NCBI GenBank assembly: GCA_030748415.1
Contig: JASMMA010000005.1
Coordinates: 67,434 to 131,433, forward strand
Length of the DNA stretch: 64,000 nucleotides
Source: Planctomycetota bacterium
GTDB lineage: Bacteria > Planctomycetota > UBA1135
Reading direction: 5' to 3'
Part shown: positions 1 to 64,000 of the stretch, one piece after another
Numbering within the stretch: position 1 is the first letter of the stretch
Layout: each line of letters starts with the position of its first letter
Made by a program: the position numbers and the translations under genes
Notes under the pieces: generated by a model
What the model was told of the DNA's origin: nothing
Seen by the model: only the letters and a program-made list of their open reading frames with translations
Databases searched by the model: none

Positions 1-7
1 TCTTTTA

Positions 8-1135
8 ATGGATGTTCCATCTCCAAGCTCGCCTGGCTTTCCTCTGCCTTTGGTAGAGGAGTGTGCAGCGGAAGTGGGTCTCCAGGTGCGCGGAAGTGTT
101 CGGGTAGAAAAGCTCTCGGAGTCCGTGGAAAAGCGACTCGACCAGTGGCTTGAAAGAGGGTCAGCGGGAGAAATGGGGTGGCTTCCCCGCAATCGGGAGA
201 ACCTCCTAAACCCACAAAAGTGGAAGCCCTGGGTTCAGGGCGCTCTTTTGTTTGCCTTGCCGTATCACAGAGAGTCGGGCGGATTTCGGAATGGCGGATC
301 TGTCGCTCGCTATGCCTTGGGGCGCGATTACCACAATCTCTTTGGAAAAAAATTGGAGCGGCTTGGAAAGCGACTTCGGGAAGCTGGTGCGTGCAAACGA
401 TTCCGAGCCGTAACGGATGCCGCCCCAGTGTTGGAAAGAGAGTGGGCGATTCTGAACTCAAGCGGGTTCAGAGGAAAAAGCACCATGCTTCTGGACCCTC
501 ATGAAGGCCCTTGGCTTATTTTGGGAGAGCTCCTCCTAGACAAGGAAGTACCTAATTGGAGCCCGTTTTCTTTACTTCCGAACTGCGGGACTTGCACCGC
601 GTGCTTGGATGATTGTCCAACAAGTGCATTCCAATCACCGTGGGATTTAGATGCACGCAAATGTATCTCTTATCTCACCATTGAATCTAGGTCTCCCATC
701 CCCATAGAGCACCGCCAAAAAATTGGTAGTTGGGTTTTCGGTTGCGATGTTTGCTTGGAGGTGTGCCCATTTGGAAGCAAAAGTCCGGATTACGCTAAAG
801 AATGGGGCACATTGGATGCATTAGAAAAGCTCAGCTTGGAAGATTTGCTCAACATACCGGAAGCTACATTTCACAAGTTATTCCAGGGGAGTCCAATCCG
901 GAGGGCAACCTGGGAGGGGCTCCTTCGGAATGCATGCGTGGTCTTGGGTAATTTAGGAAGAGATAGCGAAGCTCTTCAAAATGCTCTCGGGCACCCCTCC
1001 CCAATGGTCCGCGGGCATTCCGCTTGGGCACTTGGAATGGTCAAAAACAGGCCTGCTTTAGATCTAGCCCGAAAAAACGAAAGGGAAGCCTGGGTTCTCC
1101 ATGAAATCGAATCTGCTTTAGAAACAAGCACTTAG
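8..1135 (+). CDS. queG: Epoxyqueuosine reductase QueG
   Basis: Cobalamin- and iron-sulfur-dependent cytoplasmic enzyme of the last step of queuosine synthesis, reducing epoxyqueuosine at the wobble base of tRNA. Family blocks seen: YALGRDYH near residue 102, DAAPVLERE at 137 (catalytic Asp region), and CxxCxxCxxxCP starting at C193, followed by C219, C246, C249 and C253, which supply two 4Fe-4S clusters. The tail after about residue 300 resembles the short HEAT-like extension found in QueG. Its 375 aa are normal for the family. The ATG is only 7 nt from the window edge, so no promoter can be judged. It leads a plus-strand series with the zinc-ribbon gene and thiE. Confidence 0.96.
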   Translation: MDVPSPSSPGFPLPLVEECAAEVGLQVRGSVRVEKLSESVEKRLDQWLERGSAGEMGWLPRNRENLLNPQKWKPWVQGALLFALPYHRESGGFRNGGSVARYALGRDYHNLFGKKLERLGKRLREAGACKRFRAVTDAAPVLEREWAILNSSGFRGKSTMLLDPHEGPWLILGELLLDKEVPNWSPFSLLPNCGTCTACLDDCPTSAFQSPWDLDARKCISYLTIESRSPIPIEHRQKIGSWVFGCDVCLEVCPFGSKSPDYAKEWGTLDALEKLSLEDLLNIPEATFHKLFQGSPIRRATWEGLLRNACVVLGNLGRDSEALQNALGHPSPMVRGHSAWALGMVKNRPALDLARKNEREAWVLHEIESALETST

Positions 1136-1154
1136 GCTGAAGCCAGTCGTTTTG

Positions 1155-1181
1155 GCGGGTGATATTTCCCGCTCCCTTTTT
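1155..1181 (+). terminator. Possible terminator after queG
   Basis: A GCGGG/CCCGC stem (1155-1159 with 1168-1172) with an 8-nt loop is followed by TCCC and five T (1177-1181), 20 nt after the queG stop. The stem is short, so it may be a weak terminator. The remainder of the 1136-1337 gap shows no gene. Confidence 0.4.
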
Positions 1182-1337
1182 GGGATTTCCTATAAATCGC
1201 CGCATTTATCGTGTCTTTTTCGGGTTATGCTTCAGGCCTGCTCCTTCCCGTTTTTCCCGAAACATCTAGTCGGCTCAACCCATTCCCCTGGTTGACTCAT
1301 CCCCTCAATCCTCACTAGATCGCAACTCCATCCCCTC

Positions 1338-1553
1338 ATGGAACACGACCATTTCTCCAACGAAACCAAATACTGCACGCGCTGCGCGGACTATGTTCGC
1401 TTTCTGCGAAGCATGGAAACAAGCTACTGCGTGGAATGTGGCGCAAAGGTAAAGCTGTTCAGCGCGAAAGACCACCGCAGCTTCATTCAGGGCCTTAAGG
1501 AAGACAAAGAGAAGCGGCAAAAGAAGGCGGGCAATACAAAGCGCGCCAGTTAA
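1338..1553 (+). CDS. Small zinc-ribbon protein
   Basis: 71-aa protein with two CxxC knuckles (C13/C16 and C31/C34) spaced as in a zinc ribbon, followed by a highly basic Lys/Arg-rich tail. The fold suggests binding of one zinc ion, and possibly nucleic acid through the tail, but I do not recognise a named family. It lies alone between queG and thiE, 46 nt before the latter, and may be co-transcribed with thiE. The antisense frame also contains an ORF, but the paired CxxC pattern favours this strand. Confidence 0.7.
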   Translation: MEHDHFSNETKYCTRCADYVRFLRSMETSYCVECGAKVKLFSAKDHRSFIQGLKEDKEKRQKKAGNTKRAS

Positions 1554-1599
1554 AATCTGTTGGAGTTTCGTTGCAAAACGCAACGATTTAACTCCGAGC

Positions 1600-2214
1600 A
1601 TGATTAGACGCCTTTGCCTTTTGTTCACTAAGGAGCTCTGTAATGGAGACCCCCTTGTAGTGCTTGACCAAGCAATCGACGGTGGTGTAGATTGCGTTCA
1701 GTTGCGCGAAAAAGAAATGAATTCGCGCGAGTTATTTGAATGGGGTAAACAGGTTCAAGCTTTGTGTAAAACTCGAGGCGTTCCTTTAGTTGTGAACGAC
1801 AATGTTGAAGTCACTATGGCACTTGGCGCCGCTGGAGTTCATTTGGGTCAAGAGGATATGCATGTTGAAGATGCACGCAAACTATTAGGGAACGACTTTT
1901 TGATTGGATTGAGCACCCATACTTTGGAGGAAGCAGACGATGCCTTTGAGTTTGGCGCAGACTATGCCGGATTCGGACCCATCTTTGCATCAAGCACTCG
2001 CGGAAATGAGCAAGGGCTCGGACCTGAGCATTTGGCGGCAACATTGGCAATAGCCCGCTTGCCGATTCTTGCAATTGGAGGCATTCAACCGGAGAACTGC
2101 TGGATGATTCCCGAACAAGCTGGGATTGCTACCTCTTCCGGGATTTGCTCCGCCGACAATCCAATGAAAGCTGCGAAAGCTCTGCTCAATAGAGAAAGCT
2201 GTGCAACTCCTTAA
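1600..2214 (+). CDS. thiE: Thiamine-phosphate synthase ThiE
   Basis: Cytoplasmic TIM-barrel enzyme joining hydroxymethylpyrimidine diphosphate and thiazole phosphate to give thiamine phosphate. Recognised from CVQLREKEM near residue 32, the VVNDN strand at about 65, GVHLGQED at about 81, the GLSTHTLEEA block at about 103, YAGFGPIFAS and the phosphate-binding AIGGI loop near the end. Its 204 aa match the family. No other thi gene and no TPP riboswitch was seen in the short upstream gap, so it stands apart from a thiamine operon. It converges on fabH with a single-base gap. Confidence 0.94.
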   Translation: MIRRLCLLFTKELCNGDPLVVLDQAIDGGVDCVQLREKEMNSRELFEWGKQVQALCKTRGVPLVVNDNVEVTMALGAAGVHLGQEDMHVEDARKLLGNDFLIGLSTHTLEEADDAFEFGADYAGFGPIFASSTRGNEQGLGPEHLAATLAIARLPILAIGGIQPENCWMIPEQAGIATSSGICSADNPMKAAKALLNRESCATP

Positions 2215-2215
2215 A

Positions 2216-3220
2216 TCAAAGGCGAATCAAAGCGGCGCCCCAATGGAACCCTGCACCAAAGGCGGTGCATAGAACCAAGTCCCCAGCTTCCACAACTCCC
2301 ATTTCTCTGGCCTCGCAAAGAGCAATAGGGACCGAGGCTGAACCGGTATTGCCATATCGGTCCACATTGATGAATACTTTTTCCTCGGGCGCACCTAAGT
2401 GCTTTGCAACCGAATGAATAATCCGCATATTGGCTTGATGGGGCACAAATAACTTCACATCTTCGGAAGAAACGCCTGCCATCTCCATGGCTTCAGTTGA
2501 CGCCGCGCACATATGACTAACCGCTTCCTTGAAAACTTCGCGGCCATCCATGCGAGTGAGTTTATGAAGACGCTTTTTCGCGACTTCCATACTAAAGGGC
2601 ATCCGAGTTCCACCCGCAACTCGCGAAAGAATGTTCGCGCGGGAACCATCAGTCCCAGTCTTTAGGGAGAGAATCGTGGGGTGATTTGCAGGTGCGCCGT
2701 TTTCAACGGGGCCAACAACAGCAGCGCCGGCCCCGTCACCAAAAAGAATGCATGTGTTGCGGTCTTTCCAATCAAAAAACTTGGAGGCAAGCTCAATACC
2801 CATCACGAGTACCTTTTTATTTCCGCAAGTTGCGCGGGAGTGGGCAACATCAAGCGCCTGGATAAACCCGGCGCAACCCGACCCAGCAAGGTCATAAGCG
2901 GGAATTTCACCCATCCCAAGACGATGCTGAATAAAGGAAGCCGAATCTGGAAAAAACATTTCCGGGGTATCGGTTGCAATGATTAATTCATCAATATCTG
3001 AAGCTTCAAAACCTGCATCAGCAAGCGCGGCTCTGCCTGCATGTTCCCCGAAATCGGTCGTGGTTTGCCCCTCGGCGGCATAACGACGTTCTCGAATCCC
3101 TGTCCGTGCCACAATCCACTCATCCGTAGTATCTACAATTTCCGCCCAATCCGCATTGGTCATCACGCGGTCAGGAACATAAGAGCCAATCCCAAGAAGC
3201 CCAATGTGGTCAAAGTTCAT
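2216..3220 (-). CDS. fabH: 3-oxoacyl-ACP synthase III (FabH-like)
   Basis: Thiolase-fold condensing enzyme that starts fatty acid synthesis from acyl-CoA and malonyl-ACP. The Cys-His-Asn triad is visible: Cys in DLAGSGCAGF near residue 113, His in FVPHQANMRI near 261, and Asn in DRYGNTGSAS near 291. Residues TDTPEMFFPDSA and the C-terminal CTAFGAGFHWGA block are typical. 334 aa is full length. It lies 4 nt downstream of the aminotransferase gene and probably shares its transcript. Without other fab genes here, a role in making a special acyl primer cannot be excluded. Confidence 0.92.
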   Translation of the reverse strand: MNFDHIGLLGIGSYVPDRVMTNADWAEIVDTTDEWIVARTGIRERRYAAEGQTTTDFGEHAGRAALADAGFEASDIDELIIATDTPEMFFPDSASFIQHRLGMGEIPAYDLAGSGCAGFIQALDVAHSRATCGNKKVLVMGIELASKFFDWKDRNTCILFGDGAGAAVVGPVENGAPANHPTILSLKTGTDGSRANILSRVAGGTRMPFSMEVAKKRLHKLTRMDGREVFKEAVSHMCAASTEAMEMAGVSSEDVKLFVPHQANMRIIHSVAKHLGAPEEKVFINVDRYGNTGSASVPIALCEAREMGVVEAGDLVLCTAFGAGFHWGAALIRL

Positions 3221-3224
3221 TAGC

Positions 3225-4496
3225 TTAGTCTAAGCCGTGCTTCGCGGCATACCGAATCCTTTTTACAAATCGATCCACTTCTTTAGCCGTGGAATAAATA
3301 CTCGGCGATACTCGTACCCCTTCCATTTCAGGGTGCAGAATAGGAGAAATCACGATTCGATTGCGAATAAGGTATTTATGCAGTTTCGTGCAGCCCATGC
3401 CTTCAATCGAAAAGGTGGCAATACCACACGAATGTTCAGGTTCAAGATTAGTTAGAAGTTTGAACCCTGGTAAATCTTCCAGGCCGGCAATCCAACGATC
3501 TCGAAGCCAGCGCAACCGTGCTGCCTTCCGTTCATCTCCAATTTTTTTGTGGAGATCAAGGGCTTGCATCACCGCCAGGATGCCACCTATCGGGGAAGTG
3601 CCTGTTTCCTCAAACTTTCGAATGTCTAAATCCTGGCCTTCGTTCGCTGCCAACAAAGGCCAAACTTTTGAGATGTGTTCTTTCTTCATCCAAAGTAGGC
3701 CCGTTCCTATCGGCGCCGCTAACCATTTATGAAGGCTCGTTGCGTAATAGTCAGCGCCTAAATCAGACATCTTGAAGGGGAAGTGTGCAAACCCGTGGGC
3801 ACCATCCACCATGACCTGTACCCCGTGTTTACGCGCCATTTCGCAAACTCTCGCTACCGGAAGGATTTGTCCGGTCAAGTTAATCATATGGCAAATCATC
3901 AAGAGCCGTGTCTTTGGCGTAATTGCCTTCTCATATGCATCCACGACTGCTTGGGGGTTTGAACAAGGAATGGGAACTTTCACCTGCTTCAAAACAATCC
4001 CATCTCGCCGCTCCCTTTGTTTCCAGGCAGTCAACATCCGAGGATAATCCTGGGTGGTTGTGATAACTTCATCGCCGGTCTGAAAATCCAAACCCATCTG
4101 ACATATTTGGAGACCCTCCGAAGTATTCCTAACCAAAGCCAATTCTTCCGAATCAATCCCCCAGTGTTCTGCAAGGGCTTTTCGAACAGCCTCTCGCTTG
4201 GGTCGAAGTTCATGCCAAAGTCTCTGGGAGGGGACCCCTTGAACGTATTCACGCGTTTGCGAATGTGCCAAAAAAGCCGGGTGTCCCGTTGCACTTACGC
4301 CACCATTATTAAAGTACAACCAATTCCGGTCCACATGAAAGCTCCGAGCGATTTCTGTCCAAAAATCCTCGTCACTCGCAGCGCGAGATGGGTCTGAATA
4401 AGTGCTTGGAAAATTTTCCAACAACGCGTGGAGCGATCTTGGAGCAAGGGTGGCGCAAGCAAATGCTGAACTCAGAAATTTTCTACGGCTAGGCAT
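3225..4496 (-). CDS. Class V aminotransferase, isopenicillin-N epimerase-like, with Tat-like leader
   Basis: PLP-dependent fold-type I enzyme. The PLP lysine is K257 in TSLHKWLAAP, preceded by the cofactor-binding Asp in MVDGAHGFAH. The closest general resemblance is to isopenicillin-N-epimerase/cysteine-desulfurase-like class V proteins; substrate unknown. The chosen ATG at 4496 gives an N-terminus starting MPSRRKFLSSAF followed by a hydrophobic stretch, which looks like a twin-arginine export signal, so the folded holoenzyme may act in the periplasm. A start 7 codons upstream would only lengthen the leader. It precedes fabH by 4 nt. Confidence 0.82.
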   Translation of the reverse strand: MPSRRKFLSSAFACATLAPRSLHALLENFPSTYSDPSRAASDEDFWTEIARSFHVDRNWLYFNNGGVSATGHPAFLAHSQTREYVQGVPSQRLWHELRPKREAVRKALAEHWGIDSEELALVRNTSEGLQICQMGLDFQTGDEVITTTQDYPRMLTAWKQRERRDGIVLKQVKVPIPCSNPQAVVDAYEKAITPKTRLLMICHMINLTGQILPVARVCEMARKHGVQVMVDGAHGFAHFPFKMSDLGADYYATSLHKWLAAPIGTGLLWMKKEHISKVWPLLAANEGQDLDIRKFEETGTSPIGGILAVMQALDLHKKIGDERKAARLRWLRDRWIAGLEDLPGFKLLTNLEPEHSCGIATFSIEGMGCTKLHKYLIRNRIVISPILHPEMEGVRVSPSIYSTAKEVDRFVKRIRYAAKHGLD

Positions 4497-4583
4497 GAGA
4501 TTTGAGAGTAAACACACTACAAGAATGTCTCGAATTGGACAGCCAAAACGAAGCTAAAATCTCCGGCTAACCCCTGTCTGCCC

Positions 4584-6359
4584 ATGCTCGCCCTTGCCAT
4601 CCTCGCTTTAGCTCTTGGCCCTTTGCTTTACCGCTTGGCTGGGAGGTCGTCGTATTCCCTGGCGGCGCTAGATGGCTTCGTTCGAGTTGCGGTCGCCGGC
4701 TTAATCTTGGCCCATGTCCTTCCCTGGGCTTGGGAGCTTGGGGGTTGGCATACTCTTCTGTGGTTTGCTGGCGGAATGCTCATTCCTCTAGCTCTGCACC
4801 GCGCCTACGAATCACCCTCCCACGGATTAGGTGCTGAAATTGGAATGAGCGCTTTTGCTCTCGCGCTTCATGCTTTTTTCGACGGCACCGCTCTCGGCCC
4901 TCACGGTGGAGCTGATTCGAGCTCCAAAATGTTGGCCCTTGCGGTTGTGCTTCACAGGATTCCGGTCGGACTTGGAATCTGGTGGTTGATACGCCCAAGA
5001 TTCGGGAGGAAAGCCGCCTGGTTAGTTTTGACTCTCCTTGCCTTGGCAACGGCATGTGGTGCTTTTGCAGGTCATGAAATCCTTGAAGGCGCCTCAGCCT
5101 CTTGGGTTGCTTTCCTTCAATCTTTAATCGCGGGCGCCTTACTGCATGTTGTTCTTGGCCATAGCATGGTTGCAGTTTCCGGAAACGGTGGGGCACCATC
5201 CGCAATGGGCGGGCTCCTCGCGCTCGGCCTTTTAGGTTTGCTTTCTTCGTTCGAAGTCCCAGGAGGCGAACATGCCCTCCTCCCTGGATTCTGGGATACT
5301 TTCCTCTCCTTAACTTCCCAAAGTGCTCCAGCATTATTGGCGGCATCCGCCACCATTATGTTGACAAAGGCCTTCGTTCCAGGTTCCATGATGCGGCTTT
5401 TTCATGGACGAAACTCCGTTGACCAAGCGTTGCGAGGAACGGTGGCAGGATTGCCTGTTCCGATTTGTTCTTGTGGCGTGGTTCCTGTTTACCGAGGATT
5501 GGTCGAGGCTGGCTCCCCACCTCCAGCTTCGTTGGCCTTTCTTGTCGCAGCACCGGAAGTGGGTTGGGCTGCGATTTTACTTTCAATAGGTCTGCTTGGA
5601 TCTGAGCTCACAATTGCACGAGTGGGAAGTGCAGCCATTTTGGCTTTGGTTGTTGGAGTTGTTGTGGGGAAATTTGTTCAACCTACATCCAAGGTTCAAG
5701 AAGAAGTTCAACCTCCAAGACCGCCATTGGGAGACCGCATTCGTGAAGGGTTTCAATATGGATTCAAGACAATCGTTGACGATACTGCACCTTGGATTTT
5801 GGCAGGTTTGTTGCTGGCGGCTGCAGTCGAGCCTGTCCTTCAAACTGGTTGGCTTGCCAACTTGCCGGTCGGTTTAGACATTCTTCTGGCAACTTTGATT
5901 GGCCTTCCTCTTTATGTCTGCGCCTCGGGGAGCACTCCTCTTGTTGCCATTCTGCTGGCGAAAGGCCTTTCGCCCGGAGCTGGCATTGCTTTTCTATTGA
6001 CCGGTCCTGCAACAAACCTCACAACAGCCGGACTTCTATCTTCCCTTCACGGGAAAAAGGTCGCTGTCATTTTTGGCATCACCATGGTTTTAATGGCCGT
6101 TGCCGTTGGCTTTGGCGTGAATGCTGTTTTGGGTACAGATGCGAACCCTGTCGCCGCAGACGCAATTCATCGTCACCCCGACACCTCTAACATTGTCTTT
6201 GTTGGTCTCTTGGCCTTGGTTTATCTCGCTTCCCTGTTCCGCCAGGGAGTCCTCGGTTTTATTGGCAAGGTCATCCGACCTCATGCTGAAGAAACCGGCA
6301 CAATGGAAACCTCACCCGAGCAACCCGCTACCTGTTGTTCCAGCAAATCGTCCTCATGA
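4584..6359 (+). CDS. Fusion of a ZIP-like membrane domain with an ArsP/DUF318-type permease
   Basis: 591-aa polytopic protein. Residues 1-230 contain ZIP-like signatures: HAFFDGTALG near residue 93 and, one helix later, HRIPVG near 128, where ZIP metal transporters carry HxxxDG and HExPxG motifs. Residues ~245-540 match the predicted permease family that includes ArsP: PICSCGVVPV near 298, a GSPPPASLAFL helix, then GLPLYVCASGSTP and LTGPATNL later. The tail ends in a Cys pair and Ser/Lys residues. The probable role is efflux or exchange of a soft metal or metalloid across the inner membrane. The stop codon overlaps the peptidase ATG (ATGA), which implies translational coupling. Confidence 0.8.
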   Translation: MLALAILALALGPLLYRLAGRSSYSLAALDGFVRVAVAGLILAHVLPWAWELGGWHTLLWFAGGMLIPLALHRAYESPSHGLGAEIGMSAFALALHAFFDGTALGPHGGADSSSKMLALAVVLHRIPVGLGIWWLIRPRFGRKAAWLVLTLLALATACGAFAGHEILEGASASWVAFLQSLIAGALLHVVLGHSMVAVSGNGGAPSAMGGLLALGLLGLLSSFEVPGGEHALLPGFWDTFLSLTSQSAPALLAASATIMLTKAFVPGSMMRLFHGRNSVDQALRGTVAGLPVPICSCGVVPVYRGLVEAGSPPPASLAFLVAAPEVGWAAILLSIGLLGSELTIARVGSAAILALVVGVVVGKFVQPTSKVQEEVQPPRPPLGDRIREGFQYGFKTIVDDTAPWILAGLLLAAAVEPVLQTGWLANLPVGLDILLATLIGLPLYVCASGSTPLVAILLAKGLSPGAGIAFLLTGPATNLTTAGLLSSLHGKKVAVIFGITMVLMAVAVGFGVNAVLGTDANPVAADAIHRHPDTSNIVFVGLLALVYLASLFRQGVLGFIGKVIRPHAEETGTMETSPEQPATCCSSKSSS

Positions 6360-9175
6360 AAAACTTCCGAATCGCCTTACTCCTTCTCCCTCTTTTTGGC
6401 ACTCAACTCTTTTCCCAAGATGCTGCTGAAATCCGCGCATGGCCGCACGAGAACTCGGACATCCAGCTTGATGACCGCATTCATTTCGGCAACTTCAAGA
6501 ACGGTCTCCGTTTTGCTTGGGCATCAAACCCCGAGCCAAACGATCGTTGTTATCTCCGCTTACATGTCAATGTGGGAAGCCTAGCAGAAACCGATTCGGA
6601 ACAGGGCATGGCTCACTTTTTAGAGCATATGGCCTTTAATGGTTCTGAAAACTTTGAGGCAGGAACTTTGATTGAATGGTTCCAGGCACACGGGATGAGC
6701 TTTGGGGCTGACACCAACGCACATACTGCATTTTCCGAAACGGTTTACAAGTTGGACTTGCCCAACTCCGACGAGAAAACACTTCGAGAGGGCCTAACTG
6801 TAATGAAGGACTTCGCCTTTGGTCTTCTTTTGGAAGAAGACGAAGTGCAAGCCGAGAAAGGTGTGATTGATGGCGAAGAGCGTGAACGGGATTCGGCTCA
6901 ATTTCGCATGATGCTTGAACAGCTTGACAAAATGTTTGCCGGAACTCGCTACAAAGACCGCATTCCAATTGGAACAAAAGAGGCACGCGATGCCTTTACA
7001 GCTAAATCTGTTCGTGCCTTTTATGAAAAGTGGTACCGCCCAGACAACATGACTTTAGTTTTGGTTGGAGATCTAGGTGAACGCAACCCAGAAAATTTAT
7101 TCGCTGAGTACTTTGAGGGCGTGCCTTGCCCTTCTAGCCCTCTTCCCGAAGAACCTGATACTGGAAAGCCGGAAAAATATGCATTTAGCTTTTCTATTCA
7201 TGAAGAGGAAATTCCAACAGTGGATGTTTCTTTCGGAATTATGAGTGAGTGGGAGAAAAGACCCCTGACCGTTGCTCAAGGCATTTCAGAATTGCCCCTT
7301 AGTTATGCATATTCCATGCTGAACTTGCGTTATGCCGAGCTTGCTAAAAAAGAAGAAACTCCTTTCATGTCTGCGAGCGCATCGAATTCTGAAGTTTTCG
7401 ATGTTTTTGAAGACAACTCGCTAAACGTCACTTCTGCCCCAGAAAAATGGGCCCCCGCGTTGGGGCTCGCCGAGCAAGAGTTGCGCAAGGCGTTGCAATT
7501 TGGGTTCCAGGACATCGAGCTTGATGAGCTTCGGGCCGGAGCCCTTCGACGCTTAGATGAGGCCGTTGAACGGGAAGCCACCGCCCATAGCCGAGGCATC
7601 TTAAGCAGCATCCTCGCCGCAGCCGAAGAAGACTCTGTTCCAACTCGTGCCGCTTGGCGAAAGAACACTTACGGCCCCGCAATTGAATCTCTGACGGTTG
7701 AAGATTGCCACAATGCTTTGAAAGCTGCTTGGGATAGTGAGAACTTTTCAATTACAACCGCAGGCAATCTCGACCTAGGTGAAAAAGCCAAAAACCGACT
7801 CAAGATGGCTCTCTGGGCGAGCCAGCGAGTAGAAGTCAACGCTGGCGAAGAAATCTCTGTTGGCGAGTTCGCATATGCTTCTTCAAAAGAAACTGTTGGC
7901 AAAGTTTCTTCGTCAAACAAAGTTGAAGATCTCGACTTTGAGCACCTTGAGTTTGAGAACGGCGTTTCGGTAAACATTAAGAAAACAGATTTCAAAGAAA
8001 ATCAAATTCTCGTTCATCTTAATGTTGGTGAAGGGCGGCTTAGTTTGGAAATTGAAAAAAACCCCCTTGCTTGGGTAGGTGAAAAAGTGTTCGATTCAGG
8101 CGGTCTTGGGGAACACTCCGACGAGGATCTTCGGCGACTTCTCGCTGGAAAGCAGGTTGGTGTTTCTTTTGCAATGGGAGAAGACCGGTTCTCTCTCAGC
8201 GGTGGGACCACAATGGAAGATCTTGGCCTTCAGTTTGAGTTGATGTGCGCCTACCTAAACGATCCCGGGTGGCGCGAAGATGGCATTGTTCAGCTTCGCC
8301 GGGCGATTCCTCAAATCTTTGAAAGCCTCAAGCACCAGCACGGAGGCCCTTTAACTCTCGAGTTTCTTCCTTCGCTTTTTGAAAACGACCCTCGATTCAG
8401 TTTTCCAACTCAAGATGGAATCATGGAGGTGGACATTGAAGCCATTCGAGATTGGTTGGGTCCTGTCCTGGCCGAAGGAGCAATGGAAGTCACAATTGTT
8501 GGTGATTTGGAGATGGAAGAAACCAAATCATTAGCTGCCCAAACTTTTGGCACCTTGAATACGAGAAAAGAGTTGAAGCGCTGGGAAGAGCGGCGAGTTG
8601 TCCCTGCAACTGCAACAGGCATTCGTGGCGATTACACCATTGAAACACAGGTTCCTAAATCGCTTGTCTTTATCATTTACCCAGCTCTCGATGGGATGGA
8701 CTCTGAGCGCCGGCGCGGAATGTCCATGTTGGGAACTGTTTTGAATGACCGTCTTCGTCTTGAAGTTCGCGAACGCCTGGGCGCCGCTTACTCGCCGGGG
8801 GCGGGTGCGGAATTCAGTTCTGTTTACAAAGACAACGGCGCAATTTACATCCAAGCAATGGCTGATCCAGACAAAGTTGAAACTTTGGTCGAAGCTTGTC
8901 TTGCAACTGCCGACACCCTGGCAAAGGAAGGGGCGACTGATGAAGAGGTAAAACGCCTCACTGAACCTGCGATAAATGGGTTGCGGGATTCTATTCGGAC
9001 AAACGGTTACTGGTTAGATGGTTTGTCAAAAGCCCTCCGACGACCTGGTGCCCTTGATGATATGCGCTCCATTCAATCTTGGTACGAAAACTTGAAAGCA
9101 GACCAAGTGAACCCTTGGGCGGAAAAATTCCTTGGCCGCGAACGCGCAAACGTTTGCGTTGTGAACCCTGAATAA
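6356..9175 (+). CDS. Secreted M16 (pitrilysin/insulinase) zinc metallopeptidase
   Basis: Starting at ATG 6356, the protein has a signal peptide (MKNFRIALLLLPLFGTQLFS) and 939 aa, the length of a two-half M16B clamshell peptidase. The inverted zinc motif HFLEH has H87, E90 and H91, and the third ligand E167 lies 76 residues on, as the family requires. The second half is catalytically silent but keeps the R-E-R-L-G-A-A-Y substrate-binding block near residue 810. It should degrade or process peptides in the periplasm. The gene overlaps the upstream permease by 4 nt, and the radical SAM gene probably begins within its last codons. Confidence 0.93.
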   Translation: MKNFRIALLLLPLFGTQLFSQDAAEIRAWPHENSDIQLDDRIHFGNFKNGLRFAWASNPEPNDRCYLRLHVNVGSLAETDSEQGMAHFLEHMAFNGSENFEAGTLIEWFQAHGMSFGADTNAHTAFSETVYKLDLPNSDEKTLREGLTVMKDFAFGLLLEEDEVQAEKGVIDGEERERDSAQFRMMLEQLDKMFAGTRYKDRIPIGTKEARDAFTAKSVRAFYEKWYRPDNMTLVLVGDLGERNPENLFAEYFEGVPCPSSPLPEEPDTGKPEKYAFSFSIHEEEIPTVDVSFGIMSEWEKRPLTVAQGISELPLSYAYSMLNLRYAELAKKEETPFMSASASNSEVFDVFEDNSLNVTSAPEKWAPALGLAEQELRKALQFGFQDIELDELRAGALRRLDEAVEREATAHSRGILSSILAAAEEDSVPTRAAWRKNTYGPAIESLTVEDCHNALKAAWDSENFSITTAGNLDLGEKAKNRLKMALWASQRVEVNAGEEISVGEFAYASSKETVGKVSSSNKVEDLDFEHLEFENGVSVNIKKTDFKENQILVHLNVGEGRLSLEIEKNPLAWVGEKVFDSGGLGEHSDEDLRRLLAGKQVGVSFAMGEDRFSLSGGTTMEDLGLQFELMCAYLNDPGWREDGIVQLRRAIPQIFESLKHQHGGPLTLEFLPSLFENDPRFSFPTQDGIMEVDIEAIRDWLGPVLAEGAMEVTIVGDLEMEETKSLAAQTFGTLNTRKELKRWEERRVVPATATGIRGDYTIETQVPKSLVFIIYPALDGMDSERRRGMSMLGTVLNDRLRLEVRERLGAAYSPGAGAEFSSVYKDNGAIYIQAMADPDKVETLVEACLATADTLAKEGATDEEVKRLTEPAINGLRDSIRTNGYWLDGLSKALRRPGALDDMRSIQSWYENLKADQVNPWAEKFLGRERANVCVVNPE

Positions 9176-10073
9176 CTCCCCCATTCTCCCACAAGCCCCT
9201 GCTTTAGAGGGTCGGGTTTATCGCCCACCTTCTGAAGCAGATTCGCTTATTTTGCAGGTCACCCTTGGGTGTTCATACAACGAATGCACTTTTTGCGGGA
9301 TGTATCGGGATAAACCCTTCCGCATTCGGCCCCTTGAGCAGCTTCGGGCAGAAATCGCTTGGGCCAAGGAAGCGGTTCCTTGGACCCAAAAGGTCTTCCT
9401 TGCCGATGGCGATGCACTCGTGGCAAAGGCCTCACTCTTGGAAGATGTATGCGAGGCGCTAAACGATGCTTTTCCAAAGCTGAGGCGCATCAGCATTTAT
9501 GCTTCTCCGCAAGCTTTGGCACTTCGAACAGTCGAAGAAATGACGCGCCTCCAGAAGAAGGGGCTCACTCTTTGTTACTTAGGAATCGAAAGTGGAGACG
9601 ATAAAACCCTTTCCAAACTTCAAAAGGGCGTTGATGGCAACGAGATGATTCGCGTAGCACTCAAAGCTCATGAAGCCGGAATGAAACTTTCCACCATGAT
9701 TCTCTTAAACGCAGGCGGGCGGGAACTTTCCCAGCAGCATGCTCTTGGATCTGCTCGTGTCGTGAATGCAATTCAACCTCGCTTCGTGAGCACCCTTGTT
9801 GTGACTCCTGTTCCGGAAACACCCTTATGGGATGAGCTGCAAGCTGGAGACTTTGAAGAGTTAAGCCCCGTCGAGCTGGCGGCAGAGTTGCGCGAATTTA
9901 TTAAAGCACTTGAGCTAAAAGGTAGTATTTTTCGCTCCAACCATGCGAGTAACTGGTTGACTCTAGCTGGCACTCTCCCAAAAGATCAATCCGCCATGCT
10001 GCGCGCACTCAATGAGGTCCTTGCTCATCCTGAAAACGCAGCTTTCCGCCCGGCATGGCTCCGTGGGCTTTAA
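9168..10073 (+). CDS. Radical SAM protein with non-canonical start
   Basis: Radical SAM enzyme with the cluster motif CSYNECTFC (CX4CX2C), a variant spacing found in a family of uncharacterised radical SAM proteins. The next blocks are FLADGDAL, ISIYASPQAL, and the GIESGDDKTL motif near the middle of the barrel. The family normally has about 20 residues ahead of the cluster, here EGRVYRPPSEADSLILQVTL. That stretch lies upstream of the first ATG/GTG/TTG (TTG 9252) and downstream of an in-frame stop at 9162. The start must therefore be CTG 9168, ATT 9183 or another rare codon; 9168 is my choice. Reaction unknown. It sits between the peptidase and the peptide transporter. Confidence 0.85.
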   Translation: MNNSPILPQAPALEGRVYRPPSEADSLILQVTLGCSYNECTFCGMYRDKPFRIRPLEQLRAEIAWAKEAVPWTQKVFLADGDALVAKASLLEDVCEALNDAFPKLRRISIYASPQALALRTVEEMTRLQKKGLTLCYLGIESGDDKTLSKLQKGVDGNEMIRVALKAHEAGMKLSTMILLNAGGRELSQQHALGSARVVNAIQPRFVSTLVVTPVPETPLWDELQAGDFEELSPVELAAELREFIKALELKGSIFRSNHASNWLTLAGTLPKDQSAMLRALNEVLAHPENAAFRPAWLRGL

Positions 10074-10100
10074 TCCAGGGCTTTGCTAGGGTTGTCGGCC

Positions 10101-12023
10101 ATGTCCGACCCTGCCACCCCCACAACCGACAGTAAGGCCCCTCTTTTTGAACAGATAGGCCGCTTTTCTCCAGTCTTCTGGATTGCCAACTGGATGGAGC
10201 TCGTTGAACGCTTCGCCTATTACGGTGTTCGTGTAGTCCTCCCTGTATTCATGGTTGCCGCTTTCGAGCAAGGCGGCCCTGAGTTCACGCATATTCAAAA
10301 GGGAACCATCTATGGGATTTGGGCTCTTGTGCAATCTTTTGTTCCCATTTTCACCGGGGGCTTTGCTGATCGATACGGCTACAAACTCAACATTGCTATC
10401 AGTACAGTTCTGAAAATTATTGGCTACATTTTAATGGGGTACTGCATTTTTCTGGCTGAACGAATTGCTGGAATGCCACTCAAAGAAGCGCGACCACTCG
10501 GATCTGACAAAACTTATGAAATCTTCTTTGCTGGTGCCATGTTCCTCGCTCTTGGAACTGCCATCTTCAAGCCTGGCCTTCAGGGTTTGATTGCCCACCA
10601 AATGCCAAAGGAAAATGCCTCCTTAGGCTGGGGTCTGTTCTACCAGATGGTCAACATTGGCGGGTTTATTGGCCCCATGGTGGCTGGGGTTTTGCGTGTG
10701 CTGGACTGGTCTCATGTTTTCCTCGCCTGCGCAATTGGTATCGCCCTCAACTTTATTCCACTCTTCTTCTTTAAAGAACCCGACCACCATGGAGATGACA
10801 ACGAAGAAGGAATGTGGACAGTTCTCCTCAATGCAGTTCGTGGCCTTCTTGAACCTAGACTCTTCTTTTTCACGATTTCCTTTGCTGGCTTCTGGTTGAT
10901 GTTCTATCAACTCTTTGACATCCTCCCGAACTTTATTGATGACTGGGTGGATTCCCGCGAAGCTGCCAGCTTCCTTAAAACCTCAATTGAAGGAACTCCC
11001 CTCTTCCATATTGCAGGTGCAATCACCCTTTTCTTGGGTGGAGTCACCTTTATGACCAAGCGGGCCAACAAGCGACCAATGACAAGCAAAGGTATTGTCG
11101 CTTGGCTCTTTTTCGCCGCCCTCATGTTTGCGCTTCATTACCTCTGGCCAAGCCTCAGAGGCGCCAGCGGCCCTGCCCTATCGGTGCCAACCGTTCACGA
11201 TGGCAACCTAACCCAAGAATGGATGCTGAACTTCAACGCAATGTTGATTAGTTTCTTCGCTTTCGCAATGGGGTATTTAACAGGAAAGGTGAAATCTCTA
11301 AACGCCATCGTAATTGGCATTGCGATGTCTGCCATTGCAATTTACGCCCTTGGACTGAGTATGAGTGGGTGGTGGATTCTTGGGATGATTGGCTTCTTCT
11401 CCTTCGGTGAAATGACCGCAAGCCCAACCAAGATGCGCTATGTAGCCTCAATCGCTCCCCCTGGAAAGGAAGGCCTCTACATGGGATATGTGAACTTTAC
11501 CGTTGGCATTGGCTGGTCCATTGGCTCCGTTATTGCAGGAGAGTTGTACCAAGAGGGTGGAGACAAAGTTGTTTTGGCTCGAAAGTATCTTGTTGAAAAA
11601 GCAGGTGTCGCTGCAGAAAAGGTAGAAGCTATTTCTAGAAATGACCTCCTACCTTTCTTTGAAAAAACTGTGGGCGTGGACTCTTGGGGAACTAGGGAAC
11701 TTTTATGGGATGCCTACTCACCCTACGCAATGTGGTCCGTCTTTACTTGGATTGGAGTCGGCTCTCTACTTCTCATTATGTTGTACAACAAAGTAACGAC
11801 CGACGCAGATCAAAACCCGGATCACTCCTTTAATAAGAATGGAGCAAATTGGGTTCGCATGGCTCTTGTCCCAATTGTTTTACTTTTAATCTGGGCGTCC
11901 TATGACCGTGTAGTTGTCCAGGGCAAGGAAATAAAAGATTCGCTTGCTGTCATTGTTCAAGCCGTGATGTTCGGCATGATGCTCGCCGTGGCACTAACTA
12001 CCCCGAAAGAAAAGCAGACCTAG
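10101..12023 (+). CDS. POT/PTR-family proton-coupled oligopeptide transporter
   Basis: Major-facilitator membrane protein of 640 aa. The N-terminal helix carries [12 protein letters not shown], the ExxERFxYYG signature used by proton-dependent peptide transporters, followed by the [10 protein letters not shown] loop and the [13 protein letters not shown] helix. It is longer than the bacterial average (~500 aa) because of a large central loop (~370-390) and a C-terminal extension with two further hydrophobic segments. The ATG at 10101 removes six leading codons that precede the conserved start. It probably imports di- and tripeptides, which fits its place just after a secreted M16 peptidase. 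It overlaps the convergent phosphoglycosyltransferase gene by 4 nt. Confidence 0.9.
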
Positions 12024-13483
12024 CGACCTTTGAAAACCGCAGGGATGGTCATTAATAAAATCTTGATGTCCAACCAAAAGGACCATTGGTCAATGTACTC
12101 AAGGTCTAGCGCAACCCATTCCTCAAAGTCCGAAATGTCATTGCGGCCTGAAACCTGCCAAAGCCCAGTAATTCCCGGCTTCACACTCAAGCGTCGTTTC
12201 TGAGTCCGCTCATACATATTCACTTCGGAAGGAATGGGTGGGCGTGGACCTACCAAGCTCATGTTTCCTTTGAGAACATTGAAGAATTGGGGGAACTCAT
12301 CAATGCTGGATTTACGGATAAAAGCGCCAAATGGCGTGATGCGTGGATCATTGTGCATCTTGAAGGCGGGGCCCCCCATTTCGTTTAGGTGCTCCAACTC
12401 TTTTTTCTTGGCTTCAGCATCTGGAACCATGGACCGGAACTTGTAGCAGGTGAAGATTCTCCCCCTTACTCCAACCCGATCCTGGCGGAATAAGATTTGC
12501 CGCTTCCCGCCTCTTTGGAAGAAAAGGGCAACACTTACCGGGAGCATGACAAAGGGGATGGCAACTACAAGTAGCGAAGAGGCAACGAACAAATCTACAG
12601 CTCTTTTGGCGGCGCGTTCAAGATCGTCCATTGGAGAATGCGCGGCAGAAAGTGTGGTGATATTGTCAAAGGTTTCATAATTCCAACGCATGCCGGGGAA
12701 GTAGTTTCGAGGCAGGATATAGCGTAGAGAAATTCCTTGGTCCATGGCGGCTTCGAGGAATTCAAAAACTGAGCCGCGACGGCGGGGCATACCGTCAATC
12801 CAAATTTCATCAAGAGGTTCGGATTCGACGAAAGAAACCGCTTCCTTGAAGGAAAGAACTTGGGGATTTCCTGGAAGAGGGCCATCTGTCCAACTCCCCA
12901 CGCCCTCGTCAGGTGGTGCGGAAACTGCTAATACTTTGTAACCCCAGGAAGGGTGTTCAGCCAACCGGTTCAATAGTCCGGATGGGTCGCGGCCAGCAGT
13001 AGCAAGGACAATTAAATTTCGGTAGTTATAGCCCTTTGAGCGATAACGGAATGCAATGCCACGGATGACTAATCGGGATAAGAGGCCGAGGCTAGTATTA
13101 AGACAAAGGAATAACAAAATGTGAGTAAGCCGCCAATTTCGATATCCCTCCAAATCCAGAAGCTGAACAAACCCAAAGAGGCAAACGAACAAGAAAAGGT
13201 TGACCAAAATAATCCGAGCCCACTCTCCAACAATGTTCTTCATTCGTTGGCTTTCGTAAATACCAACTATCTTGAAGCCAGAAAAAATGGTGAACAAAGA
13301 GAAAACAAGAACCCTCAGGTGGAAAAAATAGCCTACTCCTGGCTCACTTGGAATGGAGCCCCTGAATACATCTTCAAAAAACCTTGGGAGTATTTTAAAG
13401 GCACAAAAATAACTCAATAGAACCGCTGCAACATCAAAGTAAATTAATGCGTTCTGAACTAGGACCCTGTGTCTTCTTAGCAT
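12020..13483 (-). CDS. Undecaprenyl-phosphate sugar phosphotransferase (WbaP/EpsE type)
   Basis: Polyisoprenyl-phosphate glycosyl-1-phosphate transferase that primes exopolysaccharide repeat assembly on the inner membrane. There are four N-terminal membrane segments (~10-130), a nucleotide-binding-like middle domain, then a membrane re-entrant helix (~290-315) and the PglC-like catalytic domain. That domain shows FRQDRVG, CYKFRSM, the Asp-Glu dyad in [17 protein letters not shown] and the [13 protein letters not shown] block. 487 aa matches the long WbaP type. It lies 15 nt after the GT4 gene on the minus strand, so the two are likely co-transcribed. Confidence 0.94.
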
Positions 13484-13498
13484 GGTTCTGGGCGAGGG

Positions 13499-14692
13499 CT
13501 AGCTCCCCTCCTCTGCTTTGCTTGAGTATAGCCTGCTTGGAATCCCATTCCCCATTGCAAGCGATGTAAACAAATCTTCTCGGTCCCTCACCATTCGTTC
13601 TGCACTGAAGTTTTGAGACACCACTCGGTGAGCATCTTCCCCCATCTGCATTCGGAGGCTAGGGTCACGCACTAAGGTCAGAATCCGGTCTGCCAAAGTC
13701 TCCCAATCTTCTTCATCAACTAGGTATCCATTTTGGCCATCGGTAATTTGCTCTGCTATGGAGCCAACATTGGTGCATACGGGAGGGCGGCGAGACGCCA
13801 TTGCTTCCAAAACAGAGTTCGGGAAGGTTTCAACCATTGCCCTGGAACAAAGCACGAACAAATCAGAGGCTGCGAGGATTTCTGGAATATCCGAGCGGCG
13901 GCCCAGCAGGAGGGCGTTTAACTCCAAATCTAGCTCCGCTCGTAATTTTTCAATCTCTCCTCGGGTTTCGCCATCGCCCACTAATAAAAAGCGAGTCTCG
14001 GGCACGGCATCGACCACTTTGCGGGCCGCACGAAGGAGAATGTCATGAGCCTTCTCAATCCGGAACGCTGCGACATGAGCAATGACTGGGGTGTCTGGAG
14101 GAATCTCGAGGGATTTTCTTGCCTCCTCGCGGCCATCGCCGGTGTACTTTGACAAGTCCACGCCATTGTAAATAACCACGGTTCTATCTCTTGGCAAGCC
14201 TTCGTGCTCCACCAAGTAGTCAGCGGCCGACTGGGCAACCGCCACATAGGCGTCATTCCAGGGCATGAGCCAGCGATTGGGCCGGTCAATAATGGAGTCC
14301 CCGCTTGGGTTCCGTGTGGAATGGTGGGTAGAGACAATTCCTGCCACTCCAGCGATGCGTGCGGCCAATCGGCCCCAGAACATACGATCCCCGCCGTCAC
14401 CAACTGTGCATACAACCTGAATCCCTTCCGACCGGATTATTCGGAGCAGTCGGACAAGAACCCGGACATCCCATTTCGCTGCAATAAGGTTGGAATAAAC
14501 CCGAACGCCCGATTCCTGAACTTCGGGTGCCAAGGGTCCAGCTTCCTTTAGGCAGGCCACCACTGGACGGCAGCGGGTGCGGTCCATTTTTTGGACAATC
14601 TCGGCAACCTTCCTCTCCATTCCCCCAACCCGAAGGTCAGTCAGAACAAAGAGAACGGGGACCGGTGCGGAAGGTGGGTGGGGGGGAGTCAT
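13499..14692 (-). CDS. GT4 family glycosyltransferase
   Basis: GT-B retaining glycosyltransferase of 397 aa. The N-terminal domain contains the LRVGGMERKVAEI block that follows the first beta strand. The C-terminal domain carries FLLVGDGETRGEIEKL and the EX7E motif in VETFPNSVLEAMA, which binds the nucleotide sugar. It acts at the cytoplasmic face, adding a sugar to the lipid-linked EPS repeat. Donor and acceptor cannot be told from sequence. It precedes the priming transferase gene and diverges from a second GT4 gene across a 63-bp gap that must hold both promoters. Confidence 0.9.
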   Translation of the reverse strand: MTPPHPPSAPVPVLFVLTDLRVGGMERKVAEIVQKMDRTRCRPVVACLKEAGPLAPEVQESGVRVYSNLIAAKWDVRVLVRLLRIIRSEGIQVVCTVGDGGDRMFWGRLAARIAGVAGIVSTHHSTRNPSGDSIIDRPNRWLMPWNDAYVAVAQSAADYLVEHEGLPRDRTVVIYNGVDLSKYTGDGREEARKSLEIPPDTPVIAHVAAFRIEKAHDILLRAARKVVDAVPETRFLLVGDGETRGEIEKLRAELDLELNALLLGRRSDIPEILAASDLFVLCSRAMVETFPNSVLEAMASRRPPVCTNVGSIAEQITDGQNGYLVDEEDWETLADRILTLVRDPSLRMQMGEDAHRVVSQNFSAERMVRDREDLFTSLAMGNGIPSRLYSSKAEEGS

Positions 14693-14755
14693 CCGCCGTG
14701 CATGGGGAGGTAGGGTCGAGGCTAGACTGTCTCGGCCACCATCCTAAGTGTACTC

Positions 14756-15931
14756 TTGACCGGCAAAAGCTACCGCATTCTGCAACTTCTTCCGACTCTC
14801 TCACAGGGAGGGGCGGAACTTTATGTATTAAGGCTGGCGAAGTTGCAGGTGGGTGGTCCGATAAAGTCGGTAGTCTGTTCCTTTTTGCGGGGCGGGCCTG
14901 TCGAGGATTTACTCCACGAGGCGAAGATTCCCCTGGAACTTCTCGCTTTACCACGACACTCCATTCGGAATCCATTCAAAGCAATACGAGACTGGCGCCG
15001 GATTTACCAAGCAGTCAAGAAGGTGGCTAGTCACCACAAGATTGACCTGATTCAAACCCACCTCTCCGATAGCGACTGGATTGGATTGATGGTTGGAAGG
15101 GCACTCAAAATACCTGTAGTCCTGACTTTTCATTCTTCAAAACTGCTCCCACCAGAGAGAAACCCTCGCGAACTTCGCTCACGATTCCGAATAGCGTTGC
15201 AGTCCAAGTTCTATCGTCGCGCAGATGCACTCATTGCAGTTGGCGCTGAAGTTCGGGACAGCTTGCTGAATTTTCCCGGAGTTGCTCCAGAAAAAGTGCA
15301 CCTCATTCCAAGCGCAATTGAAATGCCGCCGGAACCTAGCGAACAAAGGCGTGCGGAAATGCGAGAACAGAATGCTGAAATCATTTCGGGCCACTCTCCC
15401 ATTCTCTCCGCAGTGGGGCGCCTCGTTCCAAGCAAGGGTCACGACAGACTCATTGAAATGATGCCCACTCTTCTTGAAGAATTACCCCAAGCCCGCCTCT
15501 GGATTATTGGTGATGGCCCCGAACGGACACAACTCGCCTCTCTTATTGAGCAGATGAATCTTTCGAACTCTGTTTGTCTTCTTGGGGGAAGAAATGATGT
15601 CCCGGATTTGCTCGCTGCATCGGATGTCTTTGTTACCGGCACTCGACGCGAAGGGCTCGGATTGGCCGTTGCCGAAGGAATGGCCGCCGGCCTGCCTGTA
15701 GTTGGTTTCAAGGTAACTGGAATCGTAGATATTCTCGAGCATGAAAGAAATGGGTTCATGGTTGAAGACGGCAACTTGGCTGGCTTTGCGGAATCCATCA
15801 TTCGCCTTCAAGGGGAGCCAGGACTCTCCAAGGCAATGGGTGCTGAAGGGCGCAGAACCGCTGATGCCTTTGATGTCCGACACTCCCGTGAAAAAACGGA
15901 ATCGGTTTATCGAAAACTATTAGAGGCTTAG
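14756..15931 (+). CDS. GT4 family glycosyltransferase (TTG start)
   Basis: Second GT4 enzyme, 391 aa. LPTLSQGGAELYVLRLA is the N-terminal acceptor-side block; AVGRLVPSKGHDRLIEMM and LWIIGDGPERTQL mark the donor domain, and REGLGLAVAEGMA holds the EX7E pair. No ATG lies near the conserved start, so TTG 14756 is taken as the initiator. It probably extends the EPS repeat unit after the priming step. Its stop overlaps the convergent flippase stop by 4 nt. Confidence 0.9.
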   Translation: MTGKSYRILQLLPTLSQGGAELYVLRLAKLQVGGPIKSVVCSFLRGGPVEDLLHEAKIPLELLALPRHSIRNPFKAIRDWRRIYQAVKKVASHHKIDLIQTHLSDSDWIGLMVGRALKIPVVLTFHSSKLLPPERNPRELRSRFRIALQSKFYRRADALIAVGAEVRDSLLNFPGVAPEKVHLIPSAIEMPPEPSEQRRAEMREQNAEIISGHSPILSAVGRLVPSKGHDRLIEMMPTLLEELPQARLWIIGDGPERTQLASLIEQMNLSNSVCLLGGRNDVPDLLAASDVFVTGTRREGLGLAVAEGMAAGLPVVGFKVTGIVDILEHERNGFMVEDGNLAGFAESIIRLQGEPGLSKAMGAEGRRTADAFDVRHSREKTESVYRKLLEA

Positions 15932-17250
15932 CTTCTGTTTCGAATTATCCCAACAATCCTCCCTACATCGGAGGGCCGAGGAATCAACATAGAAGAAAGT
16001 GGAACGCCCACCACTTTGGAATAAATGGTCGAAAGAATAACTCCGTGCAAGGTGTAACAAACAAGAGACGCAATTGCGGCGCCTACAATTCCAACGGTTG
16101 GAATAAGCCAAATGTTCAACCCGATGTTTAAGGTTAAAGCGACTGCAGCGGAGTAAGAGGCATAGGCGGGAAATCCACGACCCAGAAGATCGGTGTTGCA
16201 AATTTGCCCGACATTCCCAAACACTAAGCCTGGCAAAAAGATTGCGAAGGGGAGGAGGGCAGGAGCAAACTCTTCGCCAAAAAGAACTGGCACAAGGGGC
16301 CACGCAAGAAGAACTGCGACGGTTGCAACAGGAAAGCCAACCCATAGGAAGCACCGTGTTGCCAAAGGGGTCAAGATTTTCGTTTCTTCACCCGACCTGC
16401 CCATGATTCGTGGCACAAGAGACCGCTCAACGGCAAAGCCGACAACTTGAAACAGCATCGCAAGAGATGAAGCTAAAACATAAATCCCAACATCTGACAC
16501 GGGGCGCCAGATTCGAACGAGGGCCACATCAATCCTGAAAAGCATAAAGACGGCAATGGAGGCAGGCAGGGTTCGAATTCCGAACCGGAAAACTTCAGCC
16601 AGCCGTTCCCTGGAAAGCCGCTTGGGGCCTTTCCAAACTTGGGACAGAGCAATGACGGCGAATAGATTCCCAAGGGCAAAAGATAGGAGCCTGGCTACGA
16701 CGGCCATGGTGACCGAGGCCCCATACTGGTGGAATAGGATCCAGAGCGCGGCCGCGAAGGAGCCTGTTTGAACCACTTTTGCCATATTTGAGGCCAAAAT
16801 AGCTCTTAAAGCTACCAATTGGCCGCCGAGGAAACTCTCCAGCAGTAATAGGGGAAGGGACAGGACGGAGAGGGTAATTGCTATTTCTACCCCCCCTTGT
16901 GCTGCGAGAACCTCCTCAAAGCCCTCCCCTTGAACAAATTCCAATAACCAGGGAAAAAAGAGGAGCAATACCCCGGAAAAGAGGACTCCCGAGAACACGC
17001 CAAAGGAAATTGCATTTAAGGAAATGCTTGCAGATTCCGATGGATTCTTCGCTGAAAACCGCGTGCTCGCGGTCCCAAAGCCCCAATTCACGATTGCCCG
17101 AGTCGTTTCAGGAATGAGAACGATTAAACCAAAAACACCCCTACCATCTGCCAATAGCCACCTCGCGAGGAGGATTCCGGCTACAAATTGGAGCCCCGCC
17201 CCAGCAAGCTGGAGGATGACTGCGCCGCCACTATCTCGAAGTAGGCTCAT
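15928..17250 (-). CDS. Polysaccharide flippase (Wzx/MOP superfamily)
   Basis: 440-aa polytopic inner-membrane protein with about 12 to 14 hydrophobic segments arranged in two halves. The first segment (GGAVILQLAGAGLQFVAGIL) has the look of the oligosaccharide flippase family. In a Wzx/Wzy pathway it would move the undecaprenyl-linked repeat unit to the periplasmic side. The neighbouring Wza-, Wzz- and Wzy-like genes support that role. It is divergent from the exporter gene over a 157-bp intergenic region. Confidence 0.88.
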   Translation of the reverse strand: MSLLRDSGGAVILQLAGAGLQFVAGILLARWLLADGRGVFGLIVLIPETTRAIVNWGFGTASTRFSAKNPSESASISLNAISFGVFSGVLFSGVLLLFFPWLLEFVQGEGFEEVLAAQGGVEIAITLSVLSLPLLLLESFLGGQLVALRAILASNMAKVVQTGSFAAALWILFHQYGASVTMAVVARLLSFALGNLFAVIALSQVWKGPKRLSRERLAEVFRFGIRTLPASIAVFMLFRIDVALVRIWRPVSDVGIYVLASSLAMLFQVVGFAVERSLVPRIMGRSGEETKILTPLATRCFLWVGFPVATVAVLLAWPLVPVLFGEEFAPALLPFAIFLPGLVFGNVGQICNTDLLGRGFPAYASYSAAVALTLNIGLNIWLIPTVGIVGAAIASLVCYTLHGVILSTIYSKVVGVPLSSMLIPRPSDVGRIVGIIRNRS

Positions 17251-17407
17251 GTTTAAGGGGCTTTTTGTCCGAAGGAAGGTTCACCCAAAGCGAACAGGCG
17301 AATGGTACACCCAAGATAGCCACCCCGACAACTTCTTGGAATTACCCCAAACTCCTGCTCCAAAACAACTTAGACACCCCCGAAATTCGAACCAATCCTT
17401 GCAAATC
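17251..17407. promoter_or_regulatory. Divergent promoter region of flippase and EPS export operon
   Basis: This 157-bp gap separates the minus-strand flippase ATG from the GTG proposed for the exporter lipoprotein, so it should contain both promoters. I found no convincing -35/-10 pair, inverted repeat or RNA element in it. Confidence 0.35.
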
Positions 17408-18859
17408 GTGAAAAAGGCCACCCTCAAGCTCACCTGCGCCTTACTGATAAGCCTTCCTGCATGCGCATCTCATGTGATGGTGAAGGACGCTCATTTCAAT
17501 GAGGGAGCAGTCCTGAGCGAGGACACAAGTAAGGATTTTTGGTGGCCAAAACATCCACAATCGAAAAAGAACACAAATCCTGACCGAATGAACTTAATTG
17601 ATGATGGGACTTTGGGGGTCGGAGACAAAATTCAGCTTGAATACTCTCGGGTAGCAAATGAACTCGCCCCCTTAAAGGCTGGGGATCGCATCCGAGCCCA
17701 TATTTCAGAACTCAATACAGACAATACTAATCGTGTATTGCGCGGGATTCGTTCAGAAGCGGGCAGTTATGAAGCCACCCAGATGGGCGAAAAAGTGCTC
17801 CTTGAGTTTGCTGTTGGACCTGAGGGGAAGATGAAGCTCTCTCTTGATGGTGATAGGGTAGAAAAAAGAATAACTGGCTTTACTTGGATAGCTGCTCAGA
17901 ACAAGCTTAAGAAGGAGATTGGGGATCTTGTAAATGGTGTAGTGAGAGAAAGCCCGACGGTTGAGATTCAAAAGGGGCTCATTGGGAACCTCTTGGCCGA
18001 AAATGACGAAATTGAAATTGTGGTTGGTGGGCTTCCTGAAGGTGTGGAACCCTTAACCGCCACCTCTGTCGTGATTGGCGGAAACATCCGCTTCCACCCC
18101 ATTGGAAATGTTTTTGCCCATGGAAAATCGCTGGATGAAATTCAGGAAGAGATTTTCTCAAAGCTTCGAGAGTCCTACTCCCAAGCAATTGTTACTGTGA
18201 AGCCCGTCAAGTTTGAAGACAAGGCAAAACAATTTATGGCAACTCTTGTGAGTGGAGAATTGGGAACCGTCCGGGACTTCACAGTCTGGAACGAGGGCCA
18301 CATTTCAGTTCCAGGTTTAAACGAATCGATTGAGGTTCGTGGCCAACTTCCAAAGGAAATTGAAAACACCATTAACGATAAGCTTGCCCAATCATTAGGT
18401 CCCATTTCTGTTTCCCTAACCAAAGTATTTGATGCTAATGCTTCCTTTTCAATTGTGGGTGAGATTGAAAAGCCTGGCTCCTACCCAATAGAAGGACCCG
18501 TGACATTGGTCGAAGCGTTGGCGACTGCTGGCTGGGGCAATGATTGGGCTGATCTTGAAAGAGTTGTACTCATTAAAAAGATTCCTAGAAAAAATGAACG
18601 CGAAGGCGAGAAAAAGAGTACTAGAAAAAATGAGTCCGAAAGCGAGAACGATCCTCCATCTCTAACTTCCTTTGTCCGCCTTTACGATGTCTATGGGGCT
18701 CTCCATCATGGATCTGGTCTTCCAAATGTTTTCGTTGACCCCGAAGATGTCGTCCTTGTTCCCCGCACAGATGTTGGCAACCTGAACGCCTGGGTTGAGC
18801 AGTACATCCGCAACAACATGCCTGTCCCATTCGGCACAAGCTACCGTGTAGGCTCCTAA
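17408..18859 (+). CDS. Wza-like outer-membrane polysaccharide export lipoprotein with repeated export domains
   Basis: From GTG 17408 the protein has a lipoprotein signal (LLISLPAC lipobox) and about 483 aa. It has three stretches resembling polysaccharide-export modules: LGVGDKIQLEY to VEIQ, LAENDEIEIVV to ATVKPVK-type strand, and LGTVRDFTVWNEG to VSLTK. They are followed by an SLBB-like FSIVGEIEKPGSYPI unit. Typical Wza proteins have one export module plus SLBB units, so the extra copies are unusual. A charged insert near residue 395 arises from a near-duplicate 28-bp sequence. It should form the outer-membrane channel for the polymer. The open frame runs further upstream, but that part is antisense to the flippase gene. 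Confidence 0.85.
   Translation: MKKATLKLTCALLISLPACASHVMVKDAHFNEGAVLSEDTSKDFWWPKHPQSKKNTNPDRMNLIDDGTLGVGDKIQLEYSRVANELAPLKAGDRIRAHISELNTDNTNRVLRGIRSEAGSYEATQMGEKVLLEFAVGPEGKMKLSLDGDRVEKRITGFTWIAAQNKLKKEIGDLVNGVVRESPTVEIQKGLIGNLLAENDEIEIVVGGLPEGVEPLTATSVVIGGNIRFHPIGNVFAHGKSLDEIQEEIFSKLRESYSQAIVTVKPVKFEDKAKQFMATLVSGELGTVRDFTVWNEGHISVPGLNESIEVRGQLPKEIENTINDKLAQSLGPISVSLTKVFDANASFSIVGEIEKPGSYPIEGPVTLVEALATAGWGNDWADLERVVLIKKIPRKNEREGEKKSTRKNESESENDPPSLTSFVRLYDVYGALHHGSGLPNVFVDPEDVVLVPRTDVGNLNAWVEQYIRNNMPVPFGTSYRVGS
18585..18648 (+). repeat. Two-copy in-frame tandem repeat in the export gene
   Basis: Two copies of a 28-bp unit (18585-18612 and 18621-18648) share about 24 of 28 positions with a period of exactly 36 nt, that is 12 codons. 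They encode the charged RKNEREGEKK/RKNESESEND stretch and keep the reading frame. Confidence 0.7.
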
Positions 18860-18876
18860 GTTCAAGACATTCAATA

Positions 18877-21069
18877 ATGACCTCCCCCGTCAATCTCCCC
18901 GGCCGAAGAACCGACACCGCCCGCAGAGTCGTGCGCGCCCTCTTTCAGTGGCGCTATTCAGCTTTAGTCTTCTTCATTTGCTTCTTTTCCTTCTTAATGA
19001 CTTTGGCTTATGTTTTGCCTGAATCGTTTACCGCAAAAGCAAATGTCTTCGTAAAAGCAGGTCGCCAGAATGCTCCGGAAGGAACTTCAACGACAATTTC
19101 TGAGTCTGCTCGCTTGACCTTATCTCCTGAGGATGTGGTCAGCGAGACCATGATTATGTTGAGCAGGCCTGCCCTAGAGTACGCAGTCAATATCCTTGAA
19201 ACAGAAGTTATTCCTCAACCCAAAGATGGATTTTCGAAAAAGTACCTGAACTTTCAAAACTGGTGCCGTTCTATCGGTCTATCACCAGGCCCTCTATTTA
19301 CAAACGGTGTTGTTCCTAGCAAGTTTGGAGATGTTGTCTACACCGAAGAAAAACTCCAATATGATTCAAAGTGGTGGAGGGACTGGTTACTCCAAAGAAA
19401 CCTCCCAGAGGACAAGGTTCGGATTTTAATCGCAGATTTGGAGGGAAAGCCATCTAAGGCATCCTCAGATGAGATAGACAACTTAAAACTCCAAGTAAAG
19501 AACCTCTTGGATAAAGAGCGGCTCTACCGCCATGAACAAATGGTTGCCAAGCTGGGGAAAAAAATCTCAGCGGAAATTGAACCCGCGACCAGAGTCATCA
19601 ATCTTAGCTATGAACTTGCAAGCCCTAGGATTGCTGCGAGGACACTTGAACTTGTCCTCGAAGGGTATATGGAGCATCACTCCAAGATGCACTCCTTAGG
19701 CACTTGGAGAGAGGTCAAGGTAATTGACATTAATGGAAAGGAAGTCACAAAACGCAAGTATGAAACTACTGCCGCTTCCTTTTTCCGAGAGCAAGCCAAC
19801 TTAAATAAAGCTGAGCTGGAAAAAATCCAAGAGCAAATTACGGAATTTCGGCTCTCCCACAAAGGAGGGGATTTAGATTCTCAACGAACCATTTTGACCC
19901 AGGAGTTAATTCAAACCGAACAATCCCTTCGAGCCCTCAAAGAGATTAATCAGGGCTCTGAGGAACTCGCTCTTGATAGTCCAGAAATCTCTGTCCATCA
20001 ACAGCGCCTATTAGATTTGGAACTCGAGCTTATTGAAAAAGCTCCGCTTTACGAAGGCACAGACAACCCCACAATAAAAAGCCTCCACAATAAAATTCAA
20101 CTCACAAAGGATGCTCTTCAGCGGCAAATCATCCAGAAGCGCGCTGTACTGGAAGACCGTGCGAAATCTCTTGACCAGGAGCTTCGGAATATTGAAGCCA
20201 ATCGGACTGCCCTAGAGGATCTTCTTCAAAAGCGAGACTCTTCTTTGGGCTCTTACAAAAAATTCATCGCCAAAGCAGAAGAGGAAGACATCAAGCTGGC
20301 AATGGATAGCGACCATGTCACTAGCGCGAAAGTTTTGGAGTGGCCGACAGTTCCCAACAAACCGTCCTTCCCAAACCGTTTCATAATGGCCCTCTTGGGC
20401 ATCTTTCTTGGCATTCCTGGCGCACTCGCTGTGGCTCTTTTGCGCGCATACATGCACAGTCGAATCGCTACGGTTGAAGATGTGGAAGAGGTTCTTGGAG
20501 TCTCTGTCCTCTCATCCATCCCCCGCTTTGCCAGAATTCCATTCCGCACCCCATTCAAAGATGGAATGCCTCCCGTAGTTCTGAACGCCGCCCGCCTTGC
20601 TCTTGCTGCTCTTGATAATGATGGCCATCGCTCAGTTCATGTCGCTGCATCCACTCGCGGCGAGGGTTCAGGAACTCTTGCTGCAGCACTCAGCCTTGAG
20701 GCCTCCAACGATGGCCGAAGCGTTGTCTTCGCTACTCTTGGTGGTTTCCCTGCAATCTTGGGCGAGGCAGAAAATGTGGAAATCCTCCAGCTTGATGGCG
20801 CCCCCATGGATGCGCAAAAGGAAGCGATTCAAGCCGCTGCTGAAGAAAACGACTTACTCGTTCTATCTGGCCCAGGACTTGCCGGGGGCGGAGGCTCTTA
20901 CGCATCCCTTACAGATACTTCGCTCTTCGTTGTAAGCGGAACGGGTGTCCACTTCGATGTTGCTCGCCGTGGTTTGGATCAGCTTCGCCGTTACGGCAAG
21001 GCTGTTTTGGGCGCAGTCCTTACTCAACGCCGCAATCCAATTCCGCGAATCCTTTACCGGTTCATCTAA
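18877..21069 (+). CDS. Wzz/GumC-type polysaccharide co-polymerase with degenerate BY-kinase domain
   Basis: 730-aa inner-membrane protein. A first membrane helix at about residues 27-47 precedes a Wzz domain, a long coiled coil follows (~295-470), and a second helix lies at about 500-520. The C-terminal domain has the size and place of a bacterial tyrosine kinase. However, the Walker A region reads STRGEGSGTL near residue 592, without the usual Lys-Ser/Thr, and I see neither the Walker B Asp pattern nor a Tyr-rich tail. It is therefore likely a regulator of chain length without kinase activity. The gene starts 17 nt after the exporter and ends 6 nt before the Wzy-like gene. Confidence 0.88.
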   Translation: MTSPVNLPGRRTDTARRVVRALFQWRYSALVFFICFFSFLMTLAYVLPESFTAKANVFVKAGRQNAPEGTSTTISESARLTLSPEDVVSETMIMLSRPALEYAVNILETEVIPQPKDGFSKKYLNFQNWCRSIGLSPGPLFTNGVVPSKFGDVVYTEEKLQYDSKWWRDWLLQRNLPEDKVRILIADLEGKPSKASSDEIDNLKLQVKNLLDKERLYRHEQMVAKLGKKISAEIEPATRVINLSYELASPRIAARTLELVLEGYMEHHSKMHSLGTWREVKVIDINGKEVTKRKYETTAASFFREQANLNKAELEKIQEQITEFRLSHKGGDLDSQRTILTQELIQTEQSLRALKEINQGSEELALDSPEISVHQQRLLDLELELIEKAPLYEGTDNPTIKSLHNKIQLTKDALQRQIIQKRAVLEDRAKSLDQELRNIEANRTALEDLLQKRDSSLGSYKKFIAKAEEEDIKLAMDSDHVTSAKVLEWPTVPNKPSFPNRFIMALLGIFLGIPGALAVALLRAYMHSRIATVEDVEEVLGVSVLSSIPRFARIPFRTPFKDGMPPVVLNAARLALAALDNDGHRSVHVAASTRGEGSGTLAAALSLEASNDGRSVVFATLGGFPAILGEAENVEILQLDGAPMDAQKEAIQAAAEENDLLVLSGPGLAGGGGSYASLTDTSLFVVSGTGVHFDVARRGLDQLRRYGKAVLGAVLTQRRNPIPRILYRFI

Positions 21070-21075
21070 CAAGCT

Positions 21076-22611
21076 GTGTTTGGAGCCCGCTTCGACGATT
21101 ACGACCCTGACGGGCTCGCATATGGGAAATCAGTTCCGTTTGTAGGCAACACGGTTCTTGTGGTGCTTGGCGCCTTTATCGCCTCTACCTTGGCGGCCGC
21201 TTCTCATTGGGGCGGGGCAAAATGGCAAGCTGTTTTCTTTTTCGGTTTAGTCCTGGGGATAGCTCTGCTTGGAATTATTTACATCCAAAGGCAATTTATC
21301 GCCTTTCTCACTTTGTTCCTCACTTTCACAATGCCCATTTCTCTAAATGTTGGCCTCTTTGAAATTGTTGGTGAACCCAATCCTGCAGGCAGCCCGACAA
21401 ACTTAACTCTATGGGATAAAGACATATACCTCATCATCTTGGGACTTGACTTGCTCGTGGATATGGTTCTTCGAAGAGGCAAGACTTCCTTTAAGCTTGG
21501 GAAAACATCCGGATGGCTAACCGCTTTTTTCATTACATGCTTTGGATTTCCAGTGCATTCTGTTTGCCCGACACGGAGTTTTGTGAGCTGCATTGAGCTA
21601 CTCCGGTTCATCCTTATCTTCGTGTACCTTGTAAAACGCGTTGGAACAAAACAATTCCTGCAATGGATCGTTTGGGGAATCTGCGCTCAGGTTTGGATTG
21701 AGTGTGGCATCGCCATTCTTCAAAGCATGATGGGCGGGAAGATTGGACTCGCCTTCCTCGGTGAACAGCGCGTAAAGGAAATGTCCATGCCTGGCGGTGC
21801 TTTTATTCGGTCGGGCGCACTTCTCGGACACCCGAACTCCTTTGGTTTGTGGCTTATTCTTATTAATCCAACCCTATTGGCCTTAACCCTTAACCCGATG
21901 GAAACCGGAAAGCGACGGGTTTTTTATGGCTCCACTTGGCTGTGGTCCGTTATGAACTTAATCCTTACCTTTTCTCGAGCTGGCTGGATGGCCTTCGTCC
22001 TCACATTTTTCGCAACTTGGTTTCTGGCTTTGCGGAGGTTCGGCAGACCCCTCATGATTACAATTGTCCTCCCCGTGATGGGCTCTTCTTTTATTGGCAT
22101 CCTCCTGATAGCTCTAGTTGAAGAAATTAGATATCGGATTTTTGGGGAGGGCGGACAGGGTTCAGCATTTGCTCGAATCCCTCAAATAATGACCGCCCTG
22201 AACATCATCACTCACCTTCCTTTCTTTGGAACTGGCCTAGGCTCTTACACCCCCTATATTGCAAAGTATGCCAACTTTGACGGGCGATTTCTGAATACTC
22301 TTTTCTTCAGGGTTCACAATGGTCTTTTGCTCTGGTTTGCTGAAACCGGCATACCCGGGGGAATTGCTTATGTGGGACTTTGGAGTAGTATTATCAAAAA
22401 GAGCTGGAAGAGTTGGGAAATCAAAGATGACTTCCTCGCCATGGTCGGTCTTGGGACCTTTGTTGGTTTGGGTGGCTGGGCCTTCAAAGCAATGGGAAAC
22501 ATCCATAGCCCCCTTATGGAGCCAACGCTTTGGCTGAGCTTTGCTATGGTATTCATCGTCTGGAATTGCGTTGATGAAAAGGAGTACGCGAGAATAAAAG
22601 GAACCACATGA
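21076..22611 (+). CDS. O-antigen polymerase/ligase-like membrane protein (Wzy/WaaL superfamily)
   Basis: 511-aa protein with about a dozen hydrophobic helices and a larger periplasmic loop. LLGHPNSFGLWLILI near residue 252 and the downstream TGLGSYTPYIAKYANFDG plus VHNGLLLWFAETG segment match the O-antigen ligase superfamily core. As part of a Wzx/Wzy locus it most likely polymerises repeat units in the periplasm. GTG 21076 is the best start, 6 nt after the Wzz stop. The stop overlaps the next ATG (ATGA). Confidence 0.85.
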   Translation: MFGARFDDYDPDGLAYGKSVPFVGNTVLVVLGAFIASTLAAASHWGGAKWQAVFFFGLVLGIALLGIIYIQRQFIAFLTLFLTFTMPISLNVGLFEIVGEPNPAGSPTNLTLWDKDIYLIILGLDLLVDMVLRRGKTSFKLGKTSGWLTAFFITCFGFPVHSVCPTRSFVSCIELLRFILIFVYLVKRVGTKQFLQWIVWGICAQVWIECGIAILQSMMGGKIGLAFLGEQRVKEMSMPGGAFIRSGALLGHPNSFGLWLILINPTLLALTLNPMETGKRRVFYGSTWLWSVMNLILTFSRAGWMAFVLTFFATWFLALRRFGRPLMITIVLPVMGSSFIGILLIALVEEIRYRIFGEGGQGSAFARIPQIMTALNIITHLPFFGTGLGSYTPYIAKYANFDGRFLNTLFFRVHNGLLLWFAETGIPGGIAYVGLWSSIIKKSWKSWEIKDDFLAMVGLGTFVGLGGWAFKAMGNIHSPLMEPTLWLSFAMVFIVWNCVDEKEYARIKGTT

Positions 22612-23252
22612 GCCGTCCTGGCCCCCTCATCCGATTCTTCCGAAAGCTGAAAAGTGATGGCTTTCGTGGCATTTGGCATGCCCTGAAATGGAAGTTTTTC
22701 CGCTATAAAAATATGATTGTTGCGGTTAGGGATGTTTCCATCCCCATGAAGGAGGTCCCCCGCCATCGATGTGAAGGAATCTACTTCCGGCTAGCCTCAC
22801 TTGATGACCTCAACATCATGTGTGCAAATTTTCCAGAAAAACTGGACTGGTATCGCAAACGCCTTGAAACACCCGGCTACTTTTGCGATCTGGCTTTGTT
22901 CGAAGAAGAGGTTATTGCTCATAATTGGTTCTGCACTTGCCCGCACCAAGACCCTGAGATGAAGGCCTGGATTCGTCCGCAAGAAGGACAGGCCTATTGG
23001 TTTGAGGGTTGGTGTCGTGAAGATTGGCGAAATCGAGGCGTGAGCAACTTTGGAATCAAGCATTCCTTTGAAGAGCTTTTCCCAAGCATGGGAATCCACT
23101 CGGTCATGACCCTCCTAGAAGAGGACAATAAACCAACACGGCGGCTTCATAAACGCTACCACTTCGCTGATGTCGCTCGACAGCGCCACCTCCGCCTTGG
23201 GCGGCTTTATTTCAATACAAAGCCCAAGCCAATTAAGGTCGCGGAAGGCTAG
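22608..23252 (+). CDS. GNAT-type acyltransferase, EPS-locus associated
   Basis: 214-aa soluble protein. FEGWCREDWRNRGVSNFGIKH resembles the acetyl-CoA loop of GNAT enzymes (RNRGVS as the R/QxxGxG/A element), and NKPTRRLHKRYHF fits the C-terminal strand that ends in a large aromatic. A basic N-terminal segment of about 40 residues may contact the membrane. It could acylate an amino sugar of the EPS repeat or a nucleotide sugar precursor; this is inferred from the neighbours. It is coupled to the Wzy-like gene by an ATGA overlap and lies 11 nt before the first sulfatase-like gene. Confidence 0.65.
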   Translation: MSRPGPLIRFFRKLKSDGFRGIWHALKWKFFRYKNMIVAVRDVSIPMKEVPRHRCEGIYFRLASLDDLNIMCANFPEKLDWYRKRLETPGYFCDLALFEEEVIAHNWFCTCPHQDPEMKAWIRPQEGQAYWFEGWCREDWRNRGVSNFGIKHSFEELFPSMGIHSVMTLLEEDNKPTRRLHKRYHFADVARQRHLRLGRLYFNTKPKPIKVAEG

Positions 23253-23263
23253 AATCTCTCCCC

Positions 23264-25168
23264 ATGAAGCAACTCCTTCGCGGTTGTATTTACGGAGCCG
23301 CCGCAGGTTGGTCCGTAGGTGCGGTTGAATCTGCATTCGTCACGTCCATTACAGACCTGGCATTTGCCTCCCCCACTAGAGAGTCTGTTTGGGTCGCCCT
23401 TCATTTTTCTTTTGTTGGCGCATTCATCGGCACCGCCCTCGAAATCCTTCCCGGCATCCCAAAACCAAAGCGAGCTAGCCAAACTGCCGGCTTCGTCGGC
23501 GCGCTTATTTTTCTGCTAAGTGGCCTTAGTTGGATTCACCAAGATTTTTACGCTGGTGTTCCTATGTTTTCGCTTGCCCCATTGGTTGCCTCAGCCGTCT
23601 GGACGGTTGCCTGCACGATGGCTGGCTTTTCGATGGCACAAGCGCCGCATCCCATTCTTCCACTCCTGATTACTGCATTTGCTGGACACCTTGGGGCTAA
23701 CCTCACCTCTGCACCATTGCCTGATGATTTGAATTCGGCCAACACACCTGCCGAAGTCACCGCTGCAGAGAACGCTCCGAACATACTTTTTATCTTGATT
23801 GACACCCTTCGAGCAGACCATATGTCGAGCTACGGCTATTCAGCGAACACAACACCTGAAATGGACAAGCTCGCTAATCGGGGTATCCGATTTGATTCTG
23901 CCTGGGCACAAGCCACCTGGACCCGACCCTCGGTAGCTTCCTTGATGACCTCTTTGTACCCCGCAAGTCATCAAACTAATTTATTGGACACACGAATTCC
24001 TGAATCTTTTACAACGATGGCTGAAACGATTCGCTCTGCCGGTTATCAAACCGCAGCCTTTTCTGCCAATAGAAATGTTGAGACCTTCTTTGGCTTCGGC
24101 CAGGGCTTCGATTCATTTTGGCCTTCTGATCTTTCCGGTAGTGGCGCAAACTCCATGTTGCGTTTCACAACTTGGGAGCGCGCAAAAGATATTCTTTCCA
24201 AGAGCATCGGCATAAAAGTAGGGTCCGCTGGCACCTTTGAAAATCACGCAGCTGCAATCAATAAAGAGGTAGAGGGGTGGTTTGACACCAAAAACGACGA
24301 AAGCCCATGGTTCATGTATATCCAATACATTGACCCTCATTTCCCCTATCAGCCGCCGATTGAATTTTTAAAAGAGGTCGGCATTGACCCAATTTCGGAT
24401 GACCTTAAAAACCAGGTTGCCTCGGCAATTGGAAGCGTAAGCAAAATTGCTCCTTGGCCTTTCGCAAGTCACGACGCTCTCCCAGCTGATGTAAAAACAA
24501 AAGTGCTTCAACTGTACGACGCGGAAATCCAGTATTGCGACCGCGAAATTGGAAAACTCCTAGAAACACTTCGCAATCGGGGGTTAATGGAAAACACTTA
24601 TGTGGTCATCACATCTGATCATGGAGAGGAATTTTGGGAGCATCAACAATACAACCATGGGCACAGCACTTTTAGTGAGGTCGCCCGAGTACCCCTCATC
24701 ATTGCAGGGCCAGGGATTGAGCCTGGTGTACGCACACAACCCGTAGAACTCATAGACCTCTACCCAACATTGGCAACTTGGGCATCCTCGCCGCTGCCAC
24801 AAAATATCCACGGGTCAGATCTCTCCCCTGTCCTCGCAGGCAAAGATGGCCCCGGTCGCGCTTTTACTCAAAACATGAAGAGTAATCTTCTGACAAGTTT
24901 GACAATAGGAACTGAGAAGTTGGTTCAAGTTGAATACCAAGGTGAAGAAGTATGGATGTTGTTCGACTTGTCCACCGACCCTGGCGAAACAGAAAACCTC
25001 GCAAACTTGCGGCCTGAGCGGGTACTTGAACTACGAGACCTCCTTGAAAAGCGGCGAGTTGAATCCGCGAGTTTCCAGCCAGCCCATTCGGAACGCGTGG
25101 AGCTTGGTGACCAACGGAAAGCCGAATTGGAAAAACTTGGGTACGGCGGAGACGAAGACGAAGAATGA
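23264..25168 (+). CDS. Membrane-anchored sulfatase-like hydrolase/transferase, Thr type (copy A)
   Basis: 634 aa. Residues 1-150 hold about five membrane segments; the catalytic alkaline-phosphatase-superfamily domain follows. D180 (IDTLRAD) is a metal ligand. T220 (WTRPSVASLMTSLYP) sits where sulfatases have the formylglycine Cys/Ser. D452 and H453 (TSDHGEE) are C-terminal ligands, and a His follows in YNHGHS. A Thr cannot be converted to formylglycine, so I infer phospho-transfer or phosphodiester hydrolysis, as in LtaS and EptA, which also use Thr. The tail reads KLGYGGDEDEE. It lies inside the EPS operon, between two acyltransferase genes. Its closest relative here is copy E. Confidence 0.85.
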   Translation: MKQLLRGCIYGAAAGWSVGAVESAFVTSITDLAFASPTRESVWVALHFSFVGAFIGTALEILPGIPKPKRASQTAGFVGALIFLLSGLSWIHQDFYAGVPMFSLAPLVASAVWTVACTMAGFSMAQAPHPILPLLITAFAGHLGANLTSAPLPDDLNSANTPAEVTAAENAPNILFILIDTLRADHMSSYGYSANTTPEMDKLANRGIRFDSAWAQATWTRPSVASLMTSLYPASHQTNLLDTRIPESFTTMAETIRSAGYQTAAFSANRNVETFFGFGQGFDSFWPSDLSGSGANSMLRFTTWERAKDILSKSIGIKVGSAGTFENHAAAINKEVEGWFDTKNDESPWFMYIQYIDPHFPYQPPIEFLKEVGIDPISDDLKNQVASAIGSVSKIAPWPFASHDALPADVKTKVLQLYDAEIQYCDREIGKLLETLRNRGLMENTYVVITSDHGEEFWEHQQYNHGHSTFSEVARVPLIIAGPGIEPGVRTQPVELIDLYPTLATWASSPLPQNIHGSDLSPVLAGKDGPGRAFTQNMKSNLLTSLTIGTEKLVQVEYQGEEVWMLFDLSTDPGETENLANLRPERVLELRDLLEKRRVESASFQPAHSERVELGDQRKAELEKLGYGGDEDEE

Positions 25169-26334
25169 GCGAACGCGTTGTTGTTCACGAAGGACCTAAT
25201 GTCTTTGCTGAACATGCAGAGAAGTGGGATTCCCTTCTAGAGCGTGCTGGAAACCCTACTTTCTTCCTCCGGGCGGACTGGTTGAATTGTTGGGCAAAGC
25301 ACTGGGCTGGAAGCCGCAAAATATTGCTTGCTGTTGTTGAAAGGAATGGCGAGTGGATTGGTGGACTGCCACTCGTTCTTGGTAAGGGCCGAATTGGTGC
25401 AAGATGGAAAGTTCAAAAACTGGAGTTCGCTGGAGTTCCATTTTATGACCGCATGGAGTTGCCCGCTGCAACTGCAGAAGATTGCCAACAATCTCTCAAG
25501 CTTCTCCTTCAGTGGATGCAGAAAGACTTAGCTGGGTGGACTGCTCTTGGCCTCCATGAGGTTCCAAATGGCTCCGAAACTCTGAATGCATTCAAGGCCC
25601 TCTCGCCGAAAATGGGCTTTGACCTTCACACAGTCCTTGCATCAAAAGCCCCTATGGTGGACCTGAAAACTGGCGGAAAAACATCTAGTAAATATCGTCG
25701 GCAACTTCGACAATCTATGGAGCAACTCGAAGAGCGAGGAAAAGTCGAAACTGATTTCTTTTCTGTTGAGCTACAAAACATCGACTCTCTTATTCAAGAA
25801 TGCTCTGCTGTTGAGGCCACAAGTTGGAAGGGCGACCAAGGAGTTGGTATCTTTCGCGACGATTCTTATCGGAGCTTTATGAAAGATGTCTGGAAAATGC
25901 TGGCGCCCGAGAAAGGAATTGCCCTCGCCACCATTCGCCTTGATGGAGAACTCATTATTTATCACTGGGGATTCCGACATGGCGACCATTTCCTTTCCTA
26001 CAACATGGCCCAGCGACCCGAAACGAATAATGTTCGTGGTGGTTCCCTAATACTTAAGTTGATGGTTGACCAAGGAGAAGAGCTTGGGTTTTCTCGCATT
26101 GATGCTTCGCGAGGCTCTCTAACAAGCCCCAATGTTATCGGCAGATACCATGGGCCCATTCGAGACCACGGCAATTTAGTTGTTTACGGACCGAGTCTAG
26201 TCAGCTCCGGGCTTTCACTCCTTCGACACCGAGTGCTACCTTTGGTTCGCAAGATTCGCAAGGCCCCTGGCCCACCCACTCTTGAAGAGAAAGATCAAAT
26301 AACCGACCTCCCGTGTACGAAAGAGTCTGCTTAG
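25165..26334 (+). CDS. CelD/FemAB-like GNAT_6 acyltransferase
   Basis: 389-aa protein of the BioF2/CelD-like acetyltransferase type (GNAT_6). The usual pattern is present: FFLRADWLNCWAKHW near residue 32, VERNGEWIGGLPLV, a KTSSKYRRQLRQSME basic helix near 170, and DGELIIYHWGFRHGDHFL followed by NVRGGSLILKLM. Such enzymes transfer acyl or aminoacyl groups in cellulose and exopolysaccharide loci. It overlaps copy A by 4 nt and the deacetylase gene by 22 nt, which places it firmly in the EPS operon. Its donor and acceptor are unknown. Confidence 0.82.
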   Translation: MSERVVVHEGPNVFAEHAEKWDSLLERAGNPTFFLRADWLNCWAKHWAGSRKILLAVVERNGEWIGGLPLVLGKGRIGARWKVQKLEFAGVPFYDRMELPAATAEDCQQSLKLLLQWMQKDLAGWTALGLHEVPNGSETLNAFKALSPKMGFDLHTVLASKAPMVDLKTGGKTSSKYRRQLRQSMEQLEERGKVETDFFSVELQNIDSLIQECSAVEATSWKGDQGVGIFRDDSYRSFMKDVWKMLAPEKGIALATIRLDGELIIYHWGFRHGDHFLSYNMAQRPETNNVRGGSLILKLMVDQGEELGFSRIDASRGSLTSPNVIGRYHGPIRDHGNLVVYGPSLVSSGLSLLRHRVLPLVRKIRKAPGPPTLEEKDQITDLPCTKESA

Positions 26335-27500
26335 GAAAGGTTCCAATTATGACCTTTCATAGCGTGCGCAAGCGGCGCACGGAGGAACTGGGTCCAGGCG
26401 GCGAGCTCACCCTTCCTGTAAATGTATTTGAAGCTTTGCTCCTTGACTTAAAAGAACGAGGGTGGAACTCCATTTCTTGCCAAGAACTATTCGACCACCT
26501 CGACCGACAAGCTCCTCTTCCGAGTAACCCTATCCTCCTTACATTTGACGATGGCTACTTAGACAACTTCACTATTGCCGCACCCATTATGAAAAAGTAT
26601 GGGTTTCGCGGAACGATTTTTGTCGCAACTGATTTTATTCACCAAGAGGATGTTGTTCGGCCCTCTCTAGAGGAACACGACAACCCACCGGAAAGAGGTT
26701 GGTTATCGCCAGCAGAAATGCAAAAGTTGGAAAGTGATGGAGTTTTTGAAATCCAATCCCACACTGCGAGACATAGTCGGCTTCCGATTAGCGGGAAGAT
26801 AATAGGCTTCCACCGTCCGAAAGCTCGATGTTGGTGGCTGGAAAGGAATCAAGCCACTCTATTGGAGTTGTCTTTGGAGCATCATGGTGGAACTTCAGAA
26901 TTAATTCCCTGGGGAACACCTGTCTATGAATCCGAGTGGTCATTGCCAGCCCAGGCGATTCACCCTTCTCAAGGGACGGCTGAATCCTTACAAAACTATG
27001 TTCGGGAAAATGGTGGTTCTACTTTCTTTGAGCAACCCGATTGGGAGACTTGTTTAAGAGATGTGGCATCAAAGAATGCCGGTGACTTAATACCCGAAAC
27101 TCCAGAAGCAAGGCAGGAACGCATTTCGCAAGAACTTCAGGAATCCAAAAATAAGCTTGAAGATATCTTAAATCACCCAGTCCCTTTTCTGGCTTGGCCA
27201 GGTGGAGGCTGCAGTCCTGAAACTGTTGAGCTTGCCATCTCCTCTGCCGGCTATGTGGCGACATTCGGAACCAACCGTGCATTCTCTGGAGTCCCGCGAG
27301 ATCTTCGAACTATTCCCCGTGCATACTTCCGGCAAACATATCGAGGTCGGTTTCACAACAAGCTCAGGGTAAATCTTTGTCGTAGTATTATTGAATGGGA
27401 GGCCGGACAGATTTCTGGTTACTGGACTGGCTTTTGGACTCGCCGCCTCATGTCCTTGTTTGCAGACTCCAAAGAACGAAATAGCCCCAAGTCGGGCTAA
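26313..27500 (+). CDS. NodB-type polysaccharide deacetylase
   Basis: 395-aa carbohydrate esterase family 4 protein. The metal site is seen in LTFDDGYLDN near residue 77 (catalytic and metal Asp) and the HxxxH ligand pair in QSHTARHSRL near 150. A lysozyme-like PFLAWPGGG strand appears near 290. No signal peptide is visible, so it may act on lipid-linked repeat units in the cytoplasm or be exported otherwise. It would remove N-acetyl groups from amino sugars. GTG 26313 is chosen; ATG 26349 is possible but would leave a very short N-terminus. It ends the operon, abutting the convergent copy B. Confidence 0.85.
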   Translation: MYERVCLGKVPIMTFHSVRKRRTEELGPGGELTLPVNVFEALLLDLKERGWNSISCQELFDHLDRQAPLPSNPILLTFDDGYLDNFTIAAPIMKKYGFRGTIFVATDFIHQEDVVRPSLEEHDNPPERGWLSPAEMQKLESDGVFEIQSHTARHSRLPISGKIIGFHRPKARCWWLERNQATLLELSLEHHGGTSELIPWGTPVYESEWSLPAQAIHPSQGTAESLQNYVRENGGSTFFEQPDWETCLRDVASKNAGDLIPETPEARQERISQELQESKNKLEDILNHPVPFLAWPGGGCSPETVELAISSAGYVATFGTNRAFSGVPRDLRTIPRAYFRQTYRGRFHNKLRVNLCRSIIEWEAGQISGYWTGFWTRRLMSLFADSKERNSPKSG

Positions 27501-29330
27501 TTACTCTTCCTCAGAGTCGAAATAGCCTAAACCAGCAAGGTTCGCTTCGTCGCTTGCACTTTGTTTATCCAAACCTTCGTTTGTTTGGATGGTTGCGAGA
27601 AACTGATTAAGTTCCTCTCGTAGTTGGCTCAAAACCTGGGGATGGGATTGGGAGTAGTCTTCTTCACTCCAAGAGTCCGTTTTATAGAGGGATTCGACCC
27701 CTCCCATGGTTCTCACAAACTTCCACTCGCCTCGAAGCCAACCCTGCATTCGTTTTTCATCCAAGTTGCGTTGGAATCCTTCCATGTAAATACCGCGCTC
27801 AGGCAAATTTGCCCCACCAGCGTGAGGGACCAAATCATGTCCCTGAATCCCATCGGGGATTTCCATGCCAGCAAGGGATAGGAGTGTTGGCATAAGGTCT
27901 ACCTGGGCCGACGTGCCATTTAAGCGAACGGGTTTTACGCCTCCTGCAGGACGAATAACGCAAAAGATTTTCTGCGTCGCGTCAAACAATGAATAGTGGT
28001 GGTTCAACAAATGGCCACCTTCCCCAAAACACTCTCCGTGGTCGGAAAGAACAACAATAATCGTGTTCTGAAGGCCGGGGTCTTTATTCTCCAGCGTATC
28101 TATCAGGCGGCCGAGCAAACCATCGATTCGTTCAATTTCCCCTCGTTGGAGAATCCATTCCTCTTCAACTGAAGGGTCTTGCGCGTGCGCGCCAAGCGTT
28201 GCGCGCTCAAGCGCTCGGGTTCGATACGGTGATGGCGGATTGTACGGGTGGTGGGCATCGTAAAAATGAGCCCAAAGAAACGCTGGAGTATCACCAGTGC
28301 TTTGGTACCAACGCTCAGCGCGGCCTAAAGTGATTTCACCAGGCACATAGGAACTATCTGGAAGGAAGCCTCTTGGCAATACTCTTTCCGCAAGTTTGCA
28401 TGAAAAAGTAATCCCGGCCATTAGGGTCGTAAATGCGGATGCAATAGGCCGATCATCGTAAATATTAAAATCTCTACTAAAGCCAAAAGAGCCTCGAAGT
28501 GAGTAGCCTGAAACGAAGCCGCCCACTGCATATCCCTTGTTTTGGAGAATTTCAGGAAGACGAGGGATTTCAAGCTCTGGACCAGTTAAGCCATTGCTCC
28601 TCAATCCATGGGTTGGGGGATATAAACCCGAAAGCATGGTCGCGTGAGTCGGTGCAGTTATGTTTGAAACTGCATGCATTCCGTCAAAAACCCAGCCTTC
28701 CGAAGCAAGCAAGTCCAATTCGGGGGTATCCAAGCCCTCGCCGCCGTAAAGAGGAAGAGTGTCGGATCGAACCGTATCCCAAGTGACCAGAACAATGTTA
28801 GGTGACTCCTTGGAAGCCACCGCAGTCAATGGCGATGGCGTTAAATCAGAATCCGTGCCTTGAAAAACCATCATGACCCAGAAGAGTGGGAGAGCCACAA
28901 CTGTCCCAAGAACTTTTGGTTTGAGTGAATAACTCTCTTCTGCACCAGCCAGTACAAAACAGGCTCGGCGGTAGCAGTAAAAGGAAACAAAAAAACCAGG
29001 GAGAGACCAAATCCAATTCACACCTTCTGCACTTCCGACCCAAGCCCAATTCGATGGCATGATGCCCCCGAACAAGCGAAGAAGAAATAGCGGAATGAGA
29101 CCCAAAAAGTAAATTTGCTTCCAGGGGAAAGGTAGCCCTATCCGGCCTACAAGCAGGCCAAACAGCCAACCGCCCAAACCATAAATCACCATGGGCGCAA
29201 AGGGGCCCACCAAATAAAACATGATGTTGTCAACCACCTCGTTCTTGAGAGCAAAAACAAGGCCCGCTTCAAAGGCACCGTATGCCCAGCCAATCAAAAG
29301 ACCAATCGCGCCGCTTTTTCCCGTGCTCAT
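27501..29330 (-). CDS. Membrane-anchored sulfatase-like hydrolase/transferase, Thr type (copy B)
   Basis: 609 aa with four or five N-terminal membrane segments, the first carrying GWAYGAFEAGL. The catalytic domain begins at the NIVLVTWDTVRSD block. The nucleophile position is T225 (NITAPTHATMLSG), and the ligand pair is in VVLSDHGECFGE followed by NHHYSLF. The tail ends AGLGYFDSEEE. It is clearly paralogous to copy C, sharing long blocks such as YPPTHGLRSNGL and the QRGEIE helix, and lies 32 nt downstream of it. Substrate unknown. Neighbouring EPS genes suggest a phosphorylated surface glycan or lipid. Confidence 0.85.
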   Translation of the reverse strand: MSTGKSGAIGLLIGWAYGAFEAGLVFALKNEVVDNIMFYLVGPFAPMVIYGLGGWLFGLLVGRIGLPFPWKQIYFLGLIPLFLLRLFGGIMPSNWAWVGSAEGVNWIWSLPGFFVSFYCYRRACFVLAGAEESYSLKPKVLGTVVALPLFWVMMVFQGTDSDLTPSPLTAVASKESPNIVLVTWDTVRSDTLPLYGGEGLDTPELDLLASEGWVFDGMHAVSNITAPTHATMLSGLYPPTHGLRSNGLTGPELEIPRLPEILQNKGYAVGGFVSGYSLRGSFGFSRDFNIYDDRPIASAFTTLMAGITFSCKLAERVLPRGFLPDSSYVPGEITLGRAERWYQSTGDTPAFLWAHFYDAHHPYNPPSPYRTRALERATLGAHAQDPSVEEEWILQRGEIERIDGLLGRLIDTLENKDPGLQNTIIVVLSDHGECFGEGGHLLNHHYSLFDATQKIFCVIRPAGGVKPVRLNGTSAQVDLMPTLLSLAGMEIPDGIQGHDLVPHAGGANLPERGIYMEGFQRNLDEKRMQGWLRGEWKFVRTMGGVESLYKTDSWSEEDYSQSHPQVLSQLREELNQFLATIQTNEGLDKQSASDEANLAGLGYFDSEEE

Positions 29331-29362
29331 TTCAGAATTCTAACCTCCCTAAAGGGTAAGCC

Positions 29363-31126
29363 CTATTCATCATCCTCAAAGTAGCCCAAGCCTTGCATAG
29401 CGGCTTCTTCTGAACTCGAAAGTTCTCCTGCGGCACCAGTTCGCACGACAATGGACTCTAGAAATGACTCGAGCTTGCCTCGCATTGTGGCTAAGACCTC
29501 AGGCTCTTTGGAGGCGAAATTATTTGTTTCTCCCAAACTTCGGCGATACAAGAATTCTTCCCCCTTGAGGTTTCGGACAAACTTCCAATCACCTTCAACC
29601 CACCCCTCCATCCGGTCTTCCCCAAGCCGCTCTTGGTAGGCCTCCATGTATAAGCCCCGGGTGAGAGTCCTATCTTCCGGAGACAAAAGGTTATCTCCTT
29701 GAAAATCGGATATCGATTCCAGGCCAGCAAAGCCCATAATTGTTGGAGCAAGATCGACATGACTTGCAAGTGTGGGCTGAGTGGTCAGTTCCGAGCCCGG
29801 AAAAGTCAGGATTGCGGGAACATGTTGAGTTGCGGAATAGAGACTCGTTTCATGTTCGAGGTGAATTCCACCCTCACCAAAACACTCGCCATGATCGGCA
29901 ACAACAATGACTGCCGTATTCGCAAGTTCGGGATCTTTTTCAGACAAGGAAGCGAGTAACTCACCTAGCAAATCATCAAGAAGTTCTATCTCTCCTCTTT
30001 GTAGGACAAGGGCTTCTTCGTCTTCAGGGGAGACCGCGTGTGGGCCTTCCGCTTTTCGGGCGATAGCTCTTTTGCGATAAGCTTCTGGTGGGTCATAGGG
30101 GCCATGAGCATCAAACAAATGAACCCACATAAAGGTCGGACCGCTTTGCTTTTTATACCAGTCGGTAGCTCGTGAGACCGTTGTGGCGCCTTGAACAGAA
30201 AGGGTGCCTCTGAGGCTTTCGGGCAAAAATAAGCGAGCAATCGACGAGGAAAAGCGCATGATCTGAGCAAACTGCTGGCCTGCTGACGATTCCGGACGCT
30301 GGTCGAAATATTCAAAACCGCGGGCAAAACCAAATTTTGCGTGAACGGGTAGTGCAGAGACAAACGCGCCGGTGTGCCAACCCGCGTCGCGCAATTGCTG
30401 CGGCAAATTTTGAATCCCTGTTTCTGGGGCAGTCAATCCATTGCTTCGCAATCCATGACTTGGTGGATACATGCCCGTCAACATACTCATATGAGAAGGA
30501 GCCGTAATGGAAGCCACAGCTTGAAAATCTCGCACCACAACTCCCGCAGTTGCGAGACGCTCAAGATTAGGTGTATCTAATCCTGCTCCACCATAGAGAG
30601 GAAGTGAATCTGCCCGAACAGTATCCCAAGTGACGAGAACAACATTCTTTTCACTTTTCACTTCTTGGGTAGGGCCATCCCCTTCCCTGGGCTTTTCCAA
30701 GGCAAGATGCAATCCGAGCCATATCAAGAAAGGAGCAAGCGCATTGAACTTCCCTAGCCAAATGGCCGCCCGTGGAGGTTCAGGCCGTATCGACAGAAAC
30801 CACAAGGCGAGGGAGGCAATGCCGCCCAATCCAACAAAAGAAAGATGGGAAGTAACCGGTAATCCGCGGCGGCGAAGTAGAAAAATAAGGCCTGCCAAAC
30901 CAAACCAGTAAAGCCATTTCCATGGCAACCGCTTTCCCTGGCTCCCTAATACGGCTGCCACAACCCAAGCGATAAGACCGTAGAAGCAAAGTGCCGAGAG
31001 GGGAACCAAAAAGAAAAGGGATGGACTTCCTAAATGGCCTGTATCCGTCAGAACACAGCCCGCCTCAAAGGCACCTAGTGCCCATCCGGTTAGAACGGCT
31101 CGCCTTTCCTCGATTCCTCTTTCCAC
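29363..31126 (-). CDS. Membrane-anchored sulfatase-like hydrolase/transferase, Thr type (copy C)
   Basis: 587 aa. The first membrane segment has GWALGAFEAGCV, and three or four more follow before a catalytic domain with NVVLVTWDTVRAD. T208 (SITAPSHMSMLTG) occupies the nucleophile position, and VVADHGECFGEGG with LEHETSLY supplies C-terminal ligands. The tail reads QGLGYFEDDE. It is the first gene of a two-gene minus-strand unit with copy B and probably arose with it by tandem duplication. It diverges from the UspA gene. Confidence 0.85.
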   Translation of the reverse strand: MERGIEERRAVLTGWALGAFEAGCVLTDTGHLGSPSLFFLVPLSALCFYGLIAWVVAAVLGSQGKRLPWKWLYWFGLAGLIFLLRRRGLPVTSHLSFVGLGGIASLALWFLSIRPEPPRAAIWLGKFNALAPFLIWLGLHLALEKPREGDGPTQEVKSEKNVVLVTWDTVRADSLPLYGGAGLDTPNLERLATAGVVVRDFQAVASITAPSHMSMLTGMYPPSHGLRSNGLTAPETGIQNLPQQLRDAGWHTGAFVSALPVHAKFGFARGFEYFDQRPESSAGQQFAQIMRFSSSIARLFLPESLRGTLSVQGATTVSRATDWYKKQSGPTFMWVHLFDAHGPYDPPEAYRKRAIARKAEGPHAVSPEDEEALVLQRGEIELLDDLLGELLASLSEKDPELANTAVIVVADHGECFGEGGIHLEHETSLYSATQHVPAILTFPGSELTTQPTLASHVDLAPTIMGFAGLESISDFQGDNLLSPEDRTLTRGLYMEAYQERLGEDRMEGWVEGDWKFVRNLKGEEFLYRRSLGETNNFASKEPEVLATMRGKLESFLESIVVRTGAAGELSSSEEAAMQGLGYFEDDE

Positions 31127-31211
31127 AAGCGAAGTTTAGCAACATCCCCCTACTAAGCCAAGATTTGGCGTCTTGCAAAAACCTGAAAAAAGCTTAACTA
31201 CTACTAGAGCC

Positions 31212-31658
31212 ATGAAATGGAAACACATCCTCGTGACGACGGATTTATCCGAAGAGTCGGGGCGTGCCTTCGGTCCCATTGCTGAACTTGCAAAGGAATC
31301 CGGCGCCAAAATCACGCTCCTCCATGTTCTGGTGGATTTGAGAGTTGCTCCTGTGAGCGCCCCTCTTGCACCCCCAGTTTCTGTTCCTGATTTGGACGAA
31401 GAAATGGCGGCCGCTCAAAAACGATTGGCTATTGAGCGGAGCCGGTTTGGAAATGAACTTGATGTAAATACCGATGTTGTTCTTGGGGAAGACATTCCGA
31501 GAGCCATTGCGAAGTGGGCAAAAACTCATTCGGTGGAACTCATTGCTCTCTCTACTCACGGTCGATCGGGATTCAAGAGAATGATTTTGGGAAGTGTTGC
31601 GGAAGCCATCCTGCATCACGCCCATGTTCCAGTCCTTTGTTTCCCTAAGCCCGAGTAG
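31212..31658 (+). CDS. Universal stress protein, UspA family
   Basis: 148-aa cytoplasmic protein starting at ATG 31212 (MKWKHILVTTDLSEES). The nucleotide-binding loop appears as STHGRSGFKRMILGSVAEAI, matching the G2xG9xG(S/T) pattern of ATP-binding Usp proteins, and the chain ends in the typical HVPVLCF strand. The family acts in stress and starvation survival, but the precise role here is unknown. Its end overlaps the convergent peptidase gene by 14 nt. Confidence 0.93.
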   Translation: MKWKHILVTTDLSEESGRAFGPIAELAKESGAKITLLHVLVDLRVAPVSAPLAPPVSVPDLDEEMAAAQKRLAIERSRFGNELDVNTDVVLGEDIPRAIAKWAKTHSVELIALSTHGRSGFKRMILGSVAEAILHHAHVPVLCFPKPE

Positions 31659-33069
31659 CGGCGTCAAGAACCTCGGCCACGCATGCGGTCAGTTTTTTAG
31701 CTGTCGGCAAGTGGATGAACTCGTTTGGCCCATGAGCGTTGGATTGCGGGCCTAAGACCCCTGTTATCAAAAACTGGGCCTGCGGGAACTTGTCGCCCAG
31801 CATTCCCATAAAGGGAATCGTTCCACCTTCCCCCATCCATGCAGGGGGATTCCCAAAATGTCGATTTGAACTATCGGTGAGTGCACTTTCAAGCCAACCC
31901 ACCAGAGGTGATGCATTCCACCCATTGGCGCCTTTCTCAGGGACAAAGCTCACTTCTGCGGAGTACGGGGTATTGCCTTGGATAATGTCCTGAAGCTCTT
32001 TCGTGCAGGCGCTCCAATCAGCAGTCGGTGGCAACCGGAAAGATAGTTTGACTGAAGTAGAAGGCCGAAGAACATTACCTGCGGTTGAAAGAGGTGGCAG
32101 GCCGCCCATCCCGGTAACAGACAGTGTGGGCGCCCAAGTCCGCGCTAATACTTGATTCGCACCGCCCGCTGTCATGGGTGTTGCGTTTTCAACGAAAGGA
32201 TACTGGGACCATGTAGATTCCCCCATGACCTCTGCAACATTTTCAGCTTGGCGGTTGCGCTCTTCAGGTACTTCAACATGAAAACAATCTAGGAGAATGC
32301 GTCCGGTTTGTGGGTCTTCGATGCGATCCAACAACATTCGGAGGATTCGAAAACTAGACGGAACGATTCCGCTGGCATCTCCACTGTGGACCCCCTCTTT
32401 TAAAATTCTGACTTTCAAATCTCCAGCTACCATTCCTCGTAAAGAGGTCGTGCTCCAAAGGCGCTCGTAATCGCCAGCACCGGAATCCAAACAAACAACC
32501 AGACCAACATGGCCAAGGCGGTCCGATAAGTGCTCGATATAGGCAGGCAAATCAGGAGAACCACTTTCTTCGCTCGCCTCAATAAGAACAACGCACCTTG
32601 GGTGTTTGCCGCCGTGTTTCTGAACGGCTTCAATCGCCGCCAAAGATGCGAATGCAGCATAACCATCATCGGCTCCGCCACGGCCATAAAGCTTGTCCTC
32701 TTCAAGAACTGGCTTCCACGGGCCGAGGTCTTCGCGCCACCCTTTCATTTCAGGCTGTTTATCAATATGCCCGTACATCAGAACGCTGTCGCCTGGCTCA
32801 CCAGGTATTTCCATCAAAATGAGTGGAGTCCTTCCGGGCAAGCGAACAACTTCAACCGAAAGCCCTGCAATCGGGCGCTTGCGGCACCAAGCTTCGACTT
32901 GCTGGACAGCGGCCTCAATATGACCAGCCCCTTCCCAATCAGAATCAAAAAGGGGGGAAAGGGCGGGGATTCGAATGTAATCAGACAGCTGGGGAATGAT
33001 TTCATCTTCCCATATGGAATCCACCCAGGTTGAAAGAGTGGTTGTGTCGAGGTTTGAGGGGTCGCTCAT
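31645..33069 (-). CDS. M20 family metallopeptidase (dipeptidase-like)
   Basis: 474 aa from ATG 33069. The dinuclear zinc site is complete: His in MYGHIDKQPE, bridging Asp in GRGGADDGYA, catalytic and metal Glu in IEASEESGS, Asp in CLDSGAG and His in PNEFIH near the end. A dimerisation lid domain sits between about 215 and 375. It resembles cytosolic dipeptidases and carnosinase-like M20 enzymes. It would hydrolyse short peptides, perhaps those imported by a peptide transporter like the one at 10-12 kb. There is no signal peptide. Confidence 0.92.
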   Translation of the reverse strand: MSDPSNLDTTTLSTWVDSIWEDEIIPQLSDYIRIPALSPLFDSDWEGAGHIEAAVQQVEAWCRKRPIAGLSVEVVRLPGRTPLILMEIPGEPGDSVLMYGHIDKQPEMKGWREDLGPWKPVLEEDKLYGRGGADDGYAAFASLAAIEAVQKHGGKHPRCVVLIEASEESGSPDLPAYIEHLSDRLGHVGLVVCLDSGAGDYERLWSTTSLRGMVAGDLKVRILKEGVHSGDASGIVPSSFRILRMLLDRIEDPQTGRILLDCFHVEVPEERNRQAENVAEVMGESTWSQYPFVENATPMTAGGANQVLARTWAPTLSVTGMGGLPPLSTAGNVLRPSTSVKLSFRLPPTADWSACTKELQDIIQGNTPYSAEVSFVPEKGANGWNASPLVGWLESALTDSSNRHFGNPPAWMGEGGTIPFMGMLGDKFPQAQFLITGVLGPQSNAHGPNEFIHLPTAKKLTACVAEVLDAATRA

Positions 33070-33117
33070 TTCAACTAAGCATAACGATGAGCTAATGGAA
33101 AGATTTAGAATGCAGCG

Positions 33118-33717
33118 ATGAGCGAAAACATCCCTCCCGTTCCAAATCCCCAAGCCCCGCCACCGCGCCGCGGATGCTTGTTTTGGTCTGCATCAGGCTG
33201 TTTGGTTTTTGCCATCATCGCCGCCATTTTGATTTGGTGGCTGAGGTCCTTCATGGAAGATCACCTCATCACGGACCCAGAACAAGCTACGATTGTTGCC
33301 GAAGGCATCGTTCCCATTACGCTTCCGGAGGGCATGAGTTTTGAACAGGCCTTCTCCTGGGATGAAACGCAAGCAGCGTGGGGCGTCGAGCCTGACTCGC
33401 CCAATAGCACGCTGGTTGTTTTCGTATTTCAAACCGATGAAGAGGGCGCCGAAGAAGATTCCTTCCTGAAGGGATTTGAGCAATCGCGTAAGCGCGGCGA
33501 TGACGCTGACTTCCTTCGAATAGAAGATTTCGATTTCCGTGGGGAAACAATCCAAGTATCTGTGTCGGAATATTCAGACGGGAGCTTCGAGTATGCCGTT
33601 TTACTTCCAGCAGAATCCACGGTGACAGGGATGATTTTCATGGGCCCACCCGAGACCACTACCCATGAGTGGGTTCAAGGGATTTTGGATACTGCACCGA
33701 GCCCGACTGGCAAGTAA
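33118..33717 (+). CDS. Single-pass membrane protein of unknown function
   Basis: 199 aa. A Pro-rich cytoplasmic N-terminus precedes one membrane helix (about residues 22-43, CLFWSASGCLVFAIIAAILI region). The rest is an acidic extracytoplasmic domain of alternating predicted strands, rich in Glu/Asp, ending in TAPSPTGK. I recognise no family or motif. It diverges from the M20 gene over 48 bp and converges on the GHMP kinase-like gene 5 nt away. A real gene is supported by the clear topology and by the lack of a credible alternative frame. Confidence 0.7.
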   Translation: MSENIPPVPNPQAPPPRRGCLFWSASGCLVFAIIAAILIWWLRSFMEDHLITDPEQATIVAEGIVPITLPEGMSFEQAFSWDETQAAWGVEPDSPNSTLVVFVFQTDEEGAEEDSFLKGFEQSRKRGDDADFLRIEDFDFRGETIQVSVSEYSDGSFEYAVLLPAESTVTGMIFMGPPETTTHEWVQGILDTAPSPTGK

Positions 33718-33722
33718 GGCAG

Positions 33723-35288
33723 TTACTTCGTAGTTGACTTTGCCGGCTTTTTGCCTTCTTCGGAACCAACAGTTTCATCATCAACGGCATGGGCAGGTTC
33801 CAATACGCCCTCCCACCAGCTGCGGAGCACACCACCATCATCGGAGCCGATAATCACCGTTCCATCTTTGCAGTCGGGATGTTTTTCCGTGAACTCCTCC
33901 ACCATTAAGCGTAAATCTTGGCGTGCCGATTGGTGAACCAATGCGGCAAATACAGAGCACCCACCGGCAAGGGTCATTCGCATTCCAAACATTCCACCTT
34001 TGCGACCAGACTCGTTAAAGAGTTTGAAAAACTCACTCATGGGAGAAAGATCAAGGCCACATTTCTCTTTAAACGACCGTTGAGAAGAGCCCAAGCAGCG
34101 ACCTGCCTCGGCAAGGTAGGTTTCTCGCATGGTTCTAGAGAAGTCGTTTAGGTTCGCCACCAAACGGCGCGAACGGCCAGACTCTCGGCATTCGTGTTCT
34201 GCATTTGCGCGAAGGCGGTAAGTAAAGCTTGGGTCAACAAGAGTGCTCAGCTCCTTCGCATCAGACTTCCGGCGGAACTTCTTGAGCCAAGATTCGCCCT
34301 TCTCGCTCGCGGGAACATGTCCCCGAAGCCCACCCTCAAAGGCAGGCGGGGCAACTTGACCCCATCCCCCATACTCGGGTGATTTTTGCGCTTGCATTTC
34401 AGCATTAAGATGCGACATGGCCATCGCTGCACCCGTTTGGTGTCGCTGGCGAACTTCAGGTGAAATAGTTTCCTCAAACCCCAAATCTACTGCAGCAAAT
34501 GAGCACTGAGGTGGGACGGGTATCCACTGCATGTCAGGATCAGCACCATGTTCAATTTGGAGGGCGCAATCAACACGACCCAATGAACTGGTCAGCACAT
34601 CAGTCATGGGGATAGGATCATCCAGTACTTCGGCAAACCCTTGGGCAACTGCGCGCGCAACCAAAATACCATCCACGCGCTTTTTAGAAAGTCCGGTGGA
34701 GCCCTTCAATGCGAGGGCTAAGGAAACTCCAAAAGCAGCGCGCTCTCCATATCCAATTCCCTCCGGAACGCGGCTCCAAATCAAAATATCGAAGCCTTTC
34801 TTGGGAGTATTCAGTTGGCGGGTGCGACGCAATCCCAGCATGACTGCAAGAACCCGCATCATCCAGAGGTCCTCTGGCTCAGAGAAAATCTGCTTCAAGA
34901 CGGCCATGCTTCGCGGCGGGCCTTTGCGGGTGTAAAGGGTGTCAATGTCCCCCTCCCACAGGCGATCTCCGCCCCAAGAATCTGGAAGTAGGCTTCGAAT
35001 CCGGATTTTCCGGTCTTCTCGGTTCTGGATAGCAGTGTAAACCGACCGAGAAATCGGCATTGACAAAGTAACCGTACCCGGGGCCTCGGTTGGGCCACCC
35101 AGGATTTTCAGCCGACCAGGTGCCCTCGACATCCAAAGAGGTTTATCAAGTTGAAGCCACCCCTCAGCCTCGCTAGCTAGGAGGGCAGAAAAGGGGAGGA
35201 AGGAAGCAGGTAGGGCGGGCTCAGGCACGAAATTAGCGCAGATTTTAGCCCCTTCTTTCTCTGAGGCAATACGGAAGACTAATGACAT
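33723..35288 (-). CDS. GHMP-kinase superfamily protein, galactokinase-like but degenerate
   Basis: 521 aa from ATG 35288. The arrangement follows galactokinase: SRAPGRLKILGGPTEAPG near residue 50, VPEGIGYGERAAFGVSLALAL near 175, and GMRMTLAGGCSVFAALV near 450. The GEHTDY sugar-binding box reads GGPTEAPG, and the Ser-rich phosphate loop (GLSSSA in kinases) reads GYGERA, so normal kinase chemistry seems unlikely. A Ser/Glu/Lys-rich tail follows. It might bind a sugar as a regulator or have changed substrate. The start could also be at 35354 with a longer leader. Confidence 0.7.
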   Translation of the reverse strand: MSLVFRIASEKEGAKICANFVPEPALPASFLPFSALLASEAEGWLQLDKPLWMSRAPGRLKILGGPTEAPGTVTLSMPISRSVYTAIQNREDRKIRIRSLLPDSWGGDRLWEGDIDTLYTRKGPPRSMAVLKQIFSEPEDLWMMRVLAVMLGLRRTRQLNTPKKGFDILIWSRVPEGIGYGERAAFGVSLALALKGSTGLSKKRVDGILVARAVAQGFAEVLDDPIPMTDVLTSSLGRVDCALQIEHGADPDMQWIPVPPQCSFAAVDLGFEETISPEVRQRHQTGAAMAMSHLNAEMQAQKSPEYGGWGQVAPPAFEGGLRGHVPASEKGESWLKKFRRKSDAKELSTLVDPSFTYRLRANAEHECRESGRSRRLVANLNDFSRTMRETYLAEAGRCLGSSQRSFKEKCGLDLSPMSEFFKLFNESGRKGGMFGMRMTLAGGCSVFAALVHQSARQDLRLMVEEFTEKHPDCKDGTVIIGSDDGGVLRSWWEGVLEPAHAVDDETVGSEEGKKPAKSTTK

Positions 35289-35466
35289 GAAGAATGGGCC
35301 TAAACTACTTTGAATAAGGCGGTTATGACACACGCCCCGCTCCGACAATTCCACGGATGTTTGAAAGCGCCCATTTGACCCTAAATCCAGCCGCCAAGTG
35401 CCTCAATTATCGGGTATCCTTCTTGCAGTCGGGCCCTAAAAAGGACTCCGATAACTCTTTCCCCAA
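35289..35466. other. Divergent intergenic region
   Basis: 178 bp between the GHMP-like gene and the haem-motif lipoprotein gene. It must carry divergent promoters. I found no convincing promoter hexamers, hairpin or RNA gene. A short open frame starting at 35357 overlaps the lipoprotein gene in another frame and is not credible. Confidence 0.3.
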
Positions 35467-36672
35467 ATGCGCATTTCCACGACTCCCATTCTCCTTTCGG
35501 TCCTTCTGGCCGTCTTCCCCGCTTGCATTGGAACTGATGGCCCAGGTTCTGGCTCCTCAGGTTCTGGGGCAAGTTCTGGCGGAAATATTGGACCAGGCTT
35601 TGACGGCATCACTCTTGCGGACGCCCTCAGCACAAGCACGGTTTCTCTTTCCTGGCCCCAAGCGGTCGGCGCCAGCCCTGCGGCTTCCGCAAATGTGAAA
35701 TACCACATTTATCGCGGATCAACTGCCGCCGAAGCTCAACTTGATTCCTCTTTCATCGCTTCAACCAGCCCTGGTATTACGACTTTTGTTGACACCGGCC
35801 TCGAAGGGTTCGAATTTTCCACCCTTTTCTACCGCGTGACTGCCGAAGATGCTGAAGGCGCGCTCACGGACAGCATGAAAGTTGCATCTGCTCGCCTCCC
35901 ATCACCCTACTCGGCGGGCTCTCAACTTTACTCTCCTACCATTGAAGATTTGTGGCAAACGGCTGAGCCCAACGGCTCTAGCCAAACATGCGCAACATGC
36001 CACACTAGCGGAAACAGTCTCGACATGAGCTCTTATCAGAGCCTTCTCGCTTCCGCTTCTTTCATCGTTCCTTACGACGGCGAAACTACTTGGAACGAAT
36101 TTGTCCTCGGCTTCGTGGACAACCCAATATCCCACTTTGGATATTGGTCAGACCCTTCGCTCGTTCTTGCAATCAAGGACCCACTTTCTTCATGGATTAA
36201 TGAAGGAGCCCTTGAGTTTGGTGATAACACTCCTCCTGTTTTCCAGTTTGACAACATTGAAAATGCTGGAAAATATTTCGGAGAAACTGGTCCCTTCTTT
36301 GGTGAAATGACCGTGAGTTGGTTCAACGCTTCTGACCCCGAATCATTGCCCCTGTCAGGCGACCCTACGGGGCAGTTGGAGTACCATGTTTACGCTGGTC
36401 TCACTAGCGACACAATTGATTGGCTCAATCCGATTAATCTCCAAGGCGAAGGCACCAACCCATATTACAAGGAACTCTTTTCCACTGGTGCCGACTTGAT
36501 GTCTTACACATTCGCATGGCCTGACAATCGTTGCGTTGCCATTATTCGCGCACTTGATGCCTCTGGTCGTGCGGAGACCTTTGTTGACCCTGCAAACCCA
36601 ACTACCGAAGAACTTAAGCTTCGTTGGCGCAACATGTCAATAAACGAAAAGGAAATCGTAATCGACCGATAA
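35467..36672 (+). CDS. Lipoprotein with FN3-like domains and a single CxxCH haem motif
   Basis: 401 aa. The lipobox sits in LLAVFPAC with Cys at about residue 20, followed by a Gly/Ser-rich linker. FN3-like strands are seen at about 78-125 (KYHIYRGSTAA) and again near 300 (EYHVYAGLTSD). Between them, CATCH near residue 176 is a c-type haem attachment motif. It may be an outer-membrane-tethered monohaem protein involved in electron transfer or in sensing. No Met ligand is obvious, and no cytochrome maturation gene is in the window. Its end lies 5 nt from the convergent copy D. Confidence 0.72.
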   Translation: MRISTTPILLSVLLAVFPACIGTDGPGSGSSGSGASSGGNIGPGFDGITLADALSTSTVSLSWPQAVGASPAASANVKYHIYRGSTAAEAQLDSSFIASTSPGITTFVDTGLEGFEFSTLFYRVTAEDAEGALTDSMKVASARLPSPYSAGSQLYSPTIEDLWQTAEPNGSSQTCATCHTSGNSLDMSSYQSLLASASFIVPYDGETTWNEFVLGFVDNPISHFGYWSDPSLVLAIKDPLSSWINEGALEFGDNTPPVFQFDNIENAGKYFGETGPFFGEMTVSWFNASDPESLPLSGDPTGQLEYHVYAGLTSDTIDWLNPINLQGEGTNPYYKELFSTGADLMSYTFAWPDNRCVAIIRALDASGRAETFVDPANPTTEELKLRWRNMSINEKEIVIDR

Positions 36673-36677
36673 GGTCT

Positions 36678-38003
36678 CTATTCTTCCTCTTCGAAATAAC
36701 CTAATGCCTCTAATTCTTTAATGAGGCTCGCATCCGGAGCGATTGATTTCTTTTCAACGCTTCGGAATCCTTTTTCCTGAAACTCTCGCAGCTCTTTGAG
36801 CATCCGTTTGACCACATCAGGGTTTTCATCGGCAAGGTCTTGAGATTCTCCAAGGTCATCTATGTGATGAAACAGTTCAATGCCATCTTCGGACAAAATG
36901 AGTTTCCATGGGCCACGAATTGCTGCCCACAAATGCTCTGGTTTCGGAACCAAACGAAGTCGGTGGGCAAAGAGCGTGCGATTCGCAAAAGCCAATGGCG
37001 CATCTTTCTGGCCTTGGATTAAAGAAAGAACACTTTGTCCGTCTAGACCTGGGGGCACAATGAGTCCAGCGGCAGCCAAAGTGGTGGGAAGTATGTCCAC
37101 AACGCTAACATTTGTATAAATGTTGCGGCTTTCTATTCCCCCGGGAGGGCGGAATGTGAAAAGAACTCGGTTGAGTTCGGAATGAAGTTGGAACTCGTGT
37201 CCTGTTCCCCCGTGATCGCCAAATTCTTCGCCATGATCACTCACCAAAACAAGCAATCCATCTTTATCCCAACCAAAACTGGTGAGAATCTTTTCAATCT
37301 CTTGGTCTAAAAAATGAATTTCACTATCGTATTTTGCCGCCGAATCCTCCAGTTTATTTTTCTTCTTTTCGTACCACGGCTCCCGCTTGTTGTAGGGCAT
37401 ATGCGGATCCATGAAGTGTAGATAAACAAAGGAAGGCTTCTCTCCGTTAATCTTCTCTTTCCACTCTTGGATTTGTTCACCAACCTTCCTGGCGTCATCC
37501 TTTCGGAATAGTTTCCACTCGTCAAAAGCGCGGTCAAAGCCAATCTCAGAACCAATATTTAGATTCGTCGCAATACCAAATGTTTGATATCCCGCCGCCT
37601 TAAAGGACTCGGCCATGACGCCGACTTCTTTTGGAAGTTGATTTAGTGGGAGGACCTCGGTGTCAATCCCTCGCTGGCTCCTCCGCTTAAAAGCCATAAA
37701 GCCTTCAATAATCCCATGGTTGGTTGGGTAAAGGCCTGTGAAAACCGAGGCGACGGCTGGGGCAGTCCACGAGCTTGTGGAGTAGGCCCGATGAAAGACG
37801 GCAGATTGCTCGGCCATTTTGGCCAAAAAGGGTGCTGTTTCGACCTCGTTTCCATAAAAGCCCAAGTGGTCAGGGCGTAGAGTGTCAATCATTACTACAA
37901 CCACATCGGGGGCCTTCCATTCCTCCAGCACTTCTTGGGATGGAGAACAGACCGGCAAAGAAAGAGCCATCAGGCAGACAAGGGGAGCTCGGGAACCAAA
38001 CAT
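36678..38003 (-). CDS. Exported sulfatase-like hydrolase, Thr type (copy D)
   Basis: 441 aa, the shortest of the seven and the only one without a multi-helix membrane module. The N-terminus is a signal peptide ending LPVCSPSQ, which may be a non-ideal lipobox. MIDTLRPDHL gives the metal Asp, T80 (SWTAPAVASVFTG) is in the nucleophile position, and LVSDHGEEFGDHG plus GHEFQL supply C-terminal ligands. The tail is EALGYFEEEE. It should act in the periplasm or at the outer membrane on a phosphate or related ester. It diverges from copy E. Confidence 0.83.
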   Translation of the reverse strand: MFGSRAPLVCLMALSLPVCSPSQEVLEEWKAPDVVVVMIDTLRPDHLGFYGNEVETAPFLAKMAEQSAVFHRAYSTSSWTAPAVASVFTGLYPTNHGIIEGFMAFKRRSQRGIDTEVLPLNQLPKEVGVMAESFKAAGYQTFGIATNLNIGSEIGFDRAFDEWKLFRKDDARKVGEQIQEWKEKINGEKPSFVYLHFMDPHMPYNKREPWYEKKKNKLEDSAAKYDSEIHFLDQEIEKILTSFGWDKDGLLVLVSDHGEEFGDHGGTGHEFQLHSELNRVLFTFRPPGGIESRNIYTNVSVVDILPTTLAAAGLIVPPGLDGQSVLSLIQGQKDAPLAFANRTLFAHRLRLVPKPEHLWAAIRGPWKLILSEDGIELFHHIDDLGESQDLADENPDVVKRMLKELREFQEKGFRSVEKKSIAPDASLIKELEALGYFEEEE

Positions 38004-38053
38004 GTTTGCACATCCTAACCTTGAGGAGGAAGATTTAGAGTGGGGTGTGGGTT

Positions 38054-40012
38054 ATGATTCCATTAATGAGCGAAGAAACAAAAGCGGTGTCAATGCCAAC
38101 ACGAACCCTAAAAGGCCTCTTGGTAGGCGTTTTCTTTGGCATTGCGATTGGCGCAGTTGAGGGAACCATCCTCATTGCCTTTATGGGTATCGGGCAAAAT
38201 TCTCCCCTTCTGAGTCTCCTTGAATTGCAACTTCACTATTCCCTGAGCTTGGGACTCGTTGGGGCCATGCTCTCTGCTATTGCATTTCGCAGGAGGTTCG
38301 AGAAAGCCGCTTCTACTACCCTCGCCATAGGATTTGCCTTAGTTTTGATTATGTGGCTCCGAGAAGGTTTCTTAATTGGGCCGGATTCAAGCATGGTGGT
38401 TTTTGGGATTGCCTGTGGCATCACTGTCGCCGTGGGCATCTTCCTCGGGAAACGAATTTGCCAATCCAAATTTGGAGGCCGGGCGGGAGTCGGGGCATGC
38501 CTCTTAGTGGGACTTCTTTCTCACGGCGTTACTGCGGCATATACGGGTTCTGGAAAAACCCTAGATTTAGGCATTTCAGCTTGGTCTGAAACGCGACCCC
38601 CCAATTTCCTTGTTGTTCTAATTGATACTCTTCGTGCCGACCGGCTTGGTGCATATGGCTACGAACGCAACACATCTCCCGTCATGGATCAACTAAGCCT
38701 TGAAGGTGCTCGTTTTGAGGCAGCTTACTCTCATGCTCCTTGGACCCGCCCCTCTGTAGCTTCGCTCATGACAAGCTTATATCCACAAAGCCATGACATC
38801 ATCGGGAATGAAGACTCCCTTCCCTCGGGGCTTCCCACTTTAGCCCAGATTCTAAAATTCCGCGGCTATTCCACTGCTGCCTTCTCAGCGAACCCGCAGG
38901 TCATGCCTGTTTATGGATTTGGGCGTGGGTTTGATGTTTTTGGAAACTCCCAGGCTTCTATGCTGCGCCGGACATCCATCGGTCGAGTGGAACATCTCAC
39001 CATGTATGGCATCAAAAAAATATTGCTACCAAGCTTGAGCGGTAAAAAAAGGGACACCGCAAATGAAGATTCAGATGATGTACATAAATCGCTGCGAAAC
39101 TCACAAGCGGGCGGGCTCAATAAATTAGCATTTGAGTGGGTTGACTCTTATTCGGGTAATGAGCCTTTTATGTTGTACATGCAATACTTGGACCCACATT
39201 CACCCTATTCCCCTCCGGTAGATTACCTCAATAGCGATGGACAAGAGCCTGTTGTTCTTCCCTTGAATTTCATCCAAAAAAATGCCCCTCCGTGGCCATT
39301 TATGGATTCAGAAAAGGCCACGCCTGATGTTTTAAGAGGATTAAACCGACTTTACGACGCTGAGATTGCATATGTTGACCACGAGCTTGGCAAATTAATC
39401 GATCGGCTAGAAGCCAAAGGGATGATGGAGAACACGATTGTTGTTGTGACTTCTGACCACGGCGAAGAGTTTTACGACCACAACCAATGGCTTCATGGCC
39501 AATCTTTGTTTGATGAATTAGTTCGCGTCCCCTTAATCTTTTCAGGCCCTGGCATTCAACCTGGTGTCATAAAAAATCCAGTAGGTCTCGTCGATGTGCT
39601 GCCTACCCTTGCCACCCTTGCAGGGATAGATAAGCTTAATTTCCCAATTCATGGCCAGGATTTAAGCTCAACCCTTCTGTCAGGAGAATCCCCCAAAGCA
39701 AAAATCGTTTACTCCGAAAGAAACGGAGCATGGAGCATCAACGCAATTCGCCGAGGCGCTGAAAAGCTCATACGCATTACTGATCCAAGCGGAAAATTTT
39801 ATTGGAAGAAGTACAACATTGAAAAGGATCCGCTTGAAAAAACGGACTTGTTCTCAGCCGCAAATGATGCCGAATTGCAAACTTTGTTAATTGAGGCTGT
39901 CGAAAGTGCTGATGATTTACTTCAAGGAAGAGCCGGCCACGTCGAAGCCGAAGGCCAAAGCAGAGAGGCCTTGGAAGCATTGGGGTATATGGGTGAAGAC
40001 GAGGAAAACTAA
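38054..40012 (+). CDS. Membrane-anchored sulfatase-like hydrolase/transferase, Thr type (copy E)
   Basis: 652 aa from ATG 38054; ATG at 38066 or 38093, or GTG at 38045, are alternatives. Five membrane segments at the start include GIAIGAVEGTIL. The catalytic domain begins at VVLIDTLRADRLG. Thr in WTRPSVASLMTSLYP (about residue 231) takes the nucleophile place, and VTSDHGEEFYDH plus LHGQSLF supply ligands. The tail reads EALGYMGEDEEN. It is a clear paralogue of copy A in both its membrane and catalytic parts, although the two genes lie 13 kb apart. It converges on ispG. Confidence 0.85.
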   Translation: MIPLMSEETKAVSMPTRTLKGLLVGVFFGIAIGAVEGTILIAFMGIGQNSPLLSLLELQLHYSLSLGLVGAMLSAIAFRRRFEKAASTTLAIGFALVLIMWLREGFLIGPDSSMVVFGIACGITVAVGIFLGKRICQSKFGGRAGVGACLLVGLLSHGVTAAYTGSGKTLDLGISAWSETRPPNFLVVLIDTLRADRLGAYGYERNTSPVMDQLSLEGARFEAAYSHAPWTRPSVASLMTSLYPQSHDIIGNEDSLPSGLPTLAQILKFRGYSTAAFSANPQVMPVYGFGRGFDVFGNSQASMLRRTSIGRVEHLTMYGIKKILLPSLSGKKRDTANEDSDDVHKSLRNSQAGGLNKLAFEWVDSYSGNEPFMLYMQYLDPHSPYSPPVDYLNSDGQEPVVLPLNFIQKNAPPWPFMDSEKATPDVLRGLNRLYDAEIAYVDHELGKLIDRLEAKGMMENTIVVVTSDHGEEFYDHNQWLHGQSLFDELVRVPLIFSGPGIQPGVIKNPVGLVDVLPTLATLAGIDKLNFPIHGQDLSSTLLSGESPKAKIVYSERNGAWSINAIRRGAEKLIRITDPSGKFYWKKYNIEKDPLEKTDLFSAANDAELQTLLIEAVESADDLLQGRAGHVEAEGQSREALEALGYMGEDEEN

Positions 40013-40017
40013 GGCCT

Positions 40018-41079
40018 TCATTGCCTTTCCTTAAAAAGGGCAATCTCGTCCATGAGGGCGTCCACCATCTGGTCTTCAGGGACCACGCGAACTTGTTTGC
40101 CATCGCGATAAAGAATTCCCTTTCCGCCCCCGCCGGCAATTCCAATATCCGCCTCTTGGGCTTCTCCAGGCCCATTTACTACACACCCAAGAACGGCAAT
40201 TTTGATGGGTACCTTTTCGCCATCCAGGCGTGCTTCAAGTTCATCCATGAGTGCGTCCAAGTCGATATCAATGCGGCCACAAGTTGGGCAAGCAATTAGC
40301 TCAGGGCTTGTAACCCTTGCGCCAGTGGCCTTCAAAATGTCGAATGCGACGGGGATTTCTTGAGCGGGCTCTCCTGTTAGAGAAACTCGAATCGTGTCAC
40401 CAATTCCGTCTAAAAGGAGTGCGCCAAGGCCTGCAGCGGATTTCAGTGAACCGTAACCGGCGCGGCCAGCTTCGGTCACACCCAAGTGAAGGGGAATGTC
40501 GGTTTGTTCTGCAAACAAACGGTTGGCTTCCACCACCGCTTTTGTGTCCGTTGATTTCAGAGAAACAACAAAGTTGGAAAATCCCATTTCCTCAACGGTC
40601 GCGCAGTGTCGAAGAGCAGACTCCACCATGGCTGCTGCCGATGGGTAGCCGTGTTTTTCTAGAAGGTCCTTTTCGACTGAGCCTGAGTTGACTCCAATAC
40701 GAAGGGCAACACCTGCTGCCGCAGCAGCTTGAACGACCTCTCGAACTCGGTCCAAAGACCCAATGTTCCCTGGATTCAATCGTACTTTGTCCACACCGGC
40801 ATCAATGGAACGGAGAGCAAGTCGGTGTGTGAAGTGAATGTCGGCAATTAAAGGAACCGGACAGTTTTTCCGAATTTCGGGCAAGGCGTCTGCGGCCGCA
40901 TCCGTGTCCACAGTAACGCGCACCAATTCGCAGCCCACTTCCATTAAAGACTCAATTTGGCCGAGGGTCGCAGGGATATCCGCAGTGCTTGAAGAGGTCA
41001 TGGACTGCACCCGAATCGGGTGTTCAGACCCGATTTCCAAAGTACCAACTCGAACAGTGCGCGTCGCTCTTCGTGTCAT
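40018..41079 (-). CDS. ispG: (E)-4-hydroxy-3-methylbut-2-enyl-diphosphate synthase IspG
   Basis: 4Fe-4S enzyme of the MEP isoprenoid pathway; it converts the cyclic diphosphate MEcPP to HMBPP in the cytoplasm. A TIM barrel (~1-260; VRVTVDTDAA, ADIHFTH, KVRLNPGNIG, IGVNSGSVE) is followed by the cluster domain with CPTCGR near residue 263 and VLGCVVNGPGEA near 300. 353 aa fits the short bacterial type without the plant-type insert. The start is a clear ATG, 23 nt from the divergent radical SAM gene. Confidence 0.96.
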   Translation of the reverse strand: MTRRATRTVRVGTLEIGSEHPIRVQSMTSSSTADIPATLGQIESLMEVGCELVRVTVDTDAAADALPEIRKNCPVPLIADIHFTHRLALRSIDAGVDKVRLNPGNIGSLDRVREVVQAAAAAGVALRIGVNSGSVEKDLLEKHGYPSAAAMVESALRHCATVEEMGFSNFVVSLKSTDTKAVVEANRLFAEQTDIPLHLGVTEAGRAGYGSLKSAAGLGALLLDGIGDTIRVSLTGEPAQEIPVAFDILKATGARVTSPELIACPTCGRIDIDLDALMDELEARLDGEKVPIKIAVLGCVVNGPGEAQEADIGIAGGGGKGILYRDGKQVRVVPEDQMVDALMDEIALFKERQ

Positions 41080-41102
41080 GCGGCGGGTATTCTATTCCAC
41101 CG

Positions 41103-41876
41103 ATGCCCATCCCCCTTCAAGACGCCTGGCTTTACGGTCCCGTGGATTCTCGCCGCTACGGCCGAAGCCTTGGCGTGAACCCCTTGCCAGTGGACCGCAA
41201 ACTCTGCTCCCTTGACTGCCTTTACTGTCAGTATGGTTTCACAAAGGCGCAAAATGTTGCAGGACGAGCGGAACTTCCCGGATTAGACGAACTGAAAGCT
41301 GCGTTTCATCGAGAATTTTCCCGATTGGCTGAAGCGAATGACCTACCTAACAGAATCACAGTTGCTGGAAATGGCGAACCCACCCTGCATCCCGATTTTT
41401 TGGAAATCAGCCGCGCCCTATGCAAAAGTCGCGACCAACATTTTCCTGGCGCCACAATTGGTTTGCTCTGCAACTCCATGCACCTCAATCGCGAAGATGT
41501 CGTTGAGGCGATTAACAACTATTACGACGAGCCAGCTATGAAGTTGGAGTGGGGAACCGCCGACTGCTTTGCCGCCATGAACCGAGTTCCTGCGGATCGG
41601 TTTAAATCTTTGCTCTCTGGTTTAGAAAAAATCCGTCGTTTTGTTGTGCAAGCCTTATTTATGCATTCCCCACATGGGGACAATGCAACCCAAGAAGAGG
41701 TCACGCTTTGGATTGAACATATGACCCATCTTCGTGACCGCATTGTTCGAGTAGAACTTTATTCTTTGGATCGACCTCCAGCCAATGCAGCGGAAGCCAC
41801 TCGATTATCCCAACAAGAGCTGGCATCAATTGCGGACCGTGTTTCGGCTGCGGGATTCGAAGTCGAAAGCTACTGA
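41103..41876 (+). CDS. Radical SAM protein, wyosine-synthesis-like family
   Basis: 257 aa from ATG 41103. CSLDCLYCQYG near residue 40 is the CX3CX2C cluster motif, preceded by GPVDSRRYGRSLGVNPLP, a conserved opening of the COG0731-like family related to tRNA wybutosine enzymes. ITVAGNGEPTLHPDF and LLCNSMHLNREDV follow. The actual bacterial substrate of this branch is not established. No SPASM-type extra cysteines are present, so it is not a sulfatase maturase. It overlaps the convergent thioesterase gene by 7 nt. Confidence 0.87.
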   Translation: MPIPLQDAWLYGPVDSRRYGRSLGVNPLPVDRKLCSLDCLYCQYGFTKAQNVAGRAELPGLDELKAAFHREFSRLAEANDLPNRITVAGNGEPTLHPDFLEISRALCKSRDQHFPGATIGLLCNSMHLNREDVVEAINNYYDEPAMKLEWGTADCFAAMNRVPADRFKSLLSGLEKIRRFVVQALFMHSPHGDNATQEEVTLWIEHMTHLRDRIVRVELYSLDRPPANAAEATRLSQQELASIADRVSAAGFEVESY

Positions 41877-42238
41877 ACAGGAACCGGTCGGCGGTTTTCA
41901 TCTACCGCGACATAAACCACTTCCGCTTCAGTCACTTTAATTTCCTCACGGGTCGGATCGGATCTCCGACGCACCATTACTTCCACTTTTGCCGTAACCG
42001 ATGTTCGGCCAACGCTCACAAGTTCCGTGTAGAAGGAAACTTGGTCCCCTACGAAAACAGGCTCATGAAAAATAACCTTGTCCATCGCAACAGTGACATA
42101 TCGGCGAGCGGCGTTGACTTTGTGAGCTTCCACAACGGCAGCAAGGTCAATATGGGACAAAATAACACCACCAAAAATCGTGCCGGAGGCGTTTGTGTCC
42201 TTGGGCATCAGGATAGTTCGAATCGCAGGCTCTCTCAT
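41870..42238 (-). CDS. Hot-dog acyl-CoA thioesterase (YciA-like)
   Basis: 122 aa from ATG 42238 (MREPAIRTILMPKDTN). The motif NASGTIFGGVILSHIDLAA holds the catalytic Asp of the acyl-CoA hydrolase family and is followed by VTVAMDKVIFHEPVFVGDQVSFY. It hydrolyses acyl-CoA to free acid and CoA in the cytoplasm; chain preference unknown. A longer open frame to 42307 adds an unconserved leader and is not used. Confidence 0.9.
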   Translation of the reverse strand: MREPAIRTILMPKDTNASGTIFGGVILSHIDLAAVVEAHKVNAARRYVTVAMDKVIFHEPVFVGDQVSFYTELVSVGRTSVTAKVEVMVRRRSDPTREEIKVTEAEVVYVAVDENRRPVPVQ

Positions 42239-42356
42239 TCCCCTATTATGCTCAGAGGGTGCGTTGCGTTCTGCAACAAATCTCTTCAATCCTGGGCGAA
42301 ATCGCACACTTTGCCAAAAAGAGACCCCTAACAGCCCTGGATTTCTCCTCTAGGAG

Positions 42357-42373
42357 TTGGCACGGTGCTTGCA
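42357..42373 (+). promoter_or_regulatory. Sigma-54 (RpoN) -24/-12 promoter
   Basis: TTGGCACGGTGCTTGCA matches the sigma-54 consensus at every conserved position, with GG at 42359-42360 and GC at 42371-42372 in the required 12-nt register. It points rightward, with a start expected near 42384, into the 42239-42487 gap. No annotated plus-strand gene follows. A 30-codon hydrophobic, Trp/Gly-rich frame (42415-42507) begins about 30 nt downstream of the expected start. It could also drive a regulatory RNA or antisense to the hydrolase gene. Confidence 0.65.
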
Positions 42374-42460
42374 TCTATCTGAAGGTCTGCAAAACCCTGA
42401 CGAAGGTCCCAGTCATGCTCGGCTGGGGAATGTGGACATACAGGGGGTTGGCCTGGGGGC

Positions 42461-42502
42461 TTTTTGGGGCTCTCGGGCCACTTTTTATTACTGCCCCAAA
42501 AA
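42461..42502. repeat. 10-bp inverted repeat at the hydrolase 3' end
   Basis: TTTTTGGGGC at 42461-42470 and its exact complement at 42493-42502 are separated by 22 nt. The structure spans the last codons of the alpha/beta hydrolase and the end of the small plus-strand frame. It could fold on either strand, but no T run follows the stem as a terminator would need. Confidence 0.5.
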
Positions 42503-43126
42503 CTTAGCCGTTGCTGTTCGGACCGCTGGGAGCATTCCATGAAAAAAGTGATTGGCTCCCTCAAGAATCTGTATCTCAGCGCCTTGCTCTTGAATGGGTT
42601 TCATTTTTGAGATGTCCACAAATTCGTCTTTATTACCTGCCAGTACTTTCATTCTTTGCGGCCATTGGGTTATCGAAGGCCAAGAATAAAACTGGGTCGG
42701 CCAAGCAATTGCCATGTACTGGGCACAACTTTTCCCGACTCGGTCGGCTAACTCAAGCCCAACGACTGAACCAAAACTAAAACCCCAAATTGCGCGAGGA
42801 GTACCAGGAAACCTATTCCCCAGCCAAGCAAAAGCGCACTCCGCATCATGGACCTCCCCATCCCCTTTGTCGTATTCACCTTCCGAATCTCCAACGCCGC
42901 GAAAGTCAACCCGCAAAGCCGCCCACCCAGCTTCAAGAGCACCCAATGCTCCCCATCGCACTACATTGTTCTTGCGAGAACCGCCATGTTGCGGGTGAGG
43001 ATGAAGAAGTAAAAGGGCACCCTTGGGTTCCCCGCTCGGGACTTCCAAGGTCGCGGAAAGGCGGCCGATAGGGCCGTCTAAAAAAATCCTTTCGGGTGGA
43101 GGGGTATCAAGGTCGCGTGGGGTCAT
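42488..43126 (-). CDS. Alpha/beta hydrolase (dienelactone hydrolase-like)
   Basis: 212-aa soluble hydrolase. The nucleophile elbow GFSFGS is near residue 117; FRGVGDSEGEYD is the strand-loop just before it, and LLHPHPQHGG forms the oxyanion side. The acid Asp lies in AGNKDEFVD and the His in GANHFFHGM. It resembles the small COG2945-type hydrolases of unknown substrate. The sigma-54 promoter downstream would give antisense transcription into its 3' end. Confidence 0.87.
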   Translation of the reverse strand: MTPRDLDTPPPERIFLDGPIGRLSATLEVPSGEPKGALLLLHPHPQHGGSRKNNVVRWGALGALEAGWAALRVDFRGVGDSEGEYDKGDGEVHDAECAFAWLGNRFPGTPRAIWGFSFGSVVGLELADRVGKSCAQYMAIAWPTQFYSWPSITQWPQRMKVLAGNKDEFVDISKMKPIQEQGAEIQILEGANHFFHGMLPAVRTATAKFLGQ

Positions 43127-43137
43127 CGCATTCGCTA

Positions 43138-43626
43138 TTGTCGGAAACTGTGCGTCTTCTTGCCACGCTTCTTACTGACCTTCCCCTGGATGAACAACGG
43201 CTCCGTGGGGTTTTGCTCAACATTAGCCACACCTCGTTGGCGGGGTCCATTCACCAACGCGGCTTGGAGGTCGTTCATTCATTCGGGGATGCTGCGGAAG
43301 ATTTTGATGTTCGGGACATCACTGTTCGGTGCCAGCCCGCGAATACTTGCCATAAGGCTGCGCTTGTTGAGCTTCGCAAGTTAGGGTTCCAACCAGCTAC
43401 TGCGCTGGAATTTGAAACATCGGGCGATTTTGAATCAGACCTCGATGCCTGGTCTTTGGTTCGGGTTTATTCCGACGAACTTAAAGGTTGGGTCATGACT
43501 TCCTTTTTGGATTATGATGAAGCACTCAGGCGAACTGGATCGGATGAGGGACTCCTTCATGCTCCTGTAGGTGGCAAAAAGCGCGGAGTCTTGATTGCCG
43601 CAAGCTCACTCTCGCTTTTGGCCTAA
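43138..43626 (+). CDS. Hypothetical protein
   Basis: About 162 aa if TTG 43138 is the start; GTG 43096 or 43150 are alternatives. No ATG is available near the front. It contains alternating helices and strands with GSIHQRGLEVVHSFGDAAEDFD near the middle and TCHKAALVELRKLGF after it. No signal peptide, membrane segment or known motif is seen. It lies between the divergent hydrolase and the convergent RluA gene, overlapping the latter by 4 nt. Confidence 0.6.
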   Translation: MSETVRLLATLLTDLPLDEQRLRGVLLNISHTSLAGSIHQRGLEVVHSFGDAAEDFDVRDITVRCQPANTCHKAALVELRKLGFQPATALEFETSGDFESDLDAWSLVRVYSDELKGWVMTSFLDYDEALRRTGSDEGLLHAPVGGKKRGVLIAASSLSLLA

Positions 43627-44681
43627 CTCATGTCGGGCCAGATTGGGGCCTCTAATGTAATGCGCTTGCCGGTCATGGGGTGTTCGACTTCCAGCTTCCA
43701 AGCGTGAAGGGCTTGCCGATCCATTCCCAATAGGCCATGGTCTTCTGATGTCAGTTCCCCGTTGACATGTCGAATAAACACATCATCTCCACCGAGATAA
43801 AGTTTATCCCCAAGGATGGGATAGCCCATTGCAGCAAGGTGTACTCGAAGTTGGTGTTGCCGGCCGGTTTTTGGCCGAAGCTCAACCAATGTTTTGGGAG
43901 AGCATTCTCCTGTTTCAGGGAATCGCCGGACAACAGACCATTCGGTTAAGGATGGCTGACCTTCGCCATCTTCCCGCACTCCCATCTTGAGTCGTACAGC
44001 GCTGTTGTTAGACCTGCCTAAGGGTTGGTCCATAACCCCGTTTTCCTCGGGAATCTCCCCCACAACAAGAGCAAGATAAGTCTTCTGAACGGTCCGGGCT
44101 TCGAACTGTCGACCAATGCGCGTTCGGGAAAGTTGATCTTTAGCGCACAGCATCACGCCACTCGTCTCACGGTCTAAACGATGGCAAAGGGTGGGCACTT
44201 CTTCAGCGTTTGGAAAATGCCGCCGGTGGCGTTCGTGAACAAGGTGGATTAACGACCCCGTGAGGTGACCTTTGGATGGATGCACGCTGATGTTGGGTGG
44301 TTTGTTAACCGCAACAAGCCAATCATCTTCAAAGATGCACTCTAAATTGTCTTCGCCTGGGTTTGGGGCGGGTTGGTTGGCGTCCGGTTTGGGAGCGGGC
44401 ATTCGCAATACAACCTCTTGACCCATTCGTAACTTCAGTCCACGGCGAATGGCACCGACTTCTGCTTGCTGTGGGTCCTTACCCGGCATAACTTGCACCC
44501 AGCCATCAGTAATGAACTTGCGAACCCCCTCGCGGGAACGCCAACTCACCCGTGCAGCCAAAAAAGAATCTAAGCGGCCGCCGTGTTCGGGTTCTCCCAC
44601 ACCAAAAACCTGTTCGACATACGGAAGCGAAAGGTCGCGTTGGCCGCGACGCTTTTTTCTGGGAGGGCGAGGTTTTGCCAT
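43623..44681 (-). CDS. RluA-family pseudouridine synthase
   Basis: 352 aa. An S4-like RNA-binding region (~30-95: RLDSFLAARVSWRSREGVRKFI) precedes the catalytic domain. HRLDRETSG, with the catalytic Asp, is near residue 172; VQKTYLALVVG and LRPKTGRQHQLRVHLAAMGYPILGD follow. The basic Pro/Arg/Lys start is variable. It isomerises uridine in rRNA or tRNA; the target position cannot be told. The ATG follows a hairpin-plus-T-run by 3 nt, which may limit its expression. Confidence 0.93.
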   Translation of the reverse strand: MAKPRPPRKKRRGQRDLSLPYVEQVFGVGEPEHGGRLDSFLAARVSWRSREGVRKFITDGWVQVMPGKDPQQAEVGAIRRGLKLRMGQEVVLRMPAPKPDANQPAPNPGEDNLECIFEDDWLVAVNKPPNISVHPSKGHLTGSLIHLVHERHRRHFPNAEEVPTLCHRLDRETSGVMLCAKDQLSRTRIGRQFEARTVQKTYLALVVGEIPEENGVMDQPLGRSNNSAVRLKMGVREDGEGQPSLTEWSVVRRFPETGECSPKTLVELRPKTGRQHQLRVHLAAMGYPILGDKLYLGGDDVFIRHVNGELTSEDHGLLGMDRQALHAWKLEVEHPMTGKRITLEAPIWPDMS

Positions 44682-44684
44682 GAG

Positions 44685-44723
44685 AAAAAATCAGCCTCGG
44701 CACGCAGAGCACCGAGGCTGATT
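44685..44723 (-). terminator. Terminator hairpin of rpsU, abutting the RluA start
   Basis: A perfect 12-bp stem (44712-44723 with 44689-44700, AATCAGCCTCGG and its complement) with an 11-nt loop ends in six T on the minus strand (44690-44685). It lies downstream of rpsU. Only three bases separate the T run from the RluA ATG, and a GAGG ribosome-binding-like sequence is buried in the second arm. Confidence 0.85.
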
Positions 44724-44726
44724 CCG

Positions 44727-44746
44727 GGAATTGAAATTTCAATTCC
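44727..44746. repeat. 20-bp perfect palindrome 3' of rpsU
   Basis: GGAATTGAAATTTCAATTCC is its own reverse complement and lies between the rpsU stop and the terminator stem. It could be a protein-binding operator or part of the RNA 3' end. Confidence 0.7.
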
Positions 44747-44765
44747 GAGTCATCGGGCGGGCGGT

Positions 44766-44972
44766 TTAGAAGCGTGCGCGACGGCGCATCCGCTCAGCGC
44801 GACGAATCGTACGAATCCGCTCGAGCTTGGCGAGGCGACGAGTGGTCTTGGGCTTCTCGTAAAAAGAATTTGCCTTGGCGATTTTAAAAATGCCGGAATA
44901 GTTGCACTGCCGCTTGAAGCGGCGGATGGCAGCTTCTAGCGACTCATTCGGACGGACTTGGACCTTAATCAT
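44766..44972 (-). CDS. rpsU: 30S ribosomal protein bS21
   Basis: 68-aa basic protein with the typical opening MIKVQVRPNESLEAAIRRFKRQ and an Arg/Lys-rich tail ending RRRARF. bS21 helps mRNA engage the ribosome near the anti-Shine-Dalgarno region. It is a single-gene unit with its own strong terminator. It diverges from the RecD2 gene across about 110 bp. Confidence 0.95.
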   Translation of the reverse strand: MIKVQVRPNESLEAAIRRFKRQCNYSGIFKIAKANSFYEKPKTTRRLAKLERIRTIRRAERMRRRARF

Positions 44973-45040
44973 TCTGTGGAAGACTCGTAGGATGTCGGTT
45001 CGGCAAGACCAAAGATTCGGCGCCGGGACCGTTTTAGGGC

Positions 45041-45055
45041 CGAGTAGTGTACTCG
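45041..45055. repeat. Inverted repeat in the rpsU/RecD2 divergent region
   Basis: CGAGTA and TACTCG arms flank GTG. The site lies midway between the two divergent starts, where an operator would be expected. No regulator is known. Confidence 0.4.
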
Positions 45056-45085
45056 CCGACGGGACAACCGTCCACCCTCCTCCTC

Positions 45086-47266
45086 ATGACTTCCCACTCC
45101 GATTCTGGTCCTAAAAAAGGCCACGAAGCCCTTGAAGGCCTGGTGGATTCGGTAATTTTTGCTGCGGAAGACACTGGATTCGCCGTGGTTGCTCTTTCCA
45201 CCGGTGATGGGCCCGTAACCGCTGCGGGTGATTTGCAACCGATTCACGAAGGGGCTCACTTGCGCCTTCACGGAAAATGGCAAAATCACCCCCGCTTTGG
45301 AAAACAATTCCGAGCCGAATGGTCGGAACATTCCTCCCCTACGACGAAAGCGGGCCTTGAGCGTTACTTGGGCTCGGGTGCCTTTTTCGGAATTGGCCCG
45401 GAAATGGCACGCCGACTGGTTGCCCATTTTGGTGAAAGGACCCTCGAAGCCCTGGAAAAGGGCGTGGCAGAGCTCCGAAAAGTGAATGGAGTTGGTCCCA
45501 AGCGGGCCGAAGCTCTTGCGGAGAATTTTCAAGAGGGCCGAGACCAGCACCGGGTTCTAGCCGAGCTCCGGGGCTTAGGCTTAAGTGGGTCCCAAGCAAA
45601 AAAAGCGTACGACCAATGGTCAGCCGGCGCAGTGGAGCGCATTCGCAAAGACCCGTGGGGGCTCATTGGGATTATCGAAAGGGTTGGCTTTCAAACCGCC
45701 GAATCGATGGCTACTCAAATCGGGCTCCCGAAAGACTGTCCAGAACGAGCGCGGGGTGTCATTCTGCATTTCCTTCGAGAAGCCGCACGAGAGGGGCATG
45801 TTTGCCTTCCGCAAGACCAAATATGGAACCAGCTGGAATCCCTAGGCCTCGCAACCGAAACGGTTGCCGGCGCAGTTGCTGAACTGAAATCCCAAGGGCG
45901 CTTGGTGCTGGATGATGGCCCATCCCCACCGCCGGATTCTGGAAATGAAAAGTGGTGGTACTTGTCCGGGCTTTGGCAAGACGAGGTCGGTTTGGCAGAA
46001 AATTTGCACCGACTTCAGGGCAGTGGGCGAGCTCTCTTGGCCACGACTGCACAAGTGGAATCTGCCCTCCACCGGGCTGCCTACCCGCCCGACCCAAGCC
46101 AGCTGCGAGCGGTCAAGATGGCGCTCCAGGAACCTGTTTCCGTTCTCACCGGCGGCCCTGGAACAGGAAAGACCACCACCCTCCGTTTGCTTTTGGAAAT
46201 CTTGGATGTTGCTGGGTGTTCCACCGTCCGGTTGGCCAGCCCCACAGGCCGAGCCGCGAAGCGACTTCAAGAAGCCACCGGGCGAGATGCTTCCACCCTG
46301 CACCGACTGTTGGGTTTTGACCCCCACGAGGGAGGATTCCGGCATGATGAAGACGAACCCATTGAAGCTGAGTTCGTGGTTGTAGATGAAGTTTCCATGA
46401 TGGATATCAACTTGGCTCATTCTCTCGTTCGCGCCCTACCAACAAACTGCCGGCTTCTTTTGGTGGGCGACGCAGACCAATTGCCTTCGGTTGGTCCCGG
46501 CTCCGTTCTTCGGGATTTGGTCGCCTCAAATGCCATTCCCGCCACTCGCCTGGAACTGGTTCACCGCCAAGCTGCGGGCTCAGGTATCACAACCGCTGCT
46601 CACGATATTTTGGAGGGCAATGCTCCCGAAACCATGACCGGAACGGGTGGAGATTTTTTCACCACCTACCGCGAAGATCCTGAAGAAGCCGCCGCCATGG
46701 TGGAAAGGGTGGTCTGTGAACGAATTCCTGAAAAATACGGGCTGGACCCTCGACGGGACATTCTTGTTCTTTCGCCCATGTACAAGGGCCCTCTTGGAGT
46801 GGATGCGCTCAACGAGAGACTTGGTGCACGGCTCAACCCAACCCAAGGCGACGAGGACTCCATTGCCGCGAACGGGCTTCGTGTTGGTGACAAAGTCATG
46901 GTTGTACGAAACGACTACGATCGCGAAGTTTTTAATGGAGACACCGGAAGGGTAGTTCAAACCCGAGACGGTGGCGTAGTCGTAGAAATGGAAGGGAAGT
47001 TGTTGGAATATGAAGTTGAAGACCTTCCCAACCTCATTCGTTCATGGTGCGTCACAGTTCATCGTTCGCAAGGCAGTGAAGCTCCAGCGGTCGTTGTTGT
47101 TCTGGGTAATTCCCATTGGATTATGCTCCGCCGAAACTTGCTTTACACGGGAATCACGCGGGGCAAAAAACTTGTAACCGTGATTGCATCGCGGCAGGCC
47201 CTCCGCCGGGCAATCGGAAACGATGACGAAAACTCTCGATTCTGTTTACTGCAAAACCGGCTCTAA
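45086..47266 (+). CDS. recD2: RecD2-like ATP-dependent DNA helicase
   Basis: 726 aa from ATG 45086. The N-terminal region contains an OB-like part and helix-hairpin-helix elements (GVGPKRAEALAENF near residue 135), the hallmark of RecD2 as opposed to RecD of RecBCD. The SF1B motor has GGPGTGKTTTL near 355, VVDEVSMMD near 431, LLVGDADQLPSVG, and WCVTVHRSQGSE near 655. It unwinds DNA 5' to 3' and acts in repair and recombination. No RecB or RecC gene lies nearby, which fits RecD2. It converges on the TPR protein gene. Confidence 0.93.
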   Translation: MTSHSDSGPKKGHEALEGLVDSVIFAAEDTGFAVVALSTGDGPVTAAGDLQPIHEGAHLRLHGKWQNHPRFGKQFRAEWSEHSSPTTKAGLERYLGSGAFFGIGPEMARRLVAHFGERTLEALEKGVAELRKVNGVGPKRAEALAENFQEGRDQHRVLAELRGLGLSGSQAKKAYDQWSAGAVERIRKDPWGLIGIIERVGFQTAESMATQIGLPKDCPERARGVILHFLREAAREGHVCLPQDQIWNQLESLGLATETVAGAVAELKSQGRLVLDDGPSPPPDSGNEKWWYLSGLWQDEVGLAENLHRLQGSGRALLATTAQVESALHRAAYPPDPSQLRAVKMALQEPVSVLTGGPGTGKTTTLRLLLEILDVAGCSTVRLASPTGRAAKRLQEATGRDASTLHRLLGFDPHEGGFRHDEDEPIEAEFVVVDEVSMMDINLAHSLVRALPTNCRLLLVGDADQLPSVGPGSVLRDLVASNAIPATRLELVHRQAAGSGITTAAHDILEGNAPETMTGTGGDFFTTYREDPEEAAAMVERVVCERIPEKYGLDPRRDILVLSPMYKGPLGVDALNERLGARLNPTQGDEDSIAANGLRVGDKVMVVRNDYDREVFNGDTGRVVQTRDGGVVVEMEGKLLEYEVEDLPNLIRSWCVTVHRSQGSEAPAVVVVLGNSHWIMLRRNLLYTGITRGKKLVTVIASRQALRRAIGNDDENSRFCLLQNRL

Positions 47267-47269
47267 GCT

Positions 47270-49297
47270 TTAGCGATAAGTATCGAGGCGCTTGCGAATT
47301 TGACCCGACGCTTGGTCCTCTTTTTGTTCCATTGCAATGAAAATGGCGCGCTTTGCAAGCTCTTGAGCTTTAGCTTTTTCGCCTTTTGCTGCGTAAGCAG
47401 CGGCGGCAGCGTCGAGAACTTTCCAGGAATTGCCGCCCCCTTCAGAAATAAGTTGCTCGGCTAGCTGAACGGCGCGAGCAGGCTTATGAACAGCGCGGTC
47501 CTTGTGGGTGGCATGCAACCAAACCAGGGCAAGCGTCGCAGAGATTCGAGAAGAATTTGAATTGAGTGCTCTTTCGAATTCTTGCACTGCCTCTGGGGCA
47601 CGATTAATGCCAGCAAGCAATCGTCCAATGGTCAGGCTCACAAATGGAATGGGGCCAGATTCATTGAGCTTATTTGCCTTTTGGTAATACTCCACAGCTT
47701 TTTGTGCGTGCAAACCGCTCTTCTCAATTTCGCCACGAATGCGCCAATAGTCTCCAAGGTTGACATGGGGCTTTACATAGATTGGGGAAACTCGAATGGC
47801 TTCTTCTAGGAATGCGCGAGCTTCTTCCATTTGGGTTTCCCGTCGAGAAGGATTTTGGATAGTTGCCAGGCCTTGAAGAAGAAGCTGGCCCAAATTATTC
47901 AAGGCTTGTGAGTTTTCACCTTTGGTTTCGATTGCTTGGCGAAAGCGCATAATTGCTTCTTGGGTCTTGCCCTCTTTATGGGCGATTAACCCCAAATTGT
48001 TGTAGGCAATAGAAGCGGCTGGGTTTTTCTCGACAACATCCAGCCAAAGTACTTTTTCGTTTTCATATACCTTTCCCTGATTGAAGCTCAAGATGGCTAG
48101 AACCAACAGTAGTGCACTCCAGCTTCCCATAGTCATTGCGGAATGCTTACCCGCAACCGGACCCTCAAAGGGCGTTTTGGGGTTCGGAAGAAAATATTTT
48201 TTTGTAGCAAGGAATGAACCGATTAGAACAATTAAGGCAGGGGCGGCGTGGTGCTGGAAATGGTCGGCAACAAAAGAGTATTGGTGTGGGTAAACATTCA
48301 GGTACCCAAGTGCTGGAAATAACACTCCACCAAAAATCAGTAGGCCTACAAGAGGGCCGCGCCCATATTTTGGAATTGCCTTGAAAGCAAAAATTATCGC
48401 TCCCATTGCGCCGGCCGGCCACAGATACTGCCACCAAACGGCAGGATTAATCTCCCAGCGAGGGTAGATAAAAATTAATTTAAAGGGGGCGCAAAGTGTG
48501 GCTGCATAGGACCACAAAATCCTTCCTGCAATCAAAGTCCGCTCAATAAACCCATATTCCCAGGCTGTTCCCTGAGCACCAACATGCTGCATTTCGTCAA
48601 CTGCTGTTTGCCAGCCCATCCAGCCCCCAAGAGCAAGCATGGCAACAAGAGGCGACCAAACTCGAACTGAAAATGGTCGCTTTCTCCACCAAAGTAGGAG
48701 GACAATAACAGCAGGGGCCGAGGCAACAACAGTTTTGCTGAAAAGGGCGGCGATAAACAAGATGGTGGAAAAAACAAGAGACTTTGTTTTTCGATACTCT
48801 GCCCAACCAAGATAAGAATGGATTGAGGAAAGGGCAAGCAAAAGGGATAGAACATTTTTGCGTTCTGTTACCCAAGCGACCGATTCAACAGTAACCGGAT
48901 GGAGAATAAAAAGAGCTGCAATAAACCAAGCGCCAGCAACTCTAAGCCGACGCAACAATCGCCAAAGGACAACGCCAGTAAGAGCATGAAGTAGGAGATT
49001 GTCAAGGTGATAGCCGAAAGGATTTGGACCGCCGCCAGGGGCATCCCCCCACACCCTTCTCTCCACCCAAAAGGTGGTATGAACAAGAGGGTACCACTGA
49101 GGAATTGAACGACGTTCGGTCCAGATTCTCTCAAGGCCGCCCTCCTGAGTGAGAACTGGGTTCTCGACTACATAATCGTCATCATCCCAAATCCATTCAT
49201 TTGAAAGCGTTGAGGAGAAGGCTAAAAAACAAAGGAAAATCAGGAGGAAGGCGTCGCGGGCGCTTCTTGAAGAGGGGTCGATATTATCCTTGTTCAT
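47270..49297 (-). CDS. TMTC-like polytopic membrane protein with C-terminal TPR repeats
   Basis: 675 aa. Ten or so membrane helices (~18-395) are followed by about five TPR units (~415-660; AYNNLGLIAHKEGKTQEAIM is one). The front end has the acidic WIWDDDDYV loop after the first helix and HPVTVESVAWVTERKN. Both are hallmarks of a GT-C-like fold shared with TMTC-type O-mannosyltransferases and widespread bacterial homologues. It may transfer a sugar from a lipid donor to a protein or glycan outside the membrane. Its ATG overlaps the stop of copy F by 1 nt (TAATG), so it is the last gene of a four-gene operon. Confidence 0.82.
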   Translation of the reverse strand: MNKDNIDPSSRSARDAFLLIFLCFLAFSSTLSNEWIWDDDDYVVENPVLTQEGGLERIWTERRSIPQWYPLVHTTFWVERRVWGDAPGGGPNPFGYHLDNLLLHALTGVVLWRLLRRLRVAGAWFIAALFILHPVTVESVAWVTERKNVLSLLLALSSIHSYLGWAEYRKTKSLVFSTILFIAALFSKTVVASAPAVIVLLLWWRKRPFSVRVWSPLVAMLALGGWMGWQTAVDEMQHVGAQGTAWEYGFIERTLIAGRILWSYAATLCAPFKLIFIYPRWEINPAVWWQYLWPAGAMGAIIFAFKAIPKYGRGPLVGLLIFGGVLFPALGYLNVYPHQYSFVADHFQHHAAPALIVLIGSFLATKKYFLPNPKTPFEGPVAGKHSAMTMGSWSALLLVLAILSFNQGKVYENEKVLWLDVVEKNPAASIAYNNLGLIAHKEGKTQEAIMRFRQAIETKGENSQALNNLGQLLLQGLATIQNPSRRETQMEEARAFLEEAIRVSPIYVKPHVNLGDYWRIRGEIEKSGLHAQKAVEYYQKANKLNESGPIPFVSLTIGRLLAGINRAPEAVQEFERALNSNSSRISATLALVWLHATHKDRAVHKPARAVQLAEQLISEGGGNSWKVLDAAAAAYAAKGEKAKAQELAKRAIFIAMEQKEDQASGQIRKRLDTYR

Positions 49298-51147
49298 TAC
49301 TCCTCTGCATCGTCTCTGTAGCCCATATCTTCAAGTAGCTGCTTCTCTCGCCAGCTCAGCGTTCGTTCTTCCAGGCTTGGGAGAAGGTCTCTCTCTAGGC
49401 GAGGGCGAAGAGCAGAAATGAAAAACTCGACAATTTCAGGATTTTCCTCTGCAACATCGTTTGTCTCTTCAGGATTACTTTGGAGATCGAAGAGAGAGAC
49501 TGATTGTATCTCATATGGAATTGTCTTTGTGTTCAGTTGAAAAATGGTCTTCCATCTTCCGTGGCGCATTGAGCACGCATCGCTCATAAGAGAGAGTGAA
49601 GGGCTGGGCGGGCGACCAGTTGGAGCAAGAAGATTGAAGCCGTCCATGCCCTCTGCCTCAACACCCGCGAGTTGAGCAAGCGTTCGGGAACCGTCAACCA
49701 AACGCACTTGTCCTGCAATCTCGACACCTTCTGGGACACCATGCCCAAACAAAACAAAAGGAACAGTGATTTCATTCTCGAAAAGAGATGATGAATGTTC
49801 CACAAAACCGTGCTCGCCGAACATTTCCCCGTGGTCGCCAGTAAACAAAAGAGTAAACGGACGACCCGTAGATTCCAGACCTTCCAGAATGAGGCCTAAT
49901 TGTAAGTCAAATTTCTCTAACTCTAGGTGATAAAGGTGTTGTAGCTGATTAGATAGTTCTTCGTCTTCAAGACCTTCTTCCCCTTTCCTTCTTAACTGCA
50001 GTCGCATGTCGTATTCCGTTTTCGGACTGACACTATCGTTTGGCAAGTAAGGGGCGTGCACATCCATAAAGTTTATAAACAGGAAAAAGGGTCGCTCGCT
50101 TTGAACTAACTGTCTATGTACGGAAAGAGCATGCTGGGTAGTGGTCTCACTCAGGCCTTTGTGTAAACGGGAAAACCGCAGATAATTAGGTTGGAGAAGG
50201 AACCGCAAAAGAACATTTACCGCTCCATCAATTTTGCCTGATGGAGTTATCCAACCTAGCCAGGTACGCTCCTTCTTCCAACTCGAAAATTTCCACCAAG
50301 GAAGCTCTCGGTGAAGACCGTCCCAAAGTTCAAAACCATCCGAAATCGGGTGCGCCCCTTCTGGAACTTTAGAAAGAAGGGCATTCCCTGCAATTCCAGC
50401 CGTGCGCCATCCTGCGTTTTGGAAGCGCTGAGCCAAGCTAACCATATCCCAACGATCTTCAAGAACCTCCTTTGATGGCCAAGAACTGAGGTTGTTTCTC
50501 ATCCCTATTTTCTCTGGCTCGAGGCCCGTCAGCAGGGAAAGGTGGCTGGGAATGGTTTGGTTGCATGGGGCTGTCGCAGCACGGGACCACGACCCCGACG
50601 CACGCAGGCGATCCAAGTTGGGGGTGCGGACACCTGGAGCAAGGATGGCATCAGCGCGAAGGGTGTCAGCAACAATCAGAACAATGTCCATGCCCTTCGC
50701 AGGCGGTTGTTCTGAGTAGTCAGAAATAAGTTCAGGAACCGGAGATGTGGGGACCGGAGCGGTGGAGGGGTTGGCCCAAAGAGCAATCAGTGGTGTTGTT
50801 AACGATAAAACCCCAAAGACCCTTAGTGGCCGAAGGGGGAGTTCAAATTCAGACCCTACTCGGTTTGCAACAAGTAAAAAAAGAGCCAAGGTTAACAATC
50901 CAAGCCAAGGCGAAAAACAAACTCCAGAAATTCCGACGGCAGCGCCACCCAAAAAAGAGACGCCAAAGGGACGCTTCCGAATACTAAACCAGATGGCAAC
51001 GAGGGAACAGAGAAGTAAATTCCCTAGAAACACTGCAAAAATGCGGTCTCTAAGCATTGGCTCATTTCCACTCCACCCCCACGCAAATCCGGCATGGATT
51101 AGGCTAGGAACAAGACAGCCCCCAAAGGCGGAAAGGAGATGCTTCAT
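49297..51147 (-). CDS. Membrane-anchored sulfatase-like hydrolase/transferase, Thr type (copy F)
   Basis: 616 aa with about five membrane segments ahead of the catalytic domain. VLIVADTLRADAI provides the metal Asp, T198 (NQTIPSHLSLLTG) occupies the nucleophile position, and LFTGDHGEMFGEHG plus VEHSSSLF give C-terminal ligands. The tail is EDMGYRDDAEE. It overlaps copy G by 4 nt and the TMTC-like gene by 1 nt, so the products are likely made in similar amounts. It resembles copy G more than A, B, C or E. Confidence 0.84.
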   Translation of the reverse strand: MKHLLSAFGGCLVPSLIHAGFAWGWSGNEPMLRDRIFAVFLGNLLLCSLVAIWFSIRKRPFGVSFLGGAAVGISGVCFSPWLGLLTLALFLLVANRVGSEFELPLRPLRVFGVLSLTTPLIALWANPSTAPVPTSPVPELISDYSEQPPAKGMDIVLIVADTLRADAILAPGVRTPNLDRLRASGSWSRAATAPCNQTIPSHLSLLTGLEPEKIGMRNNLSSWPSKEVLEDRWDMVSLAQRFQNAGWRTAGIAGNALLSKVPEGAHPISDGFELWDGLHRELPWWKFSSWKKERTWLGWITPSGKIDGAVNVLLRFLLQPNYLRFSRLHKGLSETTTQHALSVHRQLVQSERPFFLFINFMDVHAPYLPNDSVSPKTEYDMRLQLRRKGEEGLEDEELSNQLQHLYHLELEKFDLQLGLILEGLESTGRPFTLLFTGDHGEMFGEHGFVEHSSSLFENEITVPFVLFGHGVPEGVEIAGQVRLVDGSRTLAQLAGVEAEGMDGFNLLAPTGRPPSPSLSLMSDACSMRHGRWKTIFQLNTKTIPYEIQSVSLFDLQSNPEETNDVAEENPEIVEFFISALRPRLERDLLPSLEERTLSWREKQLLEDMGYRDDAEE

Positions 51148-52949
51148 TTTTCGCTATCACCATATCCAAGAGCATCCAAAAGCGCGGCCTTCTCTGCTGT
51201 CACTTTTGGTTTTTCCGATTTTGTGGTCACTGTCCTGCGCAAATCACGAATCACCGAAACCAATGCCGGAGGGAGTGAATTATCGGTTTTTTCGCTCGAT
51301 TCCAAATCTACAATCCACTTTCCGGTCTCATCCCGCCAAGCAATTTGGTTTTCCCATCGCGCAAGGTGTTCTTTTGGGGTTGTAGCTAAAGATGGGTCGA
51401 AAAGACACGAAAGGACCTGGGAAAGATGGGTTGGGGGAATTTCGCCAGAGGGGACTCCTGCCCCCCACAAAACAAAGGGGACCCGCAGAAGAGGTTCGAG
51501 AAGGGTATTTGCGTGTTCAAGAAAGCCACCCTCGCCAAAATGTTCCCCATGGTCGGATGTGAAACAAATACGAACTGGTCTGCCCGCTCTTTTTGCAGTA
51601 GTCAAAATCCTGCCAACAGCCTCATCCACGCCCTCAACCTCTTGAATATATGCGGCGCGGCAGAATTCAACGGCCTCTTGCGCCTCAGCTTTAATTGCAG
51701 AGTCGGTGGAATGAAGATCTTTCTCAATCATTTTCAAGGTTGATGTGTTTATAAGATTTTCATTCGTTGCATATCTGTGGGGTAGCTTCTTTCCTTGGGG
51801 GTTTTTAAGCTCCTTTGGGTATGGCGCGTGAGGGTCCATCATGTGAAGAAAGTAAAAAACGGGGCGGGATTGTTTAGATAGGCTTTTATGGACTATTTTG
51901 AAACCTTCCACAACATAGTTGCTGCTTTGATTTATTGGCGACGAATGTTCCGATTTTGAGAAATCGGATAGGATTGTTTTCCTAAATAAGTTGGAAGTCA
52001 TGGGTTTAGAAATAAACCCTGACAATAAACCAAACAATGTGTGCCGCCGAGCGCGGCCATCAAGGAGTTGGGCGCTACCTGCAAAACGAACTCGATAATC
52101 ATTGTAAATGTCCCAGCCTTTCCCGAACCCAGCACTCGCGCTTAATAATCCATTCGTCACAATCCCAACTGTTTTATAGCCCTCTCTTTGGGCAACCTCG
52201 CTGACAAGTTCTAGCTGAGTCGGAACCATGTCCTGATTAGATGTGACTCCGTGCTGAAGTGCCGTAGTGCCCGTAAGTAAACCAACATGACCTGGCAAAG
52301 TTTGATTGCTGGAAGATAGCCCCCATTTGGACCATGCCCCTTCCGAGCGCATCTTGTCTAGGTGTGGGGTCACTGCGCGAGCTGGGCCGCCTCCAACAAT
52401 CGAGTCCGCCCTCAAAGTATCAACGGAAATCAAAACCACGTCGGGCAACGATTCAGAAACTATGGCTCCAGGCTCGGCAAGAGACACAGTTTCTAGGGAT
52501 TTTTCGTAATCAAAAACCAAGACTCTGGTGTTTTGATGAAACCAGCCCCAAATAAAACTAGACGAAGCAAAACATAAAACGAGGGTGGCTAAGTTTGTCG
52601 AAGGCAGCCAGATGCGACCGAGGCGGCTAGAAAGCCCAGCCACAATTGCTGAGACGAGAACGGCTATCACTGGAGCACTGCCAAGCGAAAGGCTGCCTAG
52701 TGCAACAATCAATCCTAAAGAAGCTCCAAGCCAAAAAAGTGTCCCTTCTTTGGGAGGCTGGACCGAAAAAACACGGAGGGCAAGTCCAATAATTAGTCCG
52801 GAGACTAAGGCAAAAACTAAATTTCCAAAGGAACAGATTGCAAGAATGTCCACTCCGACTGGGGCCTTGCCTTCAAATGGAAAGAAAAAAAGACCTTGGA
52901 GAATGCCAACGGCAGTCAGGCCAGACATCCAGGCGAGCAATCGCTTCAT
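51144..52949 (-). CDS. Membrane-anchored sulfatase-like hydrolase/transferase, Thr type (copy G)
   Basis: 601 aa, about five membrane segments at the front. VVLISVDTLRADSI supplies the metal Asp, T217 (NQTLPGHVGLLTG) takes the nucleophile position, and CFTSDHGEHFGEGG with LEHANTLL completes the site. The tail reads DALGYGDSEK. It follows the M24 peptidase gene by 6 nt and overlaps copy F. With F it forms a second tandem pair, beside the TMTC-like gene, which suggests a combined glycan-modifying function. Confidence 0.84.
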   Translation of the reverse strand: MKRLLAWMSGLTAVGILQGLFFFPFEGKAPVGVDILAICSFGNLVFALVSGLIIGLALRVFSVQPPKEGTLFWLGASLGLIVALGSLSLGSAPVIAVLVSAIVAGLSSRLGRIWLPSTNLATLVLCFASSSFIWGWFHQNTRVLVFDYEKSLETVSLAEPGAIVSESLPDVVLISVDTLRADSIVGGGPARAVTPHLDKMRSEGAWSKWGLSSSNQTLPGHVGLLTGTTALQHGVTSNQDMVPTQLELVSEVAQREGYKTVGIVTNGLLSASAGFGKGWDIYNDYRVRFAGSAQLLDGRARRHTLFGLLSGFISKPMTSNLFRKTILSDFSKSEHSSPINQSSNYVVEGFKIVHKSLSKQSRPVFYFLHMMDPHAPYPKELKNPQGKKLPHRYATNENLINTSTLKMIEKDLHSTDSAIKAEAQEAVEFCRAAYIQEVEGVDEAVGRILTTAKRAGRPVRICFTSDHGEHFGEGGFLEHANTLLEPLLRVPFVLWGAGVPSGEIPPTHLSQVLSCLFDPSLATTPKEHLARWENQIAWRDETGKWIVDLESSEKTDNSLPPALVSVIRDLRRTVTTKSEKPKVTAEKAALLDALGYGDSEK

Positions 52950-52955
52950 GGTGAA

Positions 52956-54353
52956 TTACTTCTTATAGGAGGCGGCACGAAGTGCTTCGATATCTTCTAA
53001 CTTCCTTGGAATCCCAGCAGTCAAGATTTCGTAACCCGTTTCTGTAATAACAATGACATCTTCAATCCGCACTCCAATCTCTTCGTCAGCAAGGTAAACC
53101 CCAGGCTCGACTGTAAAGGCGGCACCTGGTTTAAACTCTGCAAATGGTGCTCCCACATCATGAGTTGCCATACCCAGCCAGTGACTTGTTCCATGTGGGA
53201 AGGCTTCTGCAAAGCCGCGCTCCTTTAACACCAGGTATGCAGCGCGGTGAACATTGCGAAGATTACTGCCTGGCTTACACTCCTTAAACGCGGCCTCTTG
53301 AGCGTCATAAACAGCTTGGTAAATTTCCGCCTGCCTTTCTGTGAACTTCTCTCCTGCGGGCCAAGTTCGAGATACATCAGCAACGTAGTGGTTGTATTCA
53401 GCACCATAATCAATCATGACGATATCGCCATCCGTGAGCTTGCGGTTGTTTGCGCTGTAGTGAAGAGTGCATGAGTTGGGGCCCGTTCCGACAATAGCCA
53501 TATACCCAGGACCCATGGCGCCTGCCGAATAAAAGTCTCCTGTCATTTGGGCGGCCATTTGCCATTCATAGTCACCCAACTGAGCACTTTTCATGATATT
53601 AGTGTGGGCGGCACCGCTAATTTCACAGGCTCTCCGCATAGCCTCGACCTCTTCTGGTGTTTTGTAAATCCGCAGGGCATCTAAAAGAGTTGTGATATCT
53701 TTCACTTCAACTTCCTCAAAAACTTCTTTCAGCTTTTCTTTGAATTGGCGTTCTCGAGTGTTTCGTCCGTCAAAGGGGTCAACTGCCTGAGAGCGAGCAG
53801 CCGTCAACAAGTTGTCGCGACTCATCATCCAGTTCTCTGAAGGCATTTCCTGAACATAAATAATCTTCTCTGTAGCAAGCAGAAGGGCTTTTCGGATTGC
53901 TTTTTCGAGACCGTCCCAGTTTCCACTTCGAGACATTTTTCCTGTGGGGAGACACCGCTTTATTCCTGTTAATGCCTGAGCCTCTTTGGGGTCAATCAAG
54001 TCACCCATCCATGTTTCCATTCGGGGGTCCACAGGGGGCACCAACAAAAAAACTTCTTTTGCTTCCGGAATCAAAATGAGGGCGGCGTTTGGGGTTGTTA
54101 TTCCGGTCAGATACCAAAAGTTATTGTCCTGCCTAAATTCGCGATAATCATCGAGGGTCGGCGCACCCCGAAGAACGATGATGCCTCGGCCGACTTCCTC
54201 CATGAGTTGTGCCCGGCGAGCGGCATGCCATTCCATGTTCAGAAGACCCTGGCCGCGCCCGTCTTCTGGGAGCTGCTGAGAAACCAGCATGGAGGGTATC
54301 GCTGCAAGGGCTACGGCAATAAAGGTGGGTGTGAGTCGGGAGGAAGCGAACAT
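52956..54353 (-). CDS. Xaa-Pro aminopeptidase-like M24B metallopeptidase, exported
   Basis: 465 aa. A signal peptide (TPTFIAVALAAIPSMLVSQ region) is followed by an AMP_N domain (NFWYLTGITTPNAALILIP) and a pita-bread domain. Metal ligands are the Asp pair in MIDYGAEYNHYVADVSRTWP, the His in PHGTSHWLGMATHDVG, and the Glu residues of VEPGVYL and IRIEDVIVI-like VRIEDV. It should remove N-terminal residues before Pro from peptides in the periplasm. As first gene of the operon with copies G and F and the TMTC-like gene, it may share their control without sharing function. Confidence 0.92.
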   Translation of the reverse strand: MFASSRLTPTFIAVALAAIPSMLVSQQLPEDGRGQGLLNMEWHAARRAQLMEEVGRGIIVLRGAPTLDDYREFRQDNNFWYLTGITTPNAALILIPEAKEVFLLVPPVDPRMETWMGDLIDPKEAQALTGIKRCLPTGKMSRSGNWDGLEKAIRKALLLATEKIIYVQEMPSENWMMSRDNLLTAARSQAVDPFDGRNTRERQFKEKLKEVFEEVEVKDITTLLDALRIYKTPEEVEAMRRACEISGAAHTNIMKSAQLGDYEWQMAAQMTGDFYSAGAMGPGYMAIVGTGPNSCTLHYSANNRKLTDGDIVMIDYGAEYNHYVADVSRTWPAGEKFTERQAEIYQAVYDAQEAAFKECKPGSNLRNVHRAAYLVLKERGFAEAFPHGTSHWLGMATHDVGAPFAEFKPGAAFTVEPGVYLADEEIGVRIEDVIVITETGYEILTAGIPRKLEDIEALRAASYKK

Positions 54354-54394
54354 GTCTAGACGATTCTACGGGGACGAGGGCAGAATATGAGGAA

Positions 54395-55537
54395 ATGTGT
54401 TCCCCTCTCTACCTGGATCACGCCGCCACTGCGCCGCCACTCCCTGAAGCAATTGCTGCTTTTGCGGAATCCTCCAGCCTGGAGTTCGCAAACCCGGGCT
54501 CTCTTCATGAACCTGGTGCTCAAGCTGGCCGCTCCCTTCGCCGTTCGCGGGAGGCTTTGATTCAGGCTTTTGGTGCAGACAATTACTCACTTATTTTCAC
54601 AGGGACTGGTACCGAAGCAGACCATTTGGGTGTCCAGGGGTTGGCGAGGACTCTCCAGCGACCAAACAAGGGACAGAAAATTCTTTTCGGTGCTGCCGAA
54701 CACCCTGCTGTGAGAGAGTCCGCCCTTGCCCTTCGCGGGGAAGGGTTTCAGGTTGAAGCGATTCCCGTTGATTCGGCTGGGTTGATTCAACCAAAGTGCT
54801 TGCAACCGCTCCTTAATGACGAAGTCGTACTTGTAGCCATCCAATGGGCCAACAACGAACTGGGCGGGCTGAATCCCATCGCTGATCTGGTTCAGCTTGT
54901 TAAACAACATGCGCCCCGCGCCGCTTTTCATGTAGATGCCGTTCAAGCCGCAGGGAAAAGGCCAGAGACATTTGATGAGCTTGGAGCGGACTCCTTTGCT
55001 GTTGCTTCCCACAAAATTGGCGGTGTTCGCGGATGCGCAGCCCTCTTTTTGCGAGAGGGCTCCCCCAAGCCCACTCCCTTCTTTCTGGGCGGTGGACACG
55101 AGAGCGGCCTACGCTCTGGCACCGAAAATGTAGCTGGGGCAAAGTCCTTTGCCGTTGCTGCCGAGTATCGAAGCCAACTCATCCAAGCCGAGCCTGGTGC
55201 CTACTTCACTCGCCGGAAGTGGCTCTTGGATTCCATTCAAAAAGCTCGACCAGGGATACTCCCTCTTGGGCCCTCTCAGGATTCCGATATTCAGGGAAGC
55301 ATCCTCACTTTGGCGTTTCCTGGAGAGCGTGCCGAACCACTGCTGCATCAACTGGAGGCCAAAGGAATCTTGTGTGGGTCCGGCTCCGCCTGCTCCACCC
55401 ACGGGAGCGAAGAATCCCCTGTGCTTGAAGCAATCGGACTGGACCCTGGTTTTCGAAATTCCGTTCTCCGCTTTTCCGTGAATGGGACAGAAAGCGAAGA
55501 GAGCTTGCACCGTGTGGCCCAAGCTCTCTCTTCCTGA
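54395..55537 (+). CDS. Cysteine desulfurase (IscS/NifS-like)
   Basis: 380-aa PLP enzyme that removes sulfur from cysteine for iron-sulfur and tRNA thiolation pathways. YLDHAATAPP opens the chain, the PLP lysine is K207 in VASHKIGG, and the persulfide Cys is C333 in GSGSACSTHG with the typical HGSEESPVL following. A long mobile loop (as in the group I IscS type) is consistent with the spacing. No iscU, iscA or mnmA lies next to it. It diverges from the M24 gene across 41 bp and converges on the RNR gene. Confidence 0.93.
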   Translation: MCSPLYLDHAATAPPLPEAIAAFAESSSLEFANPGSLHEPGAQAGRSLRRSREALIQAFGADNYSLIFTGTGTEADHLGVQGLARTLQRPNKGQKILFGAAEHPAVRESALALRGEGFQVEAIPVDSAGLIQPKCLQPLLNDEVVLVAIQWANNELGGLNPIADLVQLVKQHAPRAAFHVDAVQAAGKRPETFDELGADSFAVASHKIGGVRGCAALFLREGSPKPTPFFLGGGHESGLRSGTENVAGAKSFAVAAEYRSQLIQAEPGAYFTRRKWLLDSIQKARPGILPLGPSQDSDIQGSILTLAFPGERAEPLLHQLEAKGILCGSGSACSTHGSEESPVLEAIGLDPGFRNSVLRFSVNGTESEESLHRVAQALSS

Positions 55538-55557
55538 TTAGGAGTGCAGGTATTCCA

Positions 55558-58500
55558 TCAGCACTGGCTGTAGCCACAGCCGTAACACTTGCAGCAGCCT
55601 TCTTCAAAGGCCAAAACACCTTCACAAGCCGGACACTTCACCTTGAATGCGCCGCCGGTGCCAGTTCCTATTCTTTTGCCTGAAGCAACTTGGGCTGGTT
55701 TATCGGCAAGCAAATTAGTGTTTGCTGGATCTACTTTCCCAAGAAGAATGGCTTTCAATCCATGAGTTTCTTTGGTCGTGGCAAACTTATGGAGAGCTTT
55801 TGCAAGTCCATCTGCGAGAGACATGATTCGACCGTCTTTGCTTGGGACGGTTAACGAAGAGCCAATTCCTTCAAGTTGCGAAAGTGCCATGCCCATGTTC
55901 CCGCCGCAACGGAGGAACAAAGAAAGCATGCGGCAAATCGCTTCAAGGTCAGAGTTGGCGACATCGCCGCCTTTTCCGAGTTGAGCAAAAACTTCCATCT
56001 CGCGATCCTCGGCAGGGTCCACGGAAATTTTGACATGCATGTTTCCAAACGGAGTCATTTGACGAACCCGAACGCAGGGCATGATTTCGGGGAGGGTGCT
56101 AGGAACAAGGCCAGCATTTGCCATGACAGGAGTAACAACTTTGGCCTTTTCCTTCTCTTTGAGGGCCATGGGCTGCATTTCTCGACAACCATCACGATAA
56201 ACGGTCACGCCTTTACAGCCTTCGCGCCAAGCCAAAAGATAAGCAGTTCGAACATCATCCTCACAGCTTTCGTTTGGCAAGTTAATGGTTTTTGAAACTG
56301 CGTTATCAATGCTCGATTGCCATGCACCTTGCATTTGGATGTGCTCCGCAGGTTGAACATCGTGAGCAGTCACGAAGGTGTTTGAAAGCTCTTCATTAAG
56401 GCCTGCATGCGCAACTGTTCCCTCGGAAAGGGCTACATCAATGACCGCATCAATTTCTTCAGCGGTATATTCAGCTTTCTCCATTGCTTTACGGAAGGCA
56501 GGGTTGACCTCTTTCATCACAACAGGCTTACCGTCGGCATCTTTCATGACTTGGCGCTGGAAGGCCAAGGAGAAAAGTGGCTCAATACCACCGGAACAAC
56601 CTGCAATGATGGAAATGGTACCCGTTGGGGCCACCGTTGTGAGATGAGAATTGCGACGCTTGGCTTTGCCCTCGATTTGCGGAGTGGAGCCCTCCCAGGC
56701 CTGGTAAGTGTCACGCCCATCTTCGCTTACTAGCTTTTCAGAGGCGAGGGCGGATTGGTCAAAAAGACGAGCCGACAATTTGCGGGCAACTTCAAAACTT
56801 TTCTCGGAGCCGTAGCGAACGCCCATCTTGTAGAGCAAGTCCGCGAAGCCCATTACACCCAATCCGATGCGGCGCTCTTCTTCGGCACGGTCGCGGATTT
56901 GGTCAATGGGGAAACGGTTGATGCTCACGACATCATCTAAAAAGCGAACGGAATCGTGAACTACAGAGTCGAATGCATCCCAAGCGAATTTGTCTTCCCA
57001 GTCCGAACTTTCGGCCCCATCCTTGTTGTAGAAACGACCCAAGTTAATGGAACCAAGGTTGCAGGAGGAGTAAGGCAAAAGCCATTGCTCGCCGCAATTG
57101 TGAACCATAAGACCATTTGCGTCAAAAGCATTCACACCGGGAACCTGAACATCGAAAACGGGTTCGGTGCCATCTTCGACAAGATCTGAAACTCGAACAA
57201 CAAAGCGCTCGGGATTCAAGCGACCGGAATAGCACGAAAGAAGTTCGAGCATGCGGCCCTGTTTTTCGGAATCAGCAAATCCAATGCGCTCCGCAAACAT
57301 AGCCAGGTTGTCACCAGAAATCACCAATTCAAACTGGGCCTGAGTTGGGCACAAATCCTTGTCCCCTTTTCCGTTGAAAAGACGAGCGGCGCTGACTTCA
57401 CAATCGGCATAGATTTTGGAAGCAATCCCTAGGCGCAAAAGCATGCGCTGAACTGCCTCCAAGCTCTTTTTGTTTCGTTGAGCTAGGCGAACTGAAGCGC
57501 CATTCGATTGGGTTCCCTGAACGGATCCGTCGGCATCAAAAAGGCCACGCAGGAAGGCTTGGTGGAATTCACTTCCTGTGCGCTCAATTTGAGGGGTGAT
57601 GAGCTTTGAGCTCGGAAGAAGGCCGTATGCCTCAGCAAGATTTCGAATAGGTGCAGATTCTAAGCGCCATTCGTTGCGATTCGAAACTCCCTGGAAGCCA
57701 GTGAAATCACTCCGGTGAGAAACCGTTGAAGCACAATGCTCCAACTTGCCCATCACGGCCAAGGCACCTGAAGGCAAGGTGCCATCAGCAGCTGGATTCG
57801 CCCAAACTGAAAGAACGGCGGCTTCAGCTTGGAGGGTGCCGTGGCCAAGAAGGTGGCCCATCAAATAACCTTCCTCTTCAAGCCCAGCGCCTTCCCAAGC
57901 TGGGAGCTCTCGGTGGTTGTGGAGAAGGATTTCGTCTCCTGGGTTGAGATCGCCTGCTTCAGTCCACTCAGATTCCAACTTGAACCGAGTGTTTTTTGTA
58001 ACTTTGCGAACGGGGTGGTCCGCAGTCAGGCGAAGGGATTGACCTTCGCGGGTACAAAGGCGCAAAACTTTTTTGACTCCGGTTTGAAAGAAACCTTTTT
58101 CAGTGGTGTCCCAAAGTTGGCCATCGACGGCAACGCGGCAAGGCTGACCAACGAGTTCACCAACCTGCTGGGGACCATCAGAGGTTTGAACCCAGGTATC
58201 CGCAACCACGCAAGGATTCGTGGACTCCAAATCGCCCAAGTTGGGGACCATGTTGTCTTCGTTTGCACGGTCAAGGAACAGAAGACCTGGTTCGCCATTC
58301 TTCCACGCAAAGTGGATGAGGCGATCCATGACCTCGCCGTATGTCCAGTATTCCACTTCGGGCTTGGGCTCACCAGCGGCAAAGGCTTCGTAGTCAGGAG
58401 TGGCGGAGCGGCGACCCGATGTCTTTTGCATCCAGGCTTTGTGGCCGCCACGAGGGTTCGCAACAACTATGGGGGCATCTGGGTTGTCCACAACGCTTTG

Positions 58501-59217
58501 CATCCATTCGTTGGTGACGGCAATGGAAACGTTGTAGTTGGTCCAACGGCCAAGGTCGTCCTTCGCCTGAATGAACTCCATGACATCGGGGTGATCGCAG
58601 CGAAGAACACCCATGTTTGCTCCGCGACGGAAGGCGCCTTGTTGAATGGCGTCTGTGCCGGCAGAGTAAGCATCAATGAAGGAGAGTGGACCACTGGTCT
58701 GACCGCCTGAACTCGCCACTATGTCTCCATCTGGGCGGAGGCGGGAGAAGCTAAAGCCCGTGCCGCCACCTGACTTTTGAATCAGGGCCACATGCTTAAG
58801 AGTGGTAAAAATAGAATCGATGCTGTCCTCAACAGGTAAAACAAAACATGCAGAGAGCATGCCCATTTCTCGACCCGCATTCATGAGGGTTGGACTGTTT
58901 GGCATAAAAACCCCAGTCGCCATCAAATCGTAGAAGCGGCGAGACCAACGGTCTCCCTGTTCAGGGCTGGCTTCAAATTCGGGTTCGGCTACCGAAGTCG
59001 CCACACGCCAGAACATGTCCTTGGGCTCTTCAATCACCTCGCCAGAAATCTTGTCCTTCTTCAAATAGCGGTTCTGGAGAACCTTAACCGAGTTTTCTGT
59101 GAGTTTTGGTTCTGGAAGTTCCGTTGGGGTGATAATTTCTGTCGGCATCCTGCCTGCCGAACCTACTTTATTGCCTCTAGTTTCCAATGCTTTGCTGACC
59201 TCGCCGTTTGGCTCCAT
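55558..59217 (-). CDS. nrdJ: Adenosylcobalamin-dependent ribonucleotide reductase (class II, NrdJ) containing an intein
   Basis: 1219-aa precursor. Residues 1-335 and 708-1219 together form an 847-aa class II reductase that makes dNTPs. The ACFVLPVEDSIDSIF region holds one redox Cys. NPCGEQ, with the thiyl-radical Cys at the insertion point, is split by the intein. SSCNLGSINL, APTGTISIIAGCSGGIEP and the C-terminal CPACEGVLAFEEGCCKCYGCG segment complete it. The intein must splice for the active-site Cys to be restored. The upstream gap has a promoter-like pair with NrdR-like boxes and a hairpin resembling a B12 box. The gene lies between the cysteine desulfurase (convergent) and GT9. Confidence 0.95.
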   Translation of the reverse strand: MEPNGEVSKALETRGNKVGSAGRMPTEIITPTELPEPKLTENSVKVLQNRYLKKDKISGEVIEEPKDMFWRVATSVAEPEFEASPEQGDRWSRRFYDLMATGVFMPNSPTLMNAGREMGMLSACFVLPVEDSIDSIFTTLKHVALIQKSGGGTGFSFSRLRPDGDIVASSGGQTSGPLSFIDAYSAGTDAIQQGAFRRGANMGVLRCDHPDVMEFIQAKDDLGRWTNYNVSIAVTNEWMQSVVDNPDAPIVVANPRGGHKAWMQKTSGRRSATPDYEAFAAGEPKPEVEYWTYGEVMDRLIHFAWKNGEPGLLFLDRANEDNMVPNLGDLESTNPCVVADTWVQTSDGPQQVGELVGQPCRVAVDGQLWDTTEKGFFQTGVKKVLRLCTREGQSLRLTADHPVRKVTKNTRFKLESEWTEAGDLNPGDEILLHNHRELPAWEGAGLEEEGYLMGHLLGHGTLQAEAAVLSVWANPAADGTLPSGALAVMGKLEHCASTVSHRSDFTGFQGVSNRNEWRLESAPIRNLAEAYGLLPSSKLITPQIERTGSEFHQAFLRGLFDADGSVQGTQSNGASVRLAQRNKKSLEAVQRMLLRLGIASKIYADCEVSAARLFNGKGDKDLCPTQAQFELVISGDNLAMFAERIGFADSEKQGRMLELLSCYSGRLNPERFVVRVSDLVEDGTEPVFDVQVPGVNAFDANGLMVHNCGEQWLLPYSSCNLGSINLGRFYNKDGAESSDWEDKFAWDAFDSVVHDSVRFLDDVVSINRFPIDQIRDRAEEERRIGLGVMGFADLLYKMGVRYGSEKSFEVARKLSARLFDQSALASEKLVSEDGRDTYQAWEGSTPQIEGKAKRRNSHLTTVAPTGTISIIAGCSGGIEPLFSLAFQRQVMKDADGKPVVMKEVNPAFRKAMEKAEYTAEEIDAVIDVALSEGTVAHAGLNEELSNTFVTAHDVQPAEHIQMQGAWQSSIDNAVSKTINLPNESCEDDVRTAYLLAWREGCKGVTVYRDGCREMQPMALKEKEKAKVVTPVMANAGLVPSTLPEIMPCVRVRQMTPFGNMHVKISVDPAEDREMEVFAQLGKGGDVANSDLEAICRMLSLFLRCGGNMGMALSQLEGIGSSLTVPSKDGRIMSLADGLAKALHKFATTKETHGLKAILLGKVDPANTNLLADKPAQVASGKRIGTGTGGAFKVKCPACEGVLAFEEGCCKCYGCGYSQC
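57097..58212 (-). mobile_element. Intein with LAGLIDADG homing endonuclease domain in nrdJ
   Basis: 372 residues (336-707 of the precursor). It begins at Cys336 (CVVADTWVQTSDG, block A), with LTADHPVRK as block B. It ends in FDANGLMVHN, followed by extein Cys708 of CGEQ, so residues Cys1, His-Asn and Cys+1 are all present and splicing is expected. An endonuclease region contains GHLLGHGTL and FLRGLFDADGSV. In the first, the Asp usual in LLGDG is His, so cleavage activity may be impaired. The insertion site, just before the radical Cys, is a known RNR intein site. Confidence 0.95.
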
Positions 59218-59261
59218 TTCGTTCTTTTCCTTTTTTCCGAGTATTAATTGTGAGACTTTCG

Positions 59262-59324
59262 GCGTGTCTCCTGGACTCGGTGGTGGACTTTGGGGGGGTC
59301 ACCAAAAAGCGCAGGGGGACACGC
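59262..59324 (-). promoter_or_regulatory. Hairpin with B12-box-like sequence in the nrdJ leader
   Basis: GCGTGTC (59318-59324, read on the minus strand) can pair with GACACGC (59262-59268), enclosing 49 nt. The 3' part reads GAGTCCAGGAGACACGCC, near the cobalamin riboswitch B12 box. The enclosed region also has a UUUGG/CCAAA stem. The element is too short for a complete standard cobalamin aptamer, so it might be a reduced variant or a coincidence. Its start lies about 45 nt from the nrdJ ATG. Confidence 0.35.
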
Positions 59325-59384
59325 GGGTTCTAAAGTTATCCATCAAGGGGGCCGCCTGCAAACCCTTCTCGGTTTTTCTTTGAA

Positions 59385-59431
59385 ATTCCACCTATTGTGG
59401 AGCAAATGAGACAAGCCACAAGATGTAGTGG
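59385..59431 (-). promoter_or_regulatory. Tandem NrdR-like boxes over an nrdJ promoter
   Basis: Box 59416-59431 (CCACAAGATGTAGTGG) matches 12 of 16 NrdR consensus positions, and box 59385-59400 matches about 10. Their centres are exactly 31 bp apart, the usual three helical turns. On the minus strand TTGTGG and, 16 nt on, CACAAT fit -35 and -10 hexamers, one inside each box. Transcription would begin near 59387, leaving a leader of about 170 nt. NrdR would repress when dATP is plentiful. Confidence 0.5.
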
Positions 59432-59470
59432 TAGTAAAGCCGGAACCCCTTTTCCCCTCTGGGCGAACTT

Positions 59471-60460
59471 CTAGAAAGACAGCCGGGAGCTGAGGGCCGA
59501 CATAACCCTTTCCGGCGCAAGCTCCTTGCCACATCGGAAGTTGCGTTCGGGGCAACTTTTGTGGCCATGAATTCCACAGGGGCGGCAGGAAAGATTGGGG
59601 ACCTCCAACACAACATCATCTTTCCCTCTAGGGGCGAAACCGAACTCCGGAACCGTTGCACAATAAATAGCAACAACTGGGATGCCGGCGGCAACCCCCA
59701 AATGCATCGGGGCGGAGTCGTTTGTGAGCATGACTTTTGCGGACTCTAATACCGCAGCAGATTCCCTGAGGTTGGTCTGCCCGGCCAGGTTGTGGGCACG
59801 AGTACCCGTTGCTATTTCCTCGCAAAGAGGAGTGTCATCCGGACCCCCCAAAAGAACAACGGACACGCCTTGTTTGTCCAGTTCTCGAACAACGGCGGTG
59901 AAGTAATCCTGGGGCCAACGCTTTGTCGCCCAAATAGAGCCGGGAGCGATTGCAACAAAGGGACCATCCGGGCAAAGCTCCCGGGCGCGCCCTCGCTCGG
60001 CCTCGGTTGGGAATACTCGCGGAGCTTCCCAATCTCCGCCCCCCGCAAGTTCCAGATTTCGCTGGATTTCATGAAGGTCCTTTCGGTACTGAACTCGCTT
60101 GGTGTAAAGGAGAGCGCCGGAGGCGTTATGAAAGCCCACCCGCTCAGGAATCCCGGCGAGCCACAGCAGACCCGCAGTGCGCCAGGATCGGTGAGAACAG
60201 ATGACTTGCTGATACCTGCGAGCCCGAAGTTTTTGGGCCATTCTCCAGAGGCCTGAAAAACCGGAATCACAGCCCCTCTTGTCGAAAATAAGGACCTCCC
60301 GAATTTGGGGGTGATTGCCCAACATTCCAGACCCGCCGGGAGAGGTCAGGAAGTCAATTGGTGCAGGCTGGCTTTCGGCAACCGCACGCACGAGCGGCTC
60401 AGCGCACAAGACATCTCCTAGAAAAGAAGTGTCCACAAGCAGGATTCCGCCATTTTTCAC
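59471..60460 (-). CDS. GT9 family glycosyltransferase (heptosyltransferase-like)
   Basis: 329-aa GT-B enzyme. ILLVDTSFLGDVLCAEPLVRAV near residue 6 is the GDVL acceptor-side motif, and AIAPGSIWATKRWPQDYF near 173 plus TNDSAPMHLGVAAGIPVVAI near 245 are the ADP-heptose-binding donor side. It acts at the cytoplasmic face in lipopolysaccharide core assembly. The C-terminus has a Cys-rich stretch (SCRPCGIHGHKSCP), common in this family. It supports an LPS-type outer membrane. Confidence 0.9.
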   Translation of the reverse strand: MKNGGILLVDTSFLGDVLCAEPLVRAVAESQPAPIDFLTSPGGSGMLGNHPQIREVLIFDKRGCDSGFSGLWRMAQKLRARRYQQVICSHRSWRTAGLLWLAGIPERVGFHNASGALLYTKRVQYRKDLHEIQRNLELAGGGDWEAPRVFPTEAERGRARELCPDGPFVAIAPGSIWATKRWPQDYFTAVVRELDKQGVSVVLLGGPDDTPLCEEIATGTRAHNLAGQTNLRESAAVLESAKVMLTNDSAPMHLGVAAGIPVVAIYCATVPEFGFAPRGKDDVVLEVPNLSCRPCGIHGHKSCPERNFRCGKELAPERVMSALSSRLSF

Positions 60461-60494
60461 TGAGGGATTCTAAGAAAATCTGGCATACCCCCTA

Positions 60495-60522
60495 TTGAAA
60501 ACCGGCCAATATGGTCGATAAA
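60495..60522 (+). promoter_or_regulatory. Possible sigma-70-type promoter of the PHP-domain gene
   Basis: TTGAAA at 60495-60500 is followed after 16 nt by GATAAA at 60517-60522, ahead of the ATG at 60573. It is a reasonable but not strong match, in the 112-bp gap between the divergent GT9 gene and the PHP-domain gene. Confidence 0.35.
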
Positions 60523-60572
60523 GCGTGGGCTGAAGGCCCCTAAATGGCCCATTTCATGGTAATACTTCCTTA

Positions 60573-62708
60573 ATGCTGAGCTTTCGTCATCCCCTCCTCC
60601 CAGTTGCCGCTCTTTCGTTGGTCCTGGGAGCCTTGAGTGCCTCGGCCCCTATTCCGCTGGTTCCAACCCCCCAGGCTGTCCAGCTGCATGTTCACGGCTC
60701 GCTGAGCGAGGGCGCAGGAAGTATTGAATCGGGCACCTGGGAAGCTGACCAGCTCGGCCTTGATGCCATTTGGTGGAGTGAGCACGATTGGCGTGCGGAT
60801 TACTACAAACACATCTCACGGTTCTCATTTGATGACTTTGAAGAGCAGAACTTTCTCAACGAGGCTTGGATGCCTCTCTACATTCAAGACCTTGGCTTAA
60901 AAAGTTTCAAGCCCGGAAATCCGCCGAACAGTTATGCCTCTCCATCTATCCTTATTGATACACAAACTACTCCATGGGAAGGCACTGGAAGTATGCGCTT
61001 TTCGGGTGCGAGCAACTCCGTTGACTTTTCTGAACTGAAGGGATTTCTAGCCTCTGACCGCTGGCGGCACAAGCGAAGCCTTGCCTCCGAAGTGCAGCTG
61101 GAAATGGCCATGCTTCCGTGGCAAGTTTCAGCAGACGCGCGACCCTTTGTTCATGTGCAACTTTCCCAACACATGTCTGCCGCAGGTGTTGAAGTTTATG
61201 CCACTCATGCCCTCCACTATTTCTTGGACAACTCCGGTGCCACACCTTGGCGTACAGATGACACCTGGTTTGTCCCTGTTCCCTATACCCAAGGCCAGTG
61301 GAACAACTTGGTTCTGGATTTAACTGCTGATGCGGCTGCTGGCTTCCCATCTACTGATGCCCGCGATAATAGTTTTTACCGCATGTCGGCAGGAATTGAA
61401 TCTCGGAACGGAGCATTCACTGATGTCAATTTTGACGCACTTCATATTCGACACAACCTAGAAGGCCAAGCCCTTATGACTGAAAATTTAGACATGCTCG
61501 CTCATGCTGAAACGCTATACCCAAATGTTTCACAAATTCAGGGCCTTGAAATTTCTTACGGACCACACCTCAATGAATTTGGGCCCAACATTCAAATACC
61601 TGATTATGAAGCCCTCATTATGAATAGTGGATTCGTTGTAAGTGGGGGTCCTGGAAAAAATTGGGTGCGCGACCCTGAAGCCATGCGGGATGTCATTATC
61701 GCTCAACTTGTTCAAGATGCGCATGACCGAGGTAGCCTCCTCTCCTTTAACCATATGTTTGGAACGACGCCTCCGCGAAGGGGGAGCGTCACCCCGGAAA
61801 GAATGGCAAGATATTTGGCCGAGATAGACCTTTATGGTGCCGATCTACTTGAAGTTGGTTATCGCGAACGCGGAGGCCAAAAGATTATTGACTTCTTGGA
61901 TGTGTGGGATGAACTAGCCATTCTTGGGATACCACTTATCGCTGATGGGATTAGCGATACTCATGGCGACGAAGACTCCAACCCTGTTGGTCATTGGGGA
62001 ACCCGAACCAATAACTTTATTTCTTGGATTTGGTCTTTGGATTCCTCTCAGGCCTCTCTCTTTGAAGGGCTGAAAGCTGGGCGCCTCTTCTTTGGAGACC
62101 CCACCTTGTTTGATGGCACCGTTGACATCAAGCTGGGTAACGACTTCGAAATGGGTCAAATTGTTGTGAATGATTTAACCACCCACGACATTTCCATTTC
62201 CATTACTGGGCTTAACTCTGGAGATATTGTCCGCATCATTCAATCTGGCGATGTTGTGTTTCAAAACGCTGTGACCGGAACCAGCTTTCTGCACAATCAG
62301 GCATTCGCTGTCCCTAAAACCGAAGACTCCTTCTACCGGGTGGAAGTTTGGGAGCCCGGGGGAATTGCCAAGGTGTTTAGTAATCCCATATGGCTTCCCC
62401 GGCTCAGCACCAAACGAGCCATCCGCGCCGAACAAGCTGGAATTCACTTAGATGGAATTGTTAGCAAGGAGTTTGAGAACTTCCAGATGACAAAAGCTCG
62501 AATTTCTAGGCCACCCAACGGCAGCGACAAACTGCTTCTTTATGGTGAGGCTCAAAATGGTCGCGTCGTTCTGGACTTCAATTCAGCACCTAGCTTGCCG
62601 GCACAAGTTTCTTTCCGCGGAAGTATGACTGGGTCCTGGAGCATTCAAAACAATCTGCTCACCTTTGAAAATATCAATGGTGATGGGTGGCTAGAAATGC
62701 GTTTCTAG
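60573..62708 (+). CDS. Exported PHP-domain protein with large insertion
   Basis: 711 aa. The N-terminal signal (LLPVAALSLVLGALSASAP) is followed by QLHVHGSLSEG near residue 38 and GLDAIWWSEHDW near 65, as in PHP-type metallophosphoesterases. About 250 residues (~80-330) resembling an all-beta, carbohydrate-binding-like unit interrupt the metal core. The core resumes at LQGLEISYGP and LLSFNHMFGT, then ADGISDTHGDED supplies late ligands. The tail is beta-rich. It would hydrolyse a phosphate ester outside the cytoplasm, perhaps a phosphorylated glycan. It overlaps the NapH-like gene end by 18 nt. Confidence 0.75.
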   Translation: MLSFRHPLLPVAALSLVLGALSASAPIPLVPTPQAVQLHVHGSLSEGAGSIESGTWEADQLGLDAIWWSEHDWRADYYKHISRFSFDDFEEQNFLNEAWMPLYIQDLGLKSFKPGNPPNSYASPSILIDTQTTPWEGTGSMRFSGASNSVDFSELKGFLASDRWRHKRSLASEVQLEMAMLPWQVSADARPFVHVQLSQHMSAAGVEVYATHALHYFLDNSGATPWRTDDTWFVPVPYTQGQWNNLVLDLTADAAAGFPSTDARDNSFYRMSAGIESRNGAFTDVNFDALHIRHNLEGQALMTENLDMLAHAETLYPNVSQIQGLEISYGPHLNEFGPNIQIPDYEALIMNSGFVVSGGPGKNWVRDPEAMRDVIIAQLVQDAHDRGSLLSFNHMFGTTPPRRGSVTPERMARYLAEIDLYGADLLEVGYRERGGQKIIDFLDVWDELAILGIPLIADGISDTHGDEDSNPVGHWGTRTNNFISWIWSLDSSQASLFEGLKAGRLFFGDPTLFDGTVDIKLGNDFEMGQIVVNDLTTHDISISITGLNSGDIVRIIQSGDVVFQNAVTGTSFLHNQAFAVPKTEDSFYRVEVWEPGGIAKVFSNPIWLPRLSTKRAIRAEQAGIHLDGIVSKEFENFQMTKARISRPPNGSDKLLLYGEAQNGRVVLDFNSAPSLPAQVSFRGSMTGSWSIQNNLLTFENINGDGWLEMRF

Positions 62709-63302
62709 CATTCGGTTGCAACAGTTTTGCTCGGAGCACTTTCGTTGCATGGAAGGTAGGTTGCCTAAGGGGCAGATGTTTTTGCAAAAAAGGCGCGGAT
62801 AAAACCAATCCAGGAGAATCGCTAGGGCTGGGAGAATCAGGTAAAGCTGGAGCCCGAATACGAGGCCCAAAATGAGGCTATTGATTGGGGAGAGTATTTG
62901 AAAAACAGGGAGTCCAGAAGTGAAAGAGATAATTAAGATGAGGCTCAGAGCCCAAAGATTGGGTTTGGAGTAGTGACAAACCGGTTCCACTGGCTTGCTG
63001 TGGGAACGAAAGGAGCGGAGGGTGGAAAACAAAAAGCCAAGAGGGCAGAACCACCGACAAAAAGAGCGTTGAGAGAATAGAGCAAGCAAAAATAACGGGG
63101 AAGCCGCAAGCCATAACTTGGCTGGCCATTGCCCACTTGCAAACCCAACCTCAATCGCGGCTAAAGGATCGGCAAGTTGCAAGTATTCAAACCACCGTGC
63201 AGAAGTAAAAGACCCTTTAACCCAAAAGGAATCACTCCAACCCCCTATTAAAAAAGAAGCGAAAACGACAAACGCAGTTCCGCGGCGGAGCCAAGTTTTC
63301 AT
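62691..63302 (-). CDS. NapH-like iron-sulfur membrane protein, shortened
   Basis: 203 aa from ATG 63302. Four or five membrane helices flank two CxxxCP motifs, FCRWFCPLGF near residue 82 and FCKNICPLGN near 180, the signature of NapH/NosR/CcoG-type quinol-linked electron-transfer proteins. The C-terminal ferredoxin domain usual in NapH is missing; only a Cys-rich CSEQNCCNR tail is left. It probably works with the NapG-like protein encoded 1 nt upstream. The start at TTG 63317 would add five residues. Confidence 0.75.
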   Translation of the reverse strand: MKTWLRRGTAFVVFASFLIGGWSDSFWVKGSFTSARWFEYLQLADPLAAIEVGFASGQWPAKLWLAASPLFLLALFSQRSFCRWFCPLGFLFSTLRSFRSHSKPVEPVCHYSKPNLWALSLILIISFTSGLPVFQILSPINSLILGLVFGLQLYLILPALAILLDWFYPRLFCKNICPLGNLPSMQRKCSEQNCCNRMLETHF

Positions 63303-63303
63303 T

Positions 63304-63903
63304 TCAAGTTTCCCCAACCGGCACCATTCGAATAGAGCTCGGTTCCGTTAAACATGCCCAATCGCATATTCCACAGCCAACGCAAATGTCGGCAACAATC
63401 ACGGGCCGGTTCCTTTTCAATTGAATTGCTTCATCTAAAAAAGGGCACGCGTGCCAGCAAGCCCTGCAGATTTGCTTATTGAAAGCCAAACACCGCTCTT
63501 CATCAATGACGGCCGTTCCCATTCGAATACTGCGGCGGTCTTGAACTTCGGCCAAAGCTCCACTGGGACAAATCTCGATGCAAAGAAGCTCGTCAAGGCC
63601 CTCGCATAATCGGCATGGGTTATTACGGCTATCGACTTCTGGGCTTCCCGCCGAGGGCCCCGACCACAAGTCCTGCAAGCTCAAACTTTCATGAGGGCAA
63701 ACCTGCACACACTGTCCGCAGCGTATGCAGGCCGCCAAGAAATCCAACTCGTTGCTAGCGCCAGGAGGCCGAAGACTTCCAGCGCGCTTGGAGGCCCAAA
63801 CCCCCAAGGCCTTTCCGCCGGCAGCAGCGCAGGCGGTCCAGGCAGCGCCTGCGAGCAACCGACGGCGGGTTATTTTCCTGCCGTCGGCCACCCTTTCAAC
63901 CAA
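63304..63903 (-). CDS. NapG/MauM-like periplasmic polyferredoxin with Tat signal
   Basis: 199 aa from TTG 63903, close after the upstream stop at 63905. A twin-arginine signal (ITRRRLLAGAAW) leads into four cluster motifs: CIRCGQCVQVCP, CRLCEGLDELLCIEICP, CLAFNKQICRACWHACP and CVGCGICDWAC. The last three have variable spacing. NapG passes electrons from a NapH-type membrane partner to a periplasmic reductase. No terminal reductase is visible, since the operon continues past the right edge. Confidence 0.85.
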   Translation of the reverse strand: MVERVADGRKITRRRLLAGAAWTACAAAGGKALGVWASKRAGSLRPPGASNELDFLAACIRCGQCVQVCPHESLSLQDLWSGPSAGSPEVDSRNNPCRLCEGLDELLCIEICPSGALAEVQDRRSIRMGTAVIDEERCLAFNKQICRACWHACPFLDEAIQLKRNRPVIVADICVGCGICDWACLTEPSSIRMVPVGET

Positions 63904-63904
63904 C

Positions 63905-64000
63905 TCAGGGATTGGATGTATGACAAGTCCGGCACTTTGCCTGCACCAGAATGTCTGCCATCCCTTCGTGTTTCGTAATCGGGGCGTCGTTCTTCCCGTT
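63905..64000 (-). CDS. C-terminal fragment of a CxxCH (haem c) protein, cut by the window edge
   Basis: An open minus-strand frame enters from the right edge and stops at 63905, giving 31 residues. They contain a helix-like KHEGMADILVQA stretch and the motif CRTCHTSNP, a CxxCH haem attachment site nine residues from the C-terminus. It stops immediately before the NapG-like TTG, as in a tight operon. Too short to name the family. It could be the tail of a multihaem cytochrome or of a reductase partner. Confidence 0.5.
   Translation of the reverse strand, partial: NGKNDAPITKHEGMADILVQAKCRTCHTSNP

Follow-up and report, generated by a model that had tools for sequence, protein, structure and literature searches.

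The window analysed here, a 64,000-nucleotide stretch of a planctomycete contig, carries a predicted sigma-54 promoter, an upstream palindrome and a proposed small RNA between a thioesterase gene and an alpha/beta hydrolase gene (Table 1). The RNA would run divergently from the thioesterase gene and convergently with the hydrolase gene, and downstream of it there is no + strand gene until about 43096. For the thioesterase we assumed an ATG start near 42239, based on the conserved protein start in the same-genus relative UBA7888; the list of open reading frames places the start at GTG 42307. The sequence-only reading of this DNA had reported a sigma-54 promoter at 42357-42373 with no known target gene. 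We found TTGGCACGGTGCTTGCA at this position on the + strand, and the second part of the claim holds insofar as no protein gene comes after the promoter.

Table 1. Features of the thioesterase-hydrolase region; positions are those of the window.
Feature	Positions	Strand	Details
4HBT thioesterase gene, divergent to the RNA	41870..42239	-	PF03061, E 1.9e-13
Candidate enhancer (UAS), palindrome TGGGCGAAATCGCACA	42293..42308	+	matches TGTGCGANNTCGCACA at 13/14 positions
Sigma-54 promoter TTGGCACGGTGCTTGCA	42357..42373	+	-24 GG at 42359-42360, -12 GC at 42371-42372
Proposed small RNA, ~105 nt	42384..42489	+	start predicted from the -12 element
5' structured domain of the RNA	42385..42437	+	closing stem GUCUGCA/UGUGGAC, two inner hairpins
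Unpaired G-rich motif ACAGGGGGUUGG, candidate active site	42440..42451	+	conserved in g1, g6, g8, g14, g15
Intrinsic terminator	42450..42489	+	stem GGCCUGGGGGC/GCUCUCGGGCC, then ACUUUUUAUU
30-codon frame, judged not coding	42415..42507	+	ATG 42415, TAG 42505-42507
Alpha/beta hydrolase gene, convergent with the RNA	42488..43126	-	PF02129/PF12146; stop codon 42488-42490

The same reading had considered such a promoter match rare by chance. This is true of the window, in which 0.015 matches to TGGCACGNNNNTTGCW are expected, but not of the 2.46 Mb genome, for which the expectation is ~0.6 and in which our scan returned one match to the pattern and one to a backwards control pattern. The motif by itself is no evidence for a promoter, and its credibility comes from comparison across relatives: the predicted site is credible because the promoter, the upstream palindrome and the transcript are all conserved, the promoter being kept in UBA7888 and at the same place in genera g6, g7 and g8. 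The absence of rpoN, which had been named as grounds for dismissing the promoter, does not apply, as the genome encodes RpoN (E 1.4e-57), whose RpoN box is intact; the genome also encodes six enhancer-binding proteins that are clear sigma-54 activators. Sigma-54-dependent small RNAs are a known kind of regulator, and the combination of a -24/-12 promoter, as predicted here, with rpoN in the same genome would place this locus among them. At L107 (G000:C3:26190) we observed a sigma-54 activator whose open frame stops just past the AAA+ region, with no DNA-binding domain visible. The second-best sigma-54-like site of the window, TGGCAGGTTTGTTGCT (5800-5815, +), has one mismatch to the pattern. 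Outside the window, a good sigma-54 site, TGGCACAAAGCTTGCA, is found at L069 (G000:C55:32873), 15 nt 5' of a response-regulator-like gene and without a palindrome.

The palindrome that constitutes the candidate enhancer is the sole one of its kind within the window, and its CGCA core lies 51 bp from the TGG of the -24 element. We first spotted the palindrome by eye in the six copies of the thioesterase-hydrolase slot, upstream in all of which (6/6) TGTGCGANNTCGCACA is present, and afterwards tested it by a search for palindrome plus promoter, GCGNNNNCGCAN{21,51}TGGCACNNNNNTTG, alongside a control pattern. In the 26 genomes of the family this search returned 21 matches versus 0 for the control, and across the order's remaining 128 genomes 26 versus 18. 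The gaps between core and promoter cluster at 21, 30-33 and 50-51 bp under a pattern that admits no gap above 51 and so cuts the distribution off, and longer spacings could exist. None of 20,000 uniform draws was equally periodic, a result that holds with orthologous promoters collapsed by hand to 13, and the gap classes of ~21, 30-33 and 50-51 bp put the predicted sites on one face of the DNA. The palindrome thereby has the helical phasing of an upstream activator site, as a predicted binding site. Pattern matches in G023 (L017) and G095 (L015), in or at protein genes, were set aside as looking like chance, and one in G099 (L016/L115) may be either chance or genuine. Among the matches examined in the window's genome, no promoter besides that of the RNA has the palindrome, and the other loose sigma-54 matches inspected there are all without it.

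UBA7888 (loci L011/L004) was the sole return of a contig scan with the hydrolase protein, and it is apparently one and the same contig as G001. Its gene order is identical to that of the window, and its hydrolase protein is 76% identical. Block by block, identity to the window is 76% for the thioesterase coding sequence and 70% for that of the hydrolase, with 41% at third codon positions. Upstream of the RNA it is 88% in the palindrome, 43% in the spacer from palindrome to promoter, 84% in the -24/-12 element and 36% from promoter to start; within the RNA it is 81% in the 5' domain, 77% in the G-motif and 86% in the terminator. Selection appears to work on the putative enhancer, promoter and RNA as three separate modules.

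Furthermore, eight genomes from six genera of the family share a unit composed of the palindrome, a sigma-54 promoter, a terminator and a structured RNA whose G-tract is exposed. In six of the eight, the unit occupies the thioesterase-hydrolase slot (two genomes of g1; G006 and G018 of g6; G008 of g8; G007 of g7), and the remaining copies lie just beyond the thioesterase (G015, g15) and at another locus, away from the hydrolase (G014, g14). Cases in g4 (G021, G017), plausible though not certain, were left out of the eight-genome count. In several other genomes of the family, thioesterase and hydrolase nearly adjoin, with no space for the unit. A 22-base match in G003 (L014) was rejected as a homologue, as it is merely a similar sigma-54 promoter of a protein gene; positions 1501-1670 of that locus have two divergent sigma-54-like promoters between a gene for a YceI-like protein and one for an MMPL-like membrane protein, functions that are assigned by sequence only. 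In another family of the order (G064-G066; L078, L079, L080), we observed the same palindrome and sigma-54 promoter followed by ~190 nt of a conserved, different sequence that has a terminator-like end and is located directly upstream of a crcB/fluC-like gene.

Folding of the window's RNA gave z -2.75 to -3.35 against shuffles, and most homologues likewise folded clearly better than their shuffles (z -2.5 to -4.7). The UBA7888 RNA alone showed only a modest gain (z -1.0 to -1.3), and this counts against the RNA reading, as do the small number of compensatory changes overall and a 5' domain that differs from genus to genus. The outer stem of that domain is retained in UBA7888, where a G-U pair has become A-U; the base pairs that vary between the window and UBA7888 still pair, through one-sided changes, and two base pairs are altered on both sides in the g6 pair. 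Terminator and hairpins are present in all homologues, and across genera the terminator stems are unlike in sequence and the same in position. Seven homologues aligned with MAFFT had diverged too far to support a sound covariance model. No Rfam family, Qrr, GlmY/GlmZ, CrcZ and CsrB included, matched the RNA, at a permissive threshold too. The G-rich ACAGGGGGUUGG overlaps the terminator stem, which opens with the motif's last two bases. As for the homologues, AAAACCAGAACAGGGGGATG is common to G008, G015 and G014, and (A)CAGGGGG(T)TGGCC or a close variant is common to g1 and g6; in G007, G021 and G017, GGGGG is displayed in the terminator loop instead.

The sequence-only reading had proposed a small membrane peptide, a regulatory RNA or an antisense transcript as the product of the promoter. 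The hydrophobic, Trp- and Gly-rich frame behind the peptide proposal does exist in the window, from the ATG to the TAG that had been given for it. In UBA7888 it is broken by stops and by one-base indels of the RNA, despite ~80% DNA identity, the other homologues have no equivalent of it, and the terminator comes before its stop codon. Since the frame is interrupted in the relative and closes only beyond the predicted end of transcription, it is not a conserved peptide, and we give hardly any credence to a transcript that codes for it. The locus is thus predicted to give a non-coding transcript that stands by itself, stops at its own terminator and contains no conserved frame. That the transcript would be directed into the hydrolase 3' end agrees with an antisense role against the hydrolase, or with a long leader for a distant + strand gene; against both, the predicted terminator meets the hydrolase stop codon, so that overlap with the hydrolase is nearly nil, the next + strand gene begins only at about 43096, and the g14 unit is situated away from the hydrolase. 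We regard these options as very improbable, and the earlier antisense proposal falls with them. It is, in our estimate, very improbable that the sigma-54 match is accidental and that the conserved sequence serves otherwise, for example only as the terminator region of the hydrolase. The ~0.6 exact matches expected per genome would leave room for such an accident, but promoter and phased palindrome recur in place in four genera with their surroundings lost, and the U-run is on the + strand side, an orientation of the terminator that suits the RNA. The option that finds support is the regulatory RNA: the transcript is conserved and structured, and it has a predicted promoter, a candidate enhancer site and a terminator to itself.

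Such an RNA could also titrate a protein via its G-rich motif, like CsrB/RsmZ or CrcZ, and not act by base pairing. CrcZ is a sigma-54-dependent RNA that titrates a protein, and the unpaired, short and strongly conserved ACAGGGGG(A/U)UGG could serve as a protein site; it resembles the CsrA consensus in part. The likeness to CsrB/RsmZ lies in the unpaired state of the G-rich motif. However, CsrA is missing from 26 of 26 family genomes, which removes the CsrB-type model, and each RNA has a single copy of the motif, whereas titrating RNAs usually have several. We therefore consider titration unlikely. The exposed G-tract would be the best candidate for the active site in either case, as a pairing seed for mRNAs, which we prefer, or as a protein site.

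Known sigma-54-dependent small RNAs include Qrr (LuxO), GlmY/GlmZ (GlrR), NrsZ (NtrC) and CrcZ (CbrB). The RNA proposed here is like these in being a free-standing small RNA with a -24/-12 promoter, an upstream activator site and an intrinsic terminator; unlike them, it belongs to another phylum, has no Rfam match, and has an activator site (TGTGCGANNTCGCACA) and a G-tract motif of its own. A sigma-54-dependent quorum regulatory RNA is also described in PMC10162802. Sigma-54 has been presented as a controller of the bacterial exterior, tied to envelope and lipoprotein functions and to the small RNA GlmY (Francke et al. 2011, PMC3162934); searching its text gave no mention of planctomycetes, and our system resembles its proposal in linking sigma-54 to lipoproteins and the envelope. 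In the PrsK/PrsR module of PEP-CTERM genes, an activator motif and a sigma-54 motif precede genes for exported surface proteins (Haft et al. 2006, PMC1569441). The arrangement of an activator site and a sigma-54 promoter ahead of surface-protein genes is alike, but the module seen here precedes genes for lipoproteins and FG-GAP proteins as well as an RNA, and none of the six activators is of PrsR grade: the best reaches 391.3 bits against a TIGR02915 cut-off of 502.6. Membership in a PrsR regulon was rejected on this ground. Our search, which covered a set of open-access papers, turned up no study of a small RNA dependent on sigma-54 from Planctomycetota, and a 2025 survey of sigma-54 regulons across phyla (PMC12316311) does not contain the terms sRNA, small RNA or noncoding.

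In sister genera, the palindrome and sigma-54 promoter precede large lipoproteins and FG-GAP proteins. Assigned to groups from their sequences, the proteins behind the module comprise three lipoprotein families (L121/L123/L130; L135/L127; L142/L132) and secreted proteins with FG-GAP-type repeats (L128/L138). With a looser promoter pattern, the matches that have a strong palindrome precede lipoproteins, FG-GAP proteins or the RNA. Because the same module stands before these proteins in sister genera, the RNA most likely acts in a cell-surface regulon. Among the matches examined, the window's genome has no further palindrome promoter, so the link to surface proteins here rests on the sister genera; with the palindrome only at the RNA promoter, this genus may retain the RNA as its chief target, or the promoters of other targets may have diverged.

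We propose that an activator responding to some signal would bind the palindrome at 42293-42308, and that the bound enhancer-binding protein would activate RpoN polymerase at 42357-42373. The resulting transcript of ~105 nt would start near 42384 and end at the intrinsic terminator near 42489, and its product would be the RNA itself, composed of the 5' structured domain, the unpaired ACAGGGGGUUGG and the terminator hairpin. This RNA would most likely act in trans and post-transcriptionally in the cell-surface regulon, its exposed G-tract pairing with C-rich stretches of target mRNAs. Taken together, we favour the interpretation that the site serves as promoter for a trans-acting small RNA, so far undescribed, which depends on sigma-54 and an enhancer and probably belongs to a cell-surface regulon, and we put the probability of this reading at roughly 0.8. 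The promoter, palindrome, conservation, terminator, synteny and absence of conserved coding are supported by computation on sequence, and from there we infer a start site, an activator, a pairing mode and targets.

More tentatively, and with considerable doubt on our part, an uncharacterised enhancer-binding protein of this planctomycete family might run a dedicated surface regulon in which one small RNA with an exposed G5 tract sets the levels of giant lipoproteins post-transcriptionally. The link to lipoproteins fits the view that sigma-54 controls the bacterial exterior (PMC3162934), and the locus offers a testable triple of RNA, promoter and enhancer linked to large surface lipoproteins. 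If the proposal is true, it would constitute an envelope-control circuit with a small RNA in a lineage that lacks CsrA, independent of the known proteobacterial ones.
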